Part shown: in pieces, positions 1-64,000 of the stretch
Layout of the letters: each line of letters begins with the position of its first letter
Numbering within the stretch: the stretch's first letter is position 1
Assembly: GCF_900116145.1 (NCBI RefSeq)
Contig: NZ_FPAB01000009.1
Location: 1 to 64,000, forward strand
Origin: Streptomyces harbinensis
GTDB taxonomy: Bacteria > Actinomycetota > Actinomycetes > Streptomycetales > Streptomycetaceae
Reading direction: 5' to 3'
DNA: 64,000 bases
Notes under the pieces: generated by a model
The model's database searches: none
Told to the model about the DNA's origin: nothing
Seen by the model: only the letters and a program-made list of their open reading frames with translations
Program-made: the position numbers and the translations under genes

Positions 1-257
1 TCTGCCCGCAGCATCACGTCAATCAGCGGAGCGAACTCGTCCACTATGCGTTGACGCCGGCGACCATTCGCGGCACGCTTCGGCGGCGCCACGGGCGCCT
101 GAGAGTTCAGATACTTGGTCACCGTTCGCCTGTTCAGCCCGGTCTCCCTAGCGACCTGCCGCAAACTCATGGCACCCGACTCATACAGGCCGCGAAAGCG
201 CCGCACCTCCAGCCAGCGATTCGGATCCAAGACCACTTCCTGCCGCCCTTCGTCCAT
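1..257 (-). CDS. istA: IS21-family transposase IstA, N-terminal fragment (runs off window)
   Basis: Translation from the ATG at 257 gives 85 codons before the window edge, beginning MDEGRQEVVLDPNRW. The segment from about residue 14 contains an EVRRFRGLYESGAMSLRQVA stretch followed by RETGLNRRTVTKYL, a helix-turn-helix that is the characteristic DNA-binding start of IstA transposases. The catalytic DDE core would lie beyond the left edge. IstA catalyses cut-and-paste or replicative transposition together with the ATPase IstB, which is not visible here. The upstream part of the element, 258 to 361, is the IS end carrying its promoter and terminal repeats. Confidence 0.82.
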   Translation of the reverse strand, partial: MDEGRQEVVLDPNRWLEVRRFRGLYESGAMSLRQVARETGLNRRTVTKYLNSQAPVAPPKRAANGRRRQRIVDEFAPLIDVMLRA

Positions 258-361
258 CCAGAACAGACGACAGAAGACTCACCCCTCCTACCCCTCCACC
301 GCATCAACAATGGTGCAGCTTCATCCGTACGTGGTGGTGCACGATCACTTGTACGCGGACA
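1..361 (-). mobile_element. IS21-family insertion sequence, left end (partial)
   Basis: This is the terminal part of an IS21-like element that runs off the left edge of the window. Read on the minus strand the element begins TGTCCGCGTACAAGTGATCG, and this TG terminus directly abuts the truncated P-type ATPase gene at 361/362. The terminal region holds related GTAC- and GTGCAC-containing words, in keeping with the repeated end motifs of IS21 elements. The element's istA-type gene starts inside it at 257. The base composition of the first 360 bases is visibly less G+C-extreme than the surrounding genes, which fits recent arrival. The other end, istB and any target duplication lie outside the window. 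Confidence 0.82.
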
Positions 362-2653
362 GACGATGATGCTGGAGCCGGACATGGTGAGCGCGGCGAT
401 CTCGGGGCGCAGGACCAGTCCGGTCAGTGGTTCGAAGACGCCGGCGGCGATGGGGAGTGCGAGGGCGTTGTAGCCGATGGCCCAGCCGAGGTTCTGCCGC
501 ATCTTGTGCACCGTTGCGCGGCCGATGCGCAGGGCGGTGGGCACGTCGAGGGGGTCGGAGCGCATCAGCACCAGCTCGGCGGTTTCGATGGCGATGTCGG
601 TGCCGGTCCCGATGGCGATGCCGAGATCGGCCCGGGCGAGCGCGGGGGCGTCGTTGATGCCGTCGCCGACCATGGCGACCCGGTGGCCCCGGTGCTGGAG
701 TTCGGCGATCTTCGCCGCCTTGTCCTCGGGGAGGACGTCCGCGATCACGGTGTCGATCCCCAGCCGGCCGGCGATGCGCTCGGCGGTGACGCGGTGGTCG
801 CCGGTGAGCATGACCACCTCGATGCCGAGGTCGTGGAGCGCGGTCACGGCCTCGGCGGAGGTTTCGCGTACGGCGTCGGCGAGGGCGATCAGCCCGGCCG
901 GGCGCCCGTCGACGCCGATGACGACCACGGTGTGGCCGGTGGCGGCCAGTGCGTCGCGGCGTGCGGCGAGGTCTGCCAGGTCGATGCCCTCGCGGTCGGC
1001 CAGCCGGGGGTTGCCCACCACGACCCGGTGCCCGTCCACCTCGGCGACGGCGCCGTGGCCCGGCAGGTTCTCGAAGCGCCGTGCGTCGGGCGCCGTGATG
1101 TGGCGCTGTTCGGCGTGGCGGACGACGGCTTCGGCCAGCGGGTGGCCGGACTCGCGTTCCACGGCGGCGGTCAGGCTCAGCACGGTGTTCTCGTCGTAGC
1201 CGGTCGCCGGGACGACGGCGGTGACCTCGGGCCGGCCCCGGGTGAGTGTGCCGGTCTTGTCCATGACGACGGTGCGGATCCGGGCGGCGGTCTCCAGGGC
1301 GCCGGCGTTCTTGAACAGCACGCCGCGTGCGGCGCCCAGGCCGGTGCCGACCGTGATCGCGGTCGGGGTGGCGAGTCCCAGCGCGTCGGGGCAGGTGATG
1401 ACCACGACGGTGATGGCGAACAGCACGGCGGTGCCCAGCGGCCGGTCGGTGAACAGCAGCCAGGCCGCGAGCGTGAGCAGCCCGCCCACGAGGGCGACGA
1501 GCACCAGCCAGAACGCCGCCCGGTCCGCGAGGCGCTGTCCGGGGGCCTTGGAGTTCTGCGCCTCCTGGACGAGCCGAACGATCCGGGCGAGGGCGGTGTC
1601 GGCGCCCACCTCGGTGGCGCGGATGCGCAGCGTGCCGTTGGTGTTGATGCCGGCGCCGATCACGGTACTGCCCGGTGCCTTGGGGACGGGGAGGCTCTCG
1701 CCGGTGACCATGGATTCGTCGACGTCGCTCTCTCCCTCCTCCACCGTTCCGTCGGCGGCGATCTTGGCGCCCGGCCGGACCAGCAGGAGGTCGCCGGCGG
1801 CCACCTCGGAGGTGGCGATCTCGACCGGCCGGCCGTCGCGGATCACCAGGGCTTTGGGTGGTGCCAGGTCGAGCAGGGCGTGGACGGCGTCGTTGGCGCC
1901 GCCGCGGGAACGCATTTCGAGCCAGTGGCCGAGGAGCACGAAGGCGGCCAGTACGGTGGCCGCCTCGTAGAAGACGTCCCCGCCGCCGGTGAGGGTCACG
2001 ACGAGGGAGTAGAGCCAGCCCGCGGCGACGGCCACCGAGACCAGGACCATTATGTCCAGGGTGCGGGCGCGCAGCGCGCGCAGGGCTCCGGTGAAGAAGA
2101 CGGTGGAGGAGTAGAAGATCACCGGGAGGCTCAGCAGGAGGGCCCAGACGTCCTGGCGCAGGCCGAACGGCACGGGCAGGTGGAGGCCGAGGACGTTCTC
2201 CGCGATGGGTGACCAGAGCAGGACGGGGATCGAGAACAGCAGCGCCACCAGGAAGCGGTTGCGCATGTCGGCCGCCATCGCCGCCATGGACATGCCGTGC
2301 TCTGCCGCCGGTCCGGGTTCGTTCGCGGGCTCGGGCGCCGGTGCCTGCGACTGTCCGGGTTCCATCAGCGGATCGCAGAGGTGGGAGGGCACCGACTGGC
2401 CGGCGCAGTGGTAGCCGCACTCCTCGACCCAGTGGCGCAGTTGGGCCAGGGAGGTGCGCCGCGGGTCGTAGGTGACGGTCGCCGTCTGCGTGACCGGGTT
2501 CACCTCGGCGCGCCGGACGCCGGGCCGGCGGCGGAGGACGGCGGTCACGGTGCTCTGCTGGGAGGCCCGCAGCATGCCGGTGACGTCGAGGACGACGGTG
2601 TCGTGTTCCTGGCCGGGTCCGGCCGGCCGCTCCGCCCGGTCGCTGTCCGCCAT
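362..2653 (-). pseudogene. Copper-type P1B ATPase, 3' end cut off by IS21 insertion
   Basis: The gene encodes 764 residues of a heavy-metal P1B-type ATPase up to the IS junction. The start at 2653 has a GGGGTGA ribosome site. Visible parts are a degenerate HMA domain (about 15-75, metal-binding CxxC replaced by GMLRAS), the membrane core, TGES (317-320), the transmembrane motif CPD (421-423), phosphorylation site DKTGTLT (465-471), HP (504-505) and GDGIND (663-668). The last native residues are the MSGSSIIV of the final helix; relatives continue only about 12-20 residues more. After the junction the frame runs through IS sequence to a stop at 167, giving a foreign tail of 65 codons. The motif pattern suggests Cu transport but CPD is not the usual CPC or CPH, so the ion is uncertain. 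Whether the hybrid protein works cannot be told. Confidence 0.85.
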
Positions 2654-2845
2654 ACGTTCACCCCGGTTCGTCCGGCCGGTCCCGGGCGGCGGGCCGCCGC
2701 CGGTGACCGGACCGCGGATCGGAGGCACCGGTCTCCAGCGCACCATGGGTGGCGGGTGGGGGCGAGCCGGGTGGGGCCGTTCGTCTGACCGGTGGGCGTG
2801 GGCCGGGGTGAGCGGCAGGTGGCGGTGAGGGCCGCGTCCTGCTCG

Positions 2846-3370
2846 TTACCAGCCGGCTGCCCGGAGCACGTCGTGGGCGATCTCGCGGACCGGACGGTCG
2901 TCCGTGGGAACGCGGACGGTGCCGGTGGGCGCGTCGCGGTCCAGGAGGCGCGCGTTGCGCAGGCTCGACGCGATGTGCGGGGCGAGCTGGGAGCCGATCT
3001 CGCGGCGGGCGAGGCGGGCGCGCACGGTGGATTCCTCGGCGGTCAGCAGGACGTGGGTGGTGTGGATCTCCCCGCCGCCCATCGCGCGTCGGATCATCGG
3101 CCCATCGAGGATGCTCATGGTGTTGGTGTAGATGAGGCGGCGCTGTCCGAGAGCCGCGTAGTTGGCCCAGACCGCGGCGGTGTTCCGCTCCGTGATGGCC
3201 GCCCGCTGCGGGTCGTCGGCGGGGGCGGGGTGGATCTGGTCCATGAAGTCGCCCTCGATCAGGCAGTGCGCCGTCGACCGTTCCTTCAGCAGCACGGAGA
3301 CTTCCCAGGCGACGGTCGTCTTCCCGACACCCGAACCACCACCGATGAGCATCAACGCACAGGCCGTCAT
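2846..3370 (-). CDS. P-loop kinase-like ATP-binding protein
   Basis: This 174-residue protein starts MTACALMLIGGGSGVGKTTV, a clear Walker A motif (GGGSGVGKTT, residues 10-19). The rest follows a nucleoside or small-molecule kinase layout: an EGDFMDQIHP segment (about 39-48) resembling a substrate/Mg site, a LIYTNTMSI strand, and an RxRLARREIGS lid-like segment (about 117-127). It is shorter than most uridine or shikimate kinase relatives but looks complete. It lies between the truncated metal ATPase and an oxidoreductase on the same strand, with 33 bases separating it from the latter. Its substrate cannot be read from the sequence; proteins of this kind are usually annotated only as AAA or AAA_33 family ATPases. 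Confidence 0.7.
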   Translation of the reverse strand: MTACALMLIGGGSGVGKTTVAWEVSVLLKERSTAHCLIEGDFMDQIHPAPADDPQRAAITERNTAAVWANYAALGQRRLIYTNTMSILDGPMIRRAMGGGEIHTTHVLLTAEESTVRARLARREIGSQLAPHIASSLRNARLLDRDAPTGTVRVPTDDRPVREIAHDVLRAAGW

Positions 3371-3403
3371 GGGCGACCAGCCTGGCAGGGAGCGGTCGGC
3401 CCG

Positions 3404-4498
3404 TCACCCGGTTTTCCGGCCGGTGCGGCCGATGCCGTGGGGGCGGGGCGGCGCGCAGTCGGGGACGCGGACCGGCTGTGAGCCGTTCTCCAGCGACCGG
3501 GCGCCGGCCACGCCCGCCAGGGAGGCGGCGACCGCGGGGCGTACCGGGATCAGGGGCGGCGCGCCCCCTTCCACGGTGGCGCGGAAGCCCTGGAGGATGC
3601 GGACGGTTCCCTCGTCCCGCCGGGCGACCGGCCGGCCGGCCAGGGTGAGGGGCGGGGCCTCGCGTTCCTCCTCGTGTGCGGCGCCGTCGGCGCGGGTCCA
3701 GGCTTCCGAGCGGAGGCGGACGGACCAGGACCGCTCCCCCGGGGCGCGTACCGATTCGGCGAGCCCCCGGGTGCCGCGGGCGGAGAGCCAGCTCCAGTGG
3801 CTGTCGGGTTCGCCCTGGAGGAATCCGTGGCGGGTGACGGCGAGTGCTCCGGTGGACAGCCGGACGGTGAGGACGACCGCGTCGCGCGGCCGGTGCTCGT
3901 CCACCGGGAAGGCCGTCACCTCCACGGGCCAGGCGTCCGTGACGGCCAGGACGGGCGACACGGTGTGGGTGCAGTACGCCGTGGGGGCGATGCGTCCGCG
4001 CCAGTTGCCGGGGTCGCCGATGAGGGCGTCGACGGCCTGGGGCGCCATGCCGTGCAGGTAGTCGGCCTCGATCAGGGTGATGCGGCCCAGTTCGCCGTCG
4101 GCGGCGGCCTGCCGGATGAGGCGGATGTGCGGGTGGTGGACGAAGTTCTCGGCGAAGGAGTAGGTGGCGCTCGATCGTTCGGCCGCGTCGATGAGTTGCC
4201 GGCCCTCGTTCTCGTCGGTGCAGGCCGCGCACTCGGACAGCACGTGCACGCCCTGTTCGAGGAAGGCGAGGGCGAGCGGCGCGTGTGCGTCGAAGTCGTT
4301 GGCCAGGACGACGCCGTCCAGCGGGTGGTCCAGCAGGTCCTGCCACCGGTCCACGAGGACGGTGCCGGGCAGCGCTTCCCGTGCCGCATGCCGGCGGGCG
4401 GCGTCCCGGTCGCAGGCCAGTGCCACGGTCACGCCCATCCGCCGCAGCCAGCCGGCCAGATGGAGTCCTCTGCTCAGTCCGATCACCCCGACGCGCAT
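3404..4498 (-). CDS. Gfo/Idh/MocA-family NAD(P)-dependent oxidoreductase
   Basis: The 364-residue product begins MRVGVIGLSRGLHLAGWLRR, a Rossmann nucleotide-binding start, and contains the segment FLEQGVHVLSECAACTDENE (about 83-102), which corresponds to the GKHVLxEKP motif of the Gfo/Idh/MocA family, with the usual Lys replaced by the Glu-Cys of SECA. Such proteins oxidise or reduce sugar or cyclitol hydroxyls with NAD(P). The C-terminal half is a typical alpha/beta substrate domain. The catalytic Lys of EKP is not evident, so activity on a standard sugar is doubtful. It stands alone as a minus-strand gene with short gaps on both sides; no pathway is suggested by its neighbours. Confidence 0.72.
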   Translation of the reverse strand: MRVGVIGLSRGLHLAGWLRRMGVTVALACDRDAARRHAAREALPGTVLVDRWQDLLDHPLDGVVLANDFDAHAPLALAFLEQGVHVLSECAACTDENEGRQLIDAAERSSATYSFAENFVHHPHIRLIRQAAADGELGRITLIEADYLHGMAPQAVDALIGDPGNWRGRIAPTAYCTHTVSPVLAVTDAWPVEVTAFPVDEHRPRDAVVLTVRLSTGALAVTRHGFLQGEPDSHWSWLSARGTRGLAESVRAPGERSWSVRLRSEAWTRADGAAHEEEREAPPLTLAGRPVARRDEGTVRILQGFRATVEGGAPPLIPVRPAVAASLAGVAGARSLENGSQPVRVPDCAPPRPHGIGRTGRKTG

Positions 4499-4557
4499 GC
4501 GGACATGATCGCCGTATTCCTGCCGCCGCCGGCAACGGGTTTCCGGGCGGCGCGGGG

Positions 4558-5049
4558 TCAGAGGCTGGTGAGGATCTGCGGCGACAGGTTCTTAATCATG
4601 GTGTTGGTCCAGCGCATCTGCCGCAGGGTCTGCGGGTGGCAGGCGGAGGCGAGGGCAAGGAGGCGGGGGTCCTTGGCGGCTTGTGCGGCCTGGGCGAGCA
4701 TCTCCCAGTGCAGCGAGTTGTGGGCGGCGGCCAGGTGGACGTCGCGGAGGTCGTGCAGGAGCAGCAGGCCGGGTTCGGGGCGGCGGCCCACGGCCTCCGA
4801 CGCCTTTTTTCTGAGGGTGGCGAGGATGCCGTCCGGGGAGTCCTCGGGCGGGCCGCTGAGGTCGAGGTCGTAGTGGGGGGCGGTGTCGGCGAGGCGTCGC
4901 AGGTGTTCCTCGGACCAGGCGGCGACGTCGGTGGCGACGTGGTGGACCTCGTGTTCGGTGCGGTGGCGTTCGGCGAGGGTGGTGAGGTCGCCGATGAGGT
5001 GCCGTTCGCCGTGGTGGAGGGTGCGCAGGGCGATCTTGATGCCGTTCAC
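4558..5049 (-). CDS. Small helical (ferritin-like) protein coupled to molybdopterin oxidoreductase
   Basis: The 163-residue product is predicted to be almost entirely helical and is rich in His and Glu (LHHGERHLIGDL at 11-22, ERHRTEHEVHHVATD at 28-42, HDLRDVHLAAAHNSLHWEML around 100-119). This spacing of His/Glu pairs on consecutive helices resembles ferritin-like or DUF892-type di-metal proteins, though I cannot assign a family with certainty. Its ATG overlaps the stop of the upstream molybdopterin oxidoreductase by four bases (ATGA), so the two are translated together and probably act together, for example as a partner or electron/oxygen-handling protein. No signal peptide or membrane segment is visible. 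Confidence 0.6.
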   Translation of the reverse strand: MNGIKIALRTLHHGERHLIGDLTTLAERHRTEHEVHHVATDVAAWSEEHLRRLADTAPHYDLDLSGPPEDSPDGILATLRKKASEAVGRRPEPGLLLLHDLRDVHLAAAHNSLHWEMLAQAAQAAKDPRLLALASACHPQTLRQMRWTNTMIKNLSPQILTSL

Positions 5050-7529
5050 CGGTGGTCTTTCCTGCTGTCGGGGGTGGGGCCGGGGTCCTGGGTGGCGTGG
5101 GCCGCCGGGCCGCCGGTGGTGGCGGCCACCGTGGCGGTGGTGGGGGCGGAGGCGGTGGTGGTGGGTGCGGGGGCGGGTGTTCCGTCACCGCGGGCGAGGC
5201 GGGTGAGGGCGGCGGCGGCGGTTTTGAACAGGGGTTGTTTGGAGGCCGGGTCCCAGTCGGTGATCGTCGTCTCGTTGGCGGCCCGCCCGGGTGTGGTGGC
5301 GTCCGGGGCGGAGCCGGCCGGGGTGTCCCAGTAGCCGTAGTGGAAGGGGACGAAGAGCACTCCGGGGCGCAGCCCGGTGGGGCGCAGCCGTCCCTGGAGG
5401 GCGCCGCGGGGGGTGCGGACCTCGACGAGGTCGCCTTCGGCGAGGTCGAGCCGTTCGGCGTCCTGGGTGGAGATCTCCACCCACACGTCGGGGGCGGCGC
5501 GGTTCAGCTGGGGGACGCGGCCGGTTTTGGTGCGGGTGTGGAAGTGGTAGAGGGTGCGGCCGGTGGTCAGCTGGAAGGGGTACTCCTGGCTGGGTGTCTC
5601 GTGGGGGGTCAGGTAGGCGGCGGCTTTGAGGACGGCTTTGCCGTCCGGGTTGAGGGAGCGGTATTCGACGGGGCTGACGGTCGCTCCGGTCTCCAGGTCC
5701 TTGCCGTAGCTCTCGCACACCTCGGGGTGGGCCCAGCTGATGCCGTCGGTGTAGAGGCGCGGGGTGCCCTCGGGGGCGCGGTCGTTGACGGGCCACTGGA
5801 TGCCGCTGCCGCCGCGCAGCTTGGCGTAGCTGAGTCCGGTGTAGTCGCAGGGGCGGCCGGCGCTGCACCGCTTCCATGCCTCGAACGCGGATTCGGGGTC
5901 GTGCCAGGTGATGAGGGGGCCGTCGTCCTTGTCGCGGAAGTCCATGCGGGCGGCGTAGTCGAGGAAGATGTCGAGGTCGGATCTGGCATCGCCGGGGGGT
6001 GGTACGGCCCGGTCGCTGAGGTGGACGGTGCGGTCGGCGTTGGTGAAGGTGCCGGTCTTCTCGCCCCAGGTGGCGGCCGGCAGGACGACGTCGGCGAGTT
6101 GGGCGGTCTCGGTGAGGAACAGGTCCTGGACGACGACGAACAGGCGCCGCTGGGTGAGGATCGAGCGGACGCGGGCGAGTTCGGGCAGGGAGACGGCCGG
6201 GTTGGTTCCGCTGATCCAGAGCATGCGGATGGAGCCCTGTTCGGCGTAGCGGAACATCTGCATGGCGTGGGTGGGCGGCGCGTAGTGCGGGATGGTGGTG
6301 GGTTCGACGTTCCAGACGGCGGCGAGGTCGGCGACGTGGCGGTCGTTCTGCCAGTTGCGGAATCCGGGGAGGTCGCCGTTGGCGCCGCATTCGCGGGTGT
6401 TCTGGGCGGTGGGCTGGCCGTTCATCTGGAGGATGCCGGCGCCGGGTTTGCCGAGCATGCCGCGGATGAGGTGGAGGTTGTTGATCTGAACGGCGGCGGC
6501 GGTGGCCTGGTGGGACTGGTAGACGCCCTGGAGGACGGTGGACAGCAGCCGGTCGGCGGTGCCCAGGAGTTCGGCTGCCTCGCTGATGCGGGCGGCGGGG
6601 ATGTCGCAGATGTCGGCGGCCCACCGGGGGGTGCAGTCCTGGACGCGGGTGGCGAGTTCGTCGTAGCCGACCGTGTGGGCCCGGATGTAGTCGGGGTCGG
6701 TGCGGTCGTGGCGGATGGTCTCGTGCAGGAGGGCGTTGAGGAGGGCGAGGTTGGTGCCGGGGCGGGGGGCGAGGTGGACGGCGGCGGCGCGGGCGACGGG
6801 GGTGGGGCGGGGGTCGACGCACAGCAGGCGGGGCGGGTCGGTGCCGTCCAGCCGGTCGAGGATGCGCATCCACTGGACGGGCTGGGTCTCAGCGATGTTG
6901 TGGCCGAACAGGGCGATGACGTCGGCGTGGTCGATGTCGTCGAAGCTGCCCGGCTGTCCGTCGCAGCCGAAGGTTTCCTTGAGTGCTTCGGCGGCGGTGG
7001 CGGTGCACAGCCGGGTGTTGCCGTCGAGGTGGTTGGTGCCGATGCCCGCCCGGGCGAGGACGGTGAGGGTGTAGTACTCCTCGAGGAACAGCTGTCCGGT
7101 GGTGTAGAAGCCGATGGAGCCGGGGCCGCGTTCGACGAGCAGGTCGCGGGAGCGGGAGGTGACGCGGTTCATGGCGGTGTCCCAGTCGCTCTCCACCAGG
7201 CGGTCGCCGTCGCGGACGAGGGGGCGGTTGAGCCGGTCGGGTGAGGCGTTGGCCTGCCAGCCGAAGAGGTCCTTGGGGCCGAGGCGGCCACGGTTGACGC
7301 GGTCGCCAGCCCGGCCGCGTACCCCGGCGATGCGGCCGTCGGCCACGGCGATGTCCATGGCGTCGCCGTCGGAGTGCAGGAGGGAGGCGGTCTGCACCCA
7401 GTGCTCGACGGTGTCGGGGCCGATGCCCTCGGCGAGGTGGGTGTCCACGCGGGTGGGCCACCGCTGGTGGCGCCCGTAGGGGGTGCGGGCGCCCCAGGGT
7501 TCAGCGATTCGGTCCGCCGAAGACTGCAT
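5046..7529 (-). CDS. Molybdopterin oxidoreductase (Nas/Fdh-like) lacking the N-terminal Fe-S cysteines
   Basis: This 827-residue protein has the domain order of the DMSO-reductase family: an N-terminal region (about 43-90), the molybdopterin core (about 100-600) and a C-terminal molydopterin-dinucleotide-binding domain (about 650-770, containing QLTTGRTLYHFHTRTKTGR and LFVPFHYGYWDT). Cys175 in NTRLCTATA is placed as the molybdenum ligand, as in NapA. The stretch that normally holds three of the four cysteines of a [4Fe-4S] cluster reads TASLLHSDGDAMD (48-60) with none, and the fourth position reads LGPKD. It is therefore probably a cluster-free member of the assimilatory nitrate reductase/formate dehydrogenase-like group. 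No Tat signal is seen, so it should be cytoplasmic. It is coupled to the helical protein downstream. Confidence 0.85.
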   Translation of the reverse strand: MQSSADRIAEPWGARTPYGRHQRWPTRVDTHLAEGIGPDTVEHWVQTASLLHSDGDAMDIAVADGRIAGVRGRAGDRVNRGRLGPKDLFGWQANASPDRLNRPLVRDGDRLVESDWDTAMNRVTSRSRDLLVERGPGSIGFYTTGQLFLEEYYTLTVLARAGIGTNHLDGNTRLCTATAAEALKETFGCDGQPGSFDDIDHADVIALFGHNIAETQPVQWMRILDRLDGTDPPRLLCVDPRPTPVARAAAVHLAPRPGTNLALLNALLHETIRHDRTDPDYIRAHTVGYDELATRVQDCTPRWAADICDIPAARISEAAELLGTADRLLSTVLQGVYQSHQATAAAVQINNLHLIRGMLGKPGAGILQMNGQPTAQNTRECGANGDLPGFRNWQNDRHVADLAAVWNVEPTTIPHYAPPTHAMQMFRYAEQGSIRMLWISGTNPAVSLPELARVRSILTQRRLFVVVQDLFLTETAQLADVVLPAATWGEKTGTFTNADRTVHLSDRAVPPPGDARSDLDIFLDYAARMDFRDKDDGPLITWHDPESAFEAWKRCSAGRPCDYTGLSYAKLRGGSGIQWPVNDRAPEGTPRLYTDGISWAHPEVCESYGKDLETGATVSPVEYRSLNPDGKAVLKAAAYLTPHETPSQEYPFQLTTGRTLYHFHTRTKTGRVPQLNRAAPDVWVEISTQDAERLDLAEGDLVEVRTPRGALQGRLRPTGLRPGVLFVPFHYGYWDTPAGSAPDATTPGRAANETTITDWDPASKQPLFKTAAAALTRLARGDGTPAPAPTTTASAPTTATVAATTGGPAAHATQDPGPTPDSRKDHR

Positions 7530-7707
7530 GCATAACCTCCGCCGATCGGCCCGGTGGCCGGCGGGCCGGACCGGGGTGGCTCACGGTAGTGCCGGGCGCG
7601 CGGGGGGCGATGGGGTGCTGTTGCGGACACGCCAGCGCGTTACCCGAGCGGCCCCGGATGGGGCTCGTCATGCTGGCCCGGGGGCGAGCGAGGTGAAGGA
7701 GAGCGCG

Positions 7708-8391
7708 ATGGGTGCTGGCGCGGAGCCGGTGGCGGCGTCCCGGACGGTGGTGCAGCTGCGGCCGGTGGCGAGTGCGTTGCCGATGGGCTTTCTGGGGCTG
7801 GCGGGCGGGACGTTCGTGCTGGCGGGGCTGCAGGTGCACTGGATCTCCGCCGAGCAGTCGCATCCGGTCGCGTTCGTGCTGCTGGCGTTCGTGTTCCCGT
7901 TGCAGTCGCTGGCGTCGGTGTTCGGTTTTCTGTGCCGGGACGTGGCGGTGGCGACGGGGATGGCGGTGCTGTCCGGTACGTGGCTGGCGCTGGGGCTGAT
8001 CACGCTGACCGGCCCGCCCGGTGCGAGAAGCGGGGCGGCCGGTCTGCTGTTGCTGCTGGCGGCGGTGGCGTTGTGGGTGCCGGTGACGGCGGGCGGTTCG
8101 GGGCGGCTGCTGGTGGCCGCGGTCATCGCGGTGGCTTCGGTGCGGTTCGCGGCGACGGGGGTGTACGAGCTGACGGGGGCCGAGGGGTGGAAGCACACGG
8201 CGGGGGTGATCGGTCTGGTGCTGGCCGCGGTGGCGGTGTACGCGGCGTTCGCGCTGGCCGTGGAGGACCAGCACCGGCGTACGGTGCTGCCCACCGGTCG
8301 GCGGGCGGCGGGTGCGGGGGTGCTGGACGGTGACTGGGGCCACCAGACGGATCGGATCGTGCGGGAGGCGGGGGTGCGCCGGCAGTTGTGA
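7708..8391 (+). CDS. GPR1/FUN34/YaaH-like integral membrane protein
   Basis: The chosen ATG at 7708 follows GAAGGAGA at a good distance; the open frame extends further upstream but without a ribosome site. The 227-residue product has six hydrophobic helices and the pattern LPMGFLGLAGGTFVLAGLQ near residue 24, resembling the NPxPxGL start of GPR1/FUN34/YaaH (acetate/succinate-proton transporter) proteins, although the canonical NPAPLGL is not exact. It ends in a soluble tail of about 45 residues rich in Arg and Gly. It reads away from the molybdopterin gene and converges on the MMPL gene across a strong terminator. A transport role is likely but the substrate is unknown. Confidence 0.6.
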   Translation: MGAGAEPVAASRTVVQLRPVASALPMGFLGLAGGTFVLAGLQVHWISAEQSHPVAFVLLAFVFPLQSLASVFGFLCRDVAVATGMAVLSGTWLALGLITLTGPPGARSGAAGLLLLLAAVALWVPVTAGGSGRLLVAAVIAVASVRFAATGVYELTGAEGWKHTAGVIGLVLAAVAVYAAFALAVEDQHRRTVLPTGRRAAGAGVLDGDWGHQTDRIVREAGVRRQL

Positions 8392-8433
8392 GGACGGTGG
8401 GGTGGCGGGGTGGCGGGGTGCCGGTGAACGGGG

Positions 8434-8459
8434 AAGGGCCCCCGGGGGTGGGGGCCCTT
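8434..8459. terminator. Bidirectional hairpin terminator
   Basis: A perfect 10-bp inverted repeat, AAGGGCCCCC and GGGGGCCCTT, encloses a six-base loop and is followed by T on the plus side and preceded by AA on the other. It sits between two convergent genes, the membrane protein ending at 8391 and the MMPL transporter ending at 8497, and can serve both. Confidence 0.8.
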
Positions 8460-8496
8460 TCCGTTCGGGGCCGGCCGGTGGGGCGGCCGGGTGCGG

Positions 8497-10656
8497 TCAG
8501 GCGGGGACGGTCTCCTCGCTGCGCTGCTCCGCGGCGAGCCGCCGGTTCAGCTTCTCGCCCTCGATGTCGAGGTCGGGCAGGGCCTTGTCCACGGGGCCGG
8601 GCAGCCACCAGGCGGCGCGGCCGAGGAGGGACATCACCGCGGGGACCAGGGCCATGCGGACGACGAAGGCGTCGATGACGACGCCGATGGCGAGGGCGAA
8701 CCCGATGGACTTGATGATCGGGTCGTCCATGAAGACGAAGCCGCCGAAGACGGAGGTCATGATGAGGGCGGCGGCGGTGACGACGCGGGCGTTGTGTCCC
8801 ATGCCGCTGACCGTGGCGGCCTGCGGGTCGGCGCCGTGGACGAAGTCCTCGCGCATGCGGGAGACGAGGAAGACCTCGTAGTCCATGGCCAGGCCGAAGA
8901 GGATGCCGATGAGCAGGATCGGCAGGAAGCTCACCAGCGGCCCGGGGACGTCGACGCCGACGAGTCCGGCGAGGTGGCCCTCCTGGAAGATGGCCACGGT
9001 GATGCCGAAGGTCGCGCCGACGGTGAGGAGGAAGCCCAGGGCCGCCTTCAGGGGGACGAGCACGGACCGGAAGACCAGCATCAGCAGCAGGATGGACAGC
9101 CCCACCACCAGGATCAGGTAGACCGGCATGGCGTCGGCGAGCTTCTCCGAGACGTCGATGCCCAGCGCCGTGACGCCGGTGAGTGCGATGTCCGCGCCCT
9201 GGATGCCGTCGACCTGGTCGCGGATCGCGTGGACGGCGTCCTCGGTGGCGGTGTCGGTGGGTCCTGCTTCGGGGATGACGGTCAGCAGGGCGGTGGTGCC
9301 CTCGGCGTTGAACTGCGGCGGGGTGACGGCGAGGATGCCGTCGGTCGCCATGATGACCCCGGCGGCTTCCTCGGCGGCGGCGCCGGTGGACTGGGGGTCC
9401 GCGCCGTTGACGACGGCGATCAGCCGGCCGTTGAAGCCCTCGCCGAACCCTTCGGCGGTCAGGTCGTACGCCTCGCGGGCGGGCGAGCCCGCGGCGGCGG
9501 TGCCGGCGTCGGGCAGCGCCAGGCGCATGTTCTGGGCGGGGAGAGTGAGGGCGAGGAGCCCGGCGGCGGCGAGGATCAGGATGGGCAGCCGCAGCTTGCC
9601 GGTGACCAGCCGCCCCCACGTGAAGCCGAACCCTTCGGTGGCCGGGGCCGTGCCGCCGGTGGCGCGCTGCTTGCGGGGCAGGATCTTCGGCCCGGCGAAG
9701 GAGAGGAAGGCCGGCAGCAGGGTGAGGGCGACCAGGACGGCGATGGCGACGGTGCCGGCGGCGGCCAGGCCCATGAGGGTGAGGAAGGGGATGCCGACGA
9801 CCGAGAGCCCGGCGAGGGCGATGACGACGGTGGCGCCGGCGAAGACGACGGCGGATCCGGCGGTGCCGGTGGCGCGGCCGGCGGCTTCCTCGGGGTCGAT
9901 GCCGTCCGCGAGGTACTGGCGGTAGCGGGAGGTGATGAACAGCGAGTAGTCGATGCCGACGGCCAGGCCCAGCATGAGGGCCAGGATCGGCGCGGTGGAG
10001 GTCAGGTCGATGACGCTGGTGAGGGAGTAGAGGCCGGCCATGCCGATGGCGACACCGATCAGCGCGTTCAGCAGGGTCATGCCGGCGGCGACGAGCGAGC
10101 CGAAGGTGATGACGAGGACGACCGCGGCGACCAGGACGCCGAGGGCCTCGGTGGAGCCGACCTCCACCTCGCCGCCCATGATCTCGCCGCCGTGCTCGAC
10201 CCGCAGGTCGTCGACGTCGGCGCCCACGGCCTCGTAGGCGGAGCGCTGGGCGTCGGTGATCTCGTCGGCGCCGCGGTCGAACTGGAGCTGGATCAGGGCG
10301 TAGCGGCCGTCCGGGGAGACGGCGCCGGCCTCGAAGGGGTCCATGACCGCGATGACGCCGTCGACGTCGGCGGCTTCCCGTACGACGGGGGCCAGGCCGG
10401 CCGGTTCGAGGGCGCTGCCCTCGGGGGCGGCGACGACGATGGTGCCGGTGGCGCCGCTGGCCTCGGGGAACTGACGGCCGAGGTCGTCAAGCGCCTGCTG
10501 CGACTCGGTGCCCGGCATGGAGAACTCGTCGCTCGTCGGACTCATCAGCGTGACGGCTCCGAGGCCCAGCAGGGCCAGGAGGACCAGCCAGGCCGCGGCT
10601 ATGCGGCCGCGGGCGCGGAAGGAGAACCGGCCGAGCCGGTACAGCAGGGTCGCCAT
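8497..10656 (-). CDS. MMPL/RND-family exporter
   Basis: The 719-residue protein has the duplicated RND layout: an N-terminal helix (about 17-40), a large extracytoplasmic domain (about 45-180), a block of five or so helices (about 185-320), a cytoplasmic loop with KILPRKQRA (about 325), a second helix and extracytoplasmic domain (about 355-500), and a second helix block to about 680. Typical MMPL segments are VGIDYSLFITSRYRQYLADG (about 233) and AMDYEVFLVSRMREDFVHGA (about 592). These pumps export lipids, pigments or drugs using the proton gradient. The gene lies 28 bases upstream-to-downstream of a TetR gene on the same strand, so it is most likely the second gene of a tetR-mmpL operon repressed by its own regulator. 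Confidence 0.9.
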   Translation of the reverse strand: MATLLYRLGRFSFRARGRIAAAWLVLLALLGLGAVTLMSPTSDEFSMPGTESQQALDDLGRQFPEASGATGTIVVAAPEGSALEPAGLAPVVREAADVDGVIAVMDPFEAGAVSPDGRYALIQLQFDRGADEITDAQRSAYEAVGADVDDLRVEHGGEIMGGEVEVGSTEALGVLVAAVVLVITFGSLVAAGMTLLNALIGVAIGMAGLYSLTSVIDLTSTAPILALMLGLAVGIDYSLFITSRYRQYLADGIDPEEAAGRATGTAGSAVVFAGATVVIALAGLSVVGIPFLTLMGLAAAGTVAIAVLVALTLLPAFLSFAGPKILPRKQRATGGTAPATEGFGFTWGRLVTGKLRLPILILAAAGLLALTLPAQNMRLALPDAGTAAAGSPAREAYDLTAEGFGEGFNGRLIAVVNGADPQSTGAAAEEAAGVIMATDGILAVTPPQFNAEGTTALLTVIPEAGPTDTATEDAVHAIRDQVDGIQGADIALTGVTALGIDVSEKLADAMPVYLILVVGLSILLLMLVFRSVLVPLKAALGFLLTVGATFGITVAIFQEGHLAGLVGVDVPGPLVSFLPILLIGILFGLAMDYEVFLVSRMREDFVHGADPQAATVSGMGHNARVVTAAALIMTSVFGGFVFMDDPIIKSIGFALAIGVVIDAFVVRMALVPAVMSLLGRAAWWLPGPVDKALPDLDIEGEKLNRRLAAEQRSEETVPA

Positions 10657-10684
10657 CGAGTGGCACCTTTCCGTGAGGGTTTCA

Positions 10685-11218
10685 TCAGGTGGGGGTGTGC
10701 TGGAGGAGGCGCCGCATGCCGAGGATCAGTTCGGTGCGCAGGACCTCGTCGGGTACGTCGTCGTTCCCGGCAGTGGTGATGAAGAGGGCGCCGATCGCCA
10801 TCCAGGCGGCCACCCGGGCGCGGGGGTCCGGGGAGCGGCCGGTGAGGGACTGGAGCAGGTCGGGGACGCCGAGGACCTCCTTATTGCTGGCCCGTTCGAT
10901 CTCCGCGAAGAGCAGCCGCATCTGCCGGCGGAAGCGCAGGGCGGTGTCGACGTAGCCGGTCACCGCCGCTTCGACCAGTTCCGGGCCCTCCAGTGCGTCG
11001 AGGCGGGCCAGCAGGGCGGTGATCTCCTCGGCTGTCGGGGTGAGCAGTTCGACGAGGAGGGCGTCCTTGTTGGCGAAGTGGTAGAGGAGGGATGCCTTGG
11101 AGCAGCCGGCGTCGGAGGCGATGTCCTGCAGGGAGGTGCCGCGGAAGCCGTTCGCCGCGAAGAGGCGCAGCGCCGATTCCAGGATGTGACCGCGCAGCGC
11201 GGTAGCGGGTCGGGCCAT
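10685..11218 (-). CDS. TetR-family repressor, probable regulator of the MMPL exporter
   Basis: I start at the ATG at 11218 (MARPATALRG), which has GGTGGAG just upstream; an ATG twelve bases earlier has no ribosome site. The 177-residue product has a TetR helix-turn-helix, TSLQDIASDAGCSKASLLYHFANKDALL (about 31-58), followed by a helical ligand domain. TetR proteins release DNA on binding a small hydrophobic ligand. A perfect 34-bp operator begins 15 bases upstream of the start and the MMPL exporter follows 28 bases downstream, which together indicate an autoregulated export operon. Confidence 0.9.
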   Translation of the reverse strand: MARPATALRGHILESALRLFAANGFRGTSLQDIASDAGCSKASLLYHFANKDALLVELLTPTAEEITALLARLDALEGPELVEAAVTGYVDTALRFRRQMRLLFAEIERASNKEVLGVPDLLQSLTGRSPDPRARVAAWMAIGALFITTAGNDDVPDEVLRTELILGMRRLLQHTPT

Positions 11219-11232
11219 GTGCTCCACCATAA

Positions 11233-11266
11233 CTGTCCGATCGGTCAGCTCTGACCGATCGGACAG
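11233..11266. promoter_or_regulatory. Perfect palindromic TetR operator
   Basis: Two 16-base arms, CTGTCCGATCGGTCAG and CTGACCGATCGGACAG, are exact reverse complements separated by CT. Each arm also contains the small palindrome CCGATCGG. The site lies immediately upstream of the tetR-mmpL operon and is the obvious binding site for that repressor. On the other side it is followed by AAAGGAG and a GTG at 11276, a strong translation start that no longer leads into a recognisable gene. Confidence 0.9.
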
Positions 11267-11396
11267 GAAAGGAGTGTGACGTCCGCCACGGAGGGGGCGG
11301 GAGGGGGCGGGAGGCGGCGGGTAGACGGGCAGGCGGAGGCGGCCGGCACGCGGGGCGCGTACCGGCGCGGACGAGCGGGGGTGGTGCGCCGCCCGG

Positions 11397-12002
11397 TCAG
11401 GTGCGGCGCGAGCCGCGCAGGAACTGGTCGACGGCGGTTTCCACGATGCCGTCCAGCAACTCCGGGGCCACCAAGGCGCCGTTCACCAGCGCGGCGATGC
11501 CCTGCATCGTGGCGAAGAGGACGACACCGGTCCGCTGCACGTCGCCGGGCTCCAGGACGCCCTCCTCCTGGCCCTGCCGGATCAGATCGTGCAGCAGCCC
11601 GAACGGGACGGCGGCGGCCTCGACGATCCGCTCGGCTCCCGCGCGGTGCTTGCCGGCGAACATCACCTTCAGCAGCGCGGCGTCCTCGGTCGCGAACCGC
11701 AGATACGCGACGGCCACGGCGTGCAGCCGGGGGCCGAAAGCCTCTCCGGCGGCGTCGCGGGCGGTGCGGAGTTCGGCGCCGAGCCGGGCGAAGCCGGATT
11801 CGGCGAGGGCGTCCAGCAGCGCCTGGCGGTCCGCGAAGTGCCGCCGGGGCGCGGCGTGGCTGACTCCGGCCTCGCGGGCCAGTTCGCGCAGGGACAGCTG
11901 CTCCGCGCCGTTCTCGCGCAGGCTGCGCTCGGCGGCCTCCAGCAGCGTCGCGCGCAGGTTTCTGTGGTGATAGGCGTCGTCACCGTCTCCTCCAGCGGTC
12001 AC
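11397..12002 (-). CDS. TetR-family regulator whose native start has probably been lost
   Basis: The conserved part begins AYHHRNLRATLLEAAERSLR, the usual N-terminus of this TetR subgroup, and continues with the helix-turn-helix LSLRELAREAGVSHAAPRRHFADRQALLDAL and a WHG-type C-terminal domain, ending in VDQFLRGSRRT. No start codon in this frame lies at the expected place just before AYHH. A GTG with GGAGGAG ahead of it is present but one base out of frame. The first in-frame start is the GTG at 12002, which lies inside sequence that, on the other strand, codes for a short-chain dehydrogenase. The natural 5' end was probably removed by the rearrangement that truncated that gene. Expression is uncertain. 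Confidence 0.65.
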   Translation of the reverse strand: MTAGGDGDDAYHHRNLRATLLEAAERSLRENGAEQLSLRELAREAGVSHAAPRRHFADRQALLDALAESGFARLGAELRTARDAAGEAFGPRLHAVAVAYLRFATEDAALLKVMFAGKHRAGAERIVEAAAVPFGLLHDLIRQGQEEGVLEPGDVQRTGVVLFATMQGIAALVNGALVAPELLDGIVETAVDQFLRGSRRT

Positions 12003-12488
12003 CGCCGGGGCAGGATCGACTTCGCCGACCTCAACTGGGAGCGCAAGCCCTACCGGGCCTTTCCGGCCTACGCCCAGTCGAAGCTGGCGAACCTCCTGTT
12101 CACCACCGAACTGCAGCGCCGCCTCACCGAGGCCGGCTCCGCGGTGCGTGCCACGGCCGCGCACCCAGGAATGGCCGCCACCGGCTTGCTGGACCACCTC
12201 GGCGCACCGGAGTCGATGCTCGGCAGGCTCCGCGCCGCCGCCACCCGCCGCCTCGCGCAGAGCGACGACGACGGCGCCCTTCCCACCCTGTACGCGGCGG
12301 TGGCCGACATCCCCGGCGACAGCTACGCGGGGCCGGACGGTCTGCTGGAGGGGCGCGGCGCGCCGAAGCGGGTCGGCCGCTCGAAGGCCGCCCGCGATGG
12401 TGCGGTCGCCCGCCGGCTGTGGACGGTTTCGGAGGAACTGACCGGCACCGCTTTCCCGTTAGCCACCATCACCGTCGCGGCCCGGTAG
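11972..12488 (+). pseudogene. Short-chain dehydrogenase/reductase, C-terminal remnant
   Basis: The plus strand from about 11972 reads VVTVSSSGHRRGRIDFADLN and then YAQSKLANLLFTTELQRRL, which are the catalytic Ser strand and the YxxxK active site of a retinol-dehydrogenase-like SDR. The frame continues to a stop at 12486-12488. Everything before the Ser strand, including the TGxxxGIG cofactor site, is missing; upstream of 11972 the sequence is the antisense of the TetR gene. The fragment is about 170 residues of a normal length near 300. It has no start signal of its own and is best read as a remnant. Confidence 0.8.
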
Positions 12489-12535
12489 GCACGGGCACCG
12501 GTGGGCCGCCGCTCATGGCCGGGCCGGGGAACGGT

Positions 12536-12817
12536 TCAGGGGAGGAGGGGGAGCCAGCGGACGTCGAGGATCCGGGCGATGCGGCGGCTGCGGGATTCCA
12601 GGACGTACTCGATGGCGCCGTACACCGTCTCGTCGTCCTCGACGGGCGCGCGCCGGATCTCCTGGGGCCACGGATAGCCGAGGGGCCGCCCGACGTGTTC
12701 GGCGCGCCACTCCAGTTCGGTGATCAGGGCGCGCAACGCCGTCCAGGCGGGGCCGCTTTCCTTGGCGAGCTGTCGTTCGAGTTCCGGGTCGGTGTAGATG
12801 TCCCAGCGTGCGGTCAC
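12536..12817 (-). CDS. Small protein of unknown function, second gene of a coupled pair
   Basis: I start at the GTG at 12817, which overlaps the stop of the upstream gene (GTGA). The 93-residue product, VTARWDIYTDPELERQLAKE, is acidic/basic mixed with a central helix (about 13-37) and a beta-rich end (VYGAIEYVLESRSRRIARILDVRW). I do not recognise a family with certainty. The compact size, the helix-then-strands layout and the coupling to another small gene recall type II toxin-antitoxin pairs with a RelE/ParE-like toxin, but no catalytic residues can be pointed out. The longer frame upstream of 12817 is Arg/Gly/Pro-rich and not protein-like. Confidence 0.55.
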   Translation of the reverse strand: MTARWDIYTDPELERQLAKESGPAWTALRALITELEWRAEHVGRPLGYPWPQEIRRAPVEDDETVYGAIEYVLESRSRRIARILDVRWLPLLP

Positions 12818-13047
12818 GCGGCGCTGATCTCGCGCCAGTCGCCGCCGCCCCGGTGGGCCTGGACGTACCGCTCGACCCGGCCGTCGCGCTGGGCGAGCAG
12901 CCCGTACGCCCACCACCGGCGGTAGATCCTCGGGAAGGTGGCCGGTGTGGCCGCGTCGAGATCGGCCCGGCAGGCGTCGCGATCGCCGGGGTCCTGCATG
13001 GCGATCACTTCGGCCACGGTCGGCTCCGGTCCGCCGGCTGCGTCCAT
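12814..13047 (-). CDS. Small protein of unknown function, first gene of a coupled pair
   Basis: The ATG at 13047 follows GGAGGGAGCACGGAG, an excellent ribosome site, and gives a 77-residue product MDAAGGPEPTVAEVIAMQDP. It is mainly helical, with a WWAYGLLAQRDGRVERYVQAH segment near its end. It overlaps the following 93-residue gene by four bases. A role as the partner of that protein (for example an antitoxin-type or regulatory subunit) is suggested only by gene order and size. No known domain is recognised. Confidence 0.55.
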   Translation of the reverse strand: MDAAGGPEPTVAEVIAMQDPGDRDACRADLDAATPATFPRIYRRWWAYGLLAQRDGRVERYVQAHRGGGDWREISAA

Positions 13048-13218
13048 CTCCGTGCTCCCTCCGCCCGGTAGGTGTCCCAGCCTAGCGACTACCCGCTGCG
13101 GGGGACCCCGAACGGGCGCGCTCTTCCGTGCGGTGGTGCCGTGCCCGGGTACCGGTGGGCGGGCGGCCGGTGTCCGGGGGTGGGGTCCGGGGTCGGGACA
13201 GCGGGGTAGGTTCCTGCC

Positions 13219-13698
13219 GTGGTCGACGACTGGCGCCGGGATCGGATCGGCAGCGCGCTGCGCGGTGAGAACCCCACGGTGCTGCGGCGCTTGAGCGCAG
13301 GGTTCGCCGTGATCGGCGATGTGCAGTTCCTGCCGGGGTACTCGGTACTTCTGGCGGACGATCCGCGGGCGGAGAGACTGTCGGACCTGCCCAGGAGGAG
13401 ACGGCTGGCCTTCCTCTCCGACATGGAACAGCTCGGGGAGGCGGTCGAAAGGGTGTCCCGCAGGAGGGATACGGCGTTCCGGCGGGTCAATCTGGAGATT
13501 CTGGGCAACACCGACGGGTTTCTGCACGCGCATGTGTGGCCACGGTTCGAGTGGGAGCCGGCCGAATTGGTCGGCGTGCCGGTCTGGCTCTATCCGCGGG
13601 ACAGCTGGGCCGACGAGAGGTACGCGCTCGGCCCGCGGCACGAGGAGCTGCGCCGGGCGATCGGGGGCGAGTTGGACCGTCTGCGCGGCGAGGGCTGA
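13219..13698 (+). CDS. HIT-family (histidine triad) hydrolase-like protein
   Basis: This 159-residue protein contains HAHVWPRF (about 102-109), the HxHxH-like signature of histidine triad proteins, preceded by RVNLEILGNTDGFL, which matches the conserved strand before the triad. The N-terminal VIGDVQFLPGYSVLLADDPRAERL is also typical of Fhit/HIT proteins. The third His of a classical HxHxHxx is replaced (HAHVWP), as in several diadenosine tetraphosphate hydrolase relatives. These enzymes hydrolyse nucleotidyl-phosphate bonds in the cytoplasm. The gene stands alone on the plus strand. Confidence 0.75.
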   Translation: MVDDWRRDRIGSALRGENPTVLRRLSAGFAVIGDVQFLPGYSVLLADDPRAERLSDLPRRRRLAFLSDMEQLGEAVERVSRRRDTAFRRVNLEILGNTDGFLHAHVWPRFEWEPAELVGVPVWLYPRDSWADERYALGPRHEELRRAIGGELDRLRGEG

Positions 13699-13990
13699 GC
13701 GGCCCGGGCCGGCCTCGTTGCTGTCGGCGCGGCCCGCGGCGAGGCGGTGGGCGTCGGCGCGATCCGCCGTCGCCTGCGCGTCGTATCAAGGGCGCAGGTG
13801 ACGGCCGTCCAGCGGTGGTAGCCGGCGGGGTCGGCGGCGATGTCGTCGGCGTGCGCGGCCAGGTGCTGGGCCGCGCGGAGGCCGCGACCCGCGCCACTGC
13901 CCCGTCCTCCCTGTGGTGTTGGGGCTGAGCCTACCGCCGGGGGCGGGGCGTGCGCGGGGCTCGCGGTGTCGCGGTCCGGCTGGGGCCCGG

Positions 13991-15214
13991 TCAGTGGCGG
14001 ACGGTGAGGCGGGAACGCAGGGCCGCCAGGGTGAGGGCGGCGAGCAGTGTGCCGGTCATCGGCACCAGGAAACCGGCGCCGGCCCAGTAGCGGTCCTCCA
14101 GTTGGCCGGCGGCGGTGACCGCGGTCGCCTGGCCGAGGGCGACCGCTCCGGTGAGCCAGGTGAAGGCCTCGGTGCGCGACCCGGCGGGGACCATGTCGCC
14201 GACCAGGGTGTAGCCGGTGATGAGCGCGGGGGCGATGCACACGCCGACCAGGAGTCCGAGACCGGCGAGGGCGAGGACGGAGTCGGACATCCACAGCAGG
14301 GAGGCCGCCAGCGCCAGCGCCGTGTAGCCGCCGAGCAGCCGGCGGTGCGGGGCCCCCTGCCAGGCGATCGCGCCGCACACGATGCCGGAGAGCATGTTGC
14401 CCCCGGCGAAGACGCCGTACAGGACGCCGTTGAGGCCGGGCCGGCCGATGGATTCGGTGAAGGCCGCGAGGGAGACCTGCATGCCGCCGAACACGGTCCC
14501 GATGCCGAAGAACGCGACGATCAGCACCTGGACGCCGGGCACCCGGATCGCGCTCTCGCGCCGCGCGCGGGTCCGTTCGGTGCGGATCACCGGTGGCTGG
14601 GAGCGGCGTTGTGCCGCGAACAGCAGTCCGCCGACCAGGGTCAGCGAGGCTTCCGCGACGAGGCCGGCGGCCGGGGTCACGGCGGTGCACAGGGCGGTGG
14701 CGAGCAGCGGGCCGACGACGAAGGTGAACTCGTCGGTGACGGACTCGAACGCCGCCGCCGTGGACATCAGCGGTGATTTCCTGAGCGTCGCGCTCCAGCG
14801 GGCGCGCACCATGGGGCCGATCTGCGGGACCGTGGCGCCGGTGGGCACGGCCACCGCGAACAGGGTCCACAGGGGCGCGTGGGCCAGGGCGAGCGCGGTG
14901 AGGGTCAGGCTGGACAGCGTGTGCAGCAGGGTGACGGGCACCAGCACCGCGCGCTGGCCGTGGCGGTCGGTGAGCCGGCCGGCGAGGGGCGCGCTCACCG
15001 CCATGGAGATGCCGGTGGTGGCGGCGACCGCCCCGGCGGCGCCGTAGGAGCCGGTGGTGTGCTGGACGAGCAGCACGATGGAGAGGGTGAGCATGCCGAA
15101 CGGCTGGCGTGCGGCGAAGCCCGGGAGCAGGAAGGTCCAGGCGCGGGGGGTGCGCAGGAGTTGTCCGTAACCGGGGCGGGGGGATGTCGACTTCTGTGCG
15201 ACCGTGGCTACCAC
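13991..15214 (-). CDS. Major facilitator superfamily transporter
   Basis: I choose the GTG at 15214 (GTGGTAGCCACGGTC), preceded by a GAAAGGCAAGGG ribosome site, giving 407 residues and twelve predicted helices. LAGRLTDRHGQRAVL (about 75-89) is the loop 2-3 signature of MFS drug exporters, and the helix run from about residue 20 starts with a YGQLLRTPRAWTFLLPGFAARQP segment. It is probably a proton-driven efflux permease for a small molecule; no substrate can be read. The upstream region is long and structured, which could mean regulated expression. Confidence 0.85.
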   Translation of the reverse strand: MVATVAQKSTSPRPGYGQLLRTPRAWTFLLPGFAARQPFGMLTLSIVLLVQHTTGSYGAAGAVAATTGISMAVSAPLAGRLTDRHGQRAVLVPVTLLHTLSSLTLTALALAHAPLWTLFAVAVPTGATVPQIGPMVRARWSATLRKSPLMSTAAAFESVTDEFTFVVGPLLATALCTAVTPAAGLVAEASLTLVGGLLFAAQRRSQPPVIRTERTRARRESAIRVPGVQVLIVAFFGIGTVFGGMQVSLAAFTESIGRPGLNGVLYGVFAGGNMLSGIVCGAIAWQGAPHRRLLGGYTALALAASLLWMSDSVLALAGLGLLVGVCIAPALITGYTLVGDMVPAGSRTEAFTWLTGAVALGQATAVTAAGQLEDRYWAGAGFLVPMTGTLLAALTLAALRSRLTVRH

Positions 15215-15556
15215 GGCCCTTGCCTTTCTACGGCCTGGTAGCGCGCTCGTGGCGGCGCCGAGAGCTGTCCTCTTGCGCTGGACTGCGGTAGATACCGGGG
15301 CTCGTCGAGGGGAGCACCCGGCCGCCATACGGTCGCGCCAGCTCTGCGTCAGGCAGAGTGGGTACTGATGGGTGATCGTCAGCTTACCCGACCGTCCCGG
15401 ACCGGTACGGGGCCGTCCGCCGGGCGGCTCACCCGGGGCCGGGGGCGAGGCGGCGGGGCCCGAAGCGGGCGTCGTCGGCGCTGCCGTCGTCGGGCGGCCG
15501 GTGGGGGCCGCGCCCGGGACGGATGGTGTGTCAGTGGCGGGAGCTAGGTTTCCCGC
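15215..15556. promoter_or_regulatory. Long leader of the MFS gene with small hairpins; no gene seen
   Basis: About 340 bases separate the MFS gene from the plus-strand SUKH-like gene. Read on the minus strand it contains the hairpin CTCTGC-CTGAC-GCAGAG (15342-15358) and, just before the ribosome site, a CTACCAGGCCGTAG hairpin. The frame of the MFS gene is open through much of it but is Arg/Ala-rich and lacks protein character. A regulated mRNA leader is possible but not shown. Confidence 0.35.
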
Positions 15557-16006
15557 ATGGACGATGCTGAGACGGCCGCGGCTCTGGCCCGGTGTACGCC
15601 CTGCCCGTACCCGGGCAGGTGGCAGGAGGCTCCCTTCGCGGAGCGCACGGTCGACGGGGTGCGGTACGCCGTGGTCGCGCTCGATCCGGGGTTGAGCGCG
15701 CTCGGTGTCCGCCGCACCGACGGCGCGGTGTGGGGGTTGCCGGAGGACGGGGCGCCGCATCTGGTGAACTCCTCGGTCGCGGCGTTCGTCGCCTGTTCCC
15801 GTGCCCATACGGAGGCTGCCGCCGAGGCCGCCGGGTACGACGGGGCCGGCGACGACGGGGACGAGGACGCGGCCGAGCGGGCCGCCGACGCGCTCACCGA
15901 GGGGTTGCTGGAGCGGTTCGCGGCGCTGGACGCGCCGGCCGTCGCCGACGAGAACGCCTTCTGGTGTGTGGCGGCCGAGGAGTTGGGCTACGGCATGAGC
16001 GTGTGA
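15557..16006 (+). CDS. SUKH-4-like immunity-type protein
   Basis: The 149-residue product MDDAETAAALARCTPCPYPG has the alpha/beta layout of SUKH-4 family proteins, in particular GAPHLVNSSVAAFVACSRAH (about 64-83), where SUKH-4 members carry a conserved LVNSS-type strand and helix, followed by a helix ending in EERF and the closing FWCVAAEELGYGM. SUKH proteins act as immunity proteins against nuclease toxins or as more general stress proteins. No toxin gene is adjacent, so it may be an orphan immunity gene. The assignment rests on pattern recognition only. Confidence 0.5.
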   Translation: MDDAETAAALARCTPCPYPGRWQEAPFAERTVDGVRYAVVALDPGLSALGVRRTDGAVWGLPEDGAPHLVNSSVAAFVACSRAHTEAAAEAAGYDGAGDDGDEDAAERAADALTEGLLERFAALDAPAVADENAFWCVAAEELGYGMSV

Positions 16007-16056
16007 GCGCGCCGTGCCGCCGGACGGACGGGAGGCTCGCGGGGAGGGGGAGAGAG

Positions 16057-17061
16057 CTAGCGGTCCGCGCGGAGACCGAGGAGGTAGGTGGCGGTCAGCG
16101 CCACCGCGCGGTCCTCGTCCTGGGTCAGGCGGGCCAGGGCGCGGGTCGCCGGGGCGCCCGGGAGGTCCGCGAGTGCCTGGGTGAGGCGGCGGCGTCCCGG
16201 TGTTCCTCCGGCGTCGCGGGCGAGGCGGTCGGTGAGGCCGGTGGTGATCCGGTCCGCCACCGCCGGGTCGGCGGCCAGGGCGCTCAGCGCGTCGGCGGCG
16301 TCGGTGTCGTGATGTCCCTCCACGACCATGTCGAGCAGGGTCGGGATCGCGTCGGTCACCCCGCGCGCGCCGAGTTCCCTGGCCGCGTGCCGGCGGACCG
16401 CGGGGTCGGTCCCGGCGTGGGCCTCCCGCAGCAGGGCGGTCGCCGCGTCGCCGGGGATCTCGGCGACGGCCAGGACGGCCCGGGTGCGGACGGCGGCGTC
16501 GGGCGAGCGGAGGCCGGCCGCGAGGAGGCTCGCGCCGTCCTCGCCCGCGCGGGCCAGCGCCCAGCGCAGGGCTCCGGCGACGTGCGGGTCGGACTCGGTC
16601 AGGACGGCTTCGGCCAGGGCGTCCGGCGGTGCGGGCCGGTCCTCGGCGGCGGACAGGGCGGCCCGCTGGCGCGCGCCCGCGTGCGGTGATCCCAGCGCGC
16701 GCAGCAGGGCGACGGTCCGCAGGACGTCCTGCCAGGCGGCGGGCTCGGCGGCGTCGATGCGGCGCAGCCGGGTGAGCAGTTCCGTCTCCGCTGCGATGCG
16801 CTCGCGCGACCGGCGGATGAGGTCGTCGACGAGTCCGGCGGGCGCGAAGCCGGGGTCGTCCAGCGCCCGGCGTACGTCGCGCAGCGACAGTCCCAGCGAG
16901 CGCAGGCTCTCGATGTGGAAGATGCGCCGGATGTCCTGGGGGGAGTACTCGCGGTAGCCGGAGCCGGAGCGTTCCGCCGGACGCACCAGGCCGAGCGCCT
17001 CGTAGTGCCGCAGCATGCGGGCGCTGACCCCGGACCGCCGCGCGACCTCACCGATGAGCAC
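16057..17061 (-). CDS. MerR-family regulator with a HEAT-repeat effector domain
   Basis: The first 70 residues, MLIGEVARRSGVSARMLRHY onward through the RREYSPQDIRRI-type wing, are a complete MerR DNA-binding domain. A dimerisation helix follows (about 75-115). Instead of a short metal or drug pocket, residues about 120-330 form HEAT-type helical repeats, for example DPHVAGALRWALARAGED, DAAVRTRAVLAVAEI and DPAVRRHAARELGARG. HEAT repeats usually bind proteins. The gene follows a separate HEAT-repeat gene by three bases, in one operon led by a MerR-type promoter. The repeat domain probably senses a protein or binds its HEAT neighbour. Confidence 0.85.
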   Translation of the reverse strand: MLIGEVARRSGVSARMLRHYEALGLVRPAERSGSGYREYSPQDIRRIFHIESLRSLGLSLRDVRRALDDPGFAPAGLVDDLIRRSRERIAAETELLTRLRRIDAAEPAAWQDVLRTVALLRALGSPHAGARQRAALSAAEDRPAPPDALAEAVLTESDPHVAGALRWALARAGEDGASLLAAGLRSPDAAVRTRAVLAVAEIPGDAATALLREAHAGTDPAVRRHAARELGARGVTDAIPTLLDMVVEGHHDTDAADALSALAADPAVADRITTGLTDRLARDAGGTPGRRRLTQALADLPGAPATRALARLTQDEDRAVALTATYLLGLRADR

Positions 17062-17064
17062 CGT

Positions 17065-17736
17065 CTACCGTCCTTCCGGGTCCTCCCCGCCGAGGGCCAC
17101 CACGCGTTTCGCCTCCTCGACGGCGAACTCGAATCCGGCGTCCGGGTCGCGCCACAGCCGTTCGGTGGCGAGCGCGTGGGCGCGTACGACGGGGTCGGGA
17201 TCGGTTGCCGCGCCGCCCAGTACGGGGAGCGTCGCCTCCCCGAGCGCGATCAGTGCCCGGCTGAGGCTCAGCCGGACCTCGCGGGTTCCGCGGCCGAGCT
17301 GTGTCGCCAACAGTACGGCCAGCTCGCGCTCCGCACCCGGCGGGACGAGGACGGCGGCGGCCCGCCAGGCGCTGCGGGCCACGTCGTCGTCGGGGTCGGC
17401 CAGCAGCGCCGGGGTGATCACCGGCCAGGCGCTCCGGTCCCCGATCTTGGACAGGGTGTGCAGGGCCTGGCTGCGGGCCTGCGGGCGCCGCGAGCGGACT
17501 TCCCCGACTAGCGGCGGGAGCGTCAGCGACGCCGGGTGGCGGGTGAGGGCCCAGGTCAGCATCTCGCGGACGGAGAACTCGGGTTCGACCGCGCAGCGCT
17601 CGACGAGCGGGCCGATGAACCGGCCGTCGGGGGCGGTCCCGGCCTCCAGGGCCGCCCGGAGCCGGACGGACGGGCTGTGGTGTTGCAGTGCGTGCAGGAC
17701 CCGGTGCGGCCGGGGCTCCTCGTGCGGGGTGATCAT
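17065..17736 (-). CDS. HEAT-repeat protein, first gene of the MerR-HEAT operon
   Basis: The 223-residue protein starts at an ATG with AGGAGGAGG upstream and consists of about five HEAT repeats, each with the helix-turn-helix pattern around conserved D..VR (SPSVRLRAALEAG, EFSVREMLTWALTRHP, RPQARSQALHTLSKIGD, DDDVARSAWRAAAVLV, DPVVRAHALATERLW). It has no catalytic motif or signal peptide. It lies three bases ahead of the MerR gene whose own effector domain is built of the same type of repeats, and both are behind a MerR-type promoter. It probably partners or antagonises that regulator. Confidence 0.8.
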   Translation of the reverse strand: MITPHEEPRPHRVLHALQHHSPSVRLRAALEAGTAPDGRFIGPLVERCAVEPEFSVREMLTWALTRHPASLTLPPLVGEVRSRRPQARSQALHTLSKIGDRSAWPVITPALLADPDDDVARSAWRAAAVLVPPGAERELAVLLATQLGRGTREVRLSLSRALIALGEATLPVLGGAATDPDPVVRAHALATERLWRDPDAGFEFAVEEAKRVVALGGEDPEGR

Positions 17737-17757
17737 GTGGGCCTCCTCCTGGGCTTC

Positions 17758-17788
17758 AGTGAAGGCCTTGTCACGGTGTCAAGGTCAA
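17758..17788 (-). promoter_or_regulatory. MerR-type promoter/operator with 19-bp spacer
   Basis: On the minus strand TTGACC (17788-17783) and TTCACT (17763-17758) are 19 bases apart, the over-long spacing that MerR activators correct by twisting DNA. The spacer holds the interrupted palindrome CCTTG-N9-CAAGG (17784-17766). The site lies 22 bases before the HEAT gene that leads the MerR operon, so autoregulation by the HEAT-MerR protein is likely. Confidence 0.75.
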
Positions 17789-17852
17789 GCGGGCGCGTGC
17801 CGGGCCGGGCCGGGGGCTCGGGGCCGTGGGGCGGGGGCCCGGGGGCTATGGC

Positions 17853-18479
17853 TCAGGCGGCCGGCCGGGCGAGGAGGGCGTCCAGGCCGAAGGCGAAGCG
17901 GTCTTCGAACGAGCCCTGCCGCAGATGGGTCAGCACGGGGTGGAGTGCGGGGTGTTCCGCGGGGTCCAGGGCCCGGGCGAGACGGTCGTCGTGCCGGTCG
18001 GGCGCGGCCTGTTCCTCCTGGGTCAAGCCGAGGACGAAGTAGCTGACGGTCCAGGCCGTCCAGGCGGCCCGCCGCTCGTCCGCACCGGCCTGCCGCAGGG
18101 CGTCGACCAGGCGGTCGGCGAAGCGCAGGGTGTGGGGTTCGGCGGCGTAGGTGCCGGTCACCAGGGCGGCGCCGTCCCGGTGGGCGAGCAGTGCCTGCCG
18201 GTAGCGGCCGGCCAGTTCGCGCGCCCGCCGGCGCGGGTCGGCGGGGAGATCGTCGTAGCCGATGGTGCCGAGGACCGCGTCGGCCATCAGTTCCAGCAGC
18301 CGGGCCTTGGTCTTCACGTGCCACAGCACGGTATTCATGCGGACGCCGAGGCGGTCGGCGACCGCCCGGGTCGACAGTCCTTCCAGTCCGCGGTCCTCCA
18401 GCACCTGGAGGGCGGCGCCGATCACGGCGTCCCGGGTGAGGCGGCCCGCGGCGTCTTCTCCGGCTTGCTTCTTGGTCAC
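17853..18479 (-). CDS. TetR-family repressor of the divergent FAD monooxygenase
   Basis: The 208-residue product has the N-terminal helix-turn-helix LSTRAVADRLGVRMNTVLWHVKTKARLLELMAD (about 35-67), in the W-H variant of the Tet(R) class, and a TetR C-terminal domain. It is divergent from the FAD-dependent monooxygenase starting 64 bases away, with a palindrome between them. This is the classical layout of a repressor and the enzyme it controls; the ligand is probably the substrate of the monooxygenase, such as an aromatic antibiotic. Confidence 0.88.
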   Translation of the reverse strand: MTKKQAGEDAAGRLTRDAVIGAALQVLEDRGLEGLSTRAVADRLGVRMNTVLWHVKTKARLLELMADAVLGTIGYDDLPADPRRRARELAGRYRQALLAHRDGAALVTGTYAAEPHTLRFADRLVDALRQAGADERRAAWTAWTVSYFVLGLTQEEQAAPDRHDDRLARALDPAEHPALHPVLTHLRQGSFEDRFAFGLDALLARPAA

Positions 18480-18508
18480 CGACCTAGTTTACTCCGGACA
18501 TCCAGGAA

Positions 18509-18523
18509 TTGGTCACTGACCAA
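18509..18523. promoter_or_regulatory. Palindromic operator between tetR and monooxygenase
   Basis: TTGGTCA-C-TGACCAA is a perfect inverted repeat with seven-base arms. It lies in the 63-base gap between the divergent TetR and monooxygenase starts, where it would control both. Confidence 0.75.
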
Positions 18524-18542
18524 GAGCGAGGGAGAGGGCACG

Positions 18543-20015
18543 ATGCTGAACCACCAGGTGGTCGTCGCCGGCGGCGGGCCCGTGGGACTGTGGCTGGCCG
18601 CGGAACTGCGCCGCGCCGGCATCACCGTCCTCGTGGTCGAGAAGCGCACCGCGCGCGACCCGCGCTCCCGCGCCCTGACCGTGCACCCGCGCACCATCGA
18701 GACCTTCGCCTCGCGCGGTGTGCACGAGCCGTTCGTGAGCGAGGGCATGCCCCTGCCCGGCGGGCACTTCGGCGCCCTGGAGACGCGGCTCGACTTCCGC
18801 CGTCTGCCCAGCCCGTTCCCGTACACCCTCTCCCTCCCGCAGGAGCGCACCGAGGCGCTCCTGGAGCAGCAGGCGCTCGGCCTCGGGGCGGACATCCTGC
18901 GCGGGCACCAGGTCACCGGCTTCACCGCTCACGTCGACCACGTCGCCGTGCACCTCACCGGCCCGGACGGCCCGCGCACCCTGCGGGCGGCCCATCTGGT
19001 CGGCTGCGACGGGACCCGCAGCACCGTGCGTACCTCGGCCGGCATCCCCTGCGCCGGTACCCCCTCCACCGTGCTGGGCTGGCTCGGCGACGTCGTCCTG
19101 GACGAGCCTCCCGCCCCGGGGAGCAGCTGGTTCGGCGCCTCGGGCCTGCTCATGGCCGTCCCCGTGCCGGGCGGCATCCACCGGCTGGTGGGCATCACCC
19201 CGCGCGATCTGACCACCACCTGGCCCGGCGATCTCACCCTGGACGAGCTGCGCGAGAACGCCGTCGCCGTGGCCGGCAGCGACTTCGGTATGCGCGATCC
19301 CGTCTGGCTCTCCCGATTCGGCAACGCCACCCGCCTGGCCGACCGCTACCGCGAGGGACGCGTCTTCCTCGCCGGGGATGCCGCCCACCAGCACTTTCCC
19401 GCCGGGGGCGTGGGGATGAACGTCGGGATCCAGGACGCCGCCAATCTCGCCTGGAAGCTCGCCGCCACCCTGAACGGCTGGGCCCCCGACACCCTGCTGG
19501 ACACCTACCACGACGAACGCCACCCGGTGGGCGTCGACCTCACCGGGACCAGCCGGGCCCAGGTCGCCCTGATGACGGCGTTCGGACCCGAAGGGCGCGC
19601 TCTGCGCCGGCTGTTCGCCCGGCTGATCACCGCGCTGCCCGATCTCAACGACCGGCTGGCGGCCCAGCTCGGCTCACTCGCCGTCAGCTACCCGCCGGCC
19701 GATGCCGCCGCCCATCCGCTCACCGGGACCCGCGCCCCCGACCTCACGATCGGCGACACCGGCCTGTTCGCGCTGCTGCGCGCCGACAGCTATCTGCTGC
19801 TCGACCTCACCGGCGGCGACGCCCCCGGCCTCGGCCGGTTCGCCCGGCCCGGACTGCGCGTGCACCGCGGCGCCCCGCACCTGCCGCCCGCCGGCTGGGC
19901 CGATCTCCGGGCCGCACTCGTCCGCCCCGACGGCCATGTCGCCTGGGCCGCCGACCGCCACGGGACGGACCCCGTGGCCGGTCTGCGTACGGCCCTCGCC
20001 ACCACCCATCGCTGA
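18543..20015 (+). CDS. FAD-dependent aromatic monooxygenase (Rox/RdmE-like)
   Basis: The ATG at 18543 follows GAGGGAGAGGG and gives 490 residues; the frame is open upstream but covers the TetR gene. Visible motifs are the FAD-binding GGGPVGLWLAAELRRAG (about 9-25), the DG motif GCDGTRSTVR (about 157-166) and the second FAD motif GDAAHQHFPAGGVGMNVGIQD (about 279-299). The C-terminal thioredoxin-like region (about 380-490) completes the class A phenol hydroxylase layout. Such enzymes hydroxylate polyketides or, in the Rox group, inactivate rifamycins. Control by a divergent TetR repressor fits induction by the substrate. Confidence 0.88.
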   Translation: MLNHQVVVAGGGPVGLWLAAELRRAGITVLVVEKRTARDPRSRALTVHPRTIETFASRGVHEPFVSEGMPLPGGHFGALETRLDFRRLPSPFPYTLSLPQERTEALLEQQALGLGADILRGHQVTGFTAHVDHVAVHLTGPDGPRTLRAAHLVGCDGTRSTVRTSAGIPCAGTPSTVLGWLGDVVLDEPPAPGSSWFGASGLLMAVPVPGGIHRLVGITPRDLTTTWPGDLTLDELRENAVAVAGSDFGMRDPVWLSRFGNATRLADRYREGRVFLAGDAAHQHFPAGGVGMNVGIQDAANLAWKLAATLNGWAPDTLLDTYHDERHPVGVDLTGTSRAQVALMTAFGPEGRALRRLFARLITALPDLNDRLAAQLGSLAVSYPPADAAAHPLTGTRAPDLTIGDTGLFALLRADSYLLLDLTGGDAPGLGRFARPGLRVHRGAPHLPPAGWADLRAALVRPDGHVAWAADRHGTDPVAGLRTALATTHR

Positions 20016-20120
20016 GCCGTCGGGCCGGGTGCCGCGCCGGTGACCGGCCGGGTCGTACGCGGACGGCTCGTACGCGACCGGCTCCGACCGCGCCCGCGCG
20101 CCCGCGCTGAGCGAGGCGGC

Positions 20121-20165
20121 GGCCAGCGGCGGGGCGCCGTTCGGGGGCCGGGCCCGCCGCTGGCC
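20121..20165. terminator. Hairpin terminator between convergent genes
   Basis: GGCCAGCGGCGGG (20121-20133) and CCCGCCGCTGGCC (20153-20165) are perfectly complementary 13-base arms. The hairpin sits between the monooxygenase (ending 20015) and the convergent TetR gene (ending 20189). Confidence 0.65.
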
Positions 20166-20188
20166 CACGGAGCGGAGCGCCGGACCGT

Positions 20189-20752
20189 TCACCCGGCGCG
20201 CAGGCCCCGGTCGGCGAAGTCGATGAGCCAGGCGAAGCTCTCGTCGATGTCCGCGCTCCACTGGAAGCCGTCGGCCGCCTGGAGCGTGGCGAAGCCGTGG
20301 AAGAGGGTGCGCAGCATGCGCAGCGCGTGGTCCACGTCGGCTTCCGCGATCCGGTAGCCGCGCAGGACGGCCAGGAACGCCTCCAGCAGGCGCCGGCTCG
20401 CGGCGGCCATCGGGTCGTCCGGTCCGGTCGGCTCCACGCCGATGGTGGCGGCGTACCGGCCGGGATGGGCGAGGACGAAGGCGCGGAAGGCACGGGCCGC
20501 CGCCGCCAGGGCGTCGCGGCCGGCCCGGCCCTGCACCGCGCTCCCGACGGCGTCCGCCGCCTCGCTCAGCGCCAGGGCGGCGATGCGCCGGTTGAGGTCG
20601 TCCTGGCCGGCGACGTGCTTGTAGAGGGAGGGGGTGCGTACCCCCAGCCGTCCGGCGAGCAGGCCCATCGTCAGGCGGTCGAGTCCCACCTCGTCGGCGA
20701 GGGCGGCGCCCGCCGCGACCACGGTCGCCGGGTCCAGTCCGGCCCTAGGCAC
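20189..20752 (-). CDS. TetR-family (WHG domain) regulator
   Basis: The 187-residue protein has a TetR helix-turn-helix, LTMGLLAGRLGVRTPSLYKHVAGQDDLNRRI (about 27-57), and a WHG-type C-terminal domain with LRTLFHGFATLQAADGF. Its GTG start overlaps the end of the alpha/beta hydrolase gene by eight bases, so both are translated from one message. It most likely represses that hydrolase operon through the palindromes upstream of the hydrolase. Confidence 0.88.
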   Translation of the reverse strand: MPRAGLDPATVVAAGAALADEVGLDRLTMGLLAGRLGVRTPSLYKHVAGQDDLNRRIAALALSEAADAVGSAVQGRAGRDALAAAARAFRAFVLAHPGRYAATIGVEPTGPDDPMAAASRRLLEAFLAVLRGYRIAEADVDHALRMLRTLFHGFATLQAADGFQWSADIDESFAWLIDFADRGLRAG

Positions 20753-21584
20753 GGGCGGCGTCCGCGCGGAGGAAGGCGAGCACGAGCGCGACGACCCGGT
20801 CGGGGAACTGGTCGTGGGGGTAGTGTCCGGCGCCCTCGATCATCTCCAGGTGTCCGAGGCCGGGCGGCAGGGCGTCGACGATCGCGGCGCCCTCGGCGTG
20901 CGGATCGGCCCAGTCCGGGTCCTGGGTGCCCATGACGACCAGGACCGGGCAGCGGACGCCGGCGAGGTGCGCGCCCGCGTCGGCCGGGGTGGTGCGGCCC
21001 ATGCCCCGCAGGGCCTTCATCCGGCCCGGTTCGCGCAGCAGGGCGTCGATGCGGGCGATGCGCTCGTCCCAGTCGGCGGGCCGGACGCCGGGGTAGGCGA
21101 GGTCGAGGTACGAGCGCCACAGTGACCGGCTGCCGAACGCGCCGGCGCCGAGCAGTCTCGCCATGCCGCGCCGGAAGCGCCGTACCCGCAGGTCGGCGAG
21201 GCGGACGGACTGCTTGCGGGTGAACGGCGCCAGCTCCACCACCGCGCTGATCAGGCCGGGTTCGCGGGCCGCGGCGATGGTGGCGGCGCCGCCGGAGATC
21301 GAGTGGCCGACGAGCACCGCCGGGCCGCCCCCGAGGTGGCGGATCAGGGCGGTCAGGTCACCGGCGATGGCGGTGCGGCTCCACTGCGGCCAGTCGGCGT
21401 CGGACTCGCCGCAGCCGCGCAGATCGACCGCGGCGACCCGGTAGCCGGCCGCCGCCAGTTGCGGGGCGACCGCCCGGTAGGCGGCGCGGCTGTCACCCAT
21501 GCCGTGGGCGAGGACGATCAGCGGGCCCGAGCCCGTCACCTCGTAGGCGAGGGTGCCGCCGTCGATGGCGAGGTGTTCGGTCAT
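20745..21584 (-). CDS. Alpha/beta-hydrolase
   Basis: I start at the ATG at 21584 (MTEHLAIDGG) because GGGGGAGA precedes it; two earlier in-frame ATGs lie in the operator region. The 279-residue protein shows the oxyanion segment LAHGMGDSRAAYR (about 26-38), the nucleophile elbow VGHSISGGA (about 94-102, Ser97), an acid strand VLVVMGTQDPDW (about 212-223) and the catalytic His in EGAGHYPHDQFPD (about 246-258). It probably cleaves an ester, lactone or C-C bond in a small molecule. It leads an operon with the following TetR gene. Confidence 0.88.
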   Translation of the reverse strand: MTEHLAIDGGTLAYEVTGSGPLIVLAHGMGDSRAAYRAVAPQLAAAGYRVAAVDLRGCGESDADWPQWSRTAIAGDLTALIRHLGGGPAVLVGHSISGGAATIAAAREPGLISAVVELAPFTRKQSVRLADLRVRRFRRGMARLLGAGAFGSRSLWRSYLDLAYPGVRPADWDERIARIDALLREPGRMKALRGMGRTTPADAGAHLAGVRCPVLVVMGTQDPDWADPHAEGAAIVDALPPGLGHLEMIEGAGHYPHDQFPDRVVALVLAFLRADAARA

Positions 21585-21610
21585 GGTCTCCCCCATGGTG
21601 GTTAATGGCG

Positions 21611-21638
21611 TTAGCCAAAAGCTAATATGATTAGCCAA
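21611..21638. promoter_or_regulatory. Repeated palindromic operator upstream of hydrolase-tetR operon
   Basis: The sequence holds GCTAAT-ATG-ATTAGC (21621-21635), a perfect six-base-arm palindrome, overlapped by TTAGC-CAAAA-GCTAA (21611-21625). TTAGCCAA occurs twice as a direct repeat exactly 20 bases apart. The A+T-rich block stands out in its surroundings and lies 27 bases upstream of the hydrolase start, as expected for a TetR operator. Confidence 0.8.
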
Positions 21639-21740
21639 TCGATGTCAATGAGGAGCCGCGGCGGGACGGTCGCGTCCGGTTTTTCGCGGTGGCCGGTTGG
21701 CCGGTGGCCGGTGAGCGGCGGCCCGGCGGGTCTGCGCAGA

Positions 21741-21784
21741 CGGCCCGGCACCGCAGCCCGTGGGAGGGCGGCGGTGCCGGGCCG
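21741..21784 (-). terminator. Hairpin terminator after the Tap/Tpg-like operon
   Basis: CGGCCCGGCACCGC (21741-21754) pairs perfectly with GCGGTGCCGGGCCG (21771-21784), a 14-bp stem with a 16-base loop. It lies 12 bases beyond the stop of the Tpg-like gene. Confidence 0.7.
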
Positions 21785-21795
21785 TGGACGCGGGG

Positions 21796-22392
21796 TCAGA
21801 GGCCGAAGCCGACGGAGCTGACGTAGCTGTAGGAGTCGTAGTCGGAGCCGAGGTCGGTGATGATCTCGTCCCAGACGATGTCGAGCATCTCGTGGTCGCC
21901 GGCGATCCAGGCCGCGATGATGTCGTCCCAGATCCGGTGCCCCCGCACCGTCACCCGCCGTACCACCAGATCACGGTCGCGGCCGGTACGGACATCGGTC
22001 TGGTCGACGGGATGGATCTCGATCCGGGTCCCCCGCACGGCGAGGCGGCGGGCCCACTCCACGCCCAGATTCCGGCGGCGCAGATCCCAGTAGGCGGCGT
22101 CGATCCGCTCCAGGTTCGCCCGCCGCGGGCGCTGCGTTCCCGCCACCCAGGCGTCGATCGTGCGCTGCCGGACGGTGATCCCCGCGCGCCGCATCGCCTC
22201 CCGCCCGGCGGCCGAACGCGTCAGGTAGCGCAGCCGCGCGGCGAGGCCGCGCCGGGTGCCGACCGGGGATTTGATGCCGGTGACCTGACGGTCCATCTCC
22301 CGGCCCAGCGCCCGCCAGCCCTCGACACCGCGCGCGCCGAAGACGCCGAAACCGCTGTCCGGGGTGGCCCCGGTGCCCCACCGGCCCGCCAT
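21796..22392 (-). CDS. Tpg-like (telomere terminal protein-like) helix-turn-helix protein
   Basis: The 198-residue product is close in size to Streptomyces telomere terminal proteins (about 185 residues). Residues about 40-100 (SPVGTRRGLAARLRYLTR, then GITVRQRTIDAWVAGTQRPR and ANLERIDAAYWDLRRRNLG) follow the same order as Tpg: an RLRFLT-like helix, a QRTV.RW-type helix-turn-helix and an N/R-x-L-E-R-x-E/D helix. The C-terminal part is unlike any domain I can name and ends SDYDSYSYVSSVGFGL with three tyrosines. Its ATG overlaps the stop of the Tap-like gene by one base. Tpg proteins are covalently attached to the 5' ends of linear replicons and prime end-patching. An alternative is a plain DNA-binding regulator encoded with a Tap-like gene. 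Confidence 0.5.
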   Translation of the reverse strand: MAGRWGTGATPDSGFGVFGARGVEGWRALGREMDRQVTGIKSPVGTRRGLAARLRYLTRSAAGREAMRRAGITVRQRTIDAWVAGTQRPRRANLERIDAAYWDLRRRNLGVEWARRLAVRGTRIEIHPVDQTDVRTGRDRDLVVRRVTVRGHRIWDDIIAAWIAGDHEMLDIVWDEIITDLGSDYDSYSYVSSVGFGL

Positions 22393-23954
22393 CAGCGGCC
22401 CCCGATGCGGTATTCGTCCTTCAGCTTCATGTCGGTGAGTCTGCGGCCCTCGGTGAACACGCCGCGCCAGTCACCGATGAGGTGCAGTTCGTCGGTGCCC
22501 GTCACCCGCACGACGGTGAGACCGGCCCCGTACGCCTTCCACGCCTTCAGCCACAGATTCGCGAACGCCTGGGAGCGGATGATGTGCATCCAGTCGGGGC
22601 GGCGCATCTCCCGGTTGGCGGAGGATTCGCCGATGGTGGAGACGAACTTGGCGTACATGGCCTTCACGTATTCGAGGGTGACGGTGTCGCCGGCCTCGAT
22701 CGCGGCGTCCCGGGCCGTGGCCATCTCCCGCCGGAACCGCTCCAGCAGCCCCTCGGAGCTGCCGGAGGTCCACGACTCGTGGATCACCGGCGGGTCGCAC
22801 AGCCCGTACCGGGGCCCGGACAGACGGATCAGCAGCCGCAGCGTCGGGTCGGTCACCCACAGCGGGCCGGGCTCCTCCCGGTTCCCCAGCGGGCTGGGCA
22901 GGTCGTCGTGCTCCCAGGCGGGCGGGGTGATCAGATACAGGCCGGAGCGCTTGCGGTCGTACTCCCCCGTCGCCGCGTGCCGCAGTGTTCCGATCGGCAG
23001 ATGCGTCTTGAGCGCCGACAGATACGCGCCGTTGGCGTCCAGCGCGGTGACGGTGCGGGCCGGGCCCCGCTCCGCCCCGGTGTTGCGCCACTTGGGACGG
23101 CCTTCCCAGATCAGGTCCGGGTCGTTGCGGCCCGGCTTCTTCAGGATGGGGACGTCGTCGGTGGAGAGGTAGTTGGTGAAGTCGTATGTGCTGCCCACCC
23201 GGGTGGAGTTGAGCAGCGCCATGGCGTCGGGGATGGCGCGTTTCACCAGGGCGGTGAGGGCCGCGTCGACGTCCCCGCCGTTGTCCTCCAGCGCCGCCGC
23301 GACGTTCCGGGCGATGGCGCCCGCGGTCTCCTCCCGCGCCGCCGCGGGACGGGCGGGCCGCGCGTCCGAGGGCGACGGTGCCGGGGACCGGGGCGCGGCC
23401 GGTGCGGGGTGGAGGGGGAGGCCGGGAGCGCAGGTGGCGTTGCAGTGCTGAGGACGTCCGGCGGCGCGGTGGCCGGCCGGCTGCCCGCACAGGACGCACG
23501 GCTCGGGCGGGCCGGTGACCAGGCGCCCGGACCGGTCCCGGTCGGGTTCGTAGGCCATGGTCCGGGCGGGGTCGCGCCGGTCGTCCGGGGCCGGTCCGGC
23601 CGGTGAGTGCTGCTGCTGCTCGGGGACGCCCGCGGTGGGGGCGGCGGGGGTGGCGGGGGTGTGCTCGGGGTCCGGTGCCGGAGTGGAGGACGGGGGCGGG
23701 GGCGGGGGGTAACGCTCCGCCAGGCCGGCCAGCAGCCGGGCGTAGCCGGCGCGGCGTTCGCCCTGCGGGTCGCGGGCGCCCGACTCCCACGCGGCCACCG
23801 TCTGCGCGGAGACGCCCAGTGCGGCGGCCACCGCCGTACGGGCCAGACCGCCCGCCTCCCGCAGCCGCAGCCGCTCCTCGGGGGCCGGCAGCGGATCGGC
23901 CTGCCGCAGCAGCGCGTCCACCGACGAGAACAGGGCGTCCTGGTCCTCCGTCAC
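22392..23954 (-). CDS. Tap-like (telomere-associated) protein with possible family B polymerase palm motifs
   Basis: The GTG at 23954 follows GGGAGGAGAAGG. The 520-residue protein begins VTEDQDALFSSVDALL and has an XRE helix-turn-helix at about 30-62 (ERLRLREAGGLARTAVAAAL and GVSAQTVAAWESG), as in Streptomyces telomere-binding protein Tap. A Pro-rich linker (83-200) contains C153xxC156 and H170-C171xxxC175, a possible zinc site. The C-terminal half has LDANGAYLSA (D306), KAMYAKFVSTIG (K431) and VTGTDEL (D488), which match in order and spacing the palm motifs A (DxxxxYxS), B (KxxxxxxYG-like) and C (xTD) of family B DNA polymerases. It is shorter than classical Tap (about 740). It is coupled to the Tpg-like gene. 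Confidence 0.6.
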   Translation of the reverse strand: MTEDQDALFSSVDALLRQADPLPAPEERLRLREAGGLARTAVAAALGVSAQTVAAWESGARDPQGERRAGYARLLAGLAERYPPPPPPSSTPAPDPEHTPATPAAPTAGVPEQQQHSPAGPAPDDRRDPARTMAYEPDRDRSGRLVTGPPEPCVLCGQPAGHRAAGRPQHCNATCAPGLPLHPAPAAPRSPAPSPSDARPARPAAAREETAGAIARNVAAALEDNGGDVDAALTALVKRAIPDAMALLNSTRVGSTYDFTNYLSTDDVPILKKPGRNDPDLIWEGRPKWRNTGAERGPARTVTALDANGAYLSALKTHLPIGTLRHAATGEYDRKRSGLYLITPPAWEHDDLPSPLGNREEPGPLWVTDPTLRLLIRLSGPRYGLCDPPVIHESWTSGSSEGLLERFRREMATARDAAIEAGDTVTLEYVKAMYAKFVSTIGESSANREMRRPDWMHIIRSQAFANLWLKAWKAYGAGLTVVRVTGTDELHLIGDWRGVFTEGRRLTDMKLKDEYRIGGR

Positions 23955-24655
23955 CCTTCTCCTCCCATCGCGACTCCGTGCACCGCCGGGGCCGGTGGCG
24001 CCGCGGTGCTCTCCGAGGTGGTGAGGGCTACGGGATCCCCGGCCGCGTGTCCGGCGCGGTGTCCGGTCCGACCGGCTTCCCGGCCCGGGCCGGACGGGGG
24101 GTTCGCCGGTGGCGTGCCACCGTGCCGCGATCGCCGCCGCGGTGCACCGCCGCTGCGATGTCCGGTCCTTTTCCGGTGCCCGGGCAGCATACCGAGTGCG
24201 GTCACGGAGTGATCGCGGGGCACGGCGGTCGACCGTACGTCCGTCCGCCGGAGCCGCCGGCGCCGCCGGGCCCGCACCGGGGGACCGCCGGGGCCGTGGC
24301 GGGTGACACCCCCGGTCCGGGCGGCAGCAGGGCGCGGCCGGCAGGGGAACCCGTCGCGCGGGACGTCCTGGTGTCCTCGGCGGGCCGGGGTCACCGCCGC
24401 CACCACCATCCGGGCCGGGCCGGTTGCCCCGGTGGCGGTGTGCGGCACCGGCCACTGCGCCACGGACGGTGCACCCGGGTGGGGCGGGTCCGGGCGGAGA
24501 CCTCGCCGTACGGCGGCGCCCGGCTGCCACGTTTGGGAACCGGGACGGGTGGCAAGCCGACGGGTTGTCGCGGTGTACGGCCCGGCCGCCGGGGAACCGG
24601 TGCGGCGCGGGGCCGCGGCACCGCACGGTTCGCAGCCGAGGAAAGGAGCGAGCAG
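23955..24655. other. 700-bp region between divergent genes, no gene seen
   Basis: I see no convincing coding region here: open frames exist on both strands but have no ribosome sites, are Arg/Gly/Pro-rich and match no family. It must contain the promoter of the Tap-like gene on the minus strand (a TATGCT element at about 24195 is a weak candidate) and that of the small acidic-protein gene on the plus strand, whose AAAGGAG lies at 24642-24648. Confidence 0.4.
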
Positions 24656-25006
24656 ATGAGCGCCGGTGAAGACCTGCCGATCCCGGACTGGGACCAGCAG
24701 CCCGCTGGGTCCCTCCCCCACCGGATCCGCAGCCTGGACAGCGACGGGGTGCGCACGCTCCTGCGCCACGAGGAGAGTCACGCCGACCGGCCGGCCGTCC
24801 GGCAGGTGCTCACGGCGCGACTGGAGGAACTCGCGTCGGGCGCCGAGCCCGCTTCCGGGGGCGAGAACGAGCCGTCGGACGCGGCATCCGGCTCGCGCCA
24901 CGGATCGCCCGTGGACCCGGCCACCGCCGCGCCGCCGCGGCACGACCCGCCGCACGGGAACCCGCGGCAGCCGGGCGAGGGGTACCGGCAGGGTCCGGGT
25001 ACCTGA
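24656..25006 (+). CDS. DUF8129-like small soluble protein
   Basis: The ATG at 24656 follows GAAAGGAG and gives 116 residues. The first half, LPIPDWDQQPAGSLPHRIRS with LDSDGVRTLLRHEESHADRP and VRQVLTARLEEL, is the characteristic core of small actinobacterial proteins (now DUF8129): a P-D-(Y/W)-D start and two helices. The second half is a disordered Pro/Gly/His-rich tail. The function is unknown; relatives are usually near stress genes such as the CBS protein that follows 208 bases downstream. Confidence 0.65.
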   Translation: MSAGEDLPIPDWDQQPAGSLPHRIRSLDSDGVRTLLRHEESHADRPAVRQVLTARLEELASGAEPASGGENEPSDAASGSRHGSPVDPATAAPPRHDPPHGNPRQPGEGYRQGPGT

Positions 25007-25214
25007 CCGGCCGGGCCGGGGCCCGTGGCATCCGGCCCGTGAACACCAGCGGCGCCCCGTACCGCCGCCCGGCGGGGTGGTTCGCCCTGCCCGGGGCGGG
25101 TACCCGGTACGGCCGCATCGACAGCGCGCGGGACAGCGTGGCCGGGCCCGGTCGTACCGGGCCGGGGCGACCGCCCGCCGCGGTACGCGCCACAAGGAAC
25201 GACAGGGAGATGTG

Positions 25215-25631
25215 ATGACCACCGCACGCGACATCATGACGCCCGATCCGGTATGCGCCGACAGTGACGATTCCGTCCTGATCACGGCCGCCACCATGCG
25301 CGAACAGGGCGTGGGAGCGCTGCCGGTCTTCCGGGGCAACCAGCTCCGGGGGATGATCACCGACCGGGACATCGTCATCGGGGTGATCGGCCAGGGCGAC
25401 GATCCCTCCGCCGTCACGGCGGGCGACCTCGCGCAGGGCGAGGCGGTGACGATCCAGGCCGACGACGACGTGGACGAGGCGCTGACGACGATGACCGAGC
25501 ACGGCGTGCGCCGGCTGCCCGTGATGGACGACGGGCGGCTCGTCGGCGTCCTGGCTCAGGCCGACGTCGCCCGCGCGCTGCCCGATCCGAAGGTCGGCAA
25601 GCTCGTCGCGGCGTTGTCCTCGACGCCCTGA
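25215..25631 (+). CDS. Two-CBS-domain protein
   Basis: The ATG at 25215 has GGGAGA upstream and gives 138 residues made of two CBS motifs: MTTARDIMTPDPVCADSDDS with GALPVFRGNQLRGMITDRDI (about 1-60) and EAVTIQADDDVDEALTTMTE with RRLPVMDDGRLVGVLAQADV (about 75-126). Paired CBS motifs form a Bateman module that binds adenine nucleotides and senses energy state or redox. Free-standing forms like this are common in Streptomyces stress regulons. An 11-bp stem terminator follows. Confidence 0.92.
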   Translation: MTTARDIMTPDPVCADSDDSVLITAATMREQGVGALPVFRGNQLRGMITDRDIVIGVIGQGDDPSAVTAGDLAQGEAVTIQADDDVDEALTTMTEHGVRRLPVMDDGRLVGVLAQADVARALPDPKVGKLVAALSSTP

Positions 25632-26038
25632 GCCACCGGCCGGGCGCGGGTCTGCGGGAAGACGGCGCGCGGAGACGGAGGCGGACGGCCCCGTGGGTGC
25701 GGAAGCGGACAGCTTGCCGCAGCCGCGGGGCCGTCCCGTTGCGCCATGAGGCGGGGGACGTTGCGGTCCGGTGCGGCGTCGCCGTGCCGGCCGCGGCCGG
25801 GCGCGGCGGGGGTACACGGCACGGCTGGGCGGGGGCAGCACTGCCCGGCAGGTGCGGGCCCGGGGCACCCGGGCAGCGCGGCGGGTGAACCGGGAGCGGC
25901 GGCCGGTCGTGGGAGGCGTGGCGCCGCGCGGGACCCGTGGATGGCGCGTATCGGCGGGCCGGGCGGCCGGGAACGGGAACGGGTGCGGCGGCGGACCGCG
26001 TACGCGCAGTGGTGTGGGCCGCGTGGAACAGCGGACAC
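25632..26038. other. Intergenic region, no gene seen apart from a terminator
   Basis: Frames here are short or low in protein character on both strands. Only the hairpin at 25683-25736 and the flanking G/C-rich tracts stand out. Confidence 0.4.
25683..25736 (+). terminator. Hairpin terminator after CBS gene
   Basis: GGACGGCCCCG (25683-25693) pairs with CGGGGCCGTCC (25726-25736) over 11 bases. The loop contains a second nested stem, TGCGG with CCGCA. It is 52 bases after the CBS gene stop. Confidence 0.6.
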
Positions 26039-26080
26039 GCCCGGCCCCCGACAGGGCGCAGATCCTGCCGGGGGCCGGGC
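26039..26080 (-). terminator. Hairpin terminator after DUF5709 gene
   Basis: GCCCGGCCCCCGACAGG (26039-26055) and CCTGCCGGGGGCCGGGC (26064-26080) form a 17-base stem with one mismatch and an eight-base loop. It lies 46 bases beyond the stop of the minus-strand DUF5709 gene. Confidence 0.7.
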
Positions 26081-26125
26081 TCGGCCCGCCGGGCCGGCCT
26101 GATGATCCTGATGGTCTCTGGTGGT

Positions 26126-26638
26126 TCAGCCCTCCCGGGCCGCGTCGTCCTCCACCTCGTCGCCCGGCTCCTCCTCGGCGCCGGCCTCGGGTTCCTCCGT
26201 GATGTGCACGGACGCCTCCTCCGCCGAAGCGGCGCCCCCGTCGATGCCGACGTCCTCGCCGAGCACGTCCGTACGGCGCTCGCCCACTTCGTTCACCTCC
26301 GTGAGCCGGCCGGCGCGCTGTTCGCCGCGGATCTCGGCCCGGGGTTCGCCTTCGCCGTGCGGAACGTCGCCGATGCCGTTGTCGTCGGCCGGCGCGACAT
26401 CGGGGTTCTCGCGGGCGAGCCGCTGGTCCAGGGATTCCCCTTCGTGTTCCTCCTCGTCCGTCGTGCCGAAGGCGTCCACCGCGAGCGGCCGTTCCGGCGG
26501 TGAGTACCCCTCCGCCATCTGGTCGTCGAGGTCGCGTTCGTCGAGAGAGTTCTCCATGTCGGGCTGCTCGCTCGCCGGCAGGCGGCCGTCGTCCTCCGGC
26601 GGCTGGTACACGTCGTCGCCGCGTCCTTTGTCGGCCAT
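26126..26638 (-). CDS. DUF5709 acidic protein
   Basis: The 170-residue protein is very acidic and low in hydrophobic residues. DVYQPPEDDGRLPASEQPDM with NSLDERDLDDQMAEGYSPPE (about 9-48) and LDQRLARENPDV (about 70-81) are the recognisable core of DUF5709 proteins of Streptomyces. There is no signal peptide; the protein is probably largely disordered and cytoplasmic. Its function is unknown. The start at 26638 has AAGGAGC just upstream. Expression in osmotic or stationary stress has been suggested for such proteins generally, but nothing in this sequence shows it. Confidence 0.85.
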   Translation of the reverse strand: MADKGRGDDVYQPPEDDGRLPASEQPDMENSLDERDLDDQMAEGYSPPERPLAVDAFGTTDEEEHEGESLDQRLARENPDVAPADDNGIGDVPHGEGEPRAEIRGEQRAGRLTEVNEVGERRTDVLGEDVGIDGGAASAEEASVHITEEPEAGAEEEPGDEVEDDAAREG

Positions 26639-26702
26639 GGGATGCTCCTTCCCATCGGCGTTCGGCTGTCCGGCCCGGCGGGACCTTCCGCCGGCCCCGG
26701 GG

Positions 26703-27029
26703 TCAGCGACCGAGGGCCTTGCGCAGTTGTTCCTTGTTCATGGAGGACCGGCCGTCGACGTTCTTCTTCCGCGCCTCGGCGTAGAGCTGGTCCTTGGTCG
26801 GGCCCTGCGCGCCCTGGTGCGAGCGCTCACCGCCGCGCCGGTAGGCCGACTTGGGGTCGCGGGTGGAGGTCTTGCTGGCGGTCTTGGTCTCACCGGCCCG
26901 CGCGCGCTGCTTGTTGACGGTGCGGGCCGCGATCTCCTTCGCCCGGCCCTCGGACGCGCCGCGCTTCTTCTGGCCCTTCTTGATGTGCTCGTACTGGCGT
27001 TCTTCCTTCGCGTTCGATCCGGCCGGCAC
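26703..27029 (-). CDS. Plasmid-stabilisation-type basic protein with Rho-N/SAP-like end
   Basis: The GTG at 27029 follows GGAGAGGAG and gives 108 residues: VPAGSNAKEERQYEHIKKGQ, then ASEGRAKEIAARTVNKQRAR and the C-terminal TKDQLYAEARKKNVDGRSSM plus NKEQLRKALGR. The last 30 residues resemble the Rho N-terminal/SAP-like helix-extended-helix nucleic-acid-binding fold. The whole protein is strongly basic. Homologues in Streptomyces are annotated as plasmid stabilisation proteins, with no demonstrated mechanism. It is transcribed toward the DUF5709 gene's upstream side, on the same strand with a 64-base gap. Confidence 0.75.
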   Translation of the reverse strand: MPAGSNAKEERQYEHIKKGQKKRGASEGRAKEIAARTVNKQRARAGETKTASKTSTRDPKSAYRRGGERSHQGAQGPTKDQLYAEARKKNVDGRSSMNKEQLRKALGR

Positions 27030-27395
27030 GGCTCGCTCCTCTCCCTCTGCTGCTGCTCCGGGCGGCTGAGGGCCGCCAACCTGCCCCTTCGGGTAGCCCG
27101 TGCGCCGGTGCCCGAAACGTTCCGGCAGCGGCGCCGGGTGCACACACCGTTGACCTGCGGTTTCGCCCGACCGGACCGTCCGGCGCGGCACCGCGTCCGG
27201 CGCGCCGTGGGCGTGGAGGGGCGCGTTTTCCGTACGGCGTCCCGTCGTCCCGGCGTCCCGCTCCCGGTGGATCGGCTTCTCCGGAGACCGCCGGAGGTCG
27301 GGCCGCCGGAAATCGGGGTGCCAAGGCGCGGATAGATCCACCGGACCGGTCGCGTCTGAGTCATGACAGCACAACGACATGCCCTTGGAGGGTTC
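27030..27395. other. Upstream region of the secreted/sigma operon, no gene seen
   Basis: This 366-base region separates a minus-strand gene from the plus-strand secreted-protein operon. It should hold the operon's promoter. A GGAAAT word at about 27308 could be an ECF-type -35, but no convincing -10 partner is evident. No protein-like frame is present. Confidence 0.35.
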
Positions 27396-27941
27396 ATGAC
27401 CGTACAGTCCACGCTCAGGCGCACCCTGCTCACCGGTGCCGCCACGGCCGCGGCCCTGGTGGTGCTCCTCCCGCAGACGGCGCAGGCCGGCGGGATGGAT
27501 GTGATCGAGGTCCAGCCCTATGAGCGGGTCGAGATCAACGATCAGTGGGTGATGGGTCTGCTGCCCGAGGGCAACCAGAACTACGTCGTCTCCTCCCCCG
27601 CGTCCTTCGACGCGCACATCGAGGCCGCCAAGAACTACCCGGGCAGCGACATCCTTCCGGACAGCATCAGCGCCGGCGTGTACGGGGAGGACGGCGAGAT
27701 CCTCCTGCTGGAGGGCTCCTGGCGGCTGGCCGACGGGGTGCCGTTCATCCAGGTCACGCCCGAGGGGCAGGACTGGGGCTACGGGGCGCAGCCGGTGGTG
27801 CTGGAGGACGAGGAGGGCTGGGGCACGTACTACTTCGACCCGGCCGTGTGGCAGATCGAGGGCGTCGACACGTACACGATCACCGCTTCGGACGCCGACG
27901 GTGAAGTGTTCGACGAGATCGAGGTCTCCCTCGGCTTCTGA
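27396..27941 (+). CDS. Secreted protein, paralogue of the anti-sigma outer domain
   Basis: The ATG at 27396 follows GGAGGG. Residues 1-31 are a Sec signal peptide (TLRRTLLTGAATAAALVVLL, cleavage expected after AQA). The mature 150 residues match the outer domain of the membrane protein two genes downstream along their whole length: QPYERVEIND/EPYERVVISD, LLPEGNQNYVVSSP/LLPEGRQNFLLSSP, DSISAG/DSVSAG, GSWRL/GAWRL, GWGTYYFD/GWGVYYLD and SDADGEVF/YDADGEVF. It lies 20 bases before an ECF sigma gene in the same operon. It has no known domain. It is probably a soluble partner, competitor or ligand-binding partner of that sensor domain. Confidence 0.8.
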   Translation: MTVQSTLRRTLLTGAATAAALVVLLPQTAQAGGMDVIEVQPYERVEINDQWVMGLLPEGNQNYVVSSPASFDAHIEAAKNYPGSDILPDSISAGVYGEDGEILLLEGSWRLADGVPFIQVTPEGQDWGYGAQPVVLEDEEGWGTYYFDPAVWQIEGVDTYTITASDADGEVFDEIEVSLGF

Positions 27942-27961
27942 CCGGTAGCAGGCACCCCCAC

Positions 27962-28531
27962 ATGACTCGTGCACCCGAAGCCCACGACGCCGACTTCCGG
28001 GCCTTCGCCACCGGACGGTGGCCGCGGCTGCTGCGGACGGCGTATCTGCTGACCGGCCATCACCACGACGCGGAGGATCTGGTTCAGGTGGCATTGGTGA
28101 AGGCGTACGCGCGGTGGCACCGCGTGGCGCAGGCCAGTGATCCGGACGCCTATGTGTGGCGGATTCTGATCAACGCGCACCGGGACCGGATCCGCGGGCT
28201 GCGGGTGTTCGAGTGGCTGACGGTCCGGTTCCCGGAGCGGTCGGAGCGGGACCGGACCGAGCAGGTGCTGGACCGCGAGGTGCTGGCGCGCGCGTTGCAG
28301 CGGCTGCCGCCGCGGCAGCGCGCCGCCGTGGTGCTGCGCTATATAGAGGACCGCACCGAGACGGAGGTCGCGGCGCTGCTCGCGGTCCGGATCGGCACGG
28401 TGCGCAGCCGGGCGGCGCGCGGCCTGGAGAAGCTGCGCGCCGACCCGGCGGTCCGGGAGCTGCGTGCCCCGGCCGGAGAACAGGAGGTGACGGACCGTGC
28501 CGGAGCGGCACAGCGAAGCGGAGTTCGCTGA
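27962..28531 (+). CDS. ECF RNA polymerase sigma factor (SigE-family type)
   Basis: This 189-residue protein has sigma region 2, FRAFATGRWPRLLRTAYLLT with GHHHDAEDLVQVALVKAYAR (about 11-57), and region 4, ALQRLPPRQRAAVVLRYIED with RTETEVAALLAVRIGTVRSR (about 115-160). It belongs to the short SigE-family/sigma-70 ECF group common in Streptomyces. Its 3' end overlaps the following membrane protein gene by 35 bases, so the two are translationally linked in the way sigma and anti-sigma genes usually are. The upstream gene encodes a secreted protein of the same family as the anti-sigma's outer domain. Confidence 0.92.
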   Translation: MTRAPEAHDADFRAFATGRWPRLLRTAYLLTGHHHDAEDLVQVALVKAYARWHRVAQASDPDAYVWRILINAHRDRIRGLRVFEWLTVRFPERSERDRTEQVLDREVLARALQRLPPRQRAAVVLRYIEDRTETEVAALLAVRIGTVRSRAARGLEKLRADPAVRELRAPAGEQEVTDRAGAAQRSGVR

Positions 28532-29243
28532 GAAACTGCGCCGGGCCGCGGAGGTGGAGGCCGGGGCGGGGGCGGCGGAGCCTGGGCCGGTACCGGTGGA
28601 CGACCTGATCCGCCGGGGCCGTGCGCTGCGGTTCCGGCGGCGGGCGGCGGTGGTGGGCAGCGCGGGCGCCGTGGGTGTGCTGGCGGTGGTCCTGGCCGCC
28701 GGTCCCCTGTGGTGGCCGGGCGGCGGGGCGCCGGGGGACGAGCGGGTGCCGCCCGCGGCCACGGGCGGGGCGTCGCCGGCGCCGTCCGCGCGGGACGGTG
28801 CCGGTGGCCCGCCGGTGGAGGTGGAGCCGTACGAGCGGGTCGTCATCAGCGACACGCTCGTGCTGGCCCTGCTGCCCGAGGGGAGGCAGAACTTCCTGCT
28901 CTCGTCTCCCGAACACTTCGAGGAGAACCTGGAGATCGCCGCTGGCCTGGAGGGCGACAACATTCGCCCGGACAGCGTCAGTGCCGGCTACGACTTCGAC
29001 ACCGATCCGCTGGTGTACGGCGCCTGGCGGCTGGAGGGGACGCCGTCACGGATCGTGGTGGTACCGGAGGACGGTGACGAGGAGTACCCGGCGACGCTGG
29101 TGATGCTCACCGGGGAGCCGGGCTGGGGGGTCTACTACCTGGACGCCGCCTCGATCCCCTCGCTCGCGGGCGGCTTCCGGGTCGTCGCCTACGACGCGGA
29201 CGGTGAGGTCTTCGCCGACTTGCCGGTGGCCATGCCCTGGTGA
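28497..29243 (+). CDS. Membrane anti-sigma-like protein with outer sensor domain
   Basis: The GTG at 28497 follows AGGAGGTGACGG, inside the end of the sigma gene. The 248-residue product has a short charged cytoplasmic segment (1-46: RHSEAEFAEKLRRAAEVEAG and VDDLIRRGRALRFRRR), one transmembrane helix (about 50-72), a Pro/Ala linker (73-105) and an outer domain (106-248). The outer domain is a paralogue of the secreted protein encoded at 27396. There is no zinc-binding HxxxCxxC of the ZAS class, so sigma binding would rest on the short N-terminal helix. Position and topology indicate an anti-sigma factor. Confidence 0.82.
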   Translation: MPERHSEAEFAEKLRRAAEVEAGAGAAEPGPVPVDDLIRRGRALRFRRRAAVVGSAGAVGVLAVVLAAGPLWWPGGGAPGDERVPPAATGGASPAPSARDGAGGPPVEVEPYERVVISDTLVLALLPEGRQNFLLSSPEHFEENLEIAAGLEGDNIRPDSVSAGYDFDTDPLVYGAWRLEGTPSRIVVVPEDGDEEYPATLVMLTGEPGWGVYYLDAASIPSLAGGFRVVAYDADGEVFADLPVAMPW

Positions 29244-29314
29244 GGTGCGCCGCCCGGCTGTCAGTGGTGGCTGGTTGACTCCCTGCCGGGATACCGAGGA
29301 CAGGGAGCGTGACG

Positions 29315-29455
29315 ATGGTCGCCTCGACCGACTACTTCCGGGAGTGGGACGGTACGAGTGCCGAGTCCCTGTAGCCGCTGGCCGGGGATCTGGTGCGGCT
29401 GGCGCGGCGGGCCAGCCGGGACGGGGACGATCTCTACTGCTGGATGGCGCTGTGA
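29315..29455 (+). pseudogene. Small gene broken by an in-frame TAG
   Basis: After GACAGGGAG, an ATG at 29315 opens MVASTDYFREWDGTSAESL, then a TAG at 29372-29374, then in the same frame PLAGDLVRLARRASRDGDDL YCWMAL and a TGA at 29453-29455. The two parts make a sensible 46-codon helical protein if the TAG were a sense codon. It is probably a small gene inactivated by one nonsense change, though a 19-residue peptide gene cannot be excluded. No family is recognised. Confidence 0.45.
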
Positions 29456-29608
29456 GGCGGGGCGCCGCCCTGGCTCACTCTTTCGGGTGAGAGCGGGTGG
29501 GGTGCGCCGCCCGGGCGGGCGTGCGGTGGGCAGGATGCGCAGGGCGGCGCGGGCGTCCGTGTCCGCCGGCGGGGGCAGCGGCCGGGGTGGACTCCGGGGA
29601 AGGGACGG

Positions 29609-30595
29609 GTGACCGAGGGTGCTGATCAGGTGGTGCGCGGACGGGGTGGTGCGGTGAGCTCGGGCCGTCCGCTCCCGGCGACCGCGATCGGTGCGGCGCG
29701 GCTGAGCGAGGTGAGCGAGAACATCTACGCGTACGTCCAGCCGGACGGTTCATGGTGGATCAACAACACGGGTTTCCTCGTCGGTCGCCGGGGGGTGATC
29801 AGCGTGGACGCCTGTGCCACCGAGGCCCGCACCCGGGCCTATCTGCGGGCGATCGCCGGTGTCAGCGACCAGCCCGTGCGCACGCTCATCAACACGCACC
29901 ATCACGGTGACCACACCTTCGGCAACCATCTGTTCGGCGGCGCCACGATCGTCGCCCACGAAGGAGTCCGGCAGGCGCTGCTGGAGTGGGGCGAGCCCCG
30001 GTCGGCTCCGTACTGGACGGATGTGGACTGGGGGGAGGTCGAGCTCGCCCCGCCGTTCCTGACCTATCGGGAGGGCGTCACCGTCCATGTGGACGATCTC
30101 GTGTGCGAGGTCGGTCACATCGGGACGCCGGCTCACACCACCAACGACTCGGTGGTGTGGGTCCCCGAGCGAAAGCTGCTGTTCAGCGGTGATCTGCTGT
30201 TCAACGGCGGCACGCCGTTCCTGCTCCAGGGGTCGGTCAGCGGGGCACTGCGGGCGATGGGGACCCTGCGGGCGCTGGGCGCGGAGACCATCGTTCCGGG
30301 GCACGGGCCGGTCTGCGGGCCGGAGGTCATCGACCGGGTGGAGGGCTATCTGCGCTTTGTGCGGGAGGTCGCGCGCGGAGGCCGGGAGGCCGGGCTGACC
30401 CCGCTGGAGGCGGCCAGGGAGACCGACCTGGGCCCGTACCGCGATCTGCTCGATCCCGAGCGCATCGTGGGCAATCTGCACCGTGCCTACGCGGAGCTGG
30501 ACGGGGTGGCTCCCGGTGGCCCGATCGACGCGGCGGCGGCGCTGGCGGACATGGTGAGGTTCAACGGGGGGAAGCCGCTGAGCTGTCATGCCTGA
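29609..30595 (+). CDS. MBL-fold metallo-hydrolase
   Basis: The 328-residue protein has the metallo-beta-lactamase signature THHHGDHTFGN (about 95-105), followed by GHIGTPAHTTNDSVVW (His at about 176), FSGDLLFNGGTPFL (Asp at about 195) and IVPGHGPVCG (His at about 233), the full set of ligands for two metals. The N-terminal YAYVQPDGSWWINNTGFLVG matches cyclase or flavoprotein-free MBL proteins of Streptomyces. Substrate unknown. The GTG at 29609 is used as start; a GTG at 29654 is possible and would shorten the weakly conserved N-terminus. Confidence 0.85.
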   Translation: MTEGADQVVRGRGGAVSSGRPLPATAIGAARLSEVSENIYAYVQPDGSWWINNTGFLVGRRGVISVDACATEARTRAYLRAIAGVSDQPVRTLINTHHHGDHTFGNHLFGGATIVAHEGVRQALLEWGEPRSAPYWTDVDWGEVELAPPFLTYREGVTVHVDDLVCEVGHIGTPAHTTNDSVVWVPERKLLFSGDLLFNGGTPFLLQGSVSGALRAMGTLRALGAETIVPGHGPVCGPEVIDRVEGYLRFVREVARGGREAGLTPLEAARETDLGPYRDLLDPERIVGNLHRAYAELDGVAPGGPIDAAAALADMVRFNGGKPLSCHA

Positions 30596-30647
30596 GCGGT
30601 CGTGTCGTCCGGGGGCGGTGCGGCGCGCCCGGTCGGCGCACGGCGCC

Positions 30648-30676
30648 GCCCCTCCCCCGGCGGGCGGGGAAGGGGC
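30648..30676. terminator. Hairpin terminator between convergent genes
   Basis: GCCCCTCCCC (30648-30657) pairs with GGGGAAGGGGC (30666-30676) with a single bulged A. It lies between the MBL gene (ending 30595) and the convergent SLT-domain gene (ending 30698). Confidence 0.6.
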
Positions 30677-30697
30677 GGGCGTGGTGGGGTGCGGCCG

Positions 30698-31465
30698 TCA
30701 GTAGGCGCTGTTGACGTTGTCCATCGAGCCGTACCGGTCGGCGGCGTAGTTGCAGGCCGCCGCGATGTTCGCGACCGGGTCGTAGATGTCGGTGCTGGTG
30801 CCGTCCACGTGGTACTGCTCGAAGGTCGGGTCGATGACCTGGAGCAGGCCCTTGGACGGGATGTTCTTGTGGGCGTTGGAGTCCCACATGTTGATGGTGT
30901 GCGGGTCGCCGCTCGACTCGCGCATCAGGTTCTTGTAGATGCCTTCGTACGAGCCGGGGATGCCGTTCTCGCGCAGCACGTCCAGGGCCTCGTTGATCCA
31001 CTGGTCGATCTGCTCGGCCGAGGCCGGCTCCGGCTTCGGCTGGTCCTTCTTGTCGATCACGACGAGCGTGCCGTCCGCGTTGTACTCCGCGCCGCGGCCC
31101 TTGTCGGCCGGCGTGGCGGCTTCGACGTCCGCGGCCGTGTCGGCGGCGTCGGTGGCCTCGGCGGTCGCGGCACCGGTGCCGGTGTCCGCGTCGTCGGCGG
31201 CGGCGGTGTCGTCGGCACCGTCATCGGCGGAGTCGGCGGAGTCGGTGGCGTCGGAGGCGCCGGGCAGCAGCCCGCTCTCCGCCTGGAGGGAGAAGGCGGC
31301 CGGCGCGCTGGTGCTCGTGGCGGTGGGGGCCACGGCGGAGTGGTGCGGCTCGGCCACGGCACCGGGAGCGTGGACGAGGGACAGGGCCGCGGCCCCGGCG
31401 GTCACGATGCCGGCCACAGCAGCCGTGCGGGTCCGGATGCGGGAAACGCCGTGGGTGGCGGTCAT
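30698..31465 (-). CDS. Secreted SLT-domain (lytic transglycosylase-like) protein
   Basis: From the ATG at 31465 the 255-residue protein has a Sec signal peptide (RTAAVAGIVTAGAAALSLVH, cleavage near VAEPHH), a long Ala/Asp/Thr-rich low-complexity stretch (about 40-130) and a C-terminal goose-lysozyme-like/SLT domain. The catalytic Glu is in IYKNLMRESSGDPHTINMWD (about 183-202), followed by SKGLLQVIDPTFEQYHVDGT. The end, NYAADRYGSMDNVNSAY, matches Streptomyces spore-wall hydrolases of the SwlA/SwlB type. It should cleave peptidoglycan outside the cell. Confidence 0.85.
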   Translation of the reverse strand: MTATHGVSRIRTRTAAVAGIVTAGAAALSLVHAPGAVAEPHHSAVAPTATSTSAPAAFSLQAESGLLPGASDATDSADSADDGADDTAAADDADTGTGAATAEATDAADTAADVEAATPADKGRGAEYNADGTLVVIDKKDQPKPEPASAEQIDQWINEALDVLRENGIPGSYEGIYKNLMRESSGDPHTINMWDSNAHKNIPSKGLLQVIDPTFEQYHVDGTSTDIYDPVANIAAACNYAADRYGSMDNVNSAY

Positions 31466-31811
31466 GCACATACACCTCGTTCCTCAGGAGAGCGGGAGAA
31501 ATGCCGCGAAGTGCAGCGATCGCCAGAGTGCGGGCACCCCGCCCCCGGTGGCAAGGAGCTGATCTGCGACCCGGCTTCGTAGGCTCCGTGACCGCTCTTC
31601 CCCCCGCCGGTACGCGCGGCGGCGCGGCCGGCTCCTATCGCGCTTCGGATGTGACGGCCGTCTCGTGCCCCGCCTCACAGCCGGGGGGCTCCAGAGCGCC
31701 CGCGCCGCCACGCTCCGCCTCCGCACCACTACGCGACAGCACCCAATTTCCGCGCCGGTCGTTGAACCGCACGTGCTACAGCCGTCACCGACCAGACATC
31801 TGCACGACCGC
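31466..31811. other. Leader of the SLT gene and upstream of the transposase-like gene
   Basis: The 346 bases hold the long 5' leader of the minus-strand SLT gene. Cell-wall hydrolase genes in Streptomyces often have c-di-AMP riboswitches here, but I could not identify the ydaO consensus. On the plus strand the frame of the next gene is open back to 31665 without a ribosome site. Confidence 0.3.
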
Positions 31812-32708
31812 ATGGAGATCCGGGCGCTGATCCGGACCTTTCCGCCCCGGCTCGTCGATGAAGTGCTCGCGGAGCACCAGCGCAGGATGCCACGCAGCGT
31901 GCTCTACACCGTGCTCGCCCAGCATCTGCTGACCACCCGCACCAGTACGGACATCCTGCGCCTGCTCGCGCACGCCCTGGACACCCAGCGCCGGCCCGGG
32001 TGGCAGCTGCCGAACGGGCCCACGGCGCTCGCCCAGGCGCACCAGCGGCTGGGCCCGGGTCCGCTGAAGAGCCTGTTCGGGCGGCTGTGCCATGCCGACA
32101 GCGCGCAGACCCGCTACCGGCGGTGGCGGCTCATCACCCTGCACGAGGTGCTGTTCGCGCTGCCGCCCACGCACGCCAATGTCCAGCACTACGGCGGTCC
32201 GCACGCCCGGCTGACCACGCTCACCGCGTACGGGACGCCCACCACGCTCGCCGCGCGGATCACGCCGCACCACGCGACGGACTTCTCCGGGGTGCTCCAG
32301 CCGGGGACGCTGCTGTTCGCCACTCCCCTGCCCAGCGCGCCGGAGCGGCTGTGGGAGCGGTGGCGGCACTTCCGGTCCACCGGGGCCGACCTGGTGTGGG
32401 AGGTCGGGCAGGGCACGGAGCTGCCGGTGCACACCCCGCTCGACGACGGGACGTATCTGACGCGTCCGACGTCCGTGCGGGTGCTGCACCGCTCGGAGCG
32501 GCTGATCACCACGCTGACCGACCCGCTGGCCGCTCCCGGCAATGAACTGGTCACGCTCCATCACCATCAGCACCGGGCGACGGCGCCCGCACGCTCGGAC
32601 ACCACCCGGCTGGACACGCCGACGCCGCGCATCACCGAACAGCACATCTGGGCCGAACTGCTGATCCACCACCACCGACACGCCCCGCCGCAGGTTAGGC
32701 TTACCTAA
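31812..32708 (+). CDS. IS4-transposase-derived protein lacking all catalytic residues
   Basis: The first 90 residues are a full IS4-transposase N-terminal domain (MEIRALIRTFPPRLVDEVLA, RRMPRSVLYTVLAQHLLTT, ILRLLAHALDTQRRPGWQLP, ALAQAHQRLGPGPLKSLFGR). The catalytic core is still alignable: VDGT-LDVP becomes LITLHEVLFALPPTHANVQH; LLLADRGF becomes TLLFATPLPSAPERLWERW; GADLLWRV becomes GADLVWEV; LLTTLxDPExAPAxELAxLYHERWEIE becomes LITTLTDPLAAPGNELVTLH and HHQHRATA. So both Asp and the Glu of the DDE triad are gone while the frame is intact over 298 residues. It ends inside the iron box of the next gene. A domesticated role, perhaps in DNA binding, is inferred. The start is uncertain. Confidence 0.75.
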   Translation: MEIRALIRTFPPRLVDEVLAEHQRRMPRSVLYTVLAQHLLTTRTSTDILRLLAHALDTQRRPGWQLPNGPTALAQAHQRLGPGPLKSLFGRLCHADSAQTRYRRWRLITLHEVLFALPPTHANVQHYGGPHARLTTLTAYGTPTTLAARITPHHATDFSGVLQPGTLLFATPLPSAPERLWERWRHFRSTGADLVWEVGQGTELPVHTPLDDGTYLTRPTSVRVLHRSERLITTLTDPLAAPGNELVTLHHHQHRATAPARSDTTRLDTPTPRITEQHIWAELLIHHHRHAPPQVRLT

Positions 32709-32710
32709 CC
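32692..32710. promoter_or_regulatory. Iron box (DmdR/IdeR operator)
   Basis: AGGTTAGGCTTACCTAACC matches the actinobacterial iron-box consensus TTAGGTTAGGCTCACCTAA in layout and contains the perfect palindrome GGTTAGG-CTTA-CCTAACC. It lies 16 bases before the siderophore-interacting protein gene and overlaps the stop codon of the preceding gene. Confidence 0.9.
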
Positions 32711-32725
32711 AACAGGAAGGGCGTC

Positions 32726-33565
32726 ATGGGCAACATCGTCACTCATCGTGGTCGGGTCCTGCGTACGGAACGGCTCAGCGCACATCTCATCCGGGTGGTT
32801 CTCGGGGGCGAGGGTCTGCGGGAGTTCGCCGTCGGACCGTACAGCGACAGTTACGTCAAGCTCGTCTTCCGGCAGCCGGGGGTGGAGTATCCCGAGCCGT
32901 TCGACGTGGCGGAGATCCGGCAGACCCTGCCGCGCGACCAGTGGCCCGCCACCCGCACCTACACGGTGCGCGCCTTCGACCCGGCCGGGCCCGAGATGAC
33001 CATCGACTTCGTGTACCACGGCGACAGCGGGCTCGCCGGGCCCTGGGCGGCGGCGGCACAGCCAGGCGACGAGCTGGCCATCCTCGGCCCCGGGGGCGCG
33101 TACGCGCCGGACCCGGGCGCCGACTGGCATCTGCTCGTCGGGGACGAGAGCGCCCTGCCGGCCATCGCCGCCTCCGTCGAGCAGCTGCCGGAGGGCGCGG
33201 TGGCCCGGGTGTTCGTCGAGATAGCCGGGCCGGGCGAGGAGCTCAAGCTGACGCCGCCCGCCGGGGACGTCGAGGTGGTCTGGGTGGACCGCCGCGAGGA
33301 ACGGTACGGCCGGGCGCTGGTGGAGGCCGTGACCTCGCTGGAGCTGCCGCCCGGGCGCGGGCAGGCGTTCGTGCACGGCGAGGCCAACTGGGTCAAGGAG
33401 CTGCGGCGGCACCTGCGGCAGGAGCGCGGCATGACGCCCGCGCAGCTGTCCATCTCCGGGTACTGGCGGTACGGCAGCAACGAGGACGGCTGGCAGGCGG
33501 CCAAGGCCGAGTTCAACCGCCGGGTGATGCAGGAGCAGGAGGGTGAGCAGCCGGGGTCCGCCTGA
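32726..33565 (+). CDS. Siderophore-interacting protein (FAD ferric-siderophore reductase)
   Basis: This 279-residue protein has the SIP layout: an N-terminal FAD domain with RTYTVRAFDPAGPEMTIDFV (RTYTVR FAD motif, about 73-92) and YHGDSGLAGPWAAAAQPGDE, GPGGAY (about 122), then a NAD(P)H domain starting HLLVGDESALPAIAASVEQL. It ends SISGYWRYGSNEDGWQAAK, typical of the family. SIPs release iron from imported siderophores in the cytoplasm by reducing Fe(III). The iron box just upstream puts it under iron control, in keeping with the iron-box-controlled ABC importer 9 kb away. The ATG follows CAGGAAGG. Confidence 0.95.
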   Translation: MGNIVTHRGRVLRTERLSAHLIRVVLGGEGLREFAVGPYSDSYVKLVFRQPGVEYPEPFDVAEIRQTLPRDQWPATRTYTVRAFDPAGPEMTIDFVYHGDSGLAGPWAAAAQPGDELAILGPGGAYAPDPGADWHLLVGDESALPAIAASVEQLPEGAVARVFVEIAGPGEELKLTPPAGDVEVVWVDRREERYGRALVEAVTSLELPPGRGQAFVHGEANWVKELRRHLRQERGMTPAQLSISGYWRYGSNEDGWQAAKAEFNRRVMQEQEGEQPGSA

Positions 33566-33693
33566 GCAGTTGCCCCGGTACGACGGCGGGGCCGGCGGCG
33601 CAGGCGCCCCGGTCCCGGTGACCGTCCGGGGCCGTGCACACCCCGACCGAGCGGAACACCGGTCCGTCGCGGGGTGGAACAGGGCGATGGCCG

Positions 33694-33996
33694 TCAGCAC
33701 TCCTCGGGTGTCGGGTCCCGGACCTTCGTAACCCACCGTGGATCGCACGCACCCACCCTCTCGACGTTGCGTCGTGCCTGGGTCAGGCTGAGCGATCCGT
33801 TCGGGCCCTCTCGGACCACGTCGGCATCGTGCTCGTCCTGGCCGTCGTCCTGCCAGAAGCACACCTGGCATATCTGGTGGGCGCCCCGCGCCTCCAGAGT
33901 GCGCCGGCCACAGCAGGGACAAGCGCAAGGACCGTGTTCCGGACCGCGAACGACGTTGAATCTCCGGCCGGTTGGGACGCTGTCTTCAGAGTTCAC
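33694..33996 (-). CDS. CPCC-family cysteine-rich small protein
   Basis: The 100-residue product contains CACPCCGRRTLEARGAHQIC and QVCFWQDDGQDEHDADVVRE (about 24-63), the two CPxC/CxxC knuckles and WEDDG-like segment of the CPCC cysteine-rich protein family. The C-terminal LTQARRNVERVGACDP is also typical (SLxxARxNfxxxGA). The motif probably binds zinc. Function unknown; relatives are often in polymorphic toxin or immunity-type neighbourhoods. The start at 33996 lacks a clear ribosome site, so the first 20 residues are uncertain. Confidence 0.8.
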   Translation of the reverse strand: MNSEDSVPTGRRFNVVRGPEHGPCACPCCGRRTLEARGAHQICQVCFWQDDGQDEHDADVVREGPNGSLSLTQARRNVERVGACDPRWVTKVRDPTPEEC

Positions 33997-34159
33997 CGGA
34001 TGAGGGATATCAGCGGTGCCGGCCTCGTGTCACCGGGCCGCGCCGTCACGGTGGCGGAATCCGGACGTACCCCGCCTGCCTTCATCCCCACCGTTCCCCC
34101 GGGCTTTCGCGCGCTCGAACGCGATGCGTGCATGACCAGCGGGACCGGTACGGACCGGC

Positions 34160-35413
34160 TCACCCCGGGTGCCAGTGCGGGAGGCGGCCCGATCGGGGGT
34201 CGGGGAGGCCCAGTTGGTGCAGGCGGTCGAGGGGGGCGAAGGGGTGGATGCCGAGGCCGGCGAGGTTGTAGGTGGCGGTGTAGCGCAGCCTCGGGCTGCG
34301 GTGGGTGCGGCGCAGGGCGCGGCGGCCGAGGGCGCGGGCGGTGCGGCCGGTGGCGGTGACCAGGCGGGCCGCGTCGTGGCTCATGACGGCGATGTGCCGG
34401 ATCCACGGCAGGCGTTCGGCCTCGTAGGCGGCGAGGGCCGCGTCGGGTCCCGGGGCGGTGGCCAGGTGGTGGGCGAGGGCGTGGGCGTCGCAGATGGCGG
34501 TGTTCATGCCCTGGGCGGCCAGGGAGTGGACGGCGTGTGCGGCCTCGCCGACCAGGGCGAGTCCGGGGACGGTGAGGGTGGGGGCGGTGTAGTGGCGCAG
34601 CGCGAAGATCTGGCGGGAGGCCAGAGAGCCGGTGACGCGTTCGGTGAGGGTGCGCAGGGCGGGTGTGTCGTGGTCGAGGGCGGTGGCCCAGTGGGTCATG
34701 GCGGTGCGGTCGGCGCCGCGGATCTCGTCGGGGTGGATCTGGCAGTAGAGGCGGGTGCGGCCGTGCGGGAGGGGATAGACGAGGCGCAGTCCGCGGGGGG
34801 TGCGGTAGGCGGTGATGTCCTCGGGTTCCGGGGGCGTGCCGGGCAGGTCGAAGGCGATGAGCCGGTGGGGGTAGGTGCGGGGGTGGACGGTGATGCCGGC
34901 GGCGCGGCGCAGCCGGGAGGACATGCCGTCGGCGGCGACGACGAGGGGGGCGCGCAGGTCGTGGGTGTCGCGGCCCTGCCGGACGCGGACGCCGGTGACG
35001 CGGCCGGTGGTGTCGTGCAGGAGGGTGTCGGCCAGGGCGCCGCGGCGGAGTTCGACGTGCGGGGGCAGGGCGTGGGCGAGGGTGGTGAGGATGGTGGTGT
35101 GGTCGTGGCTGTAGAGCGTGCGGTAGCCGGCGGGGAGGGTGGTGTAGTCGAAGAGCATGAGGGGGTCGGCGTCCGGGCCGCGGATGGTGAGGCGGGCGAG
35201 GGGGACGGCGCCGGCGGTGGTGAGGCGGTCGGTGATGCCCCAGTGGCCGAGGACGCGCAGGGCGCCGGGCTGGAGGACTTCGCCCTTGGCGATGGCGGGC
35301 CGGTGGTGCTGCCGGTCCAGGACGAGGGTGCGCAGGCCGAGGCCGCCGAGGGCGCGGGCGGTGGCGAGTCCGGCGGCGCCGGCGCCGCAGACGATGGCGT
35401 CCCAGGTGGTCAT
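34160..35413 (-). CDS. FAD-dependent monooxygenase/epoxidase of the meroterpenoid operon
   Basis: The 417-residue protein has the FAD-binding IVCGAGAAGLATARALGGLG (about 7-26), the DG motif VVAADGMSSRLRRAAG (about 155-170) and LALVGEAAHAVHSLAAQGMN (about 283-302), the GD motif of class A flavin monooxygenases (UbiH/squalene-epoxidase/geranylgeranyl-reductase group). As the last gene of an operon with prenylation and cyclase genes, it most likely epoxidises or hydroxylates the prenyl chain, or alternatively reduces it. Its ATG overlaps the stop of the cyclase-like gene (ATGA). In meroterpenoid pathways a flavoprotein commonly forms the epoxide that a cyclase opens. Confidence 0.8.
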   Translation of the reverse strand: MTTWDAIVCGAGAAGLATARALGGLGLRTLVLDRQHHRPAIAKGEVLQPGALRVLGHWGITDRLTTAGAVPLARLTIRGPDADPLMLFDYTTLPAGYRTLYSHDHTTILTTLAHALPPHVELRRGALADTLLHDTTGRVTGVRVRQGRDTHDLRAPLVVAADGMSSRLRRAAGITVHPRTYPHRLIAFDLPGTPPEPEDITAYRTPRGLRLVYPLPHGRTRLYCQIHPDEIRGADRTAMTHWATALDHDTPALRTLTERVTGSLASRQIFALRHYTAPTLTVPGLALVGEAAHAVHSLAAQGMNTAICDAHALAHHLATAPGPDAALAAYEAERLPWIRHIAVMSHDAARLVTATGRTARALGRRALRRTHRSPRLRYTATYNLAGLGIHPFAPLDRLHQLGLPDPRSGRLPHWHPG

Positions 35414-37098
35414 CCGCGGTCTCCCGGCGGTGCGCTGCGGTGGTGGGCGGCCAGGGCGCCGAGGGCGAGGCCCTGGGCGATGAGGTGGTCGGGGTAGGCG
35501 AGGTGGTCCTTGATGTACCAGCAGGCGGGGCCGGGTTCCCAGGTGCCGTCGGGGCGTTGGGCGGCGAGGAGCCAGTCGGTGCCGCGGGCGGCGGCGGTGC
35601 GGGCGACGGGGTCGTCGGTGAGGTGGGCGAGGGCCTGGACGGCGCGGGCGGTCTCGTCCGTGGTGCCGGGGCCGGTGGCGGGTGCGGCGCCCCAGGAGCC
35701 GTCGGCGAGCTGGGCGGTGAGCAGCCAGGCGCGGGCGTGGCCGGCGAGGGGGGTGTCGGTGAGCCGGAGCCGGGTGCAGGTGTGCAGGACGGCGGCGGTG
35801 GCGGGGACGCCGCCGCGGTGCCACAGGGCCTGGTGGGAGCCGTCGGGGTGGGCGTGGACGGTGAGCCAGCGCAGTGCGCGGCGGACGGCGCGGTCGGTGG
35901 CGGGGGTGCCGGCGGCGGTGATGAGGTCGATGGCCAGGGCGGTGGCGTGCGGGCAGGAACGGTCGGCCGGGCAGCGGGTGTTGGGGGTGAAGACGCTCCA
36001 GGAGCCGCGGCGGTCCTGGCGGGAGCGGAGCCAGCCCGCGCCGTCGGCGAGGACCTGGCCGTGGGAGCGGGTGGCGGCCAGGGCGCCGAGGGCGGCGGTG
36101 GTGTCCAGGACGTTGGGCCAGCCCTGGGCGCCGGACCAGGCCCAGCCGCCGGGTGGGCAGTCGAACAGCGGGAACGGGCCGGTCTGCCGGCAGTCGAGCA
36201 GCCAGGCGGCGGCGCGCCGGACGCGGGGGTCGGTGCGGTGGCCGGCGTGGCAGAGGGCTTCGGTGGCCAGGGAGTGGCCGACGAGGTCGACGTCGCGGTC
36301 GGTCATGCCGTGCATGAGGACCCAGGAGCCGTCCGGGCGGGCGTGGGCGCGCAGATAGGCGACGGTGGCGCGGACGAGGGCGGGGGCGGTGCCGGCGTGG
36401 TGCAGGGCGGTGGCGGCGAGTCCGGTGAGCCAGGGGTCGCCGCTGCCGAGGGAGCCGACGCCGCCTTCCTGTTGTTCGCACTCCCGCAGGATGGTGGTGG
36501 CGGTGGCGGTGGTGCGGCCGGCGAGGGGGCCGGGGCGCAGCCGGTGCTGGAGGAGGGTGAGGGCGGCGAAGGGGGTGATGAGGAGGGAGAGGAGGTGGCG
36601 GGTCAGGGGGGTGGGGAGGAGGAGCAGCGCGGTGGGCACCGAGGGGACGGTGGTGGGTTCGCGCAGCCGGGCGAGGGCGAGGAGGAGTCCGGTGAGCCGG
36701 CGGACGGTGGGGTCGGCCACGCCGTCGACGCCGCCGTGGTGGTCGAGGTGGGCGAGGCCGGCGCGTACCGCCTCGGTGGTGCGGCCGGGGGCGGCGAGGT
36801 GGAGGGCGGCGACGGCGCCCGCGGTGGCGATGACGTTGCTGGGGCCGCTGTCGGTGACGGGCCAGCCGCCGTCGGGGTTGCGGGTGCGCAGCAGCCAGTC
36901 GGTGCCGCGGTGCACGAGGTCCGCGGAGTGTTCGGGGTCGGCGGTGTGGAGGGCGATGACGGCGGCGGCGGTGCCGGGGACGAGGGCGGGGCGGGTGTCG
37001 TACCAGGTGCCGTCGGGGTGGAGGGTGGTGAGCAGGTGGTGGGTGGCGGCGTCGATGGCGGTGCGCAGCCGGCCGGCCCGGGTGGGGTGGGTGGTCAT
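35410..37098 (-). CDS. Squalene/oxidosqualene-cyclase-like protein (prenyltransferase/squalene oxidase repeats)
   Basis: The 562-residue protein consists of alpha/alpha-barrel repeats with QW-like motifs: NPDGGWPVTDSGPSNVIATA (about 75), RPDGSWVLMHGM (about 250), DRRGSWSVF (about 365), QLADGSWGAAP (about 470) and QRPDGTWEPGPACW (about 525). Where squalene-hopene cyclases have DxDDTA and oxidosqualene cyclases have xSDCTA, this protein has WPNVLDTTAAL, keeping one Asp (D332) directly before xTA. That pattern resembles oxidosqualene (epoxide-opening) cyclases more than DxDD alkene-protonating ones. It is coupled to the FAD monooxygenase. Cyclisation of an epoxidised prenyl chain is inferred. 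Confidence 0.75.
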   Translation of the reverse strand: MTTHPTRAGRLRTAIDAATHHLLTTLHPDGTWYDTRPALVPGTAAAVIALHTADPEHSADLVHRGTDWLLRTRNPDGGWPVTDSGPSNVIATAGAVAALHLAAPGRTTEAVRAGLAHLDHHGGVDGVADPTVRRLTGLLLALARLREPTTVPSVPTALLLLPTPLTRHLLSLLITPFAALTLLQHRLRPGPLAGRTTATATTILRECEQQEGGVGSLGSGDPWLTGLAATALHHAGTAPALVRATVAYLRAHARPDGSWVLMHGMTDRDVDLVGHSLATEALCHAGHRTDPRVRRAAAWLLDCRQTGPFPLFDCPPGGWAWSGAQGWPNVLDTTAALGALAATRSHGQVLADGAGWLRSRQDRRGSWSVFTPNTRCPADRSCPHATALAIDLITAAGTPATDRAVRRALRWLTVHAHPDGSHQALWHRGGVPATAAVLHTCTRLRLTDTPLAGHARAWLLTAQLADGSWGAAPATGPGTTDETARAVQALAHLTDDPVARTAAARGTDWLLAAQRPDGTWEPGPACWYIKDHLAYPDHLIAQGLALGALAAHHRSAPPGDRG

Positions 37099-37115
37099 GG
37101 GGGCTCCCGCGCGGG

Positions 37116-38162
37116 TCAGCTGGTGCGGCGGCCGAGGTAGTCGATGAGGTCGATGAGGGGGCCGCGTGCGGTGCCCTGGGTGTCGGCCTCGGCGAGGCAG
37201 GCGAGGCCGCGTTCGAGGTGGTGGCGGGATTCGCGTTCGGCGAAGCGTCGGCCGCCGGCCTCCTCGACGAGTTCGGCGGCGCGGCGCAGGGCGGCCTCGT
37301 CGGGGCGGGGGGTGGTGAGGAGGTCGGCGAGTTCGGCGGCGGCGGGGACGGGGGCGGCGAGGGCGGCGAGAACGGGGAGGGTTTTCTTGCCTTCGCGGAT
37401 GTCGGCGAGGACGGGTTTGCCGGTTTCCCGGGGGTCGCCCCAGATGCCGATGATGTCGTCGACGCACTGGAAGGCGAGGCCGAAGTGGCGTCCGGCGCGG
37501 CCGAACGCCGCGGTGGTGCGGTGCGGGGCGCCGGCGAGGACGGCGCCGAGTTCGGCGGCGCAGCCGAGCAGGGAGCCGCTTTTGCCGGCGGCCATGGAGC
37601 GGTATTCGGGGATGGTGACGGCGGCGGGGCCCTGCCAGGGGCGGCGGACGAAGGCGAGGTCCTGGGTCTGGCCGCTGACGAGTTCGGTCATGGCGCGGGA
37701 GAGGGTGCGGGTGGCGCGGGGGGTGTGGGGTCCTTCGTGGCGGGCGAGGGCGGTGAAGGCGAGGGTGTGCAGGGCGTCGCCGGCGAGGATGGCGGTGGCG
37801 GCGCCGAAGGTCTTCCAGACGGTGGGGCGGCGGCGGCGCAGTTCGTCGCCGTCCATCATGTCGTCGTGGATGAGGGTGAAGTTGTGGACGAGTTCGACGG
37901 CGGCGGCGCCGGGGAGCGCGGTGTGGGGGGTGGCGCCGACGGAGGTGGCGGCCAGGAGGGTGAGGGCGGGGCGGATGGCTTTGCCGCCGCCGGTGCCGGG
38001 TGCGGGGGTGGGGGTGCCGTCGGGGTGGCACCAGCCGAGGTGGTAGCCGACGGCGCGGCCGAGGTGGGGGTCGAGTCCGGCGACGGCGGCGCGGAGTTCG
38101 GGTTCGATGAGGGTGCGGGCCTGTTCGGTGACGGCGGTGGGCGGCGAGCTGCTGGCGGTCAC
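37116..38162 (-). CDS. Polyprenyl diphosphate synthase (FPP/GGPP type)
   Basis: I start at the GTG at 38162 that overlaps the UbiA stop (GTGA). The 348-residue protein has the first Asp-rich motif in NFTLIHDDMMDGDELRRRRP (D100, D101, D104) and the second in FQCVDDIIGIWGDPRETGKP (D235, D236), plus GGKAIRP (58-64) for diphosphate binding. It condenses isopentenyl diphosphate with allylic diphosphates to give a C15 to C20 or longer chain. A Phe lies five residues before DDxxD, which can limit chain length, so FPP cannot be excluded against GGPP. It supplies the chain for the adjacent UbiA enzyme. Confidence 0.9.
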   Translation of the reverse strand: MTASSSPPTAVTEQARTLIEPELRAAVAGLDPHLGRAVGYHLGWCHPDGTPTPAPGTGGGKAIRPALTLLAATSVGATPHTALPGAAAVELVHNFTLIHDDMMDGDELRRRRPTVWKTFGAATAILAGDALHTLAFTALARHEGPHTPRATRTLSRAMTELVSGQTQDLAFVRRPWQGPAAVTIPEYRSMAAGKSGSLLGCAAELGAVLAGAPHRTTAAFGRAGRHFGLAFQCVDDIIGIWGDPRETGKPVLADIREGKKTLPVLAALAAPVPAAAELADLLTTPRPDEAALRRAAELVEEAGGRRFAERESRHHLERGLACLAEADTQGTARGPLIDLIDYLGRRTS

Positions 38163-39092
38163 GGCGTCTGGGTCTCCTGCTCGGGGAGCGCGGGTGGGGG
38201 TGTGCGGAGGGCGCGGGTGAACCAGGCGGCGAAGGCGATCAGGGTGGCGGTGCAGATGATCAGCCACGGGGTGTCGGGGTGGGTGTCGCCGGTGAGCCGG
38301 TCGGTGAGCAGGGCGAGGGTGAGGGCGGCGGCGGTGATGGGCATGTGCATGGAGGCCCAGAAGGTGACGGCGTTGTTGGTGCCGGGGCCGGCGAGGGCCT
38401 GCTGGGTGAGGCGGCGGCCGACCCACACCGGGATGGGGAGGGTGGCGAGGAAGGCGAGGGCGGGCAGTGCCGGCAGGGTGCCGGTGAGGAGCAGCACGGC
38501 GGTGGCGGTGTAGGTGAGGGTCTGTCCGGCGAGGTAGAGGCGGATGAGGCCGCGGGGGCCGAGGGCGACGGCGAGGGTGTGTTTGCCGGTGCTGCGGTCG
38601 CCTTCGATGTCGGCGAGGTTCATGACGGACATCCGCAGGAACTGGAGGACGAAGACGAGGGCGACGTAGGTGAGGGTGGCGGCGGTGGGGTCGCCGCCCT
38701 GGAGGCGGTGGGCGAGCAGCGGGCCGAGTCCGTACAGGACGGCGGCGCAGGCGATTTCGCCGAGTGCGTGGTAGTTGAGGCGGGCGGGTGGTGCGGTGTA
38801 GAACCACGCGGCGGCCAGGATGGTGATCGCCATCAGCCGGGAGGCGGTGTCGGGCATGGTGGCGGCGGTGGTGGCGGCGAGGAACAGCAGGACGAAGGCG
38901 GCGCCGAGGCTGACGCCCGGTGGCAGGAGGCCGTCGACGAGGATGCGGCTGCCGCCGGTCCAGGAGGTGGGGGTCCGGTTGGCGCGGTCGGCGTCGAGGT
39001 CGAAGTACTCGTTGCAGTAGTGGGTCATCAGGTGGGCGGACCAGCCGAAGAGCAGGGTGCCCAGGTACCAGCCGAGGCTGAAGGGGTGGCCC

Positions 39093-41542
<2,450 letters not shown>

Positions 41543-41712
41543 TCAATGCATGGTCGATACTGCCGCGGAAATGGCCGACCGGCCGGGATTTCCTGATGCA
41601 TAGTGAGCGGGCGCGGAGAGGGAATTGCCGTTTTACGGGGGCGGGTGGGCGGTTGCCGTGCGCCCCGGCGGTGGTCTTCGCCCGGGGGGCGTGGCGGGGC
41701 TGGGGTATGGTG

Positions 41713-41732
41713 AACTTAGGCTTACCTAAGCT
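41713..41732. promoter_or_regulatory. Iron box (DmdR/IdeR operator) of the siderophore importer
   Basis: AACTTAGGCTTACCTAAGCT contains the perfect palindrome CTTAGG-CTTA-CCTAAG (41715-41730) in the layout of the actinobacterial iron box, with the same centre as the box at 32692. It lies 25 bases upstream of the lipoprotein gene that leads the ABC importer operon. The divergent HPPD gene starts 240 bases away. Confidence 0.9.
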
Positions 41733-41756
41733 CACCCGAGGACCTAAGGAACTTCG

Positions 41757-42812
41757 ATGCCGTCCAGCTTCTCCCGTGCGCGCCGCACCTCCCTGGCGCT
41801 GACCGCCGCCACCGCTGCCGCCGCTCTCGTGCTCAGTGGCTGTGCCTCGTCGGACGACGAGGGCGCTCAGGACTCGGACCAGGCGTCCGGCGGAGCGGGC
41901 GGCGCGTTCCCGGTCACCATCGACAGCGCGCTCGGCACGGCGGAGATCACCGAACAGCCCGAGCGGGTCGTCACGCTGGGCCAGGGTTCGGCGGAGACGG
42001 CCATCGCGCTGGGCCACACCCCGGTGGGCATCGAGAGTTACGCGTGGGGCAGCGACGACAGCGGTTACCTGCCGTGGATATACGAGGCCGTCACCGAGGC
42101 GGGCGAGGAGCTGCCGACGCAGTTCGCCGGGGCCGACGACATCGACTTCGAGACGATCATCGAGCTGGAGCCGGATGTGATCCTGGCGCCGTGGTCGGGC
42201 ATCACCCAGGAGCAGTTCGACATCCTGACTGACATCGCGCCGACCGTCGCGTACCCGGACCTGGCCTGGAGCACCAACTGGGACGAGCAGATCGAGATCA
42301 TCGCGACCGCGCTCGGGCAGCCGGAGGAGGCGCGGACGCTGATCGACGACATCGGGCAGCAGCTGGCCGACGCGGCGGCGACCCGGCCGGAGTACGCGGC
42401 CGTGTCGTTCTCGTACATCTACACCACGGGCCCGGGGACGCTGGGGGTGTTCCTGCCCGAGGAGCAGCGGGTCTCCATGGTGTCCTCGCTGGGGCTGACC
42501 GTCGACCCGGTGGTGAACACCTTCGAGGAGACCGAGGGCACCGACTCGGCGCTGATCGGTCTGGAGAACGCCGACCAGCTGGCCGGCAGTGATCTGATCT
42601 TCACCTTCTACTCGGACGCGGAGACCCGGGAGACCATCGAGGCGCAGCCGCTGTACGCGGCGATCCCGGCGATCGAGCGCGGCTCGGTGGTGGCGAGCGA
42701 CGACAACCCGTTCGTGACCGCCTCCTCCATCATCAACCCGCTGACGGTGCCGTGGGTGATCGACCGTTACCTGCCGCTGATCGACGAGGCCGTCGCGACC
42801 CTCGACGACTGA
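41757..42812 (+). CDS. Ferric-siderophore ABC transporter, substrate-binding lipoprotein
   Basis: The 351-residue protein begins with a lipoprotein signal (SRARRTSLALTAATAAAALV then LSGC, lipidated Cys about residue 29). The mature part is a FepB/FhuD-type binding protein: EQPERVVTLGQGSAETAIAL (about 67-86), IIELEPDVILAPWSGITQEQ (about 137-156) and VVASDDNPFVTASSIINPLT near the end. It captures a ferric siderophore outside the membrane and passes it to the two permeases encoded next. The iron box upstream places it under iron repression. No siderophore synthetase gene is in the window, so it may import a xenosiderophore or one made elsewhere. Confidence 0.93.
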   Translation: MPSSFSRARRTSLALTAATAAAALVLSGCASSDDEGAQDSDQASGGAGGAFPVTIDSALGTAEITEQPERVVTLGQGSAETAIALGHTPVGIESYAWGSDDSGYLPWIYEAVTEAGEELPTQFAGADDIDFETIIELEPDVILAPWSGITQEQFDILTDIAPTVAYPDLAWSTNWDEQIEIIATALGQPEEARTLIDDIGQQLADAAATRPEYAAVSFSYIYTTGPGTLGVFLPEEQRVSMVSSLGLTVDPVVNTFEETEGTDSALIGLENADQLAGSDLIFTFYSDAETRETIEAQPLYAAIPAIERGSVVASDDNPFVTASSIINPLTVPWVIDRYLPLIDEAVATLDD

Positions 42813-42832
42813 TCAGAGAGCGGCTCGTCCAG

Positions 42833-43873
42833 GTGACGTCGACAGAGATACGCACCCGCCCGGGCGGTGCCGGCACCGAGCGTGCCGGCACCGCCCGGCG
42901 GGTGTCGGTCGTGGTGGCGGCGGTGGCCGTGCTGGCGCTCGCGGTGGTCGCGAGTGTGACGCTCGGCTCCCGGCCGACCTCCCTGGGGGATGTGCTCGAC
43001 GTGCTGTCGGGCGATGCGGACCCGTTCGTCACCACCGTGGTGGAGAGCCGGTATCCGCGTACGGTGCTGGGCGTGCTCGCCGGTCTGTGTCTGGCGGTGG
43101 GCGGCACGCTGATGCAGGGGCTGACCCGCAATCCGCTGGCGGATCCGGGGCTGCTGGGCATCAACGCGGGCGCCGCCGCGGCCCTGGTGGCGGCGACGGC
43201 GCTGCTGGGCGCGCAGAGCGGCATGGGCGTGGTGTGGTGGGCGCTGGCGGGCGCGCTGCTGGCCGGGGTGCTGGTGCAGGGCATCGGCGCGGCGGGCGGC
43301 GGCTCCGGGGTGGTGCGGCTGGTGCTGGCCGGGGCGGTGGTCTCGGCGGTGCTGTTCGCGTTCATCCAGGCGGTGACGCTGAGCATGCCGGAGGTGTTCG
43401 ACAGCTACCGCTACTGGGTGGTGGGCTCGCTCGGCGGGCGGGATTTCGCGGTGTTCCGGGCGGTGCTGCCGTTCGCGGTGGCGGGTCTGGTGGCGGCACT
43501 GCTGCTGAGCGGCGGGCTCAACTCGCTGGCGCTGGGGGACGAGGCGGCGATCTCGCTGGGGGCGCATCCGCTGCTGATCCGTACCGGTGCGCTGATCGCG
43601 GCGACCGTGCTGAGCGCGTCGGCGACCGCGGCGGTGGGGCCGGTGGCGTTCGTGGGTCTGGCGGTGCCGCACATCGTGCGCGCGCTGGTCGGGGTGGACT
43701 TCCGGTGGCAGATCCCGGTGGCGGCGCTGGCCGGTCCCTCGCTGCTGCTGCTGGCGGACGTGGTGGGGCGAGTGGTCATGCGTCCGCAGGAGCTGATGGT
43801 GGGTGTGGTGACGGCGTTCGTGGGGGCGCCGGTGCTGCTGTACGCGGTGCGCAGGATGAAGGGGAACGCATGA
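42833..43873 (+). CDS. FecCD-family siderophore permease 1
   Basis: I start at the GTG at 42833 (VTSTEIRTRP), 20 bases after the binding-protein stop. The 346-residue protein has about nine or ten transmembrane helices and typical FecCD segments: RYPRTVLGVLAGLCLAVGGT with MQGLTRNPLADPGLLGINAG (about 63-102), and VGPVAFVGLAVPHIVRALVG (about 280-299), the cytoplasmic loop that contacts the ATPase. Its end overlaps the second permease gene by four bases. It forms a heterodimeric channel with that permease for ferric-siderophore import. Confidence 0.93.
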   Translation: MTSTEIRTRPGGAGTERAGTARRVSVVVAAVAVLALAVVASVTLGSRPTSLGDVLDVLSGDADPFVTTVVESRYPRTVLGVLAGLCLAVGGTLMQGLTRNPLADPGLLGINAGAAAALVAATALLGAQSGMGVVWWALAGALLAGVLVQGIGAAGGGSGVVRLVLAGAVVSAVLFAFIQAVTLSMPEVFDSYRYWVVGSLGGRDFAVFRAVLPFAVAGLVAALLLSGGLNSLALGDEAAISLGAHPLLIRTGALIAATVLSASATAAVGPVAFVGLAVPHIVRALVGVDFRWQIPVAALAGPSLLLLADVVGRVVMRPQELMVGVVTAFVGAPVLLYAVRRMKGNA

Positions 43874-44961
43874 CGGGGGTGCGGGCCCCGGCCCGTCCGG
43901 AGCGCGCGGCCGGCCCGGCCGCCGCGGCGGTGCCGCGCGGGATGCTGCGGATCGGGCGGCTGGTGGCGGTGCCGGTGCGCCGCCGTTCGCTGGTGATCGC
44001 GGTGGTGCTGGTGGCGCTGATCGTGGTCGCGGCGGTGGCGACGCTGTCGATGGGCCGGCTCGGTATCGGTCCGGGCCGGCTGCCGCAGGCGCTGCTGGGC
44101 GGCGCGGACGGCAAGGAGGCGTTCGTCCTGGAGCGGCTGCGCGGGCCGAGGCTGGTGGTCGCGGTGGGGACGGGCGCCGCGCTCGGCCTGTCCGGGGCGC
44201 TGTTCCAGTCGGTGACGCGCAATCCGCTGGGCAGTCCGGACGTGATCGGGCTGGGCGCCGGCGCGGGGGCGGGCGCGGCGGTGGCCGCGCTGTTCCTCCC
44301 CGGGGTGCTGCCGGTGCCGCTGGGGGCGCTGCTGGGGGCGGCGGTCGCGATGGCGGCGGTGTACTTCTCCACCGGGACCGGTTTCCGCAATCCGGGCCGG
44401 CTGATCGTGGCGGGCATCGGGGTGGCGGCGATCGCGCAGGCCTTCACGCAGTACGTGGTGTACGTGATGGAGCGGGAGGCGGCCACGGTGCTGGCCGCGT
44501 ACGTGAACGGGTCGCTGGCGGCCCGCTCCTGGCACCACGCGGCCACCATCTGGCTGGTGCTGGCGCTGGTGGTGCCGGCGGCGGCCCTGATCGCGCGCCG
44601 GCTCGATATCTCCGAGATGGGTGACGAGCTGGCGCAGGGTCTGGGGGCGGAGCCGAAGAACACCCGGGTGGCGGCCGTGGTGCTGTCGGTGGTGCTGGCG
44701 GCGGGGGCGGTGAGTGTGGCGGGGCCGATCGCGTTCATCGCGCTGACGGCTCCGCAGATCGCCCGGCGGCTGACCGGGGGCACGGGGGCGCATCTGACGT
44801 TGTCGGCGTTGATGGGGGCGCTGTTGCTGACGGTGGCGGATCTGGCGGCGCAGCAACTGCCGACGGCCACCAGTCTGCCGGTGGGCATCTACACGATGGC
44901 CCTGGGCGGCGTGTATCTGGGGTATCTGCTGGTGCGCGAGTGGCGGAGGAAAAGACTGTGA
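43870..44961 (+). CDS. FecCD-family siderophore permease 2
   Basis: From the ATG at 43870 the protein has 363 residues, with a longer N-terminal tail (about 40 residues) than its partner. FecCD segments include RGPRLVVAVGTGAALGLSGA with LFQSVTRNPLGSPDVIGLGA (about 95-134), the GLGAEPKNTR loop (about 256) and VAGPIAFIALTAPQIARRLT (about 282-301). It pairs with permease 1 in the inner membrane. The stop overlaps the ATPase start (GTGA). Confidence 0.93.
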   Translation: MTGVRAPARPERAAGPAAAAVPRGMLRIGRLVAVPVRRRSLVIAVVLVALIVVAAVATLSMGRLGIGPGRLPQALLGGADGKEAFVLERLRGPRLVVAVGTGAALGLSGALFQSVTRNPLGSPDVIGLGAGAGAGAAVAALFLPGVLPVPLGALLGAAVAMAAVYFSTGTGFRNPGRLIVAGIGVAAIAQAFTQYVVYVMEREAATVLAAYVNGSLAARSWHHAATIWLVLALVVPAAALIARRLDISEMGDELAQGLGAEPKNTRVAAVVLSVVLAAGAVSVAGPIAFIALTAPQIARRLTGGTGAHLTLSALMGALLLTVADLAAQQLPTATSLPVGIYTMALGGVYLGYLLVREWRRKRL

Positions 44962-45785
44962 GCGAGCGGGCCGAGTCCGGCGGGGAAGATGTGCGGGGGC
45001 TGAGCGCGCGGGAGGTGACGATCTCCTACGGCGGCCGGGAGCCGGTGGTGCGGGATCTGAGCCTGGATCTGCCGCACGGCGGGCTGACGATGATCATCGG
45101 CCCGAACGGCTGCGGCAAGTCGACCCTGCTGAAGGCGCTGGCGCGGGCGGTGAAGCCGGACCGGGGTCAGGTGCTGCTGCACGGCGTGGACGTGCACACG
45201 CTGCGCGGCAAGGAGGTGGCCCGGCAGCTGGCGCTGCTGCCGCAGTCGCCGCTGGCGCCGGAGGGGATCACGGTGCGGGATCTGGTGGCGCGGGGCCGGT
45301 ATCCGCACCACTCGCTGCTGCGCCAGTGGTCGCCGGAGGACGAGCCGGCGATCGCGTTCGCGCTGGAGCGCACCGGGCTCGGCCACCTCGGGCAGGCGCA
45401 GGCGGGTGAGCTGTCGGGGGGTCAGCGGCAGCGGGCGTGGATCGCGATGGTGCTGGCGCAGCGCACCGAGCTTTTGCTGCTGGACGAGCCGACGACGTAT
45501 CTGGACATCGCGCACCAGTACGACCTGCTGGAGCTGTGCGCGGAGCTGCATCGCGAGGGGCGGACGATCGTGGCGGTGCTGCACGATCTGAACCAGGCGG
45601 CGCGGTTCGCCACGCATCTGGTGGTGATGGACGCGGGCCGGGTGGTGGCGCAGGGGCCGCCGCAGGAGGTGATGACGGCCGAGCTGGTGGGTGAGGTGTT
45701 CGGGCTGCGGTGCGACATCGTGCCGGATCCGCGGACCGGGACGCCGATGGTGGTGCCGCACGAGCGGGCGGTGCCGGCCGGCTGA
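44958..45785 (+). CDS. Siderophore ABC transporter ATPase
   Basis: The GTG at 44958 follows GGAGGAAAAGACT and overlaps the permease stop; an earlier GTG at 44940 is less well placed. The 275-residue protein has Walker A GPNGCGKST (about 47-55), signature LSGGQRQRAW (about 149-158), Walker B ELLLLDEPT (about 170-178) and the switch His in VAVLHDLNQAARFATH (about 200-215). It is a FepC/FhuC-type ATPase that powers the two FecCD permeases. It is the last gene of the iron-box operon. Confidence 0.94.
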   Translation: MSERAESGGEDVRGLSAREVTISYGGREPVVRDLSLDLPHGGLTMIIGPNGCGKSTLLKALARAVKPDRGQVLLHGVDVHTLRGKEVARQLALLPQSPLAPEGITVRDLVARGRYPHHSLLRQWSPEDEPAIAFALERTGLGHLGQAQAGELSGGQRQRAWIAMVLAQRTELLLLDEPTTYLDIAHQYDLLELCAELHREGRTIVAVLHDLNQAARFATHLVVMDAGRVVAQGPPQEVMTAELVGEVFGLRCDIVPDPRTGTPMVVPHERAVPAG

Positions 45786-45818
45786 CCACCACCTCTCCCC
45801 CGTGGTCATATGTTCTGA

Positions 45819-48176
<2,358 letters not shown>

Positions 48177-48190
48177 CCCGGCGGCCCCGG

Positions 48191-48217
48191 GCCCGGCCGG
48201 TATCGGTCCGGCCGGGC
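48191..48217. terminator. Bidirectional hairpin terminator
   Basis: GCCCGGCCGG (48191-48200) and CCGGCCGGGC (48208-48217) pair perfectly around the loop TATCGGT. It separates the convergent geosmin synthase and isocitrate lyase genes. Confidence 0.75.
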
Positions 48218-48233
48218 CGGGCGCCGGTGGCGG

Positions 48234-49532
48234 CTACTGGAACTGCTGTTCCTCGGTGGAGCCGCGCAGCGCGGTGGTCTCGGAGTCGGGGTTGAGCGCG
48301 GTGGCCACCCGGTCGAAGTAGCCGGTGCCCACCTCGCGCTGGTGCCGCACGGCGGTGAAGCCGCGCCGCTGGGCGGCGAATTCGCGTTCCTGGAGATCGA
48401 CGTAGGCGGTCATGCCGTGTTCGGCGTAGCGGTGCGCCAGATCGAACATGGCGTGGTTGAGGGAGTGGAAGCCGGCCAGGGTGATGAACTGGAACCGGTA
48501 GCCCATGGCGCCCAGTTCGCGCTGGAACTTGGCGATCTGGTCCTCGTCCAGGGCCGCCCGCCAGTTGAAGGACGGCGAGCAGTTGTAGGCGAGCATGCGG
48601 TCGGGGTGCCGGGCGTGGACGGCCTCGGCGAACGCGCGGGCCTGGCCGAGGTCGGGGGTGCCGGTCTCCATCCACAGCAGGTCGGCGTAGGGGGCGTAGG
48701 CGAGGCCGCGGGCGATGGCGGCGTCCAGGCCGGGACGTATCCGGTGGAAGCCCTCGGCGGTGCGCTCGCCGGTGCAGAAGGGGGCGTCGCGCGGGTCGGT
48801 GTCGCTGGTGATGAGGCTCGCCGCCAGGGCGTCGGTGCGGGCCACCACGAGGGTGGGCACCCCGGCGATGTCGGCGGCGAGCCGGGCGGCGTTGAGGGTA
48901 CGGATGTGGGCGGCGGTGGTGACCAGCACCTTGCCGCCGAGGTGGCCGCACTTCTTCTCGCTGGCCAGCTGGTCCTCGAAGTGGACGGCGGCGGCACCGG
49001 CCTCGATGAGGGCCTTGGTGAGTTCGAAGGCGTTGAGCGGGCCGCCGAACCCGGCTTCGGCGTCGGCGACGACCGGGACCAGCCAGTCGGTGGTGTCGCC
49101 GGCGGACTCGGCGGTGGCGATCTGGTCGGCGCGCAGCAGCGCGTTGTTGATCCGGCGGACCACGGCGGGCACGGAGTTGGCCGGGTACAGGCTCTGGTCG
49201 GGGTAGGTGTGGCCGGCCTGGTTGGCGTCCGCGGCGACCTGCCAGCCGGAGAGGTACACGGCCCGGAGTCCGGCCTTGACCATCTGGACGGCCTGGCCGC
49301 CGGTGAGGGCGCCGAGCGCGTGCACGTAGTCGGTCTCGTGCAGGTCGCGCCACAGCCGTTCGGCGCCGCGCCGGGCGAGGGTGTGTTCCTCGTGGACGGT
49401 GCCGGAGAGCCGGATCACGTCCTCGGCGCCGTAGGTGCGTTCGATGCCCCGCCAGCGCGGGTCGGTGGCCCAGTGGTGGGCGAGGCGGGTGGCGGTGCGC
49501 GGTTGCCGTGCCTGGTGCCGGTCGTCCGTCAT
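48234..49532 (-). CDS. aceA: Isocitrate lyase
   Basis: The 432-residue protein contains the isocitrate lyase signature KKCGHLGGK (193-201, catalytic C195) and [20 protein letters not shown] (about 157-176, Mg-binding), and ends EEQQFQ as in other actinobacterial AceA. It splits isocitrate into glyoxylate and succinate, the first step of the glyoxylate bypass used on acetate and fatty acids. Malate synthase is not in the window. It is divergent from a RamB-type regulator, whose known role in actinobacteria is control of aceA. Confidence 0.96.
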
Positions 49533-49706
49533 GAGGGTTCTCTCCCGGTGTCGCGAAGGGTGTGGACGCGACGGCCGTGAGGGCGCGCCGCGTCCCGCGC
49601 GTGGAAGGTGGTGTGCGGCCCGCCGTGCCGGTGCCGGGTCGGCGTGGGAGTGACCGGCGGTCGGCCGGACGGGCTGTCCCGGCGGGCCACGGCACGACTA
49701 TGGCAG

Positions 49707-49721
49707 TGGCACTGAGTGCCA
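49707..49721. promoter_or_regulatory. Palindromic operator between aceA and the RamB-type regulator
   Basis: TGGCACT-G-AGTGCCA is a perfect inverted repeat with seven-base arms in the 323-base gap between the divergent genes. A second candidate, AAGTTCTGCGAAT at 49741-49753, resembles the AACTTTGCAAA-like RamB box of corynebacteria. Either could bind the regulator encoded at 49856. The rest of the gap holds no gene. Confidence 0.65.
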
Positions 49722-49855
49722 ACAAGCTGTGCGGCATGCCAAGTTCTGCGAATCTTCCGGTGCCGTTCGGCCAATGCCGCCAAGGCCGCCACCGGGGGGT
49801 GGCCCGGCGTGCCATCCGCCCCGATACTGGCGGGTAGCTTCGAAGGGGGTCATCG

Positions 49856-51283
49856 ATGACCAAGGTCTTCGCCGGGGCGCGGCTGCGGCTGCTGCGGCAG
49901 GAGCGCGGGCTGTCGCAGGCCGCTCTGGCCAGGGCGCTGTCGATCTCGCCGAGCTATCTGAACCAGATGGAGCACGACGCCCGGCCGCTGACCGTACCCG
50001 TCCTGCTGCGGCTGGCGGAGGTGTTCGGGGTGGACGCCGGCTACTTCTCGGAGCGGGAGAGCGCGCGGCTGCTGGCGGATCTGACCGAGGCGCTGGCCGA
50101 GGAGGTGAGCGCGGGGCGGGTGGGCGCGGCCGATCTGGAGCGGCTGGCGCGGGAGCAGCCGGCGGTGGCCCGGGTGCTGGTGGACCACGGACGGCGCACC
50201 GCGGCGCTCACCGAGCGGCTGGCCGAACTGTCCGGCGGCCGGGCGGAGATCGCGGCGGGCGGACCGCGTGCGCCGCACGAGGAGATCCGGGAGTTCTTCT
50301 ACCGGCGGCAGAACTATCTGCACGGACTGGACCTGGCCGCCGAGGAGCTGGCCGGGGAGCTGGCGCTGCGGCCGGGCGAGGCGCTGCCGGTCCTGGCGGC
50401 CCGGCTTCAGGAGCGGCACGGGGTGCGGCTGGCGGAGGGGTGCGAGGTGCTGCACCGCTTCGACCCGGTGCGGCGGGTCCTGCATCTCTCCGAGCGGCTG
50501 CGGACCGGGCAGCGGGCGTTCCGGCTGGCGACGCAGCTGGCGCTGCTGGAGTACGGGCCGCTGCTGTCGGAGCTGGCCGGGGAGGACTTCGCGGCGGACA
50601 CCGACGCGTGGGCGCTGGCCAGGATCGGGGTGGCGCACTATTTCGCGGCGGCGCTGCTGTTGCCGTACCGGGTCTTCCACGGTGCGGCGGAGGAATTGCG
50701 CTACGACATCGAACAGCTGACGGACCGGTTCGGTCTGGGGTACGAGACGGTGTGCCACCGGCTGTCCACCCTGCAACGACCGCGCCGGCGCGGGGTGCCG
50801 TTCTCCTTCGTGCGGGTGGACCGGGCGGGGAACATGTCGAAGCGGCAGTCGGCGACCGGTTTTCACTTCTCGCGGGCGGGCGGCACCTGCCCGCTGTGGA
50901 ATGTGTACGAGGCCTTCGCGGCGCCCGGACGCATCCACGTGCAGATCGCGGCGATGCCGGACGGCCGGCGCTACCTGTGGACGGCGCGGACGGTGACCCG
51001 GCACCAGGGCGGCTGGGGCGAGCCGCGCAAGACGTTCGCGATCGGTCTGGGCTGCGAACTGCGCCACGCCGGGCGGCTGGTGTACTCCGACGGCCTGGAT
51101 CTGTCCCAGACGGCCGCCGCCACCCCGGTCGGCATGGGCTGCCGGATCTGCGAACGGCTCGACTGCCCGCAGCGCGCGGTACCGCCGCTGGGGCGGCGGC
51201 TGGCGTTCGACGAGAACAGCAGCACGTTCGTGCCCTATCCGGTGGCGGACCGGCCGGGCGAGGGCGCCGGGCCCCGGCCGTGA
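49856..51283 (+). CDS. ramB: RamB-type XRE/IrrE-family regulator of acyl metabolism
   Basis: The 475-residue protein begins with an XRE helix-turn-helix, LRLLRQERGLSQAALARALS with PSYLNQMEHDARPLTVPVLL (about 10-51). A central domain follows with an IrrE-like region LRFYR... (HRFDPVRRVLHLSERLRTGQ and HYFAAALLLPYRVFHGAAEE), and a C-terminal DUF2083 domain with cysteines at CPLWNVYEAF (about 344) and CRICERLDCPQRA (about 429). This is the layout of the short-chain fatty acyl transcriptional regulator RamB. RamB represses acetate-metabolism genes such as aceA; here the gene is divergent from aceA. Confidence 0.9.
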   Translation: MTKVFAGARLRLLRQERGLSQAALARALSISPSYLNQMEHDARPLTVPVLLRLAEVFGVDAGYFSERESARLLADLTEALAEEVSAGRVGAADLERLAREQPAVARVLVDHGRRTAALTERLAELSGGRAEIAAGGPRAPHEEIREFFYRRQNYLHGLDLAAEELAGELALRPGEALPVLAARLQERHGVRLAEGCEVLHRFDPVRRVLHLSERLRTGQRAFRLATQLALLEYGPLLSELAGEDFAADTDAWALARIGVAHYFAAALLLPYRVFHGAAEELRYDIEQLTDRFGLGYETVCHRLSTLQRPRRRGVPFSFVRVDRAGNMSKRQSATGFHFSRAGGTCPLWNVYEAFAAPGRIHVQIAAMPDGRRYLWTARTVTRHQGGWGEPRKTFAIGLGCELRHAGRLVYSDGLDLSQTAAATPVGMGCRICERLDCPQRAVPPLGRRLAFDENSSTFVPYPVADRPGEGAGPRP

Positions 51284-51297
51284 AGGAGCCGGGGCCC
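51269..51297. terminator. Hairpin terminator overlapping the regulator stop codon
   Basis: GGGCCCCGG (51269-51277) and CCGGGGCCC (51289-51297) pair perfectly over nine bases around the regulator's TGA. It separates it from the convergent imine-reductase-like gene ending at 51320. Confidence 0.6.
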
Positions 51298-51319
51298 GGC
51301 GCGGGGCCGGCACCCCGGG

Positions 51320-52216
51320 TCAGCGGTCGCCGTCGCGGATGACCTCGATCAGGCTGGCCAGCGCGTCGGCGCCGTGGCCGTCGGCGACCCGCTTCTCCAG
51401 GAAGTCCTTGATCGGGACCATCAGATCGGCGCGGACGCCCTGGGCCTCGCTCGCCTTGATCATCTTCGGCAGCCCCATGGCGTTCAGCTCGACCGTGGAG
51501 ATGTCCGTGGCGTAGTGGCCGGCGTCCACCTGCTGCGCCGCGCCCCGGACGGTGGGCAGCACGACATGGGTGATCCAGGCCTCGGCGAACGGCATGAGGG
51601 CCGCGGCCGGGACGTTCTCGCTGCCGACCAGGGCGAAGCCGTGCAGGGCGCTGGTCAGCGTGGACCACAGGATGCCGAGCAGGGCCAGGTCGTACAGGGC
51701 GGCGATGCCCGGGTCGGTGCCCAGGTGGACGCTGTTGCCGCCGAGGACCTTCAGGGTCTCCTCGTGGGCGTCGAAGATCTCCTTGTCGCCGCCGTAGAAC
51801 AGCAGGGTCTGGGGCAGGCCGACGGCCGGCGGGACGGTCATGACGTAGCCGTCGAGGTAGCGGGCACCCGCGTCCCCGGCCCACGCGGCGGTCTCCCGGG
51901 CCTCGTCGGGCAGGCCCGAGGTGAGGTTGACGATCACCTTGCCCGCCAGGGAGTCCCGCACCGGGTCGAGCAGGCTGCGCGCGACGGTGTAGTCGAAGAC
52001 ACAGACGACCACGATGCCGGAGGCCGCGACGGCCTCCGCGACATCGGTGGCGCGCCGTGCGCCCTGCTCCACGAGGGGGGCGGCTTTCGCGGCGGAGCGG
52101 TTCCACACGGTGGTGGGGTGACCGGCCTTCAGGTAGGCACCGGCCAGTGCCGCGCCCATCATCCCCAGACCGATTACCGTCACGGGCGCACGATTGTCAC
52201 CGGACACCGGACTCAC
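51320..52216 (-). CDS. NAD(P)-dependent imine-reductase-like dehydrogenase
   Basis: From the GTG at 52216 (AAGGAGA upstream) the protein has 298 residues. VTVIGLGMMGAALAGAYLKA (about 12-31) is the NADPH Rossmann motif, VNLTSGLPDEARETAAWAGD the second cofactor region, and AALYDLALLGILWSTLTSAL (about 170) the dimerising catalytic helix. The combination is typical of the imine reductase branch of the beta-hydroxyacid dehydrogenase superfamily. It reduces cyclic imines or related C=N or C=O bonds with NADPH. The gene is divergent from an HxlR-type regulator 470 bases away, which probably controls it in response to a toxic aldehyde or imine. Confidence 0.88.
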   Translation of the reverse strand: MSPVSGDNRAPVTVIGLGMMGAALAGAYLKAGHPTTVWNRSAAKAAPLVEQGARRATDVAEAVAASGIVVVCVFDYTVARSLLDPVRDSLAGKVIVNLTSGLPDEARETAAWAGDAGARYLDGYVMTVPPAVGLPQTLLFYGGDKEIFDAHEETLKVLGGNSVHLGTDPGIAALYDLALLGILWSTLTSALHGFALVGSENVPAAALMPFAEAWITHVVLPTVRGAAQQVDAGHYATDISTVELNAMGLPKMIKASEAQGVRADLMVPIKDFLEKRVADGHGADALASLIEVIRDGDR

Positions 52217-52686
52217 TCTCCTTGTATCCCCATCAGATTTCTGCGTGGCATGCCACAAGGACCGCCTCAGGGGCGGTCTTCGCTTCATCGGTTCTTTCTC
52301 AACCTAGGCTCGGTTCTGAATAACTCTCAAGTACTTACCGCAAAGTGCGCACCTGTCCGCAGTTGCTTCCGACGCCGCCCGAGGAGGCGAAAGTCCCCGG
52401 CGGAAGAGCAATCCAGGGACCCGTCCCCGTGGCCCGCTTCGAGGACGGACCCGATGAAATATCGTGTGGCTCCGGATTCATGGGATCGCGTCGATGCGCG
52501 CTCCAGCCTGCCGAGGCGAACTGCGCCGTGCTCAGCGGCCGGTGCTTGCCCGCGGCGTTCTCCGGTCCGGAGAACGCCGCCCGACATCGGCCGGCGGATC
52601 GTCCTCTGATCGGGCCGACAACTACGTTGCCCGATCATCCCTTGCGTTAGCATGACGGTTCAACGATCGGTAAGGACACAGTTCTT
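52217..52686. other. Divergent promoter region, no gene seen
   Basis: This 470-base gap between the imine-reductase-like and HxlR genes has no frame of protein character. It is locally less G+C-rich, as at 52310-52345 and around 52640-52690, where promoters of the two divergent genes would lie. Confidence 0.45.
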
Positions 52687-53037
52687 GTGAGGACTTACGG
52701 AGGGGCGATCTTGAGCGTGAGGACCAGGCCGACGCACTGCGGGCTGGATGCCGCGATGGAAATCATCAGCGGGAAGTGGAAAGTCGTCATTCTCTGGGCA
52801 CTTTCCGAGGATCACAAGCGCTTCGGGGAGTTGAAGCGGGCGATTCCGGATGTCAGCGAGAAGGTCCTGATCCAGCATCTGCGGGAACTGGAGGCCGATG
52901 GCATCGTCCATCGCGAAAGCTACGATGTGACGCCCCTGCGGGTGGAGTACTCGCTGACGTCCCACGGCATCGCGCTCAATGAGGCCCTCAAGCCGCTGGG
53001 GGCCTGGGGCCGGGAGCACCTCCCCATCGAGGTCTGA
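52687..53037 (+). CDS. HxlR-family transcriptional regulator
   Basis: The 116-residue protein has the HxlR winged helix: CGLDAAMEIISGKWKVVILW with ALSEDHKRFGELKRAIPDVS and EKVLIQHLRELEADGIVHRE (about 20-78), then PLRVEYSLTSHGIALNEALK. A Cys at residue 19, just before the domain, is where redox- or aldehyde-sensing members carry their reactive Cys. The GTG at 52687 is used; a TTG at 52711 with GGAGGGG ahead of it is an equally good start and would shorten the protein by eight residues. It probably controls the divergent imine-reductase-like gene. Confidence 0.88.
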   Translation: MRTYGGAILSVRTRPTHCGLDAAMEIISGKWKVVILWALSEDHKRFGELKRAIPDVSEKVLIQHLRELEADGIVHRESYDVTPLRVEYSLTSHGIALNEALKPLGAWGREHLPIEV

Positions 53038-53523
53038 CCCACGGGACCGGACGGCCCCGGGTCTCCCGGTGTCCCGGTCGGGGCTGCGCGGCCGTTCCCG
53101 CCCCTCATCCGGCCGGGGGACCACACCGGAGACTTTTCCGCACACCATGACTCACGGTCAGTGACCCGTGTGGGTATGTCTTCGTCTCCCCCGCCCGCTG
53201 CCGCCAAGCCGGTCCGGCCGTGCGCCGGGGCACGCCCGCGCGCCGGGGCGTCCCGTACGCGGTGCCCGTTCCGGCGGCACGGTGGGCGGGAGCGTCCGTG
53301 GGCGGGCGGGCGGGGCCGATCGGCTTTCGGTCCCCCGGAACCCGCCCCTTCGGGTAAACGTGCATTCGATGTACGGAGATAAATCCAAATGGCGTACTCT
53401 CAGAGAAATTAAAGAATTCCCTCAGTGGATTCAAAGAGTCCGGTGCCTAATGTTTGCTGACTCCACCCCGGCAACACCCACCGAAATCCGGTCGGGTGAG
53501 AATGCGGTACGGAAAGGGCAGAC
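53038..53523. other. Upstream region of the Pls-type gene, no gene seen
   Basis: The 486 bases before the synthetase have no convincing gene. The last 180 (53345-53520) are strikingly A+T-rich for this genome, with runs such as GAAATTAAAGAATTCCCTC, typical of a strongly regulated promoter and leader. Confidence 0.45.
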
Positions 53524-56500
53524 GTGTCGGCATATATTTCCGGTACGAATATCGAACTTTTCAAAGAGGACGCGAGAGACCGCCCGGCACCCGGGGATCC
53601 GGCCGTCTACCGGTCCGCTCCCCCGGCCCCGGCCCGGACCCTCCTCGATGTGCTGCGGGAGACCGTGACCCGCTTCCCCGCGGCCATCGCCCTGGACGAC
53701 GGCGAGAGCCCGCTCAGCTACCGGGAGTTGGACCGCCGGGTCACCGAGCTCGCCGGCCGGCTGCGGGCCACCGGGATCGGGGCCGGGGACCGGGTGGGGG
53801 TCCGGATCGCCTCCGGCGGCGCCGAGCTGTACGTGGGCGTGCTCGCGGTGCTGGCCGCCGGGGCCGCCTACGTTCCGGTGGACGCCGAGGACCCGGATGA
53901 GCGGGCCGAACTCGTGTGGCGCGAGGCGGGGGTGTGCGCCGTGCTCGGCGCCGGCGGCCGGGCGGTGCCCGTCCCCGGCACCCCGCCGGCCGGGCGGACC
54001 GGGCCGCCCGGGCCGCAGGACGACGCCTGGATCATCTTCACCTCCGGGTCCACCGGAAAGCCCAAAGGGGTGGCCGTCAGCCACCGTTCGGCCGCGGCGT
54101 TCGCCGACGCCGAGGCCGCGCTGTTCGTCCCCGACGCCCCGATCGGGCCGGGCGACCGGGTGCTGGCCGGGCTCTCGGTCGGGTTCGACGCCTCGTGCGA
54201 GGAGATGTGGCTGGCCTGGCGGCACGGGGCCGCCCTGGTCCCGGCGCCGCGCGCCCTGGTGCGCACCGGCGCCGAACTCGGCCCCTGGCTCGCCGAGCAG
54301 CGCATCACCGTCGTCTCCACGGTCCCCACCCTGGCCGCCCTGTGGTCGCCCCGGATGCTCGCCGGGGTACGGCTGCTGATCGTCGGCGGCGAAGCCTGCC
54401 CGCCCGAGGTGGTGCGGCGCTTCGCCCGCGACGGGCGCGAGGTGTGGAACACCTACGGCCCCACCGAGACCACCGTCGTCGCCTGCGCCGCCCGGCTGCA
54501 CGCGGGCGAACCGGTCCGCATCGGACTGCCGCTGAACGGCTGGGAGCTGGCCGTGATCGGCCCGGACGGTCTGCCGGTGCCCTGCGGGGAGAGCGGCGAA
54601 CTCGTCATCGGCGGCGTCGGACTCGGCCGCTATCTGGACCGGGACAAGGACTCCGAACGGTTCGCCGCGCTGCCCGCCCTCGGCTGGCCGCGCGCCTACC
54701 GCAGCGGAGACCTCGTACGCGCCACCCCCGAGGGTCTGGAATTCGCCGGCCGGGCCGACGACCAGGTCAAGATCGGCGGTCGCCGGGTCGAACTCGGCGA
54801 GATCGACGCCGCGCTGCTCGCCCTCCCCCAGGTCACCGCCGCCACCTCGCTGGTGCGCCGCACCCCGGGCGGACTCGACGTGCTCGTCGGCTACGTGGTG
54901 CCGGCCGGCGGCGACACCGAGCGCTTCGACCGCACCGAGGCCCTGCGCCGGCTGCGCGCGGTCCTGCCCGCCGCGCTCGTCCCCCGGCTCGCCGTCCTGC
55001 CCGGCTTCCCGCTCAAAGCCTCCGGCAAGGTGGACCGGGCCGCGCTGCCCTGGCCACTGCCCCCCGACCCGCGGGCCGCGCCCGCAGGACCCGCGACCCG
55101 GGAGACGGACCCGGTCACCCGGCGGCTGCTCGCGCTGTGGAGCGACCTGCTGGGCACCGACGTCGGCCCGCACGACGACTTCTTCGACCTCGGCGGCACC
55201 TCGCTGGCCGCCGCCCGGCTGGTCTCCGCCCTGCGCGAGCACCACCCCCGGGTCTCGGTCGCCGACCTCTACCGGCACCCCACCCCGGCCGCGCTGCGCA
55301 CCCTGCTCACCGAAACCCCGGCCGAGCCGGACACCGCCGCCGCGCGGGCCCCGTCCCGTACGCCCCGTACGGCCGGCTGGGCCCAGCTGGCCGCCCAGCC
55401 CCTGCTGCACTCGGTGGCCGGACTGCGCTGGGTGCTGGCCATCGCCCTGGCCGGCGAGGCGTTCTCGGCCGCCGGCTACCCGGGCTGGCTGCCCACCCTC
55501 CCCTGGTGGCTGCTGATCCCCGGGTTCCTGCTGCTGTTCACCCTGCCCGGCAAGGTGCTGCTCGCGGTGACCGGCGTACGGCTGCTGCGCGGACGCCGGG
55601 TGACCGCCGGCGAACTGCCGCGCGGCGGCGGCGCGCATCTGCGGCTGTGGGCCGCCGAACGGCTGGTCCAGGCGCTGAACCTCGCCACCCTCACCGGCAC
55701 CCCGCTGGCCGCCTGGTACGCCCGGCTGCTGGGCTGCCGGGTGGGGCGCCGGGTGGATCTGCGGGTGCTGCCGCCGGTCACCGGGCTCGGGACGTTCGGG
55801 GACGGCTGCGCGGTCGAACCCGAGGCGGACCTGGCCGGCTGGTGGCTGGACGGTGACGTGGTACGGGTCGGCCCCGTCACGGTCGGCGCCGGGGCCCGGG
55901 TGGGGGCCCGGGTGACCCTGCTGCCGGGCGCCGAGGTGGGCGCCGGCGCCGAAGTCCTGCCCGGCGGCGCCGTGGCGGGCCGCGTCCCGGCGGGCGAGTG
56001 CTGGGGCGGCTCCCCCGCCGTCCGGCGGACCGCCCCCGCCGAGTCCTGGCCGGCGGCCCGCCCCGGTGGTGCGCGCGGCTGGGCGCTGGCCTACGCGCTC
56101 ACCCCGGCGCTGCGGGCGCTGCTGCTGTGGGTGGCCTGGGTGCCCTCGCTGCTGCTGGCCTACGCGCTGCCGTCCTCCGGCGGCGCGGCCGAACTGGCGC
56201 TGCGGCTCCCGGCGCTGGTGGTGTTGGGCATGGTGTGCCACGCGCTGTTCCTCACCGCGGCGGTCCGGCTGGCCGGCCGGGCGCTGCGGCCGGGCACGCA
56301 CCCGGTGGACAGCGTGCCCGGCTGGGCGGCCTGGCTGACGCACGATCTGATGGACACCTCCCGGCGCACGCTGTTCCCGCTGTACGCCTCGCTGTTCACC
56401 CCGGTGTGGCTGCGGATGCAGGGCGCGCGGATCGGGCGCGGTGTGGAGGCGTCCACCGTGCTGGCGCTGCCCTCGCTGCTGCGGGTGCGGGACACGGCGT

Positions 56501-57480
56501 TCCTGGCGGACCAGGTGCTGGCGGCGCCGTACGAACTGTGCGGCGGCTGGGTGCGGCTGGGCGTCAGCCGGGTGGGCGAGCGGGCGTTCGTCGGCAACTC
56601 CGGCCTGGTGGGCCCGGGCCGGCACGTGGCCGACGAAGCGCTGATCGGTGTGCTGACGGACGCTCCGGAGCAGGTGCCGGCGGGCTCGTCCTGGCTGGGC
56701 AATCCGGCGCTGTGGTTGCGCCGGGTGGCCGAGCCGCACGAGGTGGCCCGTACTTACGCGCCGCCGCCGCGGCTGCGGGTGGCGCGGGCGGCCGTGGAGC
56801 TGTGCCGGGTGGTGCCGCTGCTGCTGGCGGGGCTGCTGCGGCTGGGGGTGCTCGCGGTGCTGCTGCTGGTGTGGAGCGCGGGTGCCGGCTGGGCGGTGCT
56901 GCTGGTGTGCGGTCCGCTGCTGTGCGCGGCGGGGCTGGTCGCGGGTGCGCTGACCACGGCGGCCAAGTGGCTGCTGATGGGCCGGTTCCGGCCGGGTCGG
57001 CATCCGCTGTGGAGCGCGTTCGTGTGGCGCAACGAGCTGTACGACTGCTTCGTCGAGGTGCTGGCGGTGCCGTGGCTGGTGCAGCCGGCGACCGGGACGC
57101 CGCTGCTGAACGGGTGGCTGCGCAGTCTGGGCGCGCGGGTGGGGCGCGGCGTGTGGTGCGAGTCGCACTGGCTGCCGGAGCCGGATCTGGTGCGGCTGGG
57201 CGAGGGGGCGAGCGTGAACCGGGGCTGTGTGCTCCAGACTCATCTGTTCCACGACCGGGTGATGCGTCTCGACGGGGTGGAGGTCGCGGCGGCGGGCACC
57301 GTGGGGCCGCACAGCATCACGCTGCCGGGCAGCGCGGTCGGCGCGGGTGCGTCGGTGGGGGCCGGGTCGCTGGTGATGGCGGCCGAGCGGGTCCCGGGCG
57401 GCGGGCGCTGGCAGGGGAATCCGGTACGGCCGCTGGTGAGCGGCCGGCCCGCGGAGCAGCCGGCCCGGACGGCCGGCTGA
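53524..57480 (+). CDS. Pls/PosA-type single-module peptide polymer synthetase
   Basis: The 1318-residue protein is the size of epsilon-poly-L-lysine synthetase Pls and shares its layout. An adenylation domain (about 30-510) shows IIFTSGSTGKPKG (170-182), NTYGPTETT (309-317), YRSGD (392-396) and KVDRAALP (502-509). A carrier domain has its phosphopantetheine site in DLGGTS560. Then come six hydrophobic segments alternating with three left-handed beta-helix (acyltransferase-like) domains, for example VGPVTVGAGARVGARVTLLP at about 780. The A-domain pocket has Glu at the position equivalent to GrsA Trp239 (FDASCEEM), suggesting a basic substrate. Such enzymes make membrane-bound isopeptide homopolymers of Lys, Dab or ornithine. 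Confidence 0.85.
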   Translation: MSAYISGTNIELFKEDARDRPAPGDPAVYRSAPPAPARTLLDVLRETVTRFPAAIALDDGESPLSYRELDRRVTELAGRLRATGIGAGDRVGVRIASGGAELYVGVLAVLAAGAAYVPVDAEDPDERAELVWREAGVCAVLGAGGRAVPVPGTPPAGRTGPPGPQDDAWIIFTSGSTGKPKGVAVSHRSAAAFADAEAALFVPDAPIGPGDRVLAGLSVGFDASCEEMWLAWRHGAALVPAPRALVRTGAELGPWLAEQRITVVSTVPTLAALWSPRMLAGVRLLIVGGEACPPEVVRRFARDGREVWNTYGPTETTVVACAARLHAGEPVRIGLPLNGWELAVIGPDGLPVPCGESGELVIGGVGLGRYLDRDKDSERFAALPALGWPRAYRSGDLVRATPEGLEFAGRADDQVKIGGRRVELGEIDAALLALPQVTAATSLVRRTPGGLDVLVGYVVPAGGDTERFDRTEALRRLRAVLPAALVPRLAVLPGFPLKASGKVDRAALPWPLPPDPRAAPAGPATRETDPVTRRLLALWSDLLGTDVGPHDDFFDLGGTSLAAARLVSALREHHPRVSVADLYRHPTPAALRTLLTETPAEPDTAAARAPSRTPRTAGWAQLAAQPLLHSVAGLRWVLAIALAGEAFSAAGYPGWLPTLPWWLLIPGFLLLFTLPGKVLLAVTGVRLLRGRRVTAGELPRGGGAHLRLWAAERLVQALNLATLTGTPLAAWYARLLGCRVGRRVDLRVLPPVTGLGTFGDGCAVEPEADLAGWWLDGDVVRVGPVTVGAGARVGARVTLLPGAEVGAGAEVLPGGAVAGRVPAGECWGGSPAVRRTAPAESWPAARPGGARGWALAYALTPALRALLLWVAWVPSLLLAYALPSSGGAAELALRLPALVVLGMVCHALFLTAAVRLAGRALRPGTHPVDSVPGWAAWLTHDLMDTSRRTLFPLYASLFTPVWLRMQGARIGRGVEASTVLALPSLLRVRDTAFLADQVLAAPYELCGGWVRLGVSRVGERAFVGNSGLVGPGRHVADEALIGVLTDAPEQVPAGSSWLGNPALWLRRVAEPHEVARTYAPPPRLRVARAAVELCRVVPLLLAGLLRLGVLAVLLLVWSAGAGWAVLLVCGPLLCAAGLVAGALTTAAKWLLMGRFRPGRHPLWSAFVWRNELYDCFVEVLAVPWLVQPATGTPLLNGWLRSLGARVGRGVWCESHWLPEPDLVRLGEGASVNRGCVLQTHLFHDRVMRLDGVEVAAAGTVGPHSITLPGSAVGAGASVGAGSLVMAAERVPGGGRWQGNPVRPLVSGRPAEQPARTAG

Positions 57481-57485
57481 CGGTG

Positions 57486-57526
57486 CGGGGCCGGTCCGCC
57501 GCCTCCCGGGTGGCGGCCCGGCCCCG
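57486..57526. terminator. Hairpin terminator between convergent genes
   Basis: CGGGGCCGGTCCGCC (57486-57500) pairs with GGCGGCCCGGCCCCG (57512-57526) with one mismatch over 15 bases. It separates the synthetase from the convergent DUF4032 gene. Confidence 0.7.
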
Positions 57527-57546
57527 GGCGCACGCGCGCTGACGGC

Positions 57547-58791
57547 CTAGCCGTCCTCCTCCGGGGCGGCCAGCGCGTCCGGGTCGGGGCGGGTGGGCAG
57601 GACCTCGGTGATCCAGTGGGCCGCGGTGGTCTCCATGTCCACGTCGCTGCGGCAGCGCTCGGACAGCAGCAGCCGGTGTTCCAGCAGTTCGTGGTAGAGC
57701 TGGGCGGTGTCGATGCCGCCGCGCAGTCCGAGCGGGACCAGACGTACGGCGGGGCGGAACACGTCGCGGACCCAGCGGTGGGCCAGCACCTCGGGGCGGG
57801 CGCCGAGCGGGTCGCCGGGCGCGTAGTCCTCCTGGCCGGCCATCCAGGTCTCCAGGTCGTTCAGCAGGCTGCGGGCCTGATTCTCCTCGGCGTCCAGGCC
57901 GGTCAGCCGCAGCAGTTGCCGCTGGTGGTGGCCGGCGTCCACGACCTTGGGCAGGAAGGCCACCTTGTCGCCGTCCGGGGAACGCTGGATCTGCATCTCG
58001 GCGACGTCGAAGCCCAGGTCGTTGAGCCGCCGGATGCGGCGGTCGATGTAGTGCCGCTTGTCGCGCGGGTAGACGGAGGTGCGGGTCAGCTCGTGCCACA
58101 GCTCGCCGTACCGCTCGACGATGGCCAGGCCGAAGGCGACCGGATCGACGGCCGGGTGCAGGCTGCCGCCCGCCTCCAGGTCCATCAGCTCGCCCGCGAT
58201 GTTCACCTGGGCGACCTCGATGTCGTACGCGCGCTGCCCGTCCGTCAGCCGGGGCTGGATCTGCCCGGTCTCGGCGTCCACCAGGTAGGCGGCGTACGCG
58301 CCCGCGTCGCGCCGGAAGAGGGTGTTGGACAGCGAGCAGTCGCCCCACGCGAAGCCGCTCAGGTGCAGCCGCACCAGCAGGACGGCCAGCGCGTCCAGCA
58401 GCCGCTTGATGGTGTCCGGCCGCATGGTGGTCTCGAACATCGAGCGGTAGGGCAGCGAGCCCTTCAGCTGCCGGGTGATGAGCACCGGCTCCAGCGGCTC
58501 GCCCTCGGCACCGGTGCGGCCGGTGACCACGGCGAGCGGGTCGACGGCCGGTACGGCGAGCCGGTCCAGGTCGCGCAGCAGGGCGTACTCGCGCACCGCC
58601 GCCCACTCCCCCACCTCTTTGACGGCGACCACCTCCTCGCCCGCGCGGGCGAAGCGCACCACGTGCCGGGAGATGCCGCGGGGCAGGGCCACCAGGTGCT
58701 CCTCGGGCCACCGTTCCAGGGGTACGTCCCAGGGCAGGTCGAGCAGGGTCGCCGGGTGCGAGGGGTCGGTGGCGGTGATCCGGAGGTCCAT
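57547..58791 (-). CDS. DUF4032 kinase-fold-like protein
   Basis: From the ATG at 58791 the protein has 414 residues. Residues about 60-215 have a lipopolysaccharide-kinase/RIO-like pattern: VVAVKEVGEWAAVREYALLR (about 53-72), LHLSGFAWGDCSLSNTLFRR (about 142-161, the HxD-like catalytic loop with D151 and N156) and AYLVDAETGQIQPRLTDGQR (about 167-186, DAE in place of DFG). The C-terminal DUF4032 domain contains SVYPRDKRHYIDRRIRRLND. The function is unknown. It lies divergently 130 bases from 6-phosphogluconate dehydrogenase, an arrangement seen in other Streptomyces. Confidence 0.88.
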   Translation of the reverse strand: MDLRITATDPSHPATLLDLPWDVPLERWPEEHLVALPRGISRHVVRFARAGEEVVAVKEVGEWAAVREYALLRDLDRLAVPAVDPLAVVTGRTGAEGEPLEPVLITRQLKGSLPYRSMFETTMRPDTIKRLLDALAVLLVRLHLSGFAWGDCSLSNTLFRRDAGAYAAYLVDAETGQIQPRLTDGQRAYDIEVAQVNIAGELMDLEAGGSLHPAVDPVAFGLAIVERYGELWHELTRTSVYPRDKRHYIDRRIRRLNDLGFDVAEMQIQRSPDGDKVAFLPKVVDAGHHQRQLLRLTGLDAEENQARSLLNDLETWMAGQEDYAPGDPLGARPEVLAHRWVRDVFRPAVRLVPLGLRGGIDTAQLYHELLEHRLLLSERCRSDVDMETTAAHWITEVLPTRPDPDALAAPEEDG

Positions 58792-58921
58792 GGCCCCAGT
58801 GTGCGGCAGGGGGCGCGCGGCGCGGCACGGGGGCGCCGGATCGCGGACGCAGCCGTGCGCCGCGGCGGTGGCCTGGTTGCATGGGTACCGACCACGACCC
58901 CGAGCGGCGGGAGATGACACG

Positions 58922-60358
58922 ATGACGGGACAGGCGCAGATCGGTGTGACCGGACTGGCGGTGATGGGGCGCAACCTGGCGCGCAATCTCGCCCGGCACG
59001 GCCATGTGGTGGCGGTGCACAACCGGACGGCGGCCAGAACCCGGCAGCTGGTGGAGGAGTTCGGCCACGAGGGTGAGTTCGTGCCGGCGGAGTCGGCGGC
59101 GGATTTCGTGGCCTCGCTGCGCCGCCCGCGCCGGCTGGTGATCATGGTGAAGGCGGGGGCGGCCACCGACGCGGTGATCGAGGAGTTCGCGCCGCTGCTG
59201 GAGAGCGGCGATGTGATCGTGGACGGCGGCAACGCGCACTTCGAGGACACCCGGCGGCGCGAGGCGGCGCTGCGCGAGCGCGGGCTGCACTTCGTGGGCT
59301 GCGGCATCTCCGGCGGTGAGGAGGGCGCGCTGAACGGCCCGTCCATCATGCCGGGCGGTTCCGCCGAGTCCTACCGGAGCCTGGGCCCGCTGCTGGAGTC
59401 GATCGCCGCGCAGGTGGACGGCGAGCCGTGCTGCACGCACATCGGCCCGGACGGGGCCGGCCACTTCGTGAAGATGGTGCACAACGGCATCGAGTACGCG
59501 GACATGCAGCTGATCGCGGAGGCCTACGACCTGCTGCGCCGGGTGGCGGGTTACGAGCCGGGGCGGATCGCGGAGGTGTTCCGCACCTGGAACCGGGGGC
59601 GGCTCGATTCGTATCTGATCGAGATCACCGCCGAGGTGCTGGGGCACACCGACGCGGCCACCGGCCGGCCGTTCGTGGACGTGGTGGCGGACGCGGCGGA
59701 GCAGAAGGGCACCGGGCGGTGGACGGTGCAGACGGCGCTGGACCTCGGGGTGCCGGTGTCCGGGATCGCGGAGGCGGTGTTCGCGCGGTCGCTGTCGGGG
59801 CACGGCGCGCTGCGCGAGGCCGCGCAGCGACTGCCCGGGCCGGTGCGCCCGGAGCTGCACCCGGACGACGCGGCGCAGTTCGCGGACCAGGTGGAGGCGG
59901 CGCTGTACGCGTCGAAGATCGTGGCGTACGCCCAGGGCTGGCACCAGATCACGGCGGGCAGCGCGGAGTACGGCTGGGACATCGATCCGGGCGCGGTGGC
60001 GGCGATCTGGCGGGGTGGCTGCATCATCCGGGCGCGGTTCCTGGACGAGATCCGGGCGGCGTACGCGGACGGGAAGCCGCCGGTGACGCTGCTGACGGAC
60101 CCGACGTTCCGGGAGGCGCTGGAGCGGGCGCAGAACGCCTGGCGGCACGTGGTGGCCACGGCCGCGCAGCTGGGGGTGCCGGCGCCGGGCTTCTCGGCGG
60201 CGCTGGCGTACTACGACGCGCTGCGGGCCGAGCGGCTGCCGGCGGCGCTGGTGCAGGGGCAGCGGGACTACTTCGGGGCGCACACCTACCGGCGCACGGA
60301 CCGGGAGGGGGCCTTCCACACGCTGTGGGGGCAGGACCGTTCGGAGGTGGAGGCCTGA
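58922..60358 (+). CDS. gnd: 6-Phosphogluconate dehydrogenase, decarboxylating (NADP-dependent type)
   Basis: The 478-residue protein has the N-terminal Rossmann motif IGVTGLAVMGRNLARNLARH, with the later HNRTAART marking NADP preference, GNAHFEDTRRR, and the active-site segments GCGISGGEEGALNGPSIMPG (about 127-146) and GAGHFVKMVHNGIEYADMQL (about 177-196, catalytic Lys). The tail SAALAYYDALRAERLPAALV with QGQRDYFGAHTYRR closes the family. It oxidises 6-phosphogluconate to ribulose 5-phosphate and CO2, giving NADPH in the pentose phosphate pathway. Confidence 0.96.
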   Translation: MTGQAQIGVTGLAVMGRNLARNLARHGHVVAVHNRTAARTRQLVEEFGHEGEFVPAESAADFVASLRRPRRLVIMVKAGAATDAVIEEFAPLLESGDVIVDGGNAHFEDTRRREAALRERGLHFVGCGISGGEEGALNGPSIMPGGSAESYRSLGPLLESIAAQVDGEPCCTHIGPDGAGHFVKMVHNGIEYADMQLIAEAYDLLRRVAGYEPGRIAEVFRTWNRGRLDSYLIEITAEVLGHTDAATGRPFVDVVADAAEQKGTGRWTVQTALDLGVPVSGIAEAVFARSLSGHGALREAAQRLPGPVRPELHPDDAAQFADQVEAALYASKIVAYAQGWHQITAGSAEYGWDIDPGAVAAIWRGGCIIRARFLDEIRAAYADGKPPVTLLTDPTFREALERAQNAWRHVVATAAQLGVPAPGFSAALAYYDALRAERLPAALVQGQRDYFGAHTYRRTDREGAFHTLWGQDRSEVEA

Positions 60359-60364
60359 GCGACG

Positions 60365-60416
60365 GACGGGACGGGGCGGGCGGGTGCCGGTGGGCGCCCG
60401 CCCGCCCCGTCCCGTC
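60365..60416. terminator. Strong bidirectional hairpin terminator (20-bp stem)
   Basis: GACGGGACGGGGCGGGCGGG (60365-60384) is the exact reverse complement of the segment at 60397-60416, with a 12-base loop. It separates the convergent gnd and DUF2087 genes. Confidence 0.88.
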
Positions 60417-60427
60417 GGGGTGCTCGC

Positions 60428-60703
60428 TCAGTGGGCCCGGCGGTAGCTCGCGCCGTCGCGGGTGCGGGTGAGCAGTCCGGATTCCACGAGGTAGCGGCGC
60501 AGGGCGGGGGCGTCGTCGTGGACGGTGCGCAGGGCGGCGTTGACCTCGGGTTCGCGGTAGGAGCGGCCGGGTTCGAAGAGGGTGTCGGCGAGATGGGCGA
60601 GCAGTTGTCCGCGCCGGGCGCTGCGGCGCGGGATGGCGATCAGCCGCCCCCCGTTGAACAGGGCGGTCACATCGTGGGCGGTTCCGGTGGGGTCGTCCGT
60701 CAT
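60428..60703 (-). CDS. DUF2087 winged-helix protein
   Basis: The 91-residue protein MTDDPTGTAHDVTALFNGGR consists almost entirely of a DUF2087 domain: LIAIPRRSARRGQLLAHLAD with LFEPGRSYREPEVNAALRTV and DDAPALRRYLVESGLLTRTR plus DGASYRRA. The pattern is a small winged helix that probably binds DNA or RNA. Larger relatives are fused to ArsR-type regulators; here it stands alone. It reads divergently from the ligase gene 76 bases away. Confidence 0.88.
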   Translation of the reverse strand: MTDDPTGTAHDVTALFNGGRLIAIPRRSARRGQLLAHLADTLFEPGRSYREPEVNAALRTVHDDAPALRRYLVESGLLTRTRDGASYRRAH

Positions 60704-60779
60704 GAGCGGAAGAGTGGCAGCGGGGCGCCGCGTCGGCAACGTGTTTTGCGCGGCCGTCGGCGGCGGGTGTACTGGGGGG

Positions 60780-61742
60780 ATGCGGGAGGAGGAGGTGCCG
60801 GAGTGGGTGCCGCCGATGCTGGCGGTGGAGGGTGAGCCGCCGGTGGGCGACCGGTGGGGGTACGAGTTCAAGTGGGACGGCTACCGGTGCTGTCTGCGGA
60901 TCGGCGCGGGCGGCGGGGTGCGGGCGACCAGCCGGGCGGGGAACGACTTCACCGGCCGCTATCCGGAGCTGGCGGAGATCGGCGCGGGTCCGGTGGTGCT
61001 GGACGGGGAGATCGTGGCGCTGGACGCGGCGGGGCGGCCGGATTTCGGGCTGTTGCAGCGGCGGGCCCAGCCGCCGTTCACGCCGGTGGTGTTCTTCGCG
61101 TTCGACGTGCTGTGGCACGGCGGGCGGTCGCTGCTCGCCGAGCCGTACCGGGAGCGGCGGGCGGTGCTGGACTCGCTGGCCGGTGTGGCCCCGGAGCGGC
61201 TGGCGGTCCCGCCGTACGTGCCGGGGTCGGCGGCGGGTCCCGGCGAGTTGCTGGAGGTGGCGCGGGCGAACGGTCTGGAGGGGCTGGTGGCCAAGCGGCT
61301 GGACGCGCCGTACCGGCCGGGGCGCCGTTCGGCGCTGTGGGTGAAGAAGCCGCTGGTGCGCACCCAGGAGGTGCTCATCGGCGGCTGGCAGCCGGGGGCG
61401 GGGCAGCGCGGGGGGACGATCGGTTCGCTGCTGGTGGGGGCGTACGGCGCGGGGGGCGGGCTGCGGTATCTGGGGCGGGTGGGTTCGGGGTTCACCCGGG
61501 GGATGCTGGCCGAGTTGCTGGAGTTGCTGGAGCCGCGCTCCCGGGCCCGGCCGCCGTTCGCGGACGCGGTGCCGGCCGCGCACGCGCGCCGGGCCCACTG
61601 GGTGGACCCGGCGCTGGTGGGTGAGGTGGCCTACCGGGCGTGGACCCGGGACGGGCGGCTGCGGCAGCCGTCGTGGCGCGGGCTGCGGCCGGACAAGGCT
61701 CCCGGTGAGGTGAGGGTGGAGGGGCCGCCGCTCACTCCTTGA
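60780..61742 (+). CDS. ATP-dependent DNA ligase (LigC/LigD ligase-domain type)
   Basis: The ATG at 60780 follows GGGGGG. The 320-residue protein has the nucleotidyltransferase motif I EFKWDGYRC (K31), motif III VLDGEIVAL (about 76-84) and FFAFDVLWHG, motif IV GLEGLVAKRLDAPYRPGRRS (about 163-182) and motif V WVKKPL, then an OB-fold from about 195. This is a stand-alone counterpart of the LigD ligase domain, a repair ligase that seals nicks or joins ends with ATP, possibly with Ku encoded elsewhere. Its last 11 bases overlap the convergent permease gene. Confidence 0.9.
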   Translation: MREEEVPEWVPPMLAVEGEPPVGDRWGYEFKWDGYRCCLRIGAGGGVRATSRAGNDFTGRYPELAEIGAGPVVLDGEIVALDAAGRPDFGLLQRRAQPPFTPVVFFAFDVLWHGGRSLLAEPYRERRAVLDSLAGVAPERLAVPPYVPGSAAGPGELLEVARANGLEGLVAKRLDAPYRPGRRSALWVKKPLVRTQEVLIGGWQPGAGQRGGTIGSLLVGAYGAGGGLRYLGRVGSGFTRGMLAELLELLEPRSRARPPFADAVPAAHARRAHWVDPALVGEVAYRAWTRDGRLRQPSWRGLRPDKAPGEVRVEGPPLTP

Positions 61743-62685
61743 CCGATCCGGCGTTGGCGCCGCGGATGAAGTAGCGCTGGAAGCAGAAGAAGAGGATGGC
61801 CACCGGGATGGTGGACAGCGCCGCCGCCGCCAGCTTGAGGGGGTACTGGGTGCCGCTGCCGAGGCCGCCGGCGACGAAGCGCGCCAGGCCGGTGGTGAGG
61901 GTCTCGTACTCGGCCGACTGGGTGGAGACCAGGAAGTGGGTGAACTCGTTCCACGAGCCCTGGAAGGAGAGGATGGTGAGGGTGATCAGCGCGGGTCTGG
62001 CCATGGGCAGGACGACCGACCAGTAGATCCGGAAGACGCCGGCGCCGTCGATCCGGGCGGCCTCCTCGACCTCCCGGGGCACGGATTCGAAGAACTGCTT
62101 CATGATGAAGATGCCGGCCGCGTCCACCAGGAGCGGGATCACCATGCCCGCGTAGGTGTCGAACATGCCGAAGGTGGACAGCACCAGGAACTTGGGGATC
62201 AGCAGCACCACGCCGGGCACGGCCATCACGGCGAGCAGCAGGACGAACAGCAGTCTGCGGCCGGGGAAGCGGAGCCGGGCCAGCGCGTAGCCGGCCATCG
62301 AGTCGAACAGCACCCGGCCGGCCGTGACCAGCACGGTGACCAGGGCGGAGTTGCCCAGCCAGCGCAGGAACGGCACCGTCTCGTGGGATTCGGCGATCCC
62401 GAACAGCCGCTGGTAGGCGGCGGCGGTGGGGGTGCCGGGCCACAGGGCCAGCGGGTTGGCGGCGGCGTCCGGGTCGGTCTTGAAGCTGGTGGCCAGCTGG
62501 ATGACGAACGGCAGGACGTACAGCGAGGCCAGCGCGATGATCAGGGTGTAGCCGGCGATCCGCCAGGGCAGCCGGGTGCGGCCGAGGACGGGGCGTTCGG
62601 CGGCACGGGCGCGGCGCGGGCGGCGGGTGGTGCGCGGGGGGCGCGGGGCCCGGGTGTCCGGTTCGACCGGGGTGGTCGGGGTCAT
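61732..62685 (-). CDS. Sugar ABC transporter permease (MalG type)
   Basis: From the ATG at 62685 the 317-residue protein has a basic Pro/Arg-rich tail (1-38) and six transmembrane helices. The EAA loop, ESVPREVEEAARIDGAGVFR with IYWSVVLPMARPALITLTIL (about 203-242), binds the ATPase. The tail, RYFIRGANAGSVKE, is typical of MalG/CUT1 permeases (GLTAGAVKG-like). It pairs with the upstream permease, whose stop its start overlaps (ATGA). The ATPase is not in the window; in Streptomyces MsiK often serves. Confidence 0.93.
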   Translation of the reverse strand: MTPTTPVEPDTRAPRPPRTTRRPRRARAAERPVLGRTRLPWRIAGYTLIIALASLYVLPFVIQLATSFKTDPDAAANPLALWPGTPTAAAYQRLFGIAESHETVPFLRWLGNSALVTVLVTAGRVLFDSMAGYALARLRFPGRRLLFVLLLAVMAVPGVVLLIPKFLVLSTFGMFDTYAGMVIPLLVDAAGIFIMKQFFESVPREVEEAARIDGAGVFRIYWSVVLPMARPALITLTILSFQGSWNEFTHFLVSTQSAEYETLTTGLARFVAGGLGSGTQYPLKLAAAALSTIPVAILFFCFQRYFIRGANAGSVKE

Positions 62686-63731
62686 CTGCGCCTCCCTTGG
62701 CGGGGGTTGCGTTCGCGCAGCAGCCAGCGCTGGGCGCCGGTGCACGCGAGGACGATCGCGAAGAGGATGAAGGCGATGGCCGCCCCCTGTCCGTAGTCGG
62801 CGTTCTTGAACGCGGACTGGTAGGACATGAACGCCGGGGTGAGGGTGGTGTTCCCGGGGGCTCCCTGGCCCATGACGTACACCATGTCGAAGACCTGCCA
62901 GCTGCCGATCAGGGCGAGGGTGAGCACCAGGAAGAGCACCGGGCGCAGGGCGGGCAGGGTGACGTGGCGCAGCAGTTGGCGGCGGTTGACGCCGTCGAGG
63001 GCCGCGGCTTCCTCCAGTTCGCGGGGGATGTCCTGGAGCGCGGCCAGGAAGATGAGCATGAAGGTGCCGGAGGTGGTCCAGGTGGCCAGCAGGATCATGG
63101 TGGACATGGCCACCGAGGGTCCGGAGAGCCATTCGAACCAGGACAGGCCCATGAAGCCGTGGTCGGTGAGGAAGCCGGAGGGGTGGTTGGGGTCGGCCAG
63201 GCCGAGGTTGCCGAGGGTGACCCAGACGATGCCGCGCGGGTCGGCGAACCAGTTGGGGCCCTTGACGCCGATCCAGGAGAGCAGGCTGTTGACGGCGCCG
63301 CTGCCCTGGAAGAGGAAGAGGAAGATGGTGGAGACGGCGATGGTGCTGGTGACCGAGGGGAAGTAGAAGGTGGTGCGCAGCAGGGAACGGCCGCGCAGCA
63401 TCCGCTGGTTGACGATCATGGCCAGGGTGAGGCCGAGGCCGGTGGAGAGCGGGACGAACAGCAGGACGTAGTAGGCGTTGTTGCGCAGCGAGGTGGCGAA
63501 CAGGGTGCGGTCCAGGCCGTCCTCGGTGAGCAGACCGCGGTAGTTGTCCAGGCCGACGAAGGTGGCCTGGCCGCCGGTGAAGGGGTTGGACTGGCCGTTC
63601 CAGTCGAGCAGGCTCACCCACAGCGCCATGACGATGGGCAGGGCCAGGAACAGCCCGAGGACAAGGACCGAGGGGCTGACGAACAGCCAGCCCCAGGGTC
63701 CCTGCCGGCCGCGCAGTGCGGGCTTGTGCAT
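62682..63731 (-). CDS. Sugar ABC transporter permease (MalF type)
   Basis: The 349-residue protein starts MHKPALRGRQGPWGWLFVSP and has six to seven helices with a large outer segment (about 45-160). The EAA loop is ALQDIPRELEEAAALDGVNR with RQLLRHVTLPALRPVLFLVL (about 230-269). The family is MalF/UgpA of CUT1 carbohydrate importers. It overlaps the binding-protein gene by one base (TGATG) and the second permease by four. Together they form the inner membrane channel. Confidence 0.93.
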   Translation of the reverse strand: MHKPALRGRQGPWGWLFVSPSVLVLGLFLALPIVMALWVSLLDWNGQSNPFTGGQATFVGLDNYRGLLTEDGLDRTLFATSLRNNAYYVLLFVPLSTGLGLTLAMIVNQRMLRGRSLLRTTFYFPSVTSTIAVSTIFLFLFQGSGAVNSLLSWIGVKGPNWFADPRGIVWVTLGNLGLADPNHPSGFLTDHGFMGLSWFEWLSGPSVAMSTMILLATWTTSGTFMLIFLAALQDIPRELEEAAALDGVNRRQLLRHVTLPALRPVLFLVLTLALIGSWQVFDMVYVMGQGAPGNTTLTPAFMSYQSAFKNADYGQGAAIAFILFAIVLACTGAQRWLLRERNPRQGRRR

Positions 63732-64000
63732 CAGTTGCCCGCTCCCAGGGCCGCCTCACCGTAGCTCTGGAGGTCCGCGAGGATCCTGGCCGGGTCGGCG
63801 GTCCGCAGGGATTCCAGGTCGGTGTTGAACTGGCCCACGACGCGGTCGAAGCCGCCCACGGTCACCGGGCCCTGGACGCCGTCGCCGCTGGCGCCCCAGG
63901 CTTCGGTGCCGGGGTGTTCGGCGAGGTAGTCGGCGGCGGCGGACTCCCGGGAGGGGACGGCGCCGAACGCGTTGCCCATGGCGATCTGCTGGTCGGGGCG
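63731..64000 (-). CDS. Sugar ABC transporter substrate-binding protein, C-terminal part (runs off window)
   Basis: The final 89 or so residues are visible, including PDQQIAMGNAFGAVPSRESA and YLAEHPGTEAW, ending LADLQSYGEAALGAGN. The GxxPS(R)xSAxxd(Y) pattern is the closing helix region of family 1 extracellular binding proteins, in which a conserved GxxPxR segment lies about 70 residues from the end. It would be a lipoprotein with its start beyond the right edge. It is the first of the three importer genes seen here. Confidence 0.85.
   Translation of the reverse strand, partial: RPDQQIAMGNAFGAVPSRESAAADYLAEHPGTEAWGASGDGVQGPVTVGGFDRVVGQFNTDLESLRTADPARILADLQSYGEAALGAGN

Follow-up and report, generated by a model that had tools for sequence, protein, structure and literature searches.

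A Tap-like protein of Streptomyces harbinensis likely carries a minimal family B polymerase core without an exonuclease domain

Does the Tap-like protein encoded at this locus only bind its telomere and its terminal protein (TP), or could it also make DNA? It has been reported that canonical Tap and Tpg alone carry out TP deoxynucleotidylation and TP-primed DNA synthesis to 13 nt in vitro, strongly promoted by Mn (PMC4513846, Yang 2015). In the same study neither Tap nor Tac was found to have a polymerase motif, and Tap was called a new class of polymerase (PMC4513846). In the open-access literature that we searched, citing papers included, no later report identifies a palm in Tap or assigns it to family B; since most subscription papers and bioRxiv were not covered, this is not proof of absence. 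A first-pass annotation of the window (the whole 64,000-nucleotide stretch of S. harbinensis DNA analysed here) had proposed D306, K431 and D488 of the Tap-like protein as palm motifs A, B and C. These positions held, with the numbering counted from the GTG start, and the features concerned are as follows.

22392..23954, minus strand: Tap-like gene, GTG start (VTEDQ...), 520 aa
23757..23867, minus strand: HTH DNA-binding domain, residues 30-66 (Pfam HTH_3, E 5.7e-7)
23430..23498, minus strand: putative zinc-binding cluster CxxC...H...C, about residues 153-175, read from the translation
22395..23327, minus strand: likely polymerase core, about residues 210-520, from alignments, hhalign, and AF2 with Foldseek
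23013..23042, minus strand: motif A, LDANGAYLSA, from residue 305, with the putative catalytic D306, which pairs with phi29 D249
22629..22664, minus strand: motif B, KAMYAKFVSTIG, with K431, which pairs with phi29 K383
22485..22505, minus strand: motif C, VTGTDEL, from residue 484, with the putative catalytic D488, which pairs with phi29 D458
21796..22392, minus strand: terminal-protein-like gene (TP), 198 aa, whose start codon shares one base with the stop codon of the Tap-like gene

The phi29 residues D249, K383 and D458 are D246, K380 and D455 in the 572-aa record. The spacing of the motifs is 125 (A to B) and 57 (B to C) residues in the Tap-like protein, and 134 and 75 in phi29 polymerase. 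From the N terminus, the protein is made up of the HTH, a linker, the Cys/His cluster and the polymerase core, the last comprising palm and fingers with little thumb and no exonuclease domain. In all but one of the 77 loci with enough upstream sequence (76), a C..C.{8,20}C pattern precedes the core. When compared with the Tap equivalog of NCBIfam (NF047542, telomere_Tap), the protein scores 100.6 bits, its N-terminal stretch scoring best, and so fails the cut-off of 600; it is a non-canonical Tap. It does belong to the broad Tap superfamily, having both the homologous core and the downstream TP gene.

The conservation of the motif residues is directly shown. In the alignment of close relatives D306, K431 and D488 are each invariant (81/81), and in 43 diverse superfamily members both Asp residues are kept throughout (43/43 each) and the Lys in 40, being replaced by G, T and A in L093, L003 and L002, respectively. 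Only four of the 527 columns of this 43-member alignment are fully invariant, namely D306, G338, P353 and D488, and the 11 highly divergent members share seven invariant columns, D306 and D488 included. The 43 members are selected sequences, not full hit lists: they take in 14 of the 80 genome loci as representatives, plasmid loci L001-L010 and L091-L096, and L098 from the S. harbinensis genome itself, while one of 12 canonical sequences tried (L157) was dropped, the search pattern being missing from it. Within the window, the motif triple is matched by one of the 168 open frames of at least 200 codons; this pattern was written post hoc from the Tap-like sequence and shows merely that the triple is uncommon. 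A further position, K510, is Lys in 41 of the 43 members; it was considered as the KxY lysine and dropped, as it is aligned with phi29 A484.

The relationship to family B polymerases is shown by profile comparison. When the 43-member Tap profile was compared by hhalign with a profile of 40 protein-primed PolB sequences, a match was obtained with Prob 91.3, E 9.5e-7 and a score of 59.1 over 215 columns. None of 200 column-shuffled decoys reached the Tap score (maximum 20.5), and the reversed control gave 16.4. The alignment, which was made without being told of the motifs, sets D306, K431 and D488 on the motif A Asp, motif B Lys and motif C Asp of phi29; it is colinear with family B, and also covers the LPxG after motif A and segments before motif B. 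The E-value of 9.5e-7 is for a database of one, and over a library of about 20,000 families it would be about 0.02; all hhalign E-values given here refer to single comparisons, of which several were made. Besides phi29 and PRD1, the PolB profile included ten annotated phage polymerases and 28 IMG/VR representatives; the latter came from a set of 29 hand-picked from 80, and the one left out lay below the length limit. The comparisons were confined to family B, and specificity rests on the decoys and on Foldseek.

Two further comparisons define how close this relationship is. With a narrower profile of 33 mostly phi29-like polymerases the match was marginal (Prob 1.3, E 0.041, score 24.3, 230 columns), the highest of its 200 decoys (22.5) being hardly below the Tap score; rotating this profile left the score almost unchanged, so rotation was discarded as a control. 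For a positive control, PRD1 together with four further remote polymerases was compared with the remaining PolB sequences, giving Prob 100 and a score of 352.5. This is far above the score of Tap, which is therefore a much more distant relative.

The match was also checked for each Tap type separately. The window-type sub-profile (23 sequences) alone matched the PolB profile with E 4.3e-4 and a score of 37.6 (maximum of 60 decoys, 24.2), and the other divergent sub-profile (8 sequences) with E 6.4e-6 and a score of 52.6 (decoy maximum, 21.4). The canonical Tap sub-profile (12 sequences) gave no match to the PolB profile when used alone (Prob 0.09, within the decoys). It is linked to the divergent sub-profile with Prob 100 and to the window type with Prob 93.1, and the window type is linked to the divergent one with Prob 99.8. 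Since canonical Tap fails to match by itself, its published activity reaches the palm through intermediates only.

Several standard features of such polymerases are missing or altered. No polymerase domain was recognised in the window protein by Pfam, PHROGs or NCBIfam, and none by Pfam in the 11 divergent members; a PDB sequence search over the core region gave no match. Motif C reads GTDE rather than DTDS, with the second Asp kept and the first Asp and the Ser lost. The motif B pattern KxxxNSxYG is not met either, NSxYG being absent from the motifs listed and the Lys itself not universal (40/43). No N-terminal 3'-5' exonuclease domain was found, HTH_3 being the only Pfam family above its curated cut-off, and the conserved part before motif A, about 90 residues, is too short for one; the hhalign query had left out the exonuclease region. 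Because the exonuclease, NSxYG and Pfam recognition all fail, we have not filed the protein as a standard protein-primed family B member. We consider it likely that its C-terminal 310 or so residues form a minimal, exonuclease-less family B core homologous to the phi29 and PRD1 polymerases, and that it works by the mechanism proposed below.

In addition to the profile comparisons, we have checked the predicted fold. The AlphaFold model, built on an alignment of 81 fairly similar sequences, is of low confidence (pLDDT 57.3, pTM 0.42). Its elements run from a strand leading to D306, through helices over motif B and a further helix, to a hairpin at D488 and a last strand, and this element order is that of the family B palm and fingers. 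When the model was searched with Foldseek against 350,542 chains, ranks 1 and 2 were phi29 polymerase (E 4e-3 and 8e-3, prob 0.87), ranks 3-17 were family B polymerases throughout, and rank 18 was telomerase. No Foldseek match passed E 0.001, and the phi29 matches had TM values of 0.22-0.28 and an rmsd of 14-16 Å. With VIA-align the Z value reached at most 6.1, the tool's typical best for models without a clear match being 7-8, and the best family B rows had an rmsd of mostly 3.4-4.6 Å over about 70-97 residues; such matches may reflect a mere common arrangement, and unrelated proteins were also in the list. The TP model, put through the same pipeline, gave no polymerase-like ranking. The structural evidence, resting on a predicted model, is supporting and not decisive. 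A predicted fold without a palm would have refuted the first-pass reading; in this low-confidence model a palm-like order is seen, with D306 ending a strand and D488 in the turn of a beta-hairpin, although no D306-D488 distance is available.

Taken together, the profile homology on all three residues, phi29 polymerase as the top two Foldseek matches and the published activity of canonical Tap support the proposal that this is no mere binding protein but a reduced protein-primed polymerase; for the window protein the activity is inferred. That the S. harbinensis genome has no PF00136 family B polymerase also speaks for this reading. The alternative offered in the same annotation, that the polymerase is degenerate, is not supported, as both catalytic Asp residues are invariant. 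On this inference, the Tap-like protein would act like a protein-primed family B polymerase, of which it is apparently a reduced descendant.

The pairing with a terminal protein is shown by the genome scan, in which the best 80 of 282 relatives were kept: in 60 of these 80 loci the Tap-like gene is followed by a TP homologue. The profile of the window TP matches those of other TPs (Prob 93.7). Its AF2 model is confident (pLDDT 87.6), and no convincing match to it was found among PDB structures (best E 1.4). In canonical Tpg the priming residue is T114 (PMC3572947). In the window TP, T122 is invariant (54/54), and 49 of the 54 aligned sequences have S or T at position 132; either may be the priming residue, and sequence alone does not resolve which.

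We have also examined where the two Tap types occur. Among 150 Streptomyces genomes, 53 have the window-type core (E at most 1e-100) and 98 have a canonical Tap scoring above the cut-off, with 19 genomes carrying both, 34 the window type only, 79 the canonical type only and 18 neither. The window type is thus largely complementary to canonical Tap (Fisher OR 0.127, p 3.4e-8), with the relatedness of the genomes uncorrected. The 18 genomes that lack both a full window-type core and a canonical Tap above the cut-off suggest that further end systems may exist. In several single-contig genomes (G358, G343, G360 and G417) the window-type core lies close to both ends; in G358, for example, which is about 8.5 Mb long, it is found 1.2 kb from the start and a second time at 8.518 Mb. 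Such locations would fit a telomere role inside terminal repeats, and some of these genomes, such as G417, carry canonical Tap too.

Outside chromosomes, tblastn found 149 plasmid records. Sixteen plasmid loci were examined; the record is called linear for fifteen of them and circular for one (Microbacterium). When the core from a relative in Brachybacterium served as query, 577 plasmid records were matched, among them HTH-type proteins of Streptomyces, 'telomere-binding proteins' of Rhodococcus and proteins of several other actinobacterial genera. The same core had no Tap-core homologue among 50,697 phage records, and none was found in IMG/VR. The core is modular: it follows an HTH in some proteins and a DnaB-like helicase in others, and it also forms the end of a 1733-aa protein whose N terminus is primase-like.

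Some individual loci deserve separate mention. Helicase- or primase-fused cores lie on plasmids at L002 (3198-5969), L003 (3177-5693), L009 (1263-4427), L004 (609-5810) and L092, and, leaving L009 aside, each is followed by a small TP-like ORF; these could conceivably be modules in which one protein serves both replication and end patching. The record called circular is L092 (Microbacterium sp. No. 7 plasmid A); its Tap/TP pair lies about 2-7.7 kb from the start, and the plasmid may be linear. The L008 and L010 plasmids, which carry window-type pairs, have GCGTCGTGTCTCCG in common in their last 90 or so bases, and this sequence might mark a telomere class served by window-type Tap. The S. harbinensis genome itself has a second, different Tap/TP pair (L098, 1141-3384 and 3384-3944), which scores 278 bits to telomere_Tap and lies on a 14-kb contig, C27, that is possibly a linear plasmid.

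The mechanism we propose is inferred by analogy with canonical Tap and phi29, including catalysis by the window protein itself. The HTH and the Cys/His cluster would bring the protein to the folded 3' telomere overhang, where it would bind the TP encoded immediately downstream. D306 and D488 would bind two metals and K431 the incoming dNTP, and the first dNTP would be joined to a TP hydroxyl. A short stretch would then be copied before another polymerase takes over.

An earlier view of Tap (PMC4513846) would make the protein a telomere-binding scaffold that only tethers TP, with host DinB1/2 or Pol I making the DNA. The HTH domain is consistent with this view, as is the need of linear replicons for one of DinB1 and DinB2 (PMC4513846). 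However, Tap and Tpg suffice in vitro without DinB1 (PMC4513846), and a scaffold does not account for the invariant Asp pair or the polymerase homology, so we regard it as very unlikely. We give as little credit to the view that the core is another palm or an RRM-like nucleotidyltransferase (primase, Y-family or RT) resembling family B by convergence. The weak fold model, telomerase at Foldseek rank 18 and the unrelated proteins among the VIA matches can be cited in its favour, but hhalign runs colinear with family B over 215 columns, and only family B polymerases occupy Foldseek ranks 1-17.

It is less easy to set aside, though still unlikely, that the window gene has decayed into an inactive paralogue and that the other Tap of the genome does the work, since a second Tap/TP pair is indeed present on the 14-kb contig. 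Against decay, the frame is intact, the TP partner is present and every motif residue is kept; relatives of about 80-85% identity occur in other Streptomyces, and 34 of the 150 Streptomyces genomes have the full window type with no canonical Tap above the cut-off.

Our preferred reading, a reduced family B polymerase, allows a bolder one. In it, a superfamily of minimal family B polymerases that have lost exonuclease and thumb would maintain the linear chromosomes and plasmids of actinobacteria. These enzymes would derive from protein-primed replicases, either viral or of linear plasmids, and would be to DNA polymerases what telomerase is to reverse transcriptases; the window type would be the end polymerase in Streptomyces without canonical Tap, and the helicase- and primase-fused forms would serve linear plasmids. 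As a whole, we lean towards this picture by only a small margin. A polymerase core in Tap would explain how DNA synthesis starts on a protein primer at chromosome ends. What is new here is that a fold, an ancestry and residues to mutate can be named for Tap, which previously had no recognised polymerase motif, and the question thus becomes testable in one assay. For several telomere classes, a survey of 2021 describes the telomere proteins as unknown (PMC8743542); window-type proteins are candidate end polymerases for Streptomyces without canonical Tap, and no assignment to the classes named in that survey is implied.

Among known systems, the closest is canonical Tap/Tpg (NF047542/NF047541), with which the window pair shares the N-terminal HTH, the operon with a downstream TP, the homologous C-terminal core and both Asp residues. 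The window protein differs in its length of 520 aa, its shorter core and its shorter C terminus, which has 32 residues after the motif C Asp compared with about 75, and its occurrence in genomes is anticorrelated with that of the canonical type. Tac/Tpc of SCP1 likewise supports TP-primed synthesis without an added polymerase, although Tac is reported to be unrelated in sequence to Tap (PMC4513846). A pair named GtpA/GtpB has reportedly been described in S. griseus, and we imply no link between it and the window pair. With phi29 DNA polymerase, Tap is colinear over a stretch that starts at motif A and ends shortly after motif C, and polymerase and TP genes are adjacent in both systems. Unlike phi29, Tap has no exonuclease, little thumb, a GTDE motif C, no NSxYG and an added HTH, and its known product is short. 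The same differences apply to the polymerases of PRD1 and other tectiviruses; a profile built from five remote phage polymerases, PRD1 among them, fits Tap better than the phi29-like profile does (E 4.1e-6 versus 0.049).

Follow-up and report, generated by a model that had tools for sequence, protein, structure and literature searches.

Clostridial sigma-I factors are autoregulated and are paired with RsgI, an anti-sigma factor carrying an extracellular module that senses carbohydrates or biomass (PMC6056542). In Streptomyces, the HbpS-SenS-SenR system combines a secreted protein with a membrane sensor kinase and a cytoplasmic response regulator (PMC4991794). The sigE-cseABC operon encodes an extracytoplasmic lipoprotein, CseA, whose loss raises signalling; its sigma factor, sigma-E, has no anti-sigma factor and does not use the operon's own promoter (PMC6767563). 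Finally, some sigma factors carry fused membrane extensions; among them, ECF52 (SCO4117) is a single protein in which a sigma factor is fused to a zinc finger, a transmembrane (TM) helix, and a carbohydrate-binding domain (PMC8999054). Autoregulation of sigma/anti-sigma pairs, secreted accessory proteins, a lipoprotein in a sigma operon, and fused sigma-TM-sensor proteins are therefore all known.

Here we describe an operon of Streptomyces harbinensis in which an ECF sigma factor and its presumed membrane-bound anti-sigma factor are preceded by a secreted copy of the sensor domain. The window (i.e. the whole stretch of 64,000 nucleotides that was analysed) covers positions 1 to 64,000 of the forward strand of contig NZ_FPAB01000009.1, from assembly GCF_900116145.1. 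The operon lies at 27396-29243 on the plus strand and encodes, in order, the secreted protein (SEC), the ECF sigma factor (SIG), and the membrane sensor and presumed anti-sigma factor (MEM). This gene arrangement is well supported, as is the coupled evolution of its two sensor-type domains.

The operon and its putative promoter

SEC (27396..27941, 181 aa) begins with a hydrophobic N-terminal signal sequence that terminates in AQA, followed by a variable linker and one sensor-type beta domain (27501..27932, identified by iterative profile match and alignment). The start at 27396 is correct, as the putative -10 box stops at 27360 and the ATG is directly preceded by GGAGGG, which resembles an RBS. 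SIG (27962..28531, 189 aa) follows after a gap of about 20 bp and belongs to the SigE family, scoring 179.1 bits against TIGR02983 (cut-off 141.55) and matching Pfam Sigma70_r2 and r4_2; it has sigma regions 2 and 4 and no region 3. MEM (28497..29243) starts with a GTG that overlaps the end of SIG. It has the layout of an anti-sigma factor encoded beside its sigma gene: the N-terminal segment is cytoplasmic, and a single TM helix and a disordered linker connect it to an outer domain (28812..29234).

The outer domain of MEM is a paralogue of SEC by BLASTP, profile, and alignment (107 bits, E 1e-33, 42 per cent identity over 168 aa). A search of the 5.8 Mb genome with SEC matched only SEC itself and this outer domain. 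The earlier note, written from the sequence before any search, had described a paralogue of the sensor domain that is secreted and encoded in the same operon as the sigma factor. Both parts of that description were borne out, and every motif it listed recurred in our comparison of the two domains.

Pfam scans of SEC and MEM matched no family, including any class I or zinc-binding anti-sigma domain in MEM above cut-off. Among 72 relatives of the outer domain, 71 had no Pfam match at E<=0.01 and one had a weak match to a DUF. In the AlphaFold model of MEM (me5f17855c9aa), helices at residues 7-26 and 34-68 make up the cytoplasmic and TM parts, and a beta domain at 107-244 follows a low-confidence linker (about 69-91). 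The short helical cytoplasmic segment carries a conserved motif, P-V-P...GR..RRR. SEC is likewise predicted to be beta-rich (mean pLDDT 86.9, with residues 40-178 mostly >90). Foldseek searches against the PDB and viral models returned weak matches to Ig/FN3-like beta-sandwiches, none at E<=0.001, and the domain sequence had no significant match in the PDB (best E 0.044).

The layout resembles that of sigma-I/RsgI (PMC6056542), with a sigma factor beside a membrane protein that has a cytoplasmic segment, a TM helix, and an extracellular sensor module, in an operon that is autoregulated (putatively so here). Unlike sigma-I/RsgI, the operon starts with a stand-alone secreted sensor domain, and we detected neither a known ligand module nor a Pfam anti-sigma domain. 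Like CseA, SEC is a predicted extracytoplasmic protein encoded in a sigma-factor operon, but CseA is a lipoprotein and SEC is a paralogue of the sensor domain that lacks the lipobox cysteine of CseA-type modulators; indeed SEC contains no cysteine and so is not a lipoprotein. The operon shares with HbpS-SenS-SenR a secreted protein, a membrane sensor, and a cytoplasmic regulator, although a sigma factor takes the place of the response regulator and MEM, which lacks a kinase domain, that of the membrane histidine kinase. HbpS is known as a secreted partner of its sensor and is not known to be a copy of the sensor domain.

Upstream of SEC, at 27330..27360 on the plus strand, lies a putative ECF-type promoter with two boxes, GGATAG-N17-CGTCTGAG, in a region that aligns between loci. 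It occurs once in the window and in none of 100 shuffles of the window. The shorter form ATAG-N17-CGTCTGAG was found exactly once per genome in 10 genomes of the same clade, each time before SEC, and had no match in three further genomes, whose copies have diverged; these genome-wide searches used exact motifs, which weaker SIG targets could escape. Allowing one mismatch in three genomes added a few matches, several of them common to the genomes, and a backward control pattern also matched. One genome (G156) has a second copy, GATAG-N17-CGTCTGA, between SEC and SIG. The -10 box has an ECF-like CGTC, similar to the one in sigma-E sites of S. coelicolor (PMC6767563). A second clade of operons has its own motif, TGTCATCC-N16..19-GTTnnnAGG, which stood before SEC in seven of the eight matches found. 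Loci of this clade (e.g. L045, L051, L105) also carry a near-invariant block, GGAGAGGCGCC, directly 3' of the putative -10 box and upstream of the SEC start codon, possibly a regulatory or transcript-start element.

SIG probably drives its own operon from this site at 27330-27360. Since SEC comes first behind the site, and the genome search revealed no second strong copy of it, SEC may be the main product of SIG.

A secreted protein under such a promoter could simply be an exported effector, for example one bound to the wall or surface, with MEM monitoring the same surface target and SEC leaving the sensor unmodulated. Autoregulated clostridial sigma-I, with the extracellular module of its anti-sigma factor sensing biomass (PMC6056542), offers a parallel. 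SEC nevertheless consists of a signal sequence, a variable linker, and one domain, in which we found no enzyme, repeat, or anchor, and the repeated homogenisation with MEM described below implies more than common ancestry. We consider this explanation unlikely.

Recurrence of the operon and homogenisation of the two domains

We searched for the domain with MEM as query and then with a 72-row profile. It was present in 62 of 292 Streptomyces genomes and in none of the 113 other genera in a class-wide sample; all named matches in a second collection were likewise from Streptomyces. The earlier note had set the presence of the same three-gene order in other genomes as a test beforehand, and 36 of the sampled Streptomyces genomes, counting that of the window, proved to carry the complete order SEC, SIG, MEM on one strand, at 38 loci in total. 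A single genome (G162) carries three copies of the operon (L062, L063, L105), of which two are strongly homogenised. A plasmid search gave no match. The operon is kept as a unit, because within the window's clade none of the genes around it is common to the relatives compared. At one locus (L041 6270-6655, G174) the MEM outer domain is split between two reading frames, probably through a frameshift or an error in sequencing. Some loci of the second clade (L049, L051-L053, L059, L064, L068, L070, L104) have a conserved divergent neighbour, a SigE-family sigma gene that lies within about 1-1.5 kb of the operon.

A tree of 111 domains does not separate SEC from MEM as two clades, and the two domains of one locus are often neighbours. 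Amino acid identity between them reaches 95 per cent in L105, 92 per cent in L045, and 90 per cent in L062. In L105, all 76 of the compared fourfold sites are identical between SEC and MEM (76/76), and a tract of 460 bp is 97.8 per cent identical while the upstream parts differ. Monophyly of SEC was rejected (p-AU 9.6e-7) for 14 loci chosen after the large tree was seen. The DNA of these 14 loci can be aligned at the SEC promoter, RBS, and signal peptide, which indicates that the SEC gene is orthologous and that the domain alone has been exchanged with MEM. The tree and the AU test reject a single ancient duplication without later exchange; that each SEC arose by a separate re-duplication of MEM is less likely, given that the promoters and signal peptides of SEC can be aligned between loci.

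Own pairs of SEC and MEM also matched beyond within-clade shuffles when L105, L045, and L062 were left out (0/2000), a result to which sub-clade structure contributes. The copies in close relatives drift apart again, so homogenisation is episodic. Both domains evolve much faster than SIG, as expected for the recognition of a changing partner; low dS in some pairs partly reflects codon bias, and dN/dS was used only relative to the sigma factor.

The earlier note had suggested that the soluble copy might share the ligand of the sensor, form mixed dimers with it, or serve as an exported signal. The repeated homogenisation favours a shared ligand or direct pairing of SEC and MEM over an unrelated exported reporter. 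Under direct pairing, SEC would be a signal or co-receptor that binds the outer domain of MEM itself, giving either a self-recognising autoinduction loop or a brake that acts through mixed dimers. Homogenisation would equally keep the two halves of such a homotypic contact matched; the matching of own pairs, the fast evolution of both domains, and the position of SEC first behind an autoregulatory motif all fit, and HbpS-SenS-SenR is a precedent for a secreted protein that works with a Streptomyces sensor (PMC4991794). On the other hand, the within-locus matches occur all over the domain, with no single patch seen when we looked for one, and the fused loci described below have a sensor without a SEC partner. 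We rate direct binding as somewhat unlikely; it is the main rival of the reading given below, and the plain exported effector is the second.

Neighbouring repeats convert by recombination anyway, and the domain might have been copied next door with no function in the pairing. Some SEC genes that stand alone do look relaxed (see below). Such neutral duplication is hard to reconcile with distant loci that keep the open frame of SEC, its signal peptide, its promoter motif, and the gene order, or with an operon kept as a unit whose flanking genes in the window are not common to relatives. We regard it as very improbable.

Sigma-sensor fusions and orphan SEC genes

At 21 other loci, one stop-free ORF runs from a sigma-like part through the cytoplasmic segment of MEM and the TM helix to the sensor domain (L058 3726-4928 on the plus strand; L055, L060, L061, L071, L109-L117, L119-L121, L123, L125, L131, and L132). 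These relatives resemble ECF52 (PMC8999054) in that a single chain holds the sigma part, a TM helix, and an extracellular domain; they differ in that Pfam detected neither a zinc finger nor a carbohydrate-binding domain in the outer-domain family, and in the window the genes are separate and accompanied by SEC. The fusions tie sigma factor and sensor together functionally and strengthen the description of MEM as anti-sigma-like in the earlier note; we infer that MEM acts as the anti-sigma factor of SIG. The sigma part of the fusions scores lower and may be altered, as if degenerate or specialised. Most fused loci adjoin a divergent full-length SigE-family sigma gene. None of the 21 has a SEC gene, so sensing can work without SEC.

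Conversely, seven loci carry an orphan SEC without sigma factor and MEM (an eighth orphan match, L129, is a partial domain). Two of these (L043, L044) retain the exact promoter motif, and a close orthologue of the sigma factor was not found in either genome. These two and L069 have dN/dS of 0.33-0.66 against the nearest SEC, and their persistence without sigma factor or MEM suits the plain exported effector considered above. Two other orphans, L118 and L126, have a dN/dS of about 1.0 between them and so show relaxed evolution, in line with neutral duplication. SEC can thus persist after the switch is lost, and the orphan loci hint either at decay, with SEC left as a relic, or at a separate function. 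Second, orphan copies of SEC in two genomes (L035 in G037, L037 in G156) have an upstream palindrome, TATACAC-CC-GTGTATA, in place of an ECF-type promoter.

A soluble copy of the receptor as candidate feedback

The reading we prefer, with a probability of roughly 0.4, is a self-amplifying ECF switch that also produces its receptor in a soluble version, with SEC acting as a decoy or scavenger on the ligand of MEM. At rest, the short cytoplasmic helices of MEM would hold SIG at the membrane. Contact of the outer domain with a ligand outside the cell would free SIG to transcribe its own operon from 27330-27360, with secreted SEC as the main product. Having the same ligand-binding domain, SEC would soak up or mask the ligand outside the cell; this would both protect the cell and switch the sensor off again, as in feedback by an inducible soluble receptor.

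This reading draws on the recurrence of the operon, the tight spacing of its genes in the window, the fusions, the conserved segment of MEM, the promoter motif before SEC, the homogenisation, and the fast evolution of both domains. Against it stand a predicted fold without a close solved relative, the fused loci without SEC, and the orphan SEC loci. A ligand common to SEC and MEM is suggested by their shared domain, and the direction of the effect on the sensor, that of a decoy, is likewise our inference from sequence.

In the literature we searched, which covered few subscription papers, there was no precedent for a sigma factor whose own operon is headed by a secreted sensor-domain paralogue that repeated homogenisation keeps matched to the sensor. 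The earlier note knew of no described ECF system built this way, and our search, with subscription journals mostly outside its reach, found none either.

The usual picture of an ECF system has three parts: a sensor, a sigma factor, and a regulon distinct from both. In this case the operon itself seems to be the regulon, and what it exports is a copy of the ligand domain of its sensor. We tentatively propose a bacterial inducible soluble-receptor system, in which the sigma factor mainly targets its own operon, the main product is a secreted copy of the receptor domain, and gene conversion would repeatedly restore the match between two fast-evolving copies, as in recognition or an arms race. Because homogenisation recurs and both domains evolve fast, the question of a shared ligand is directly testable by swaps between species with the operon in common. 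In the homotypic version, the secreted copy would be a strain-specific extracellular signal. If SEC does feed back on the sensor, a sigma switch would have given rise to a compact bacterial receptor with its soluble decoy, or to self-recognition.
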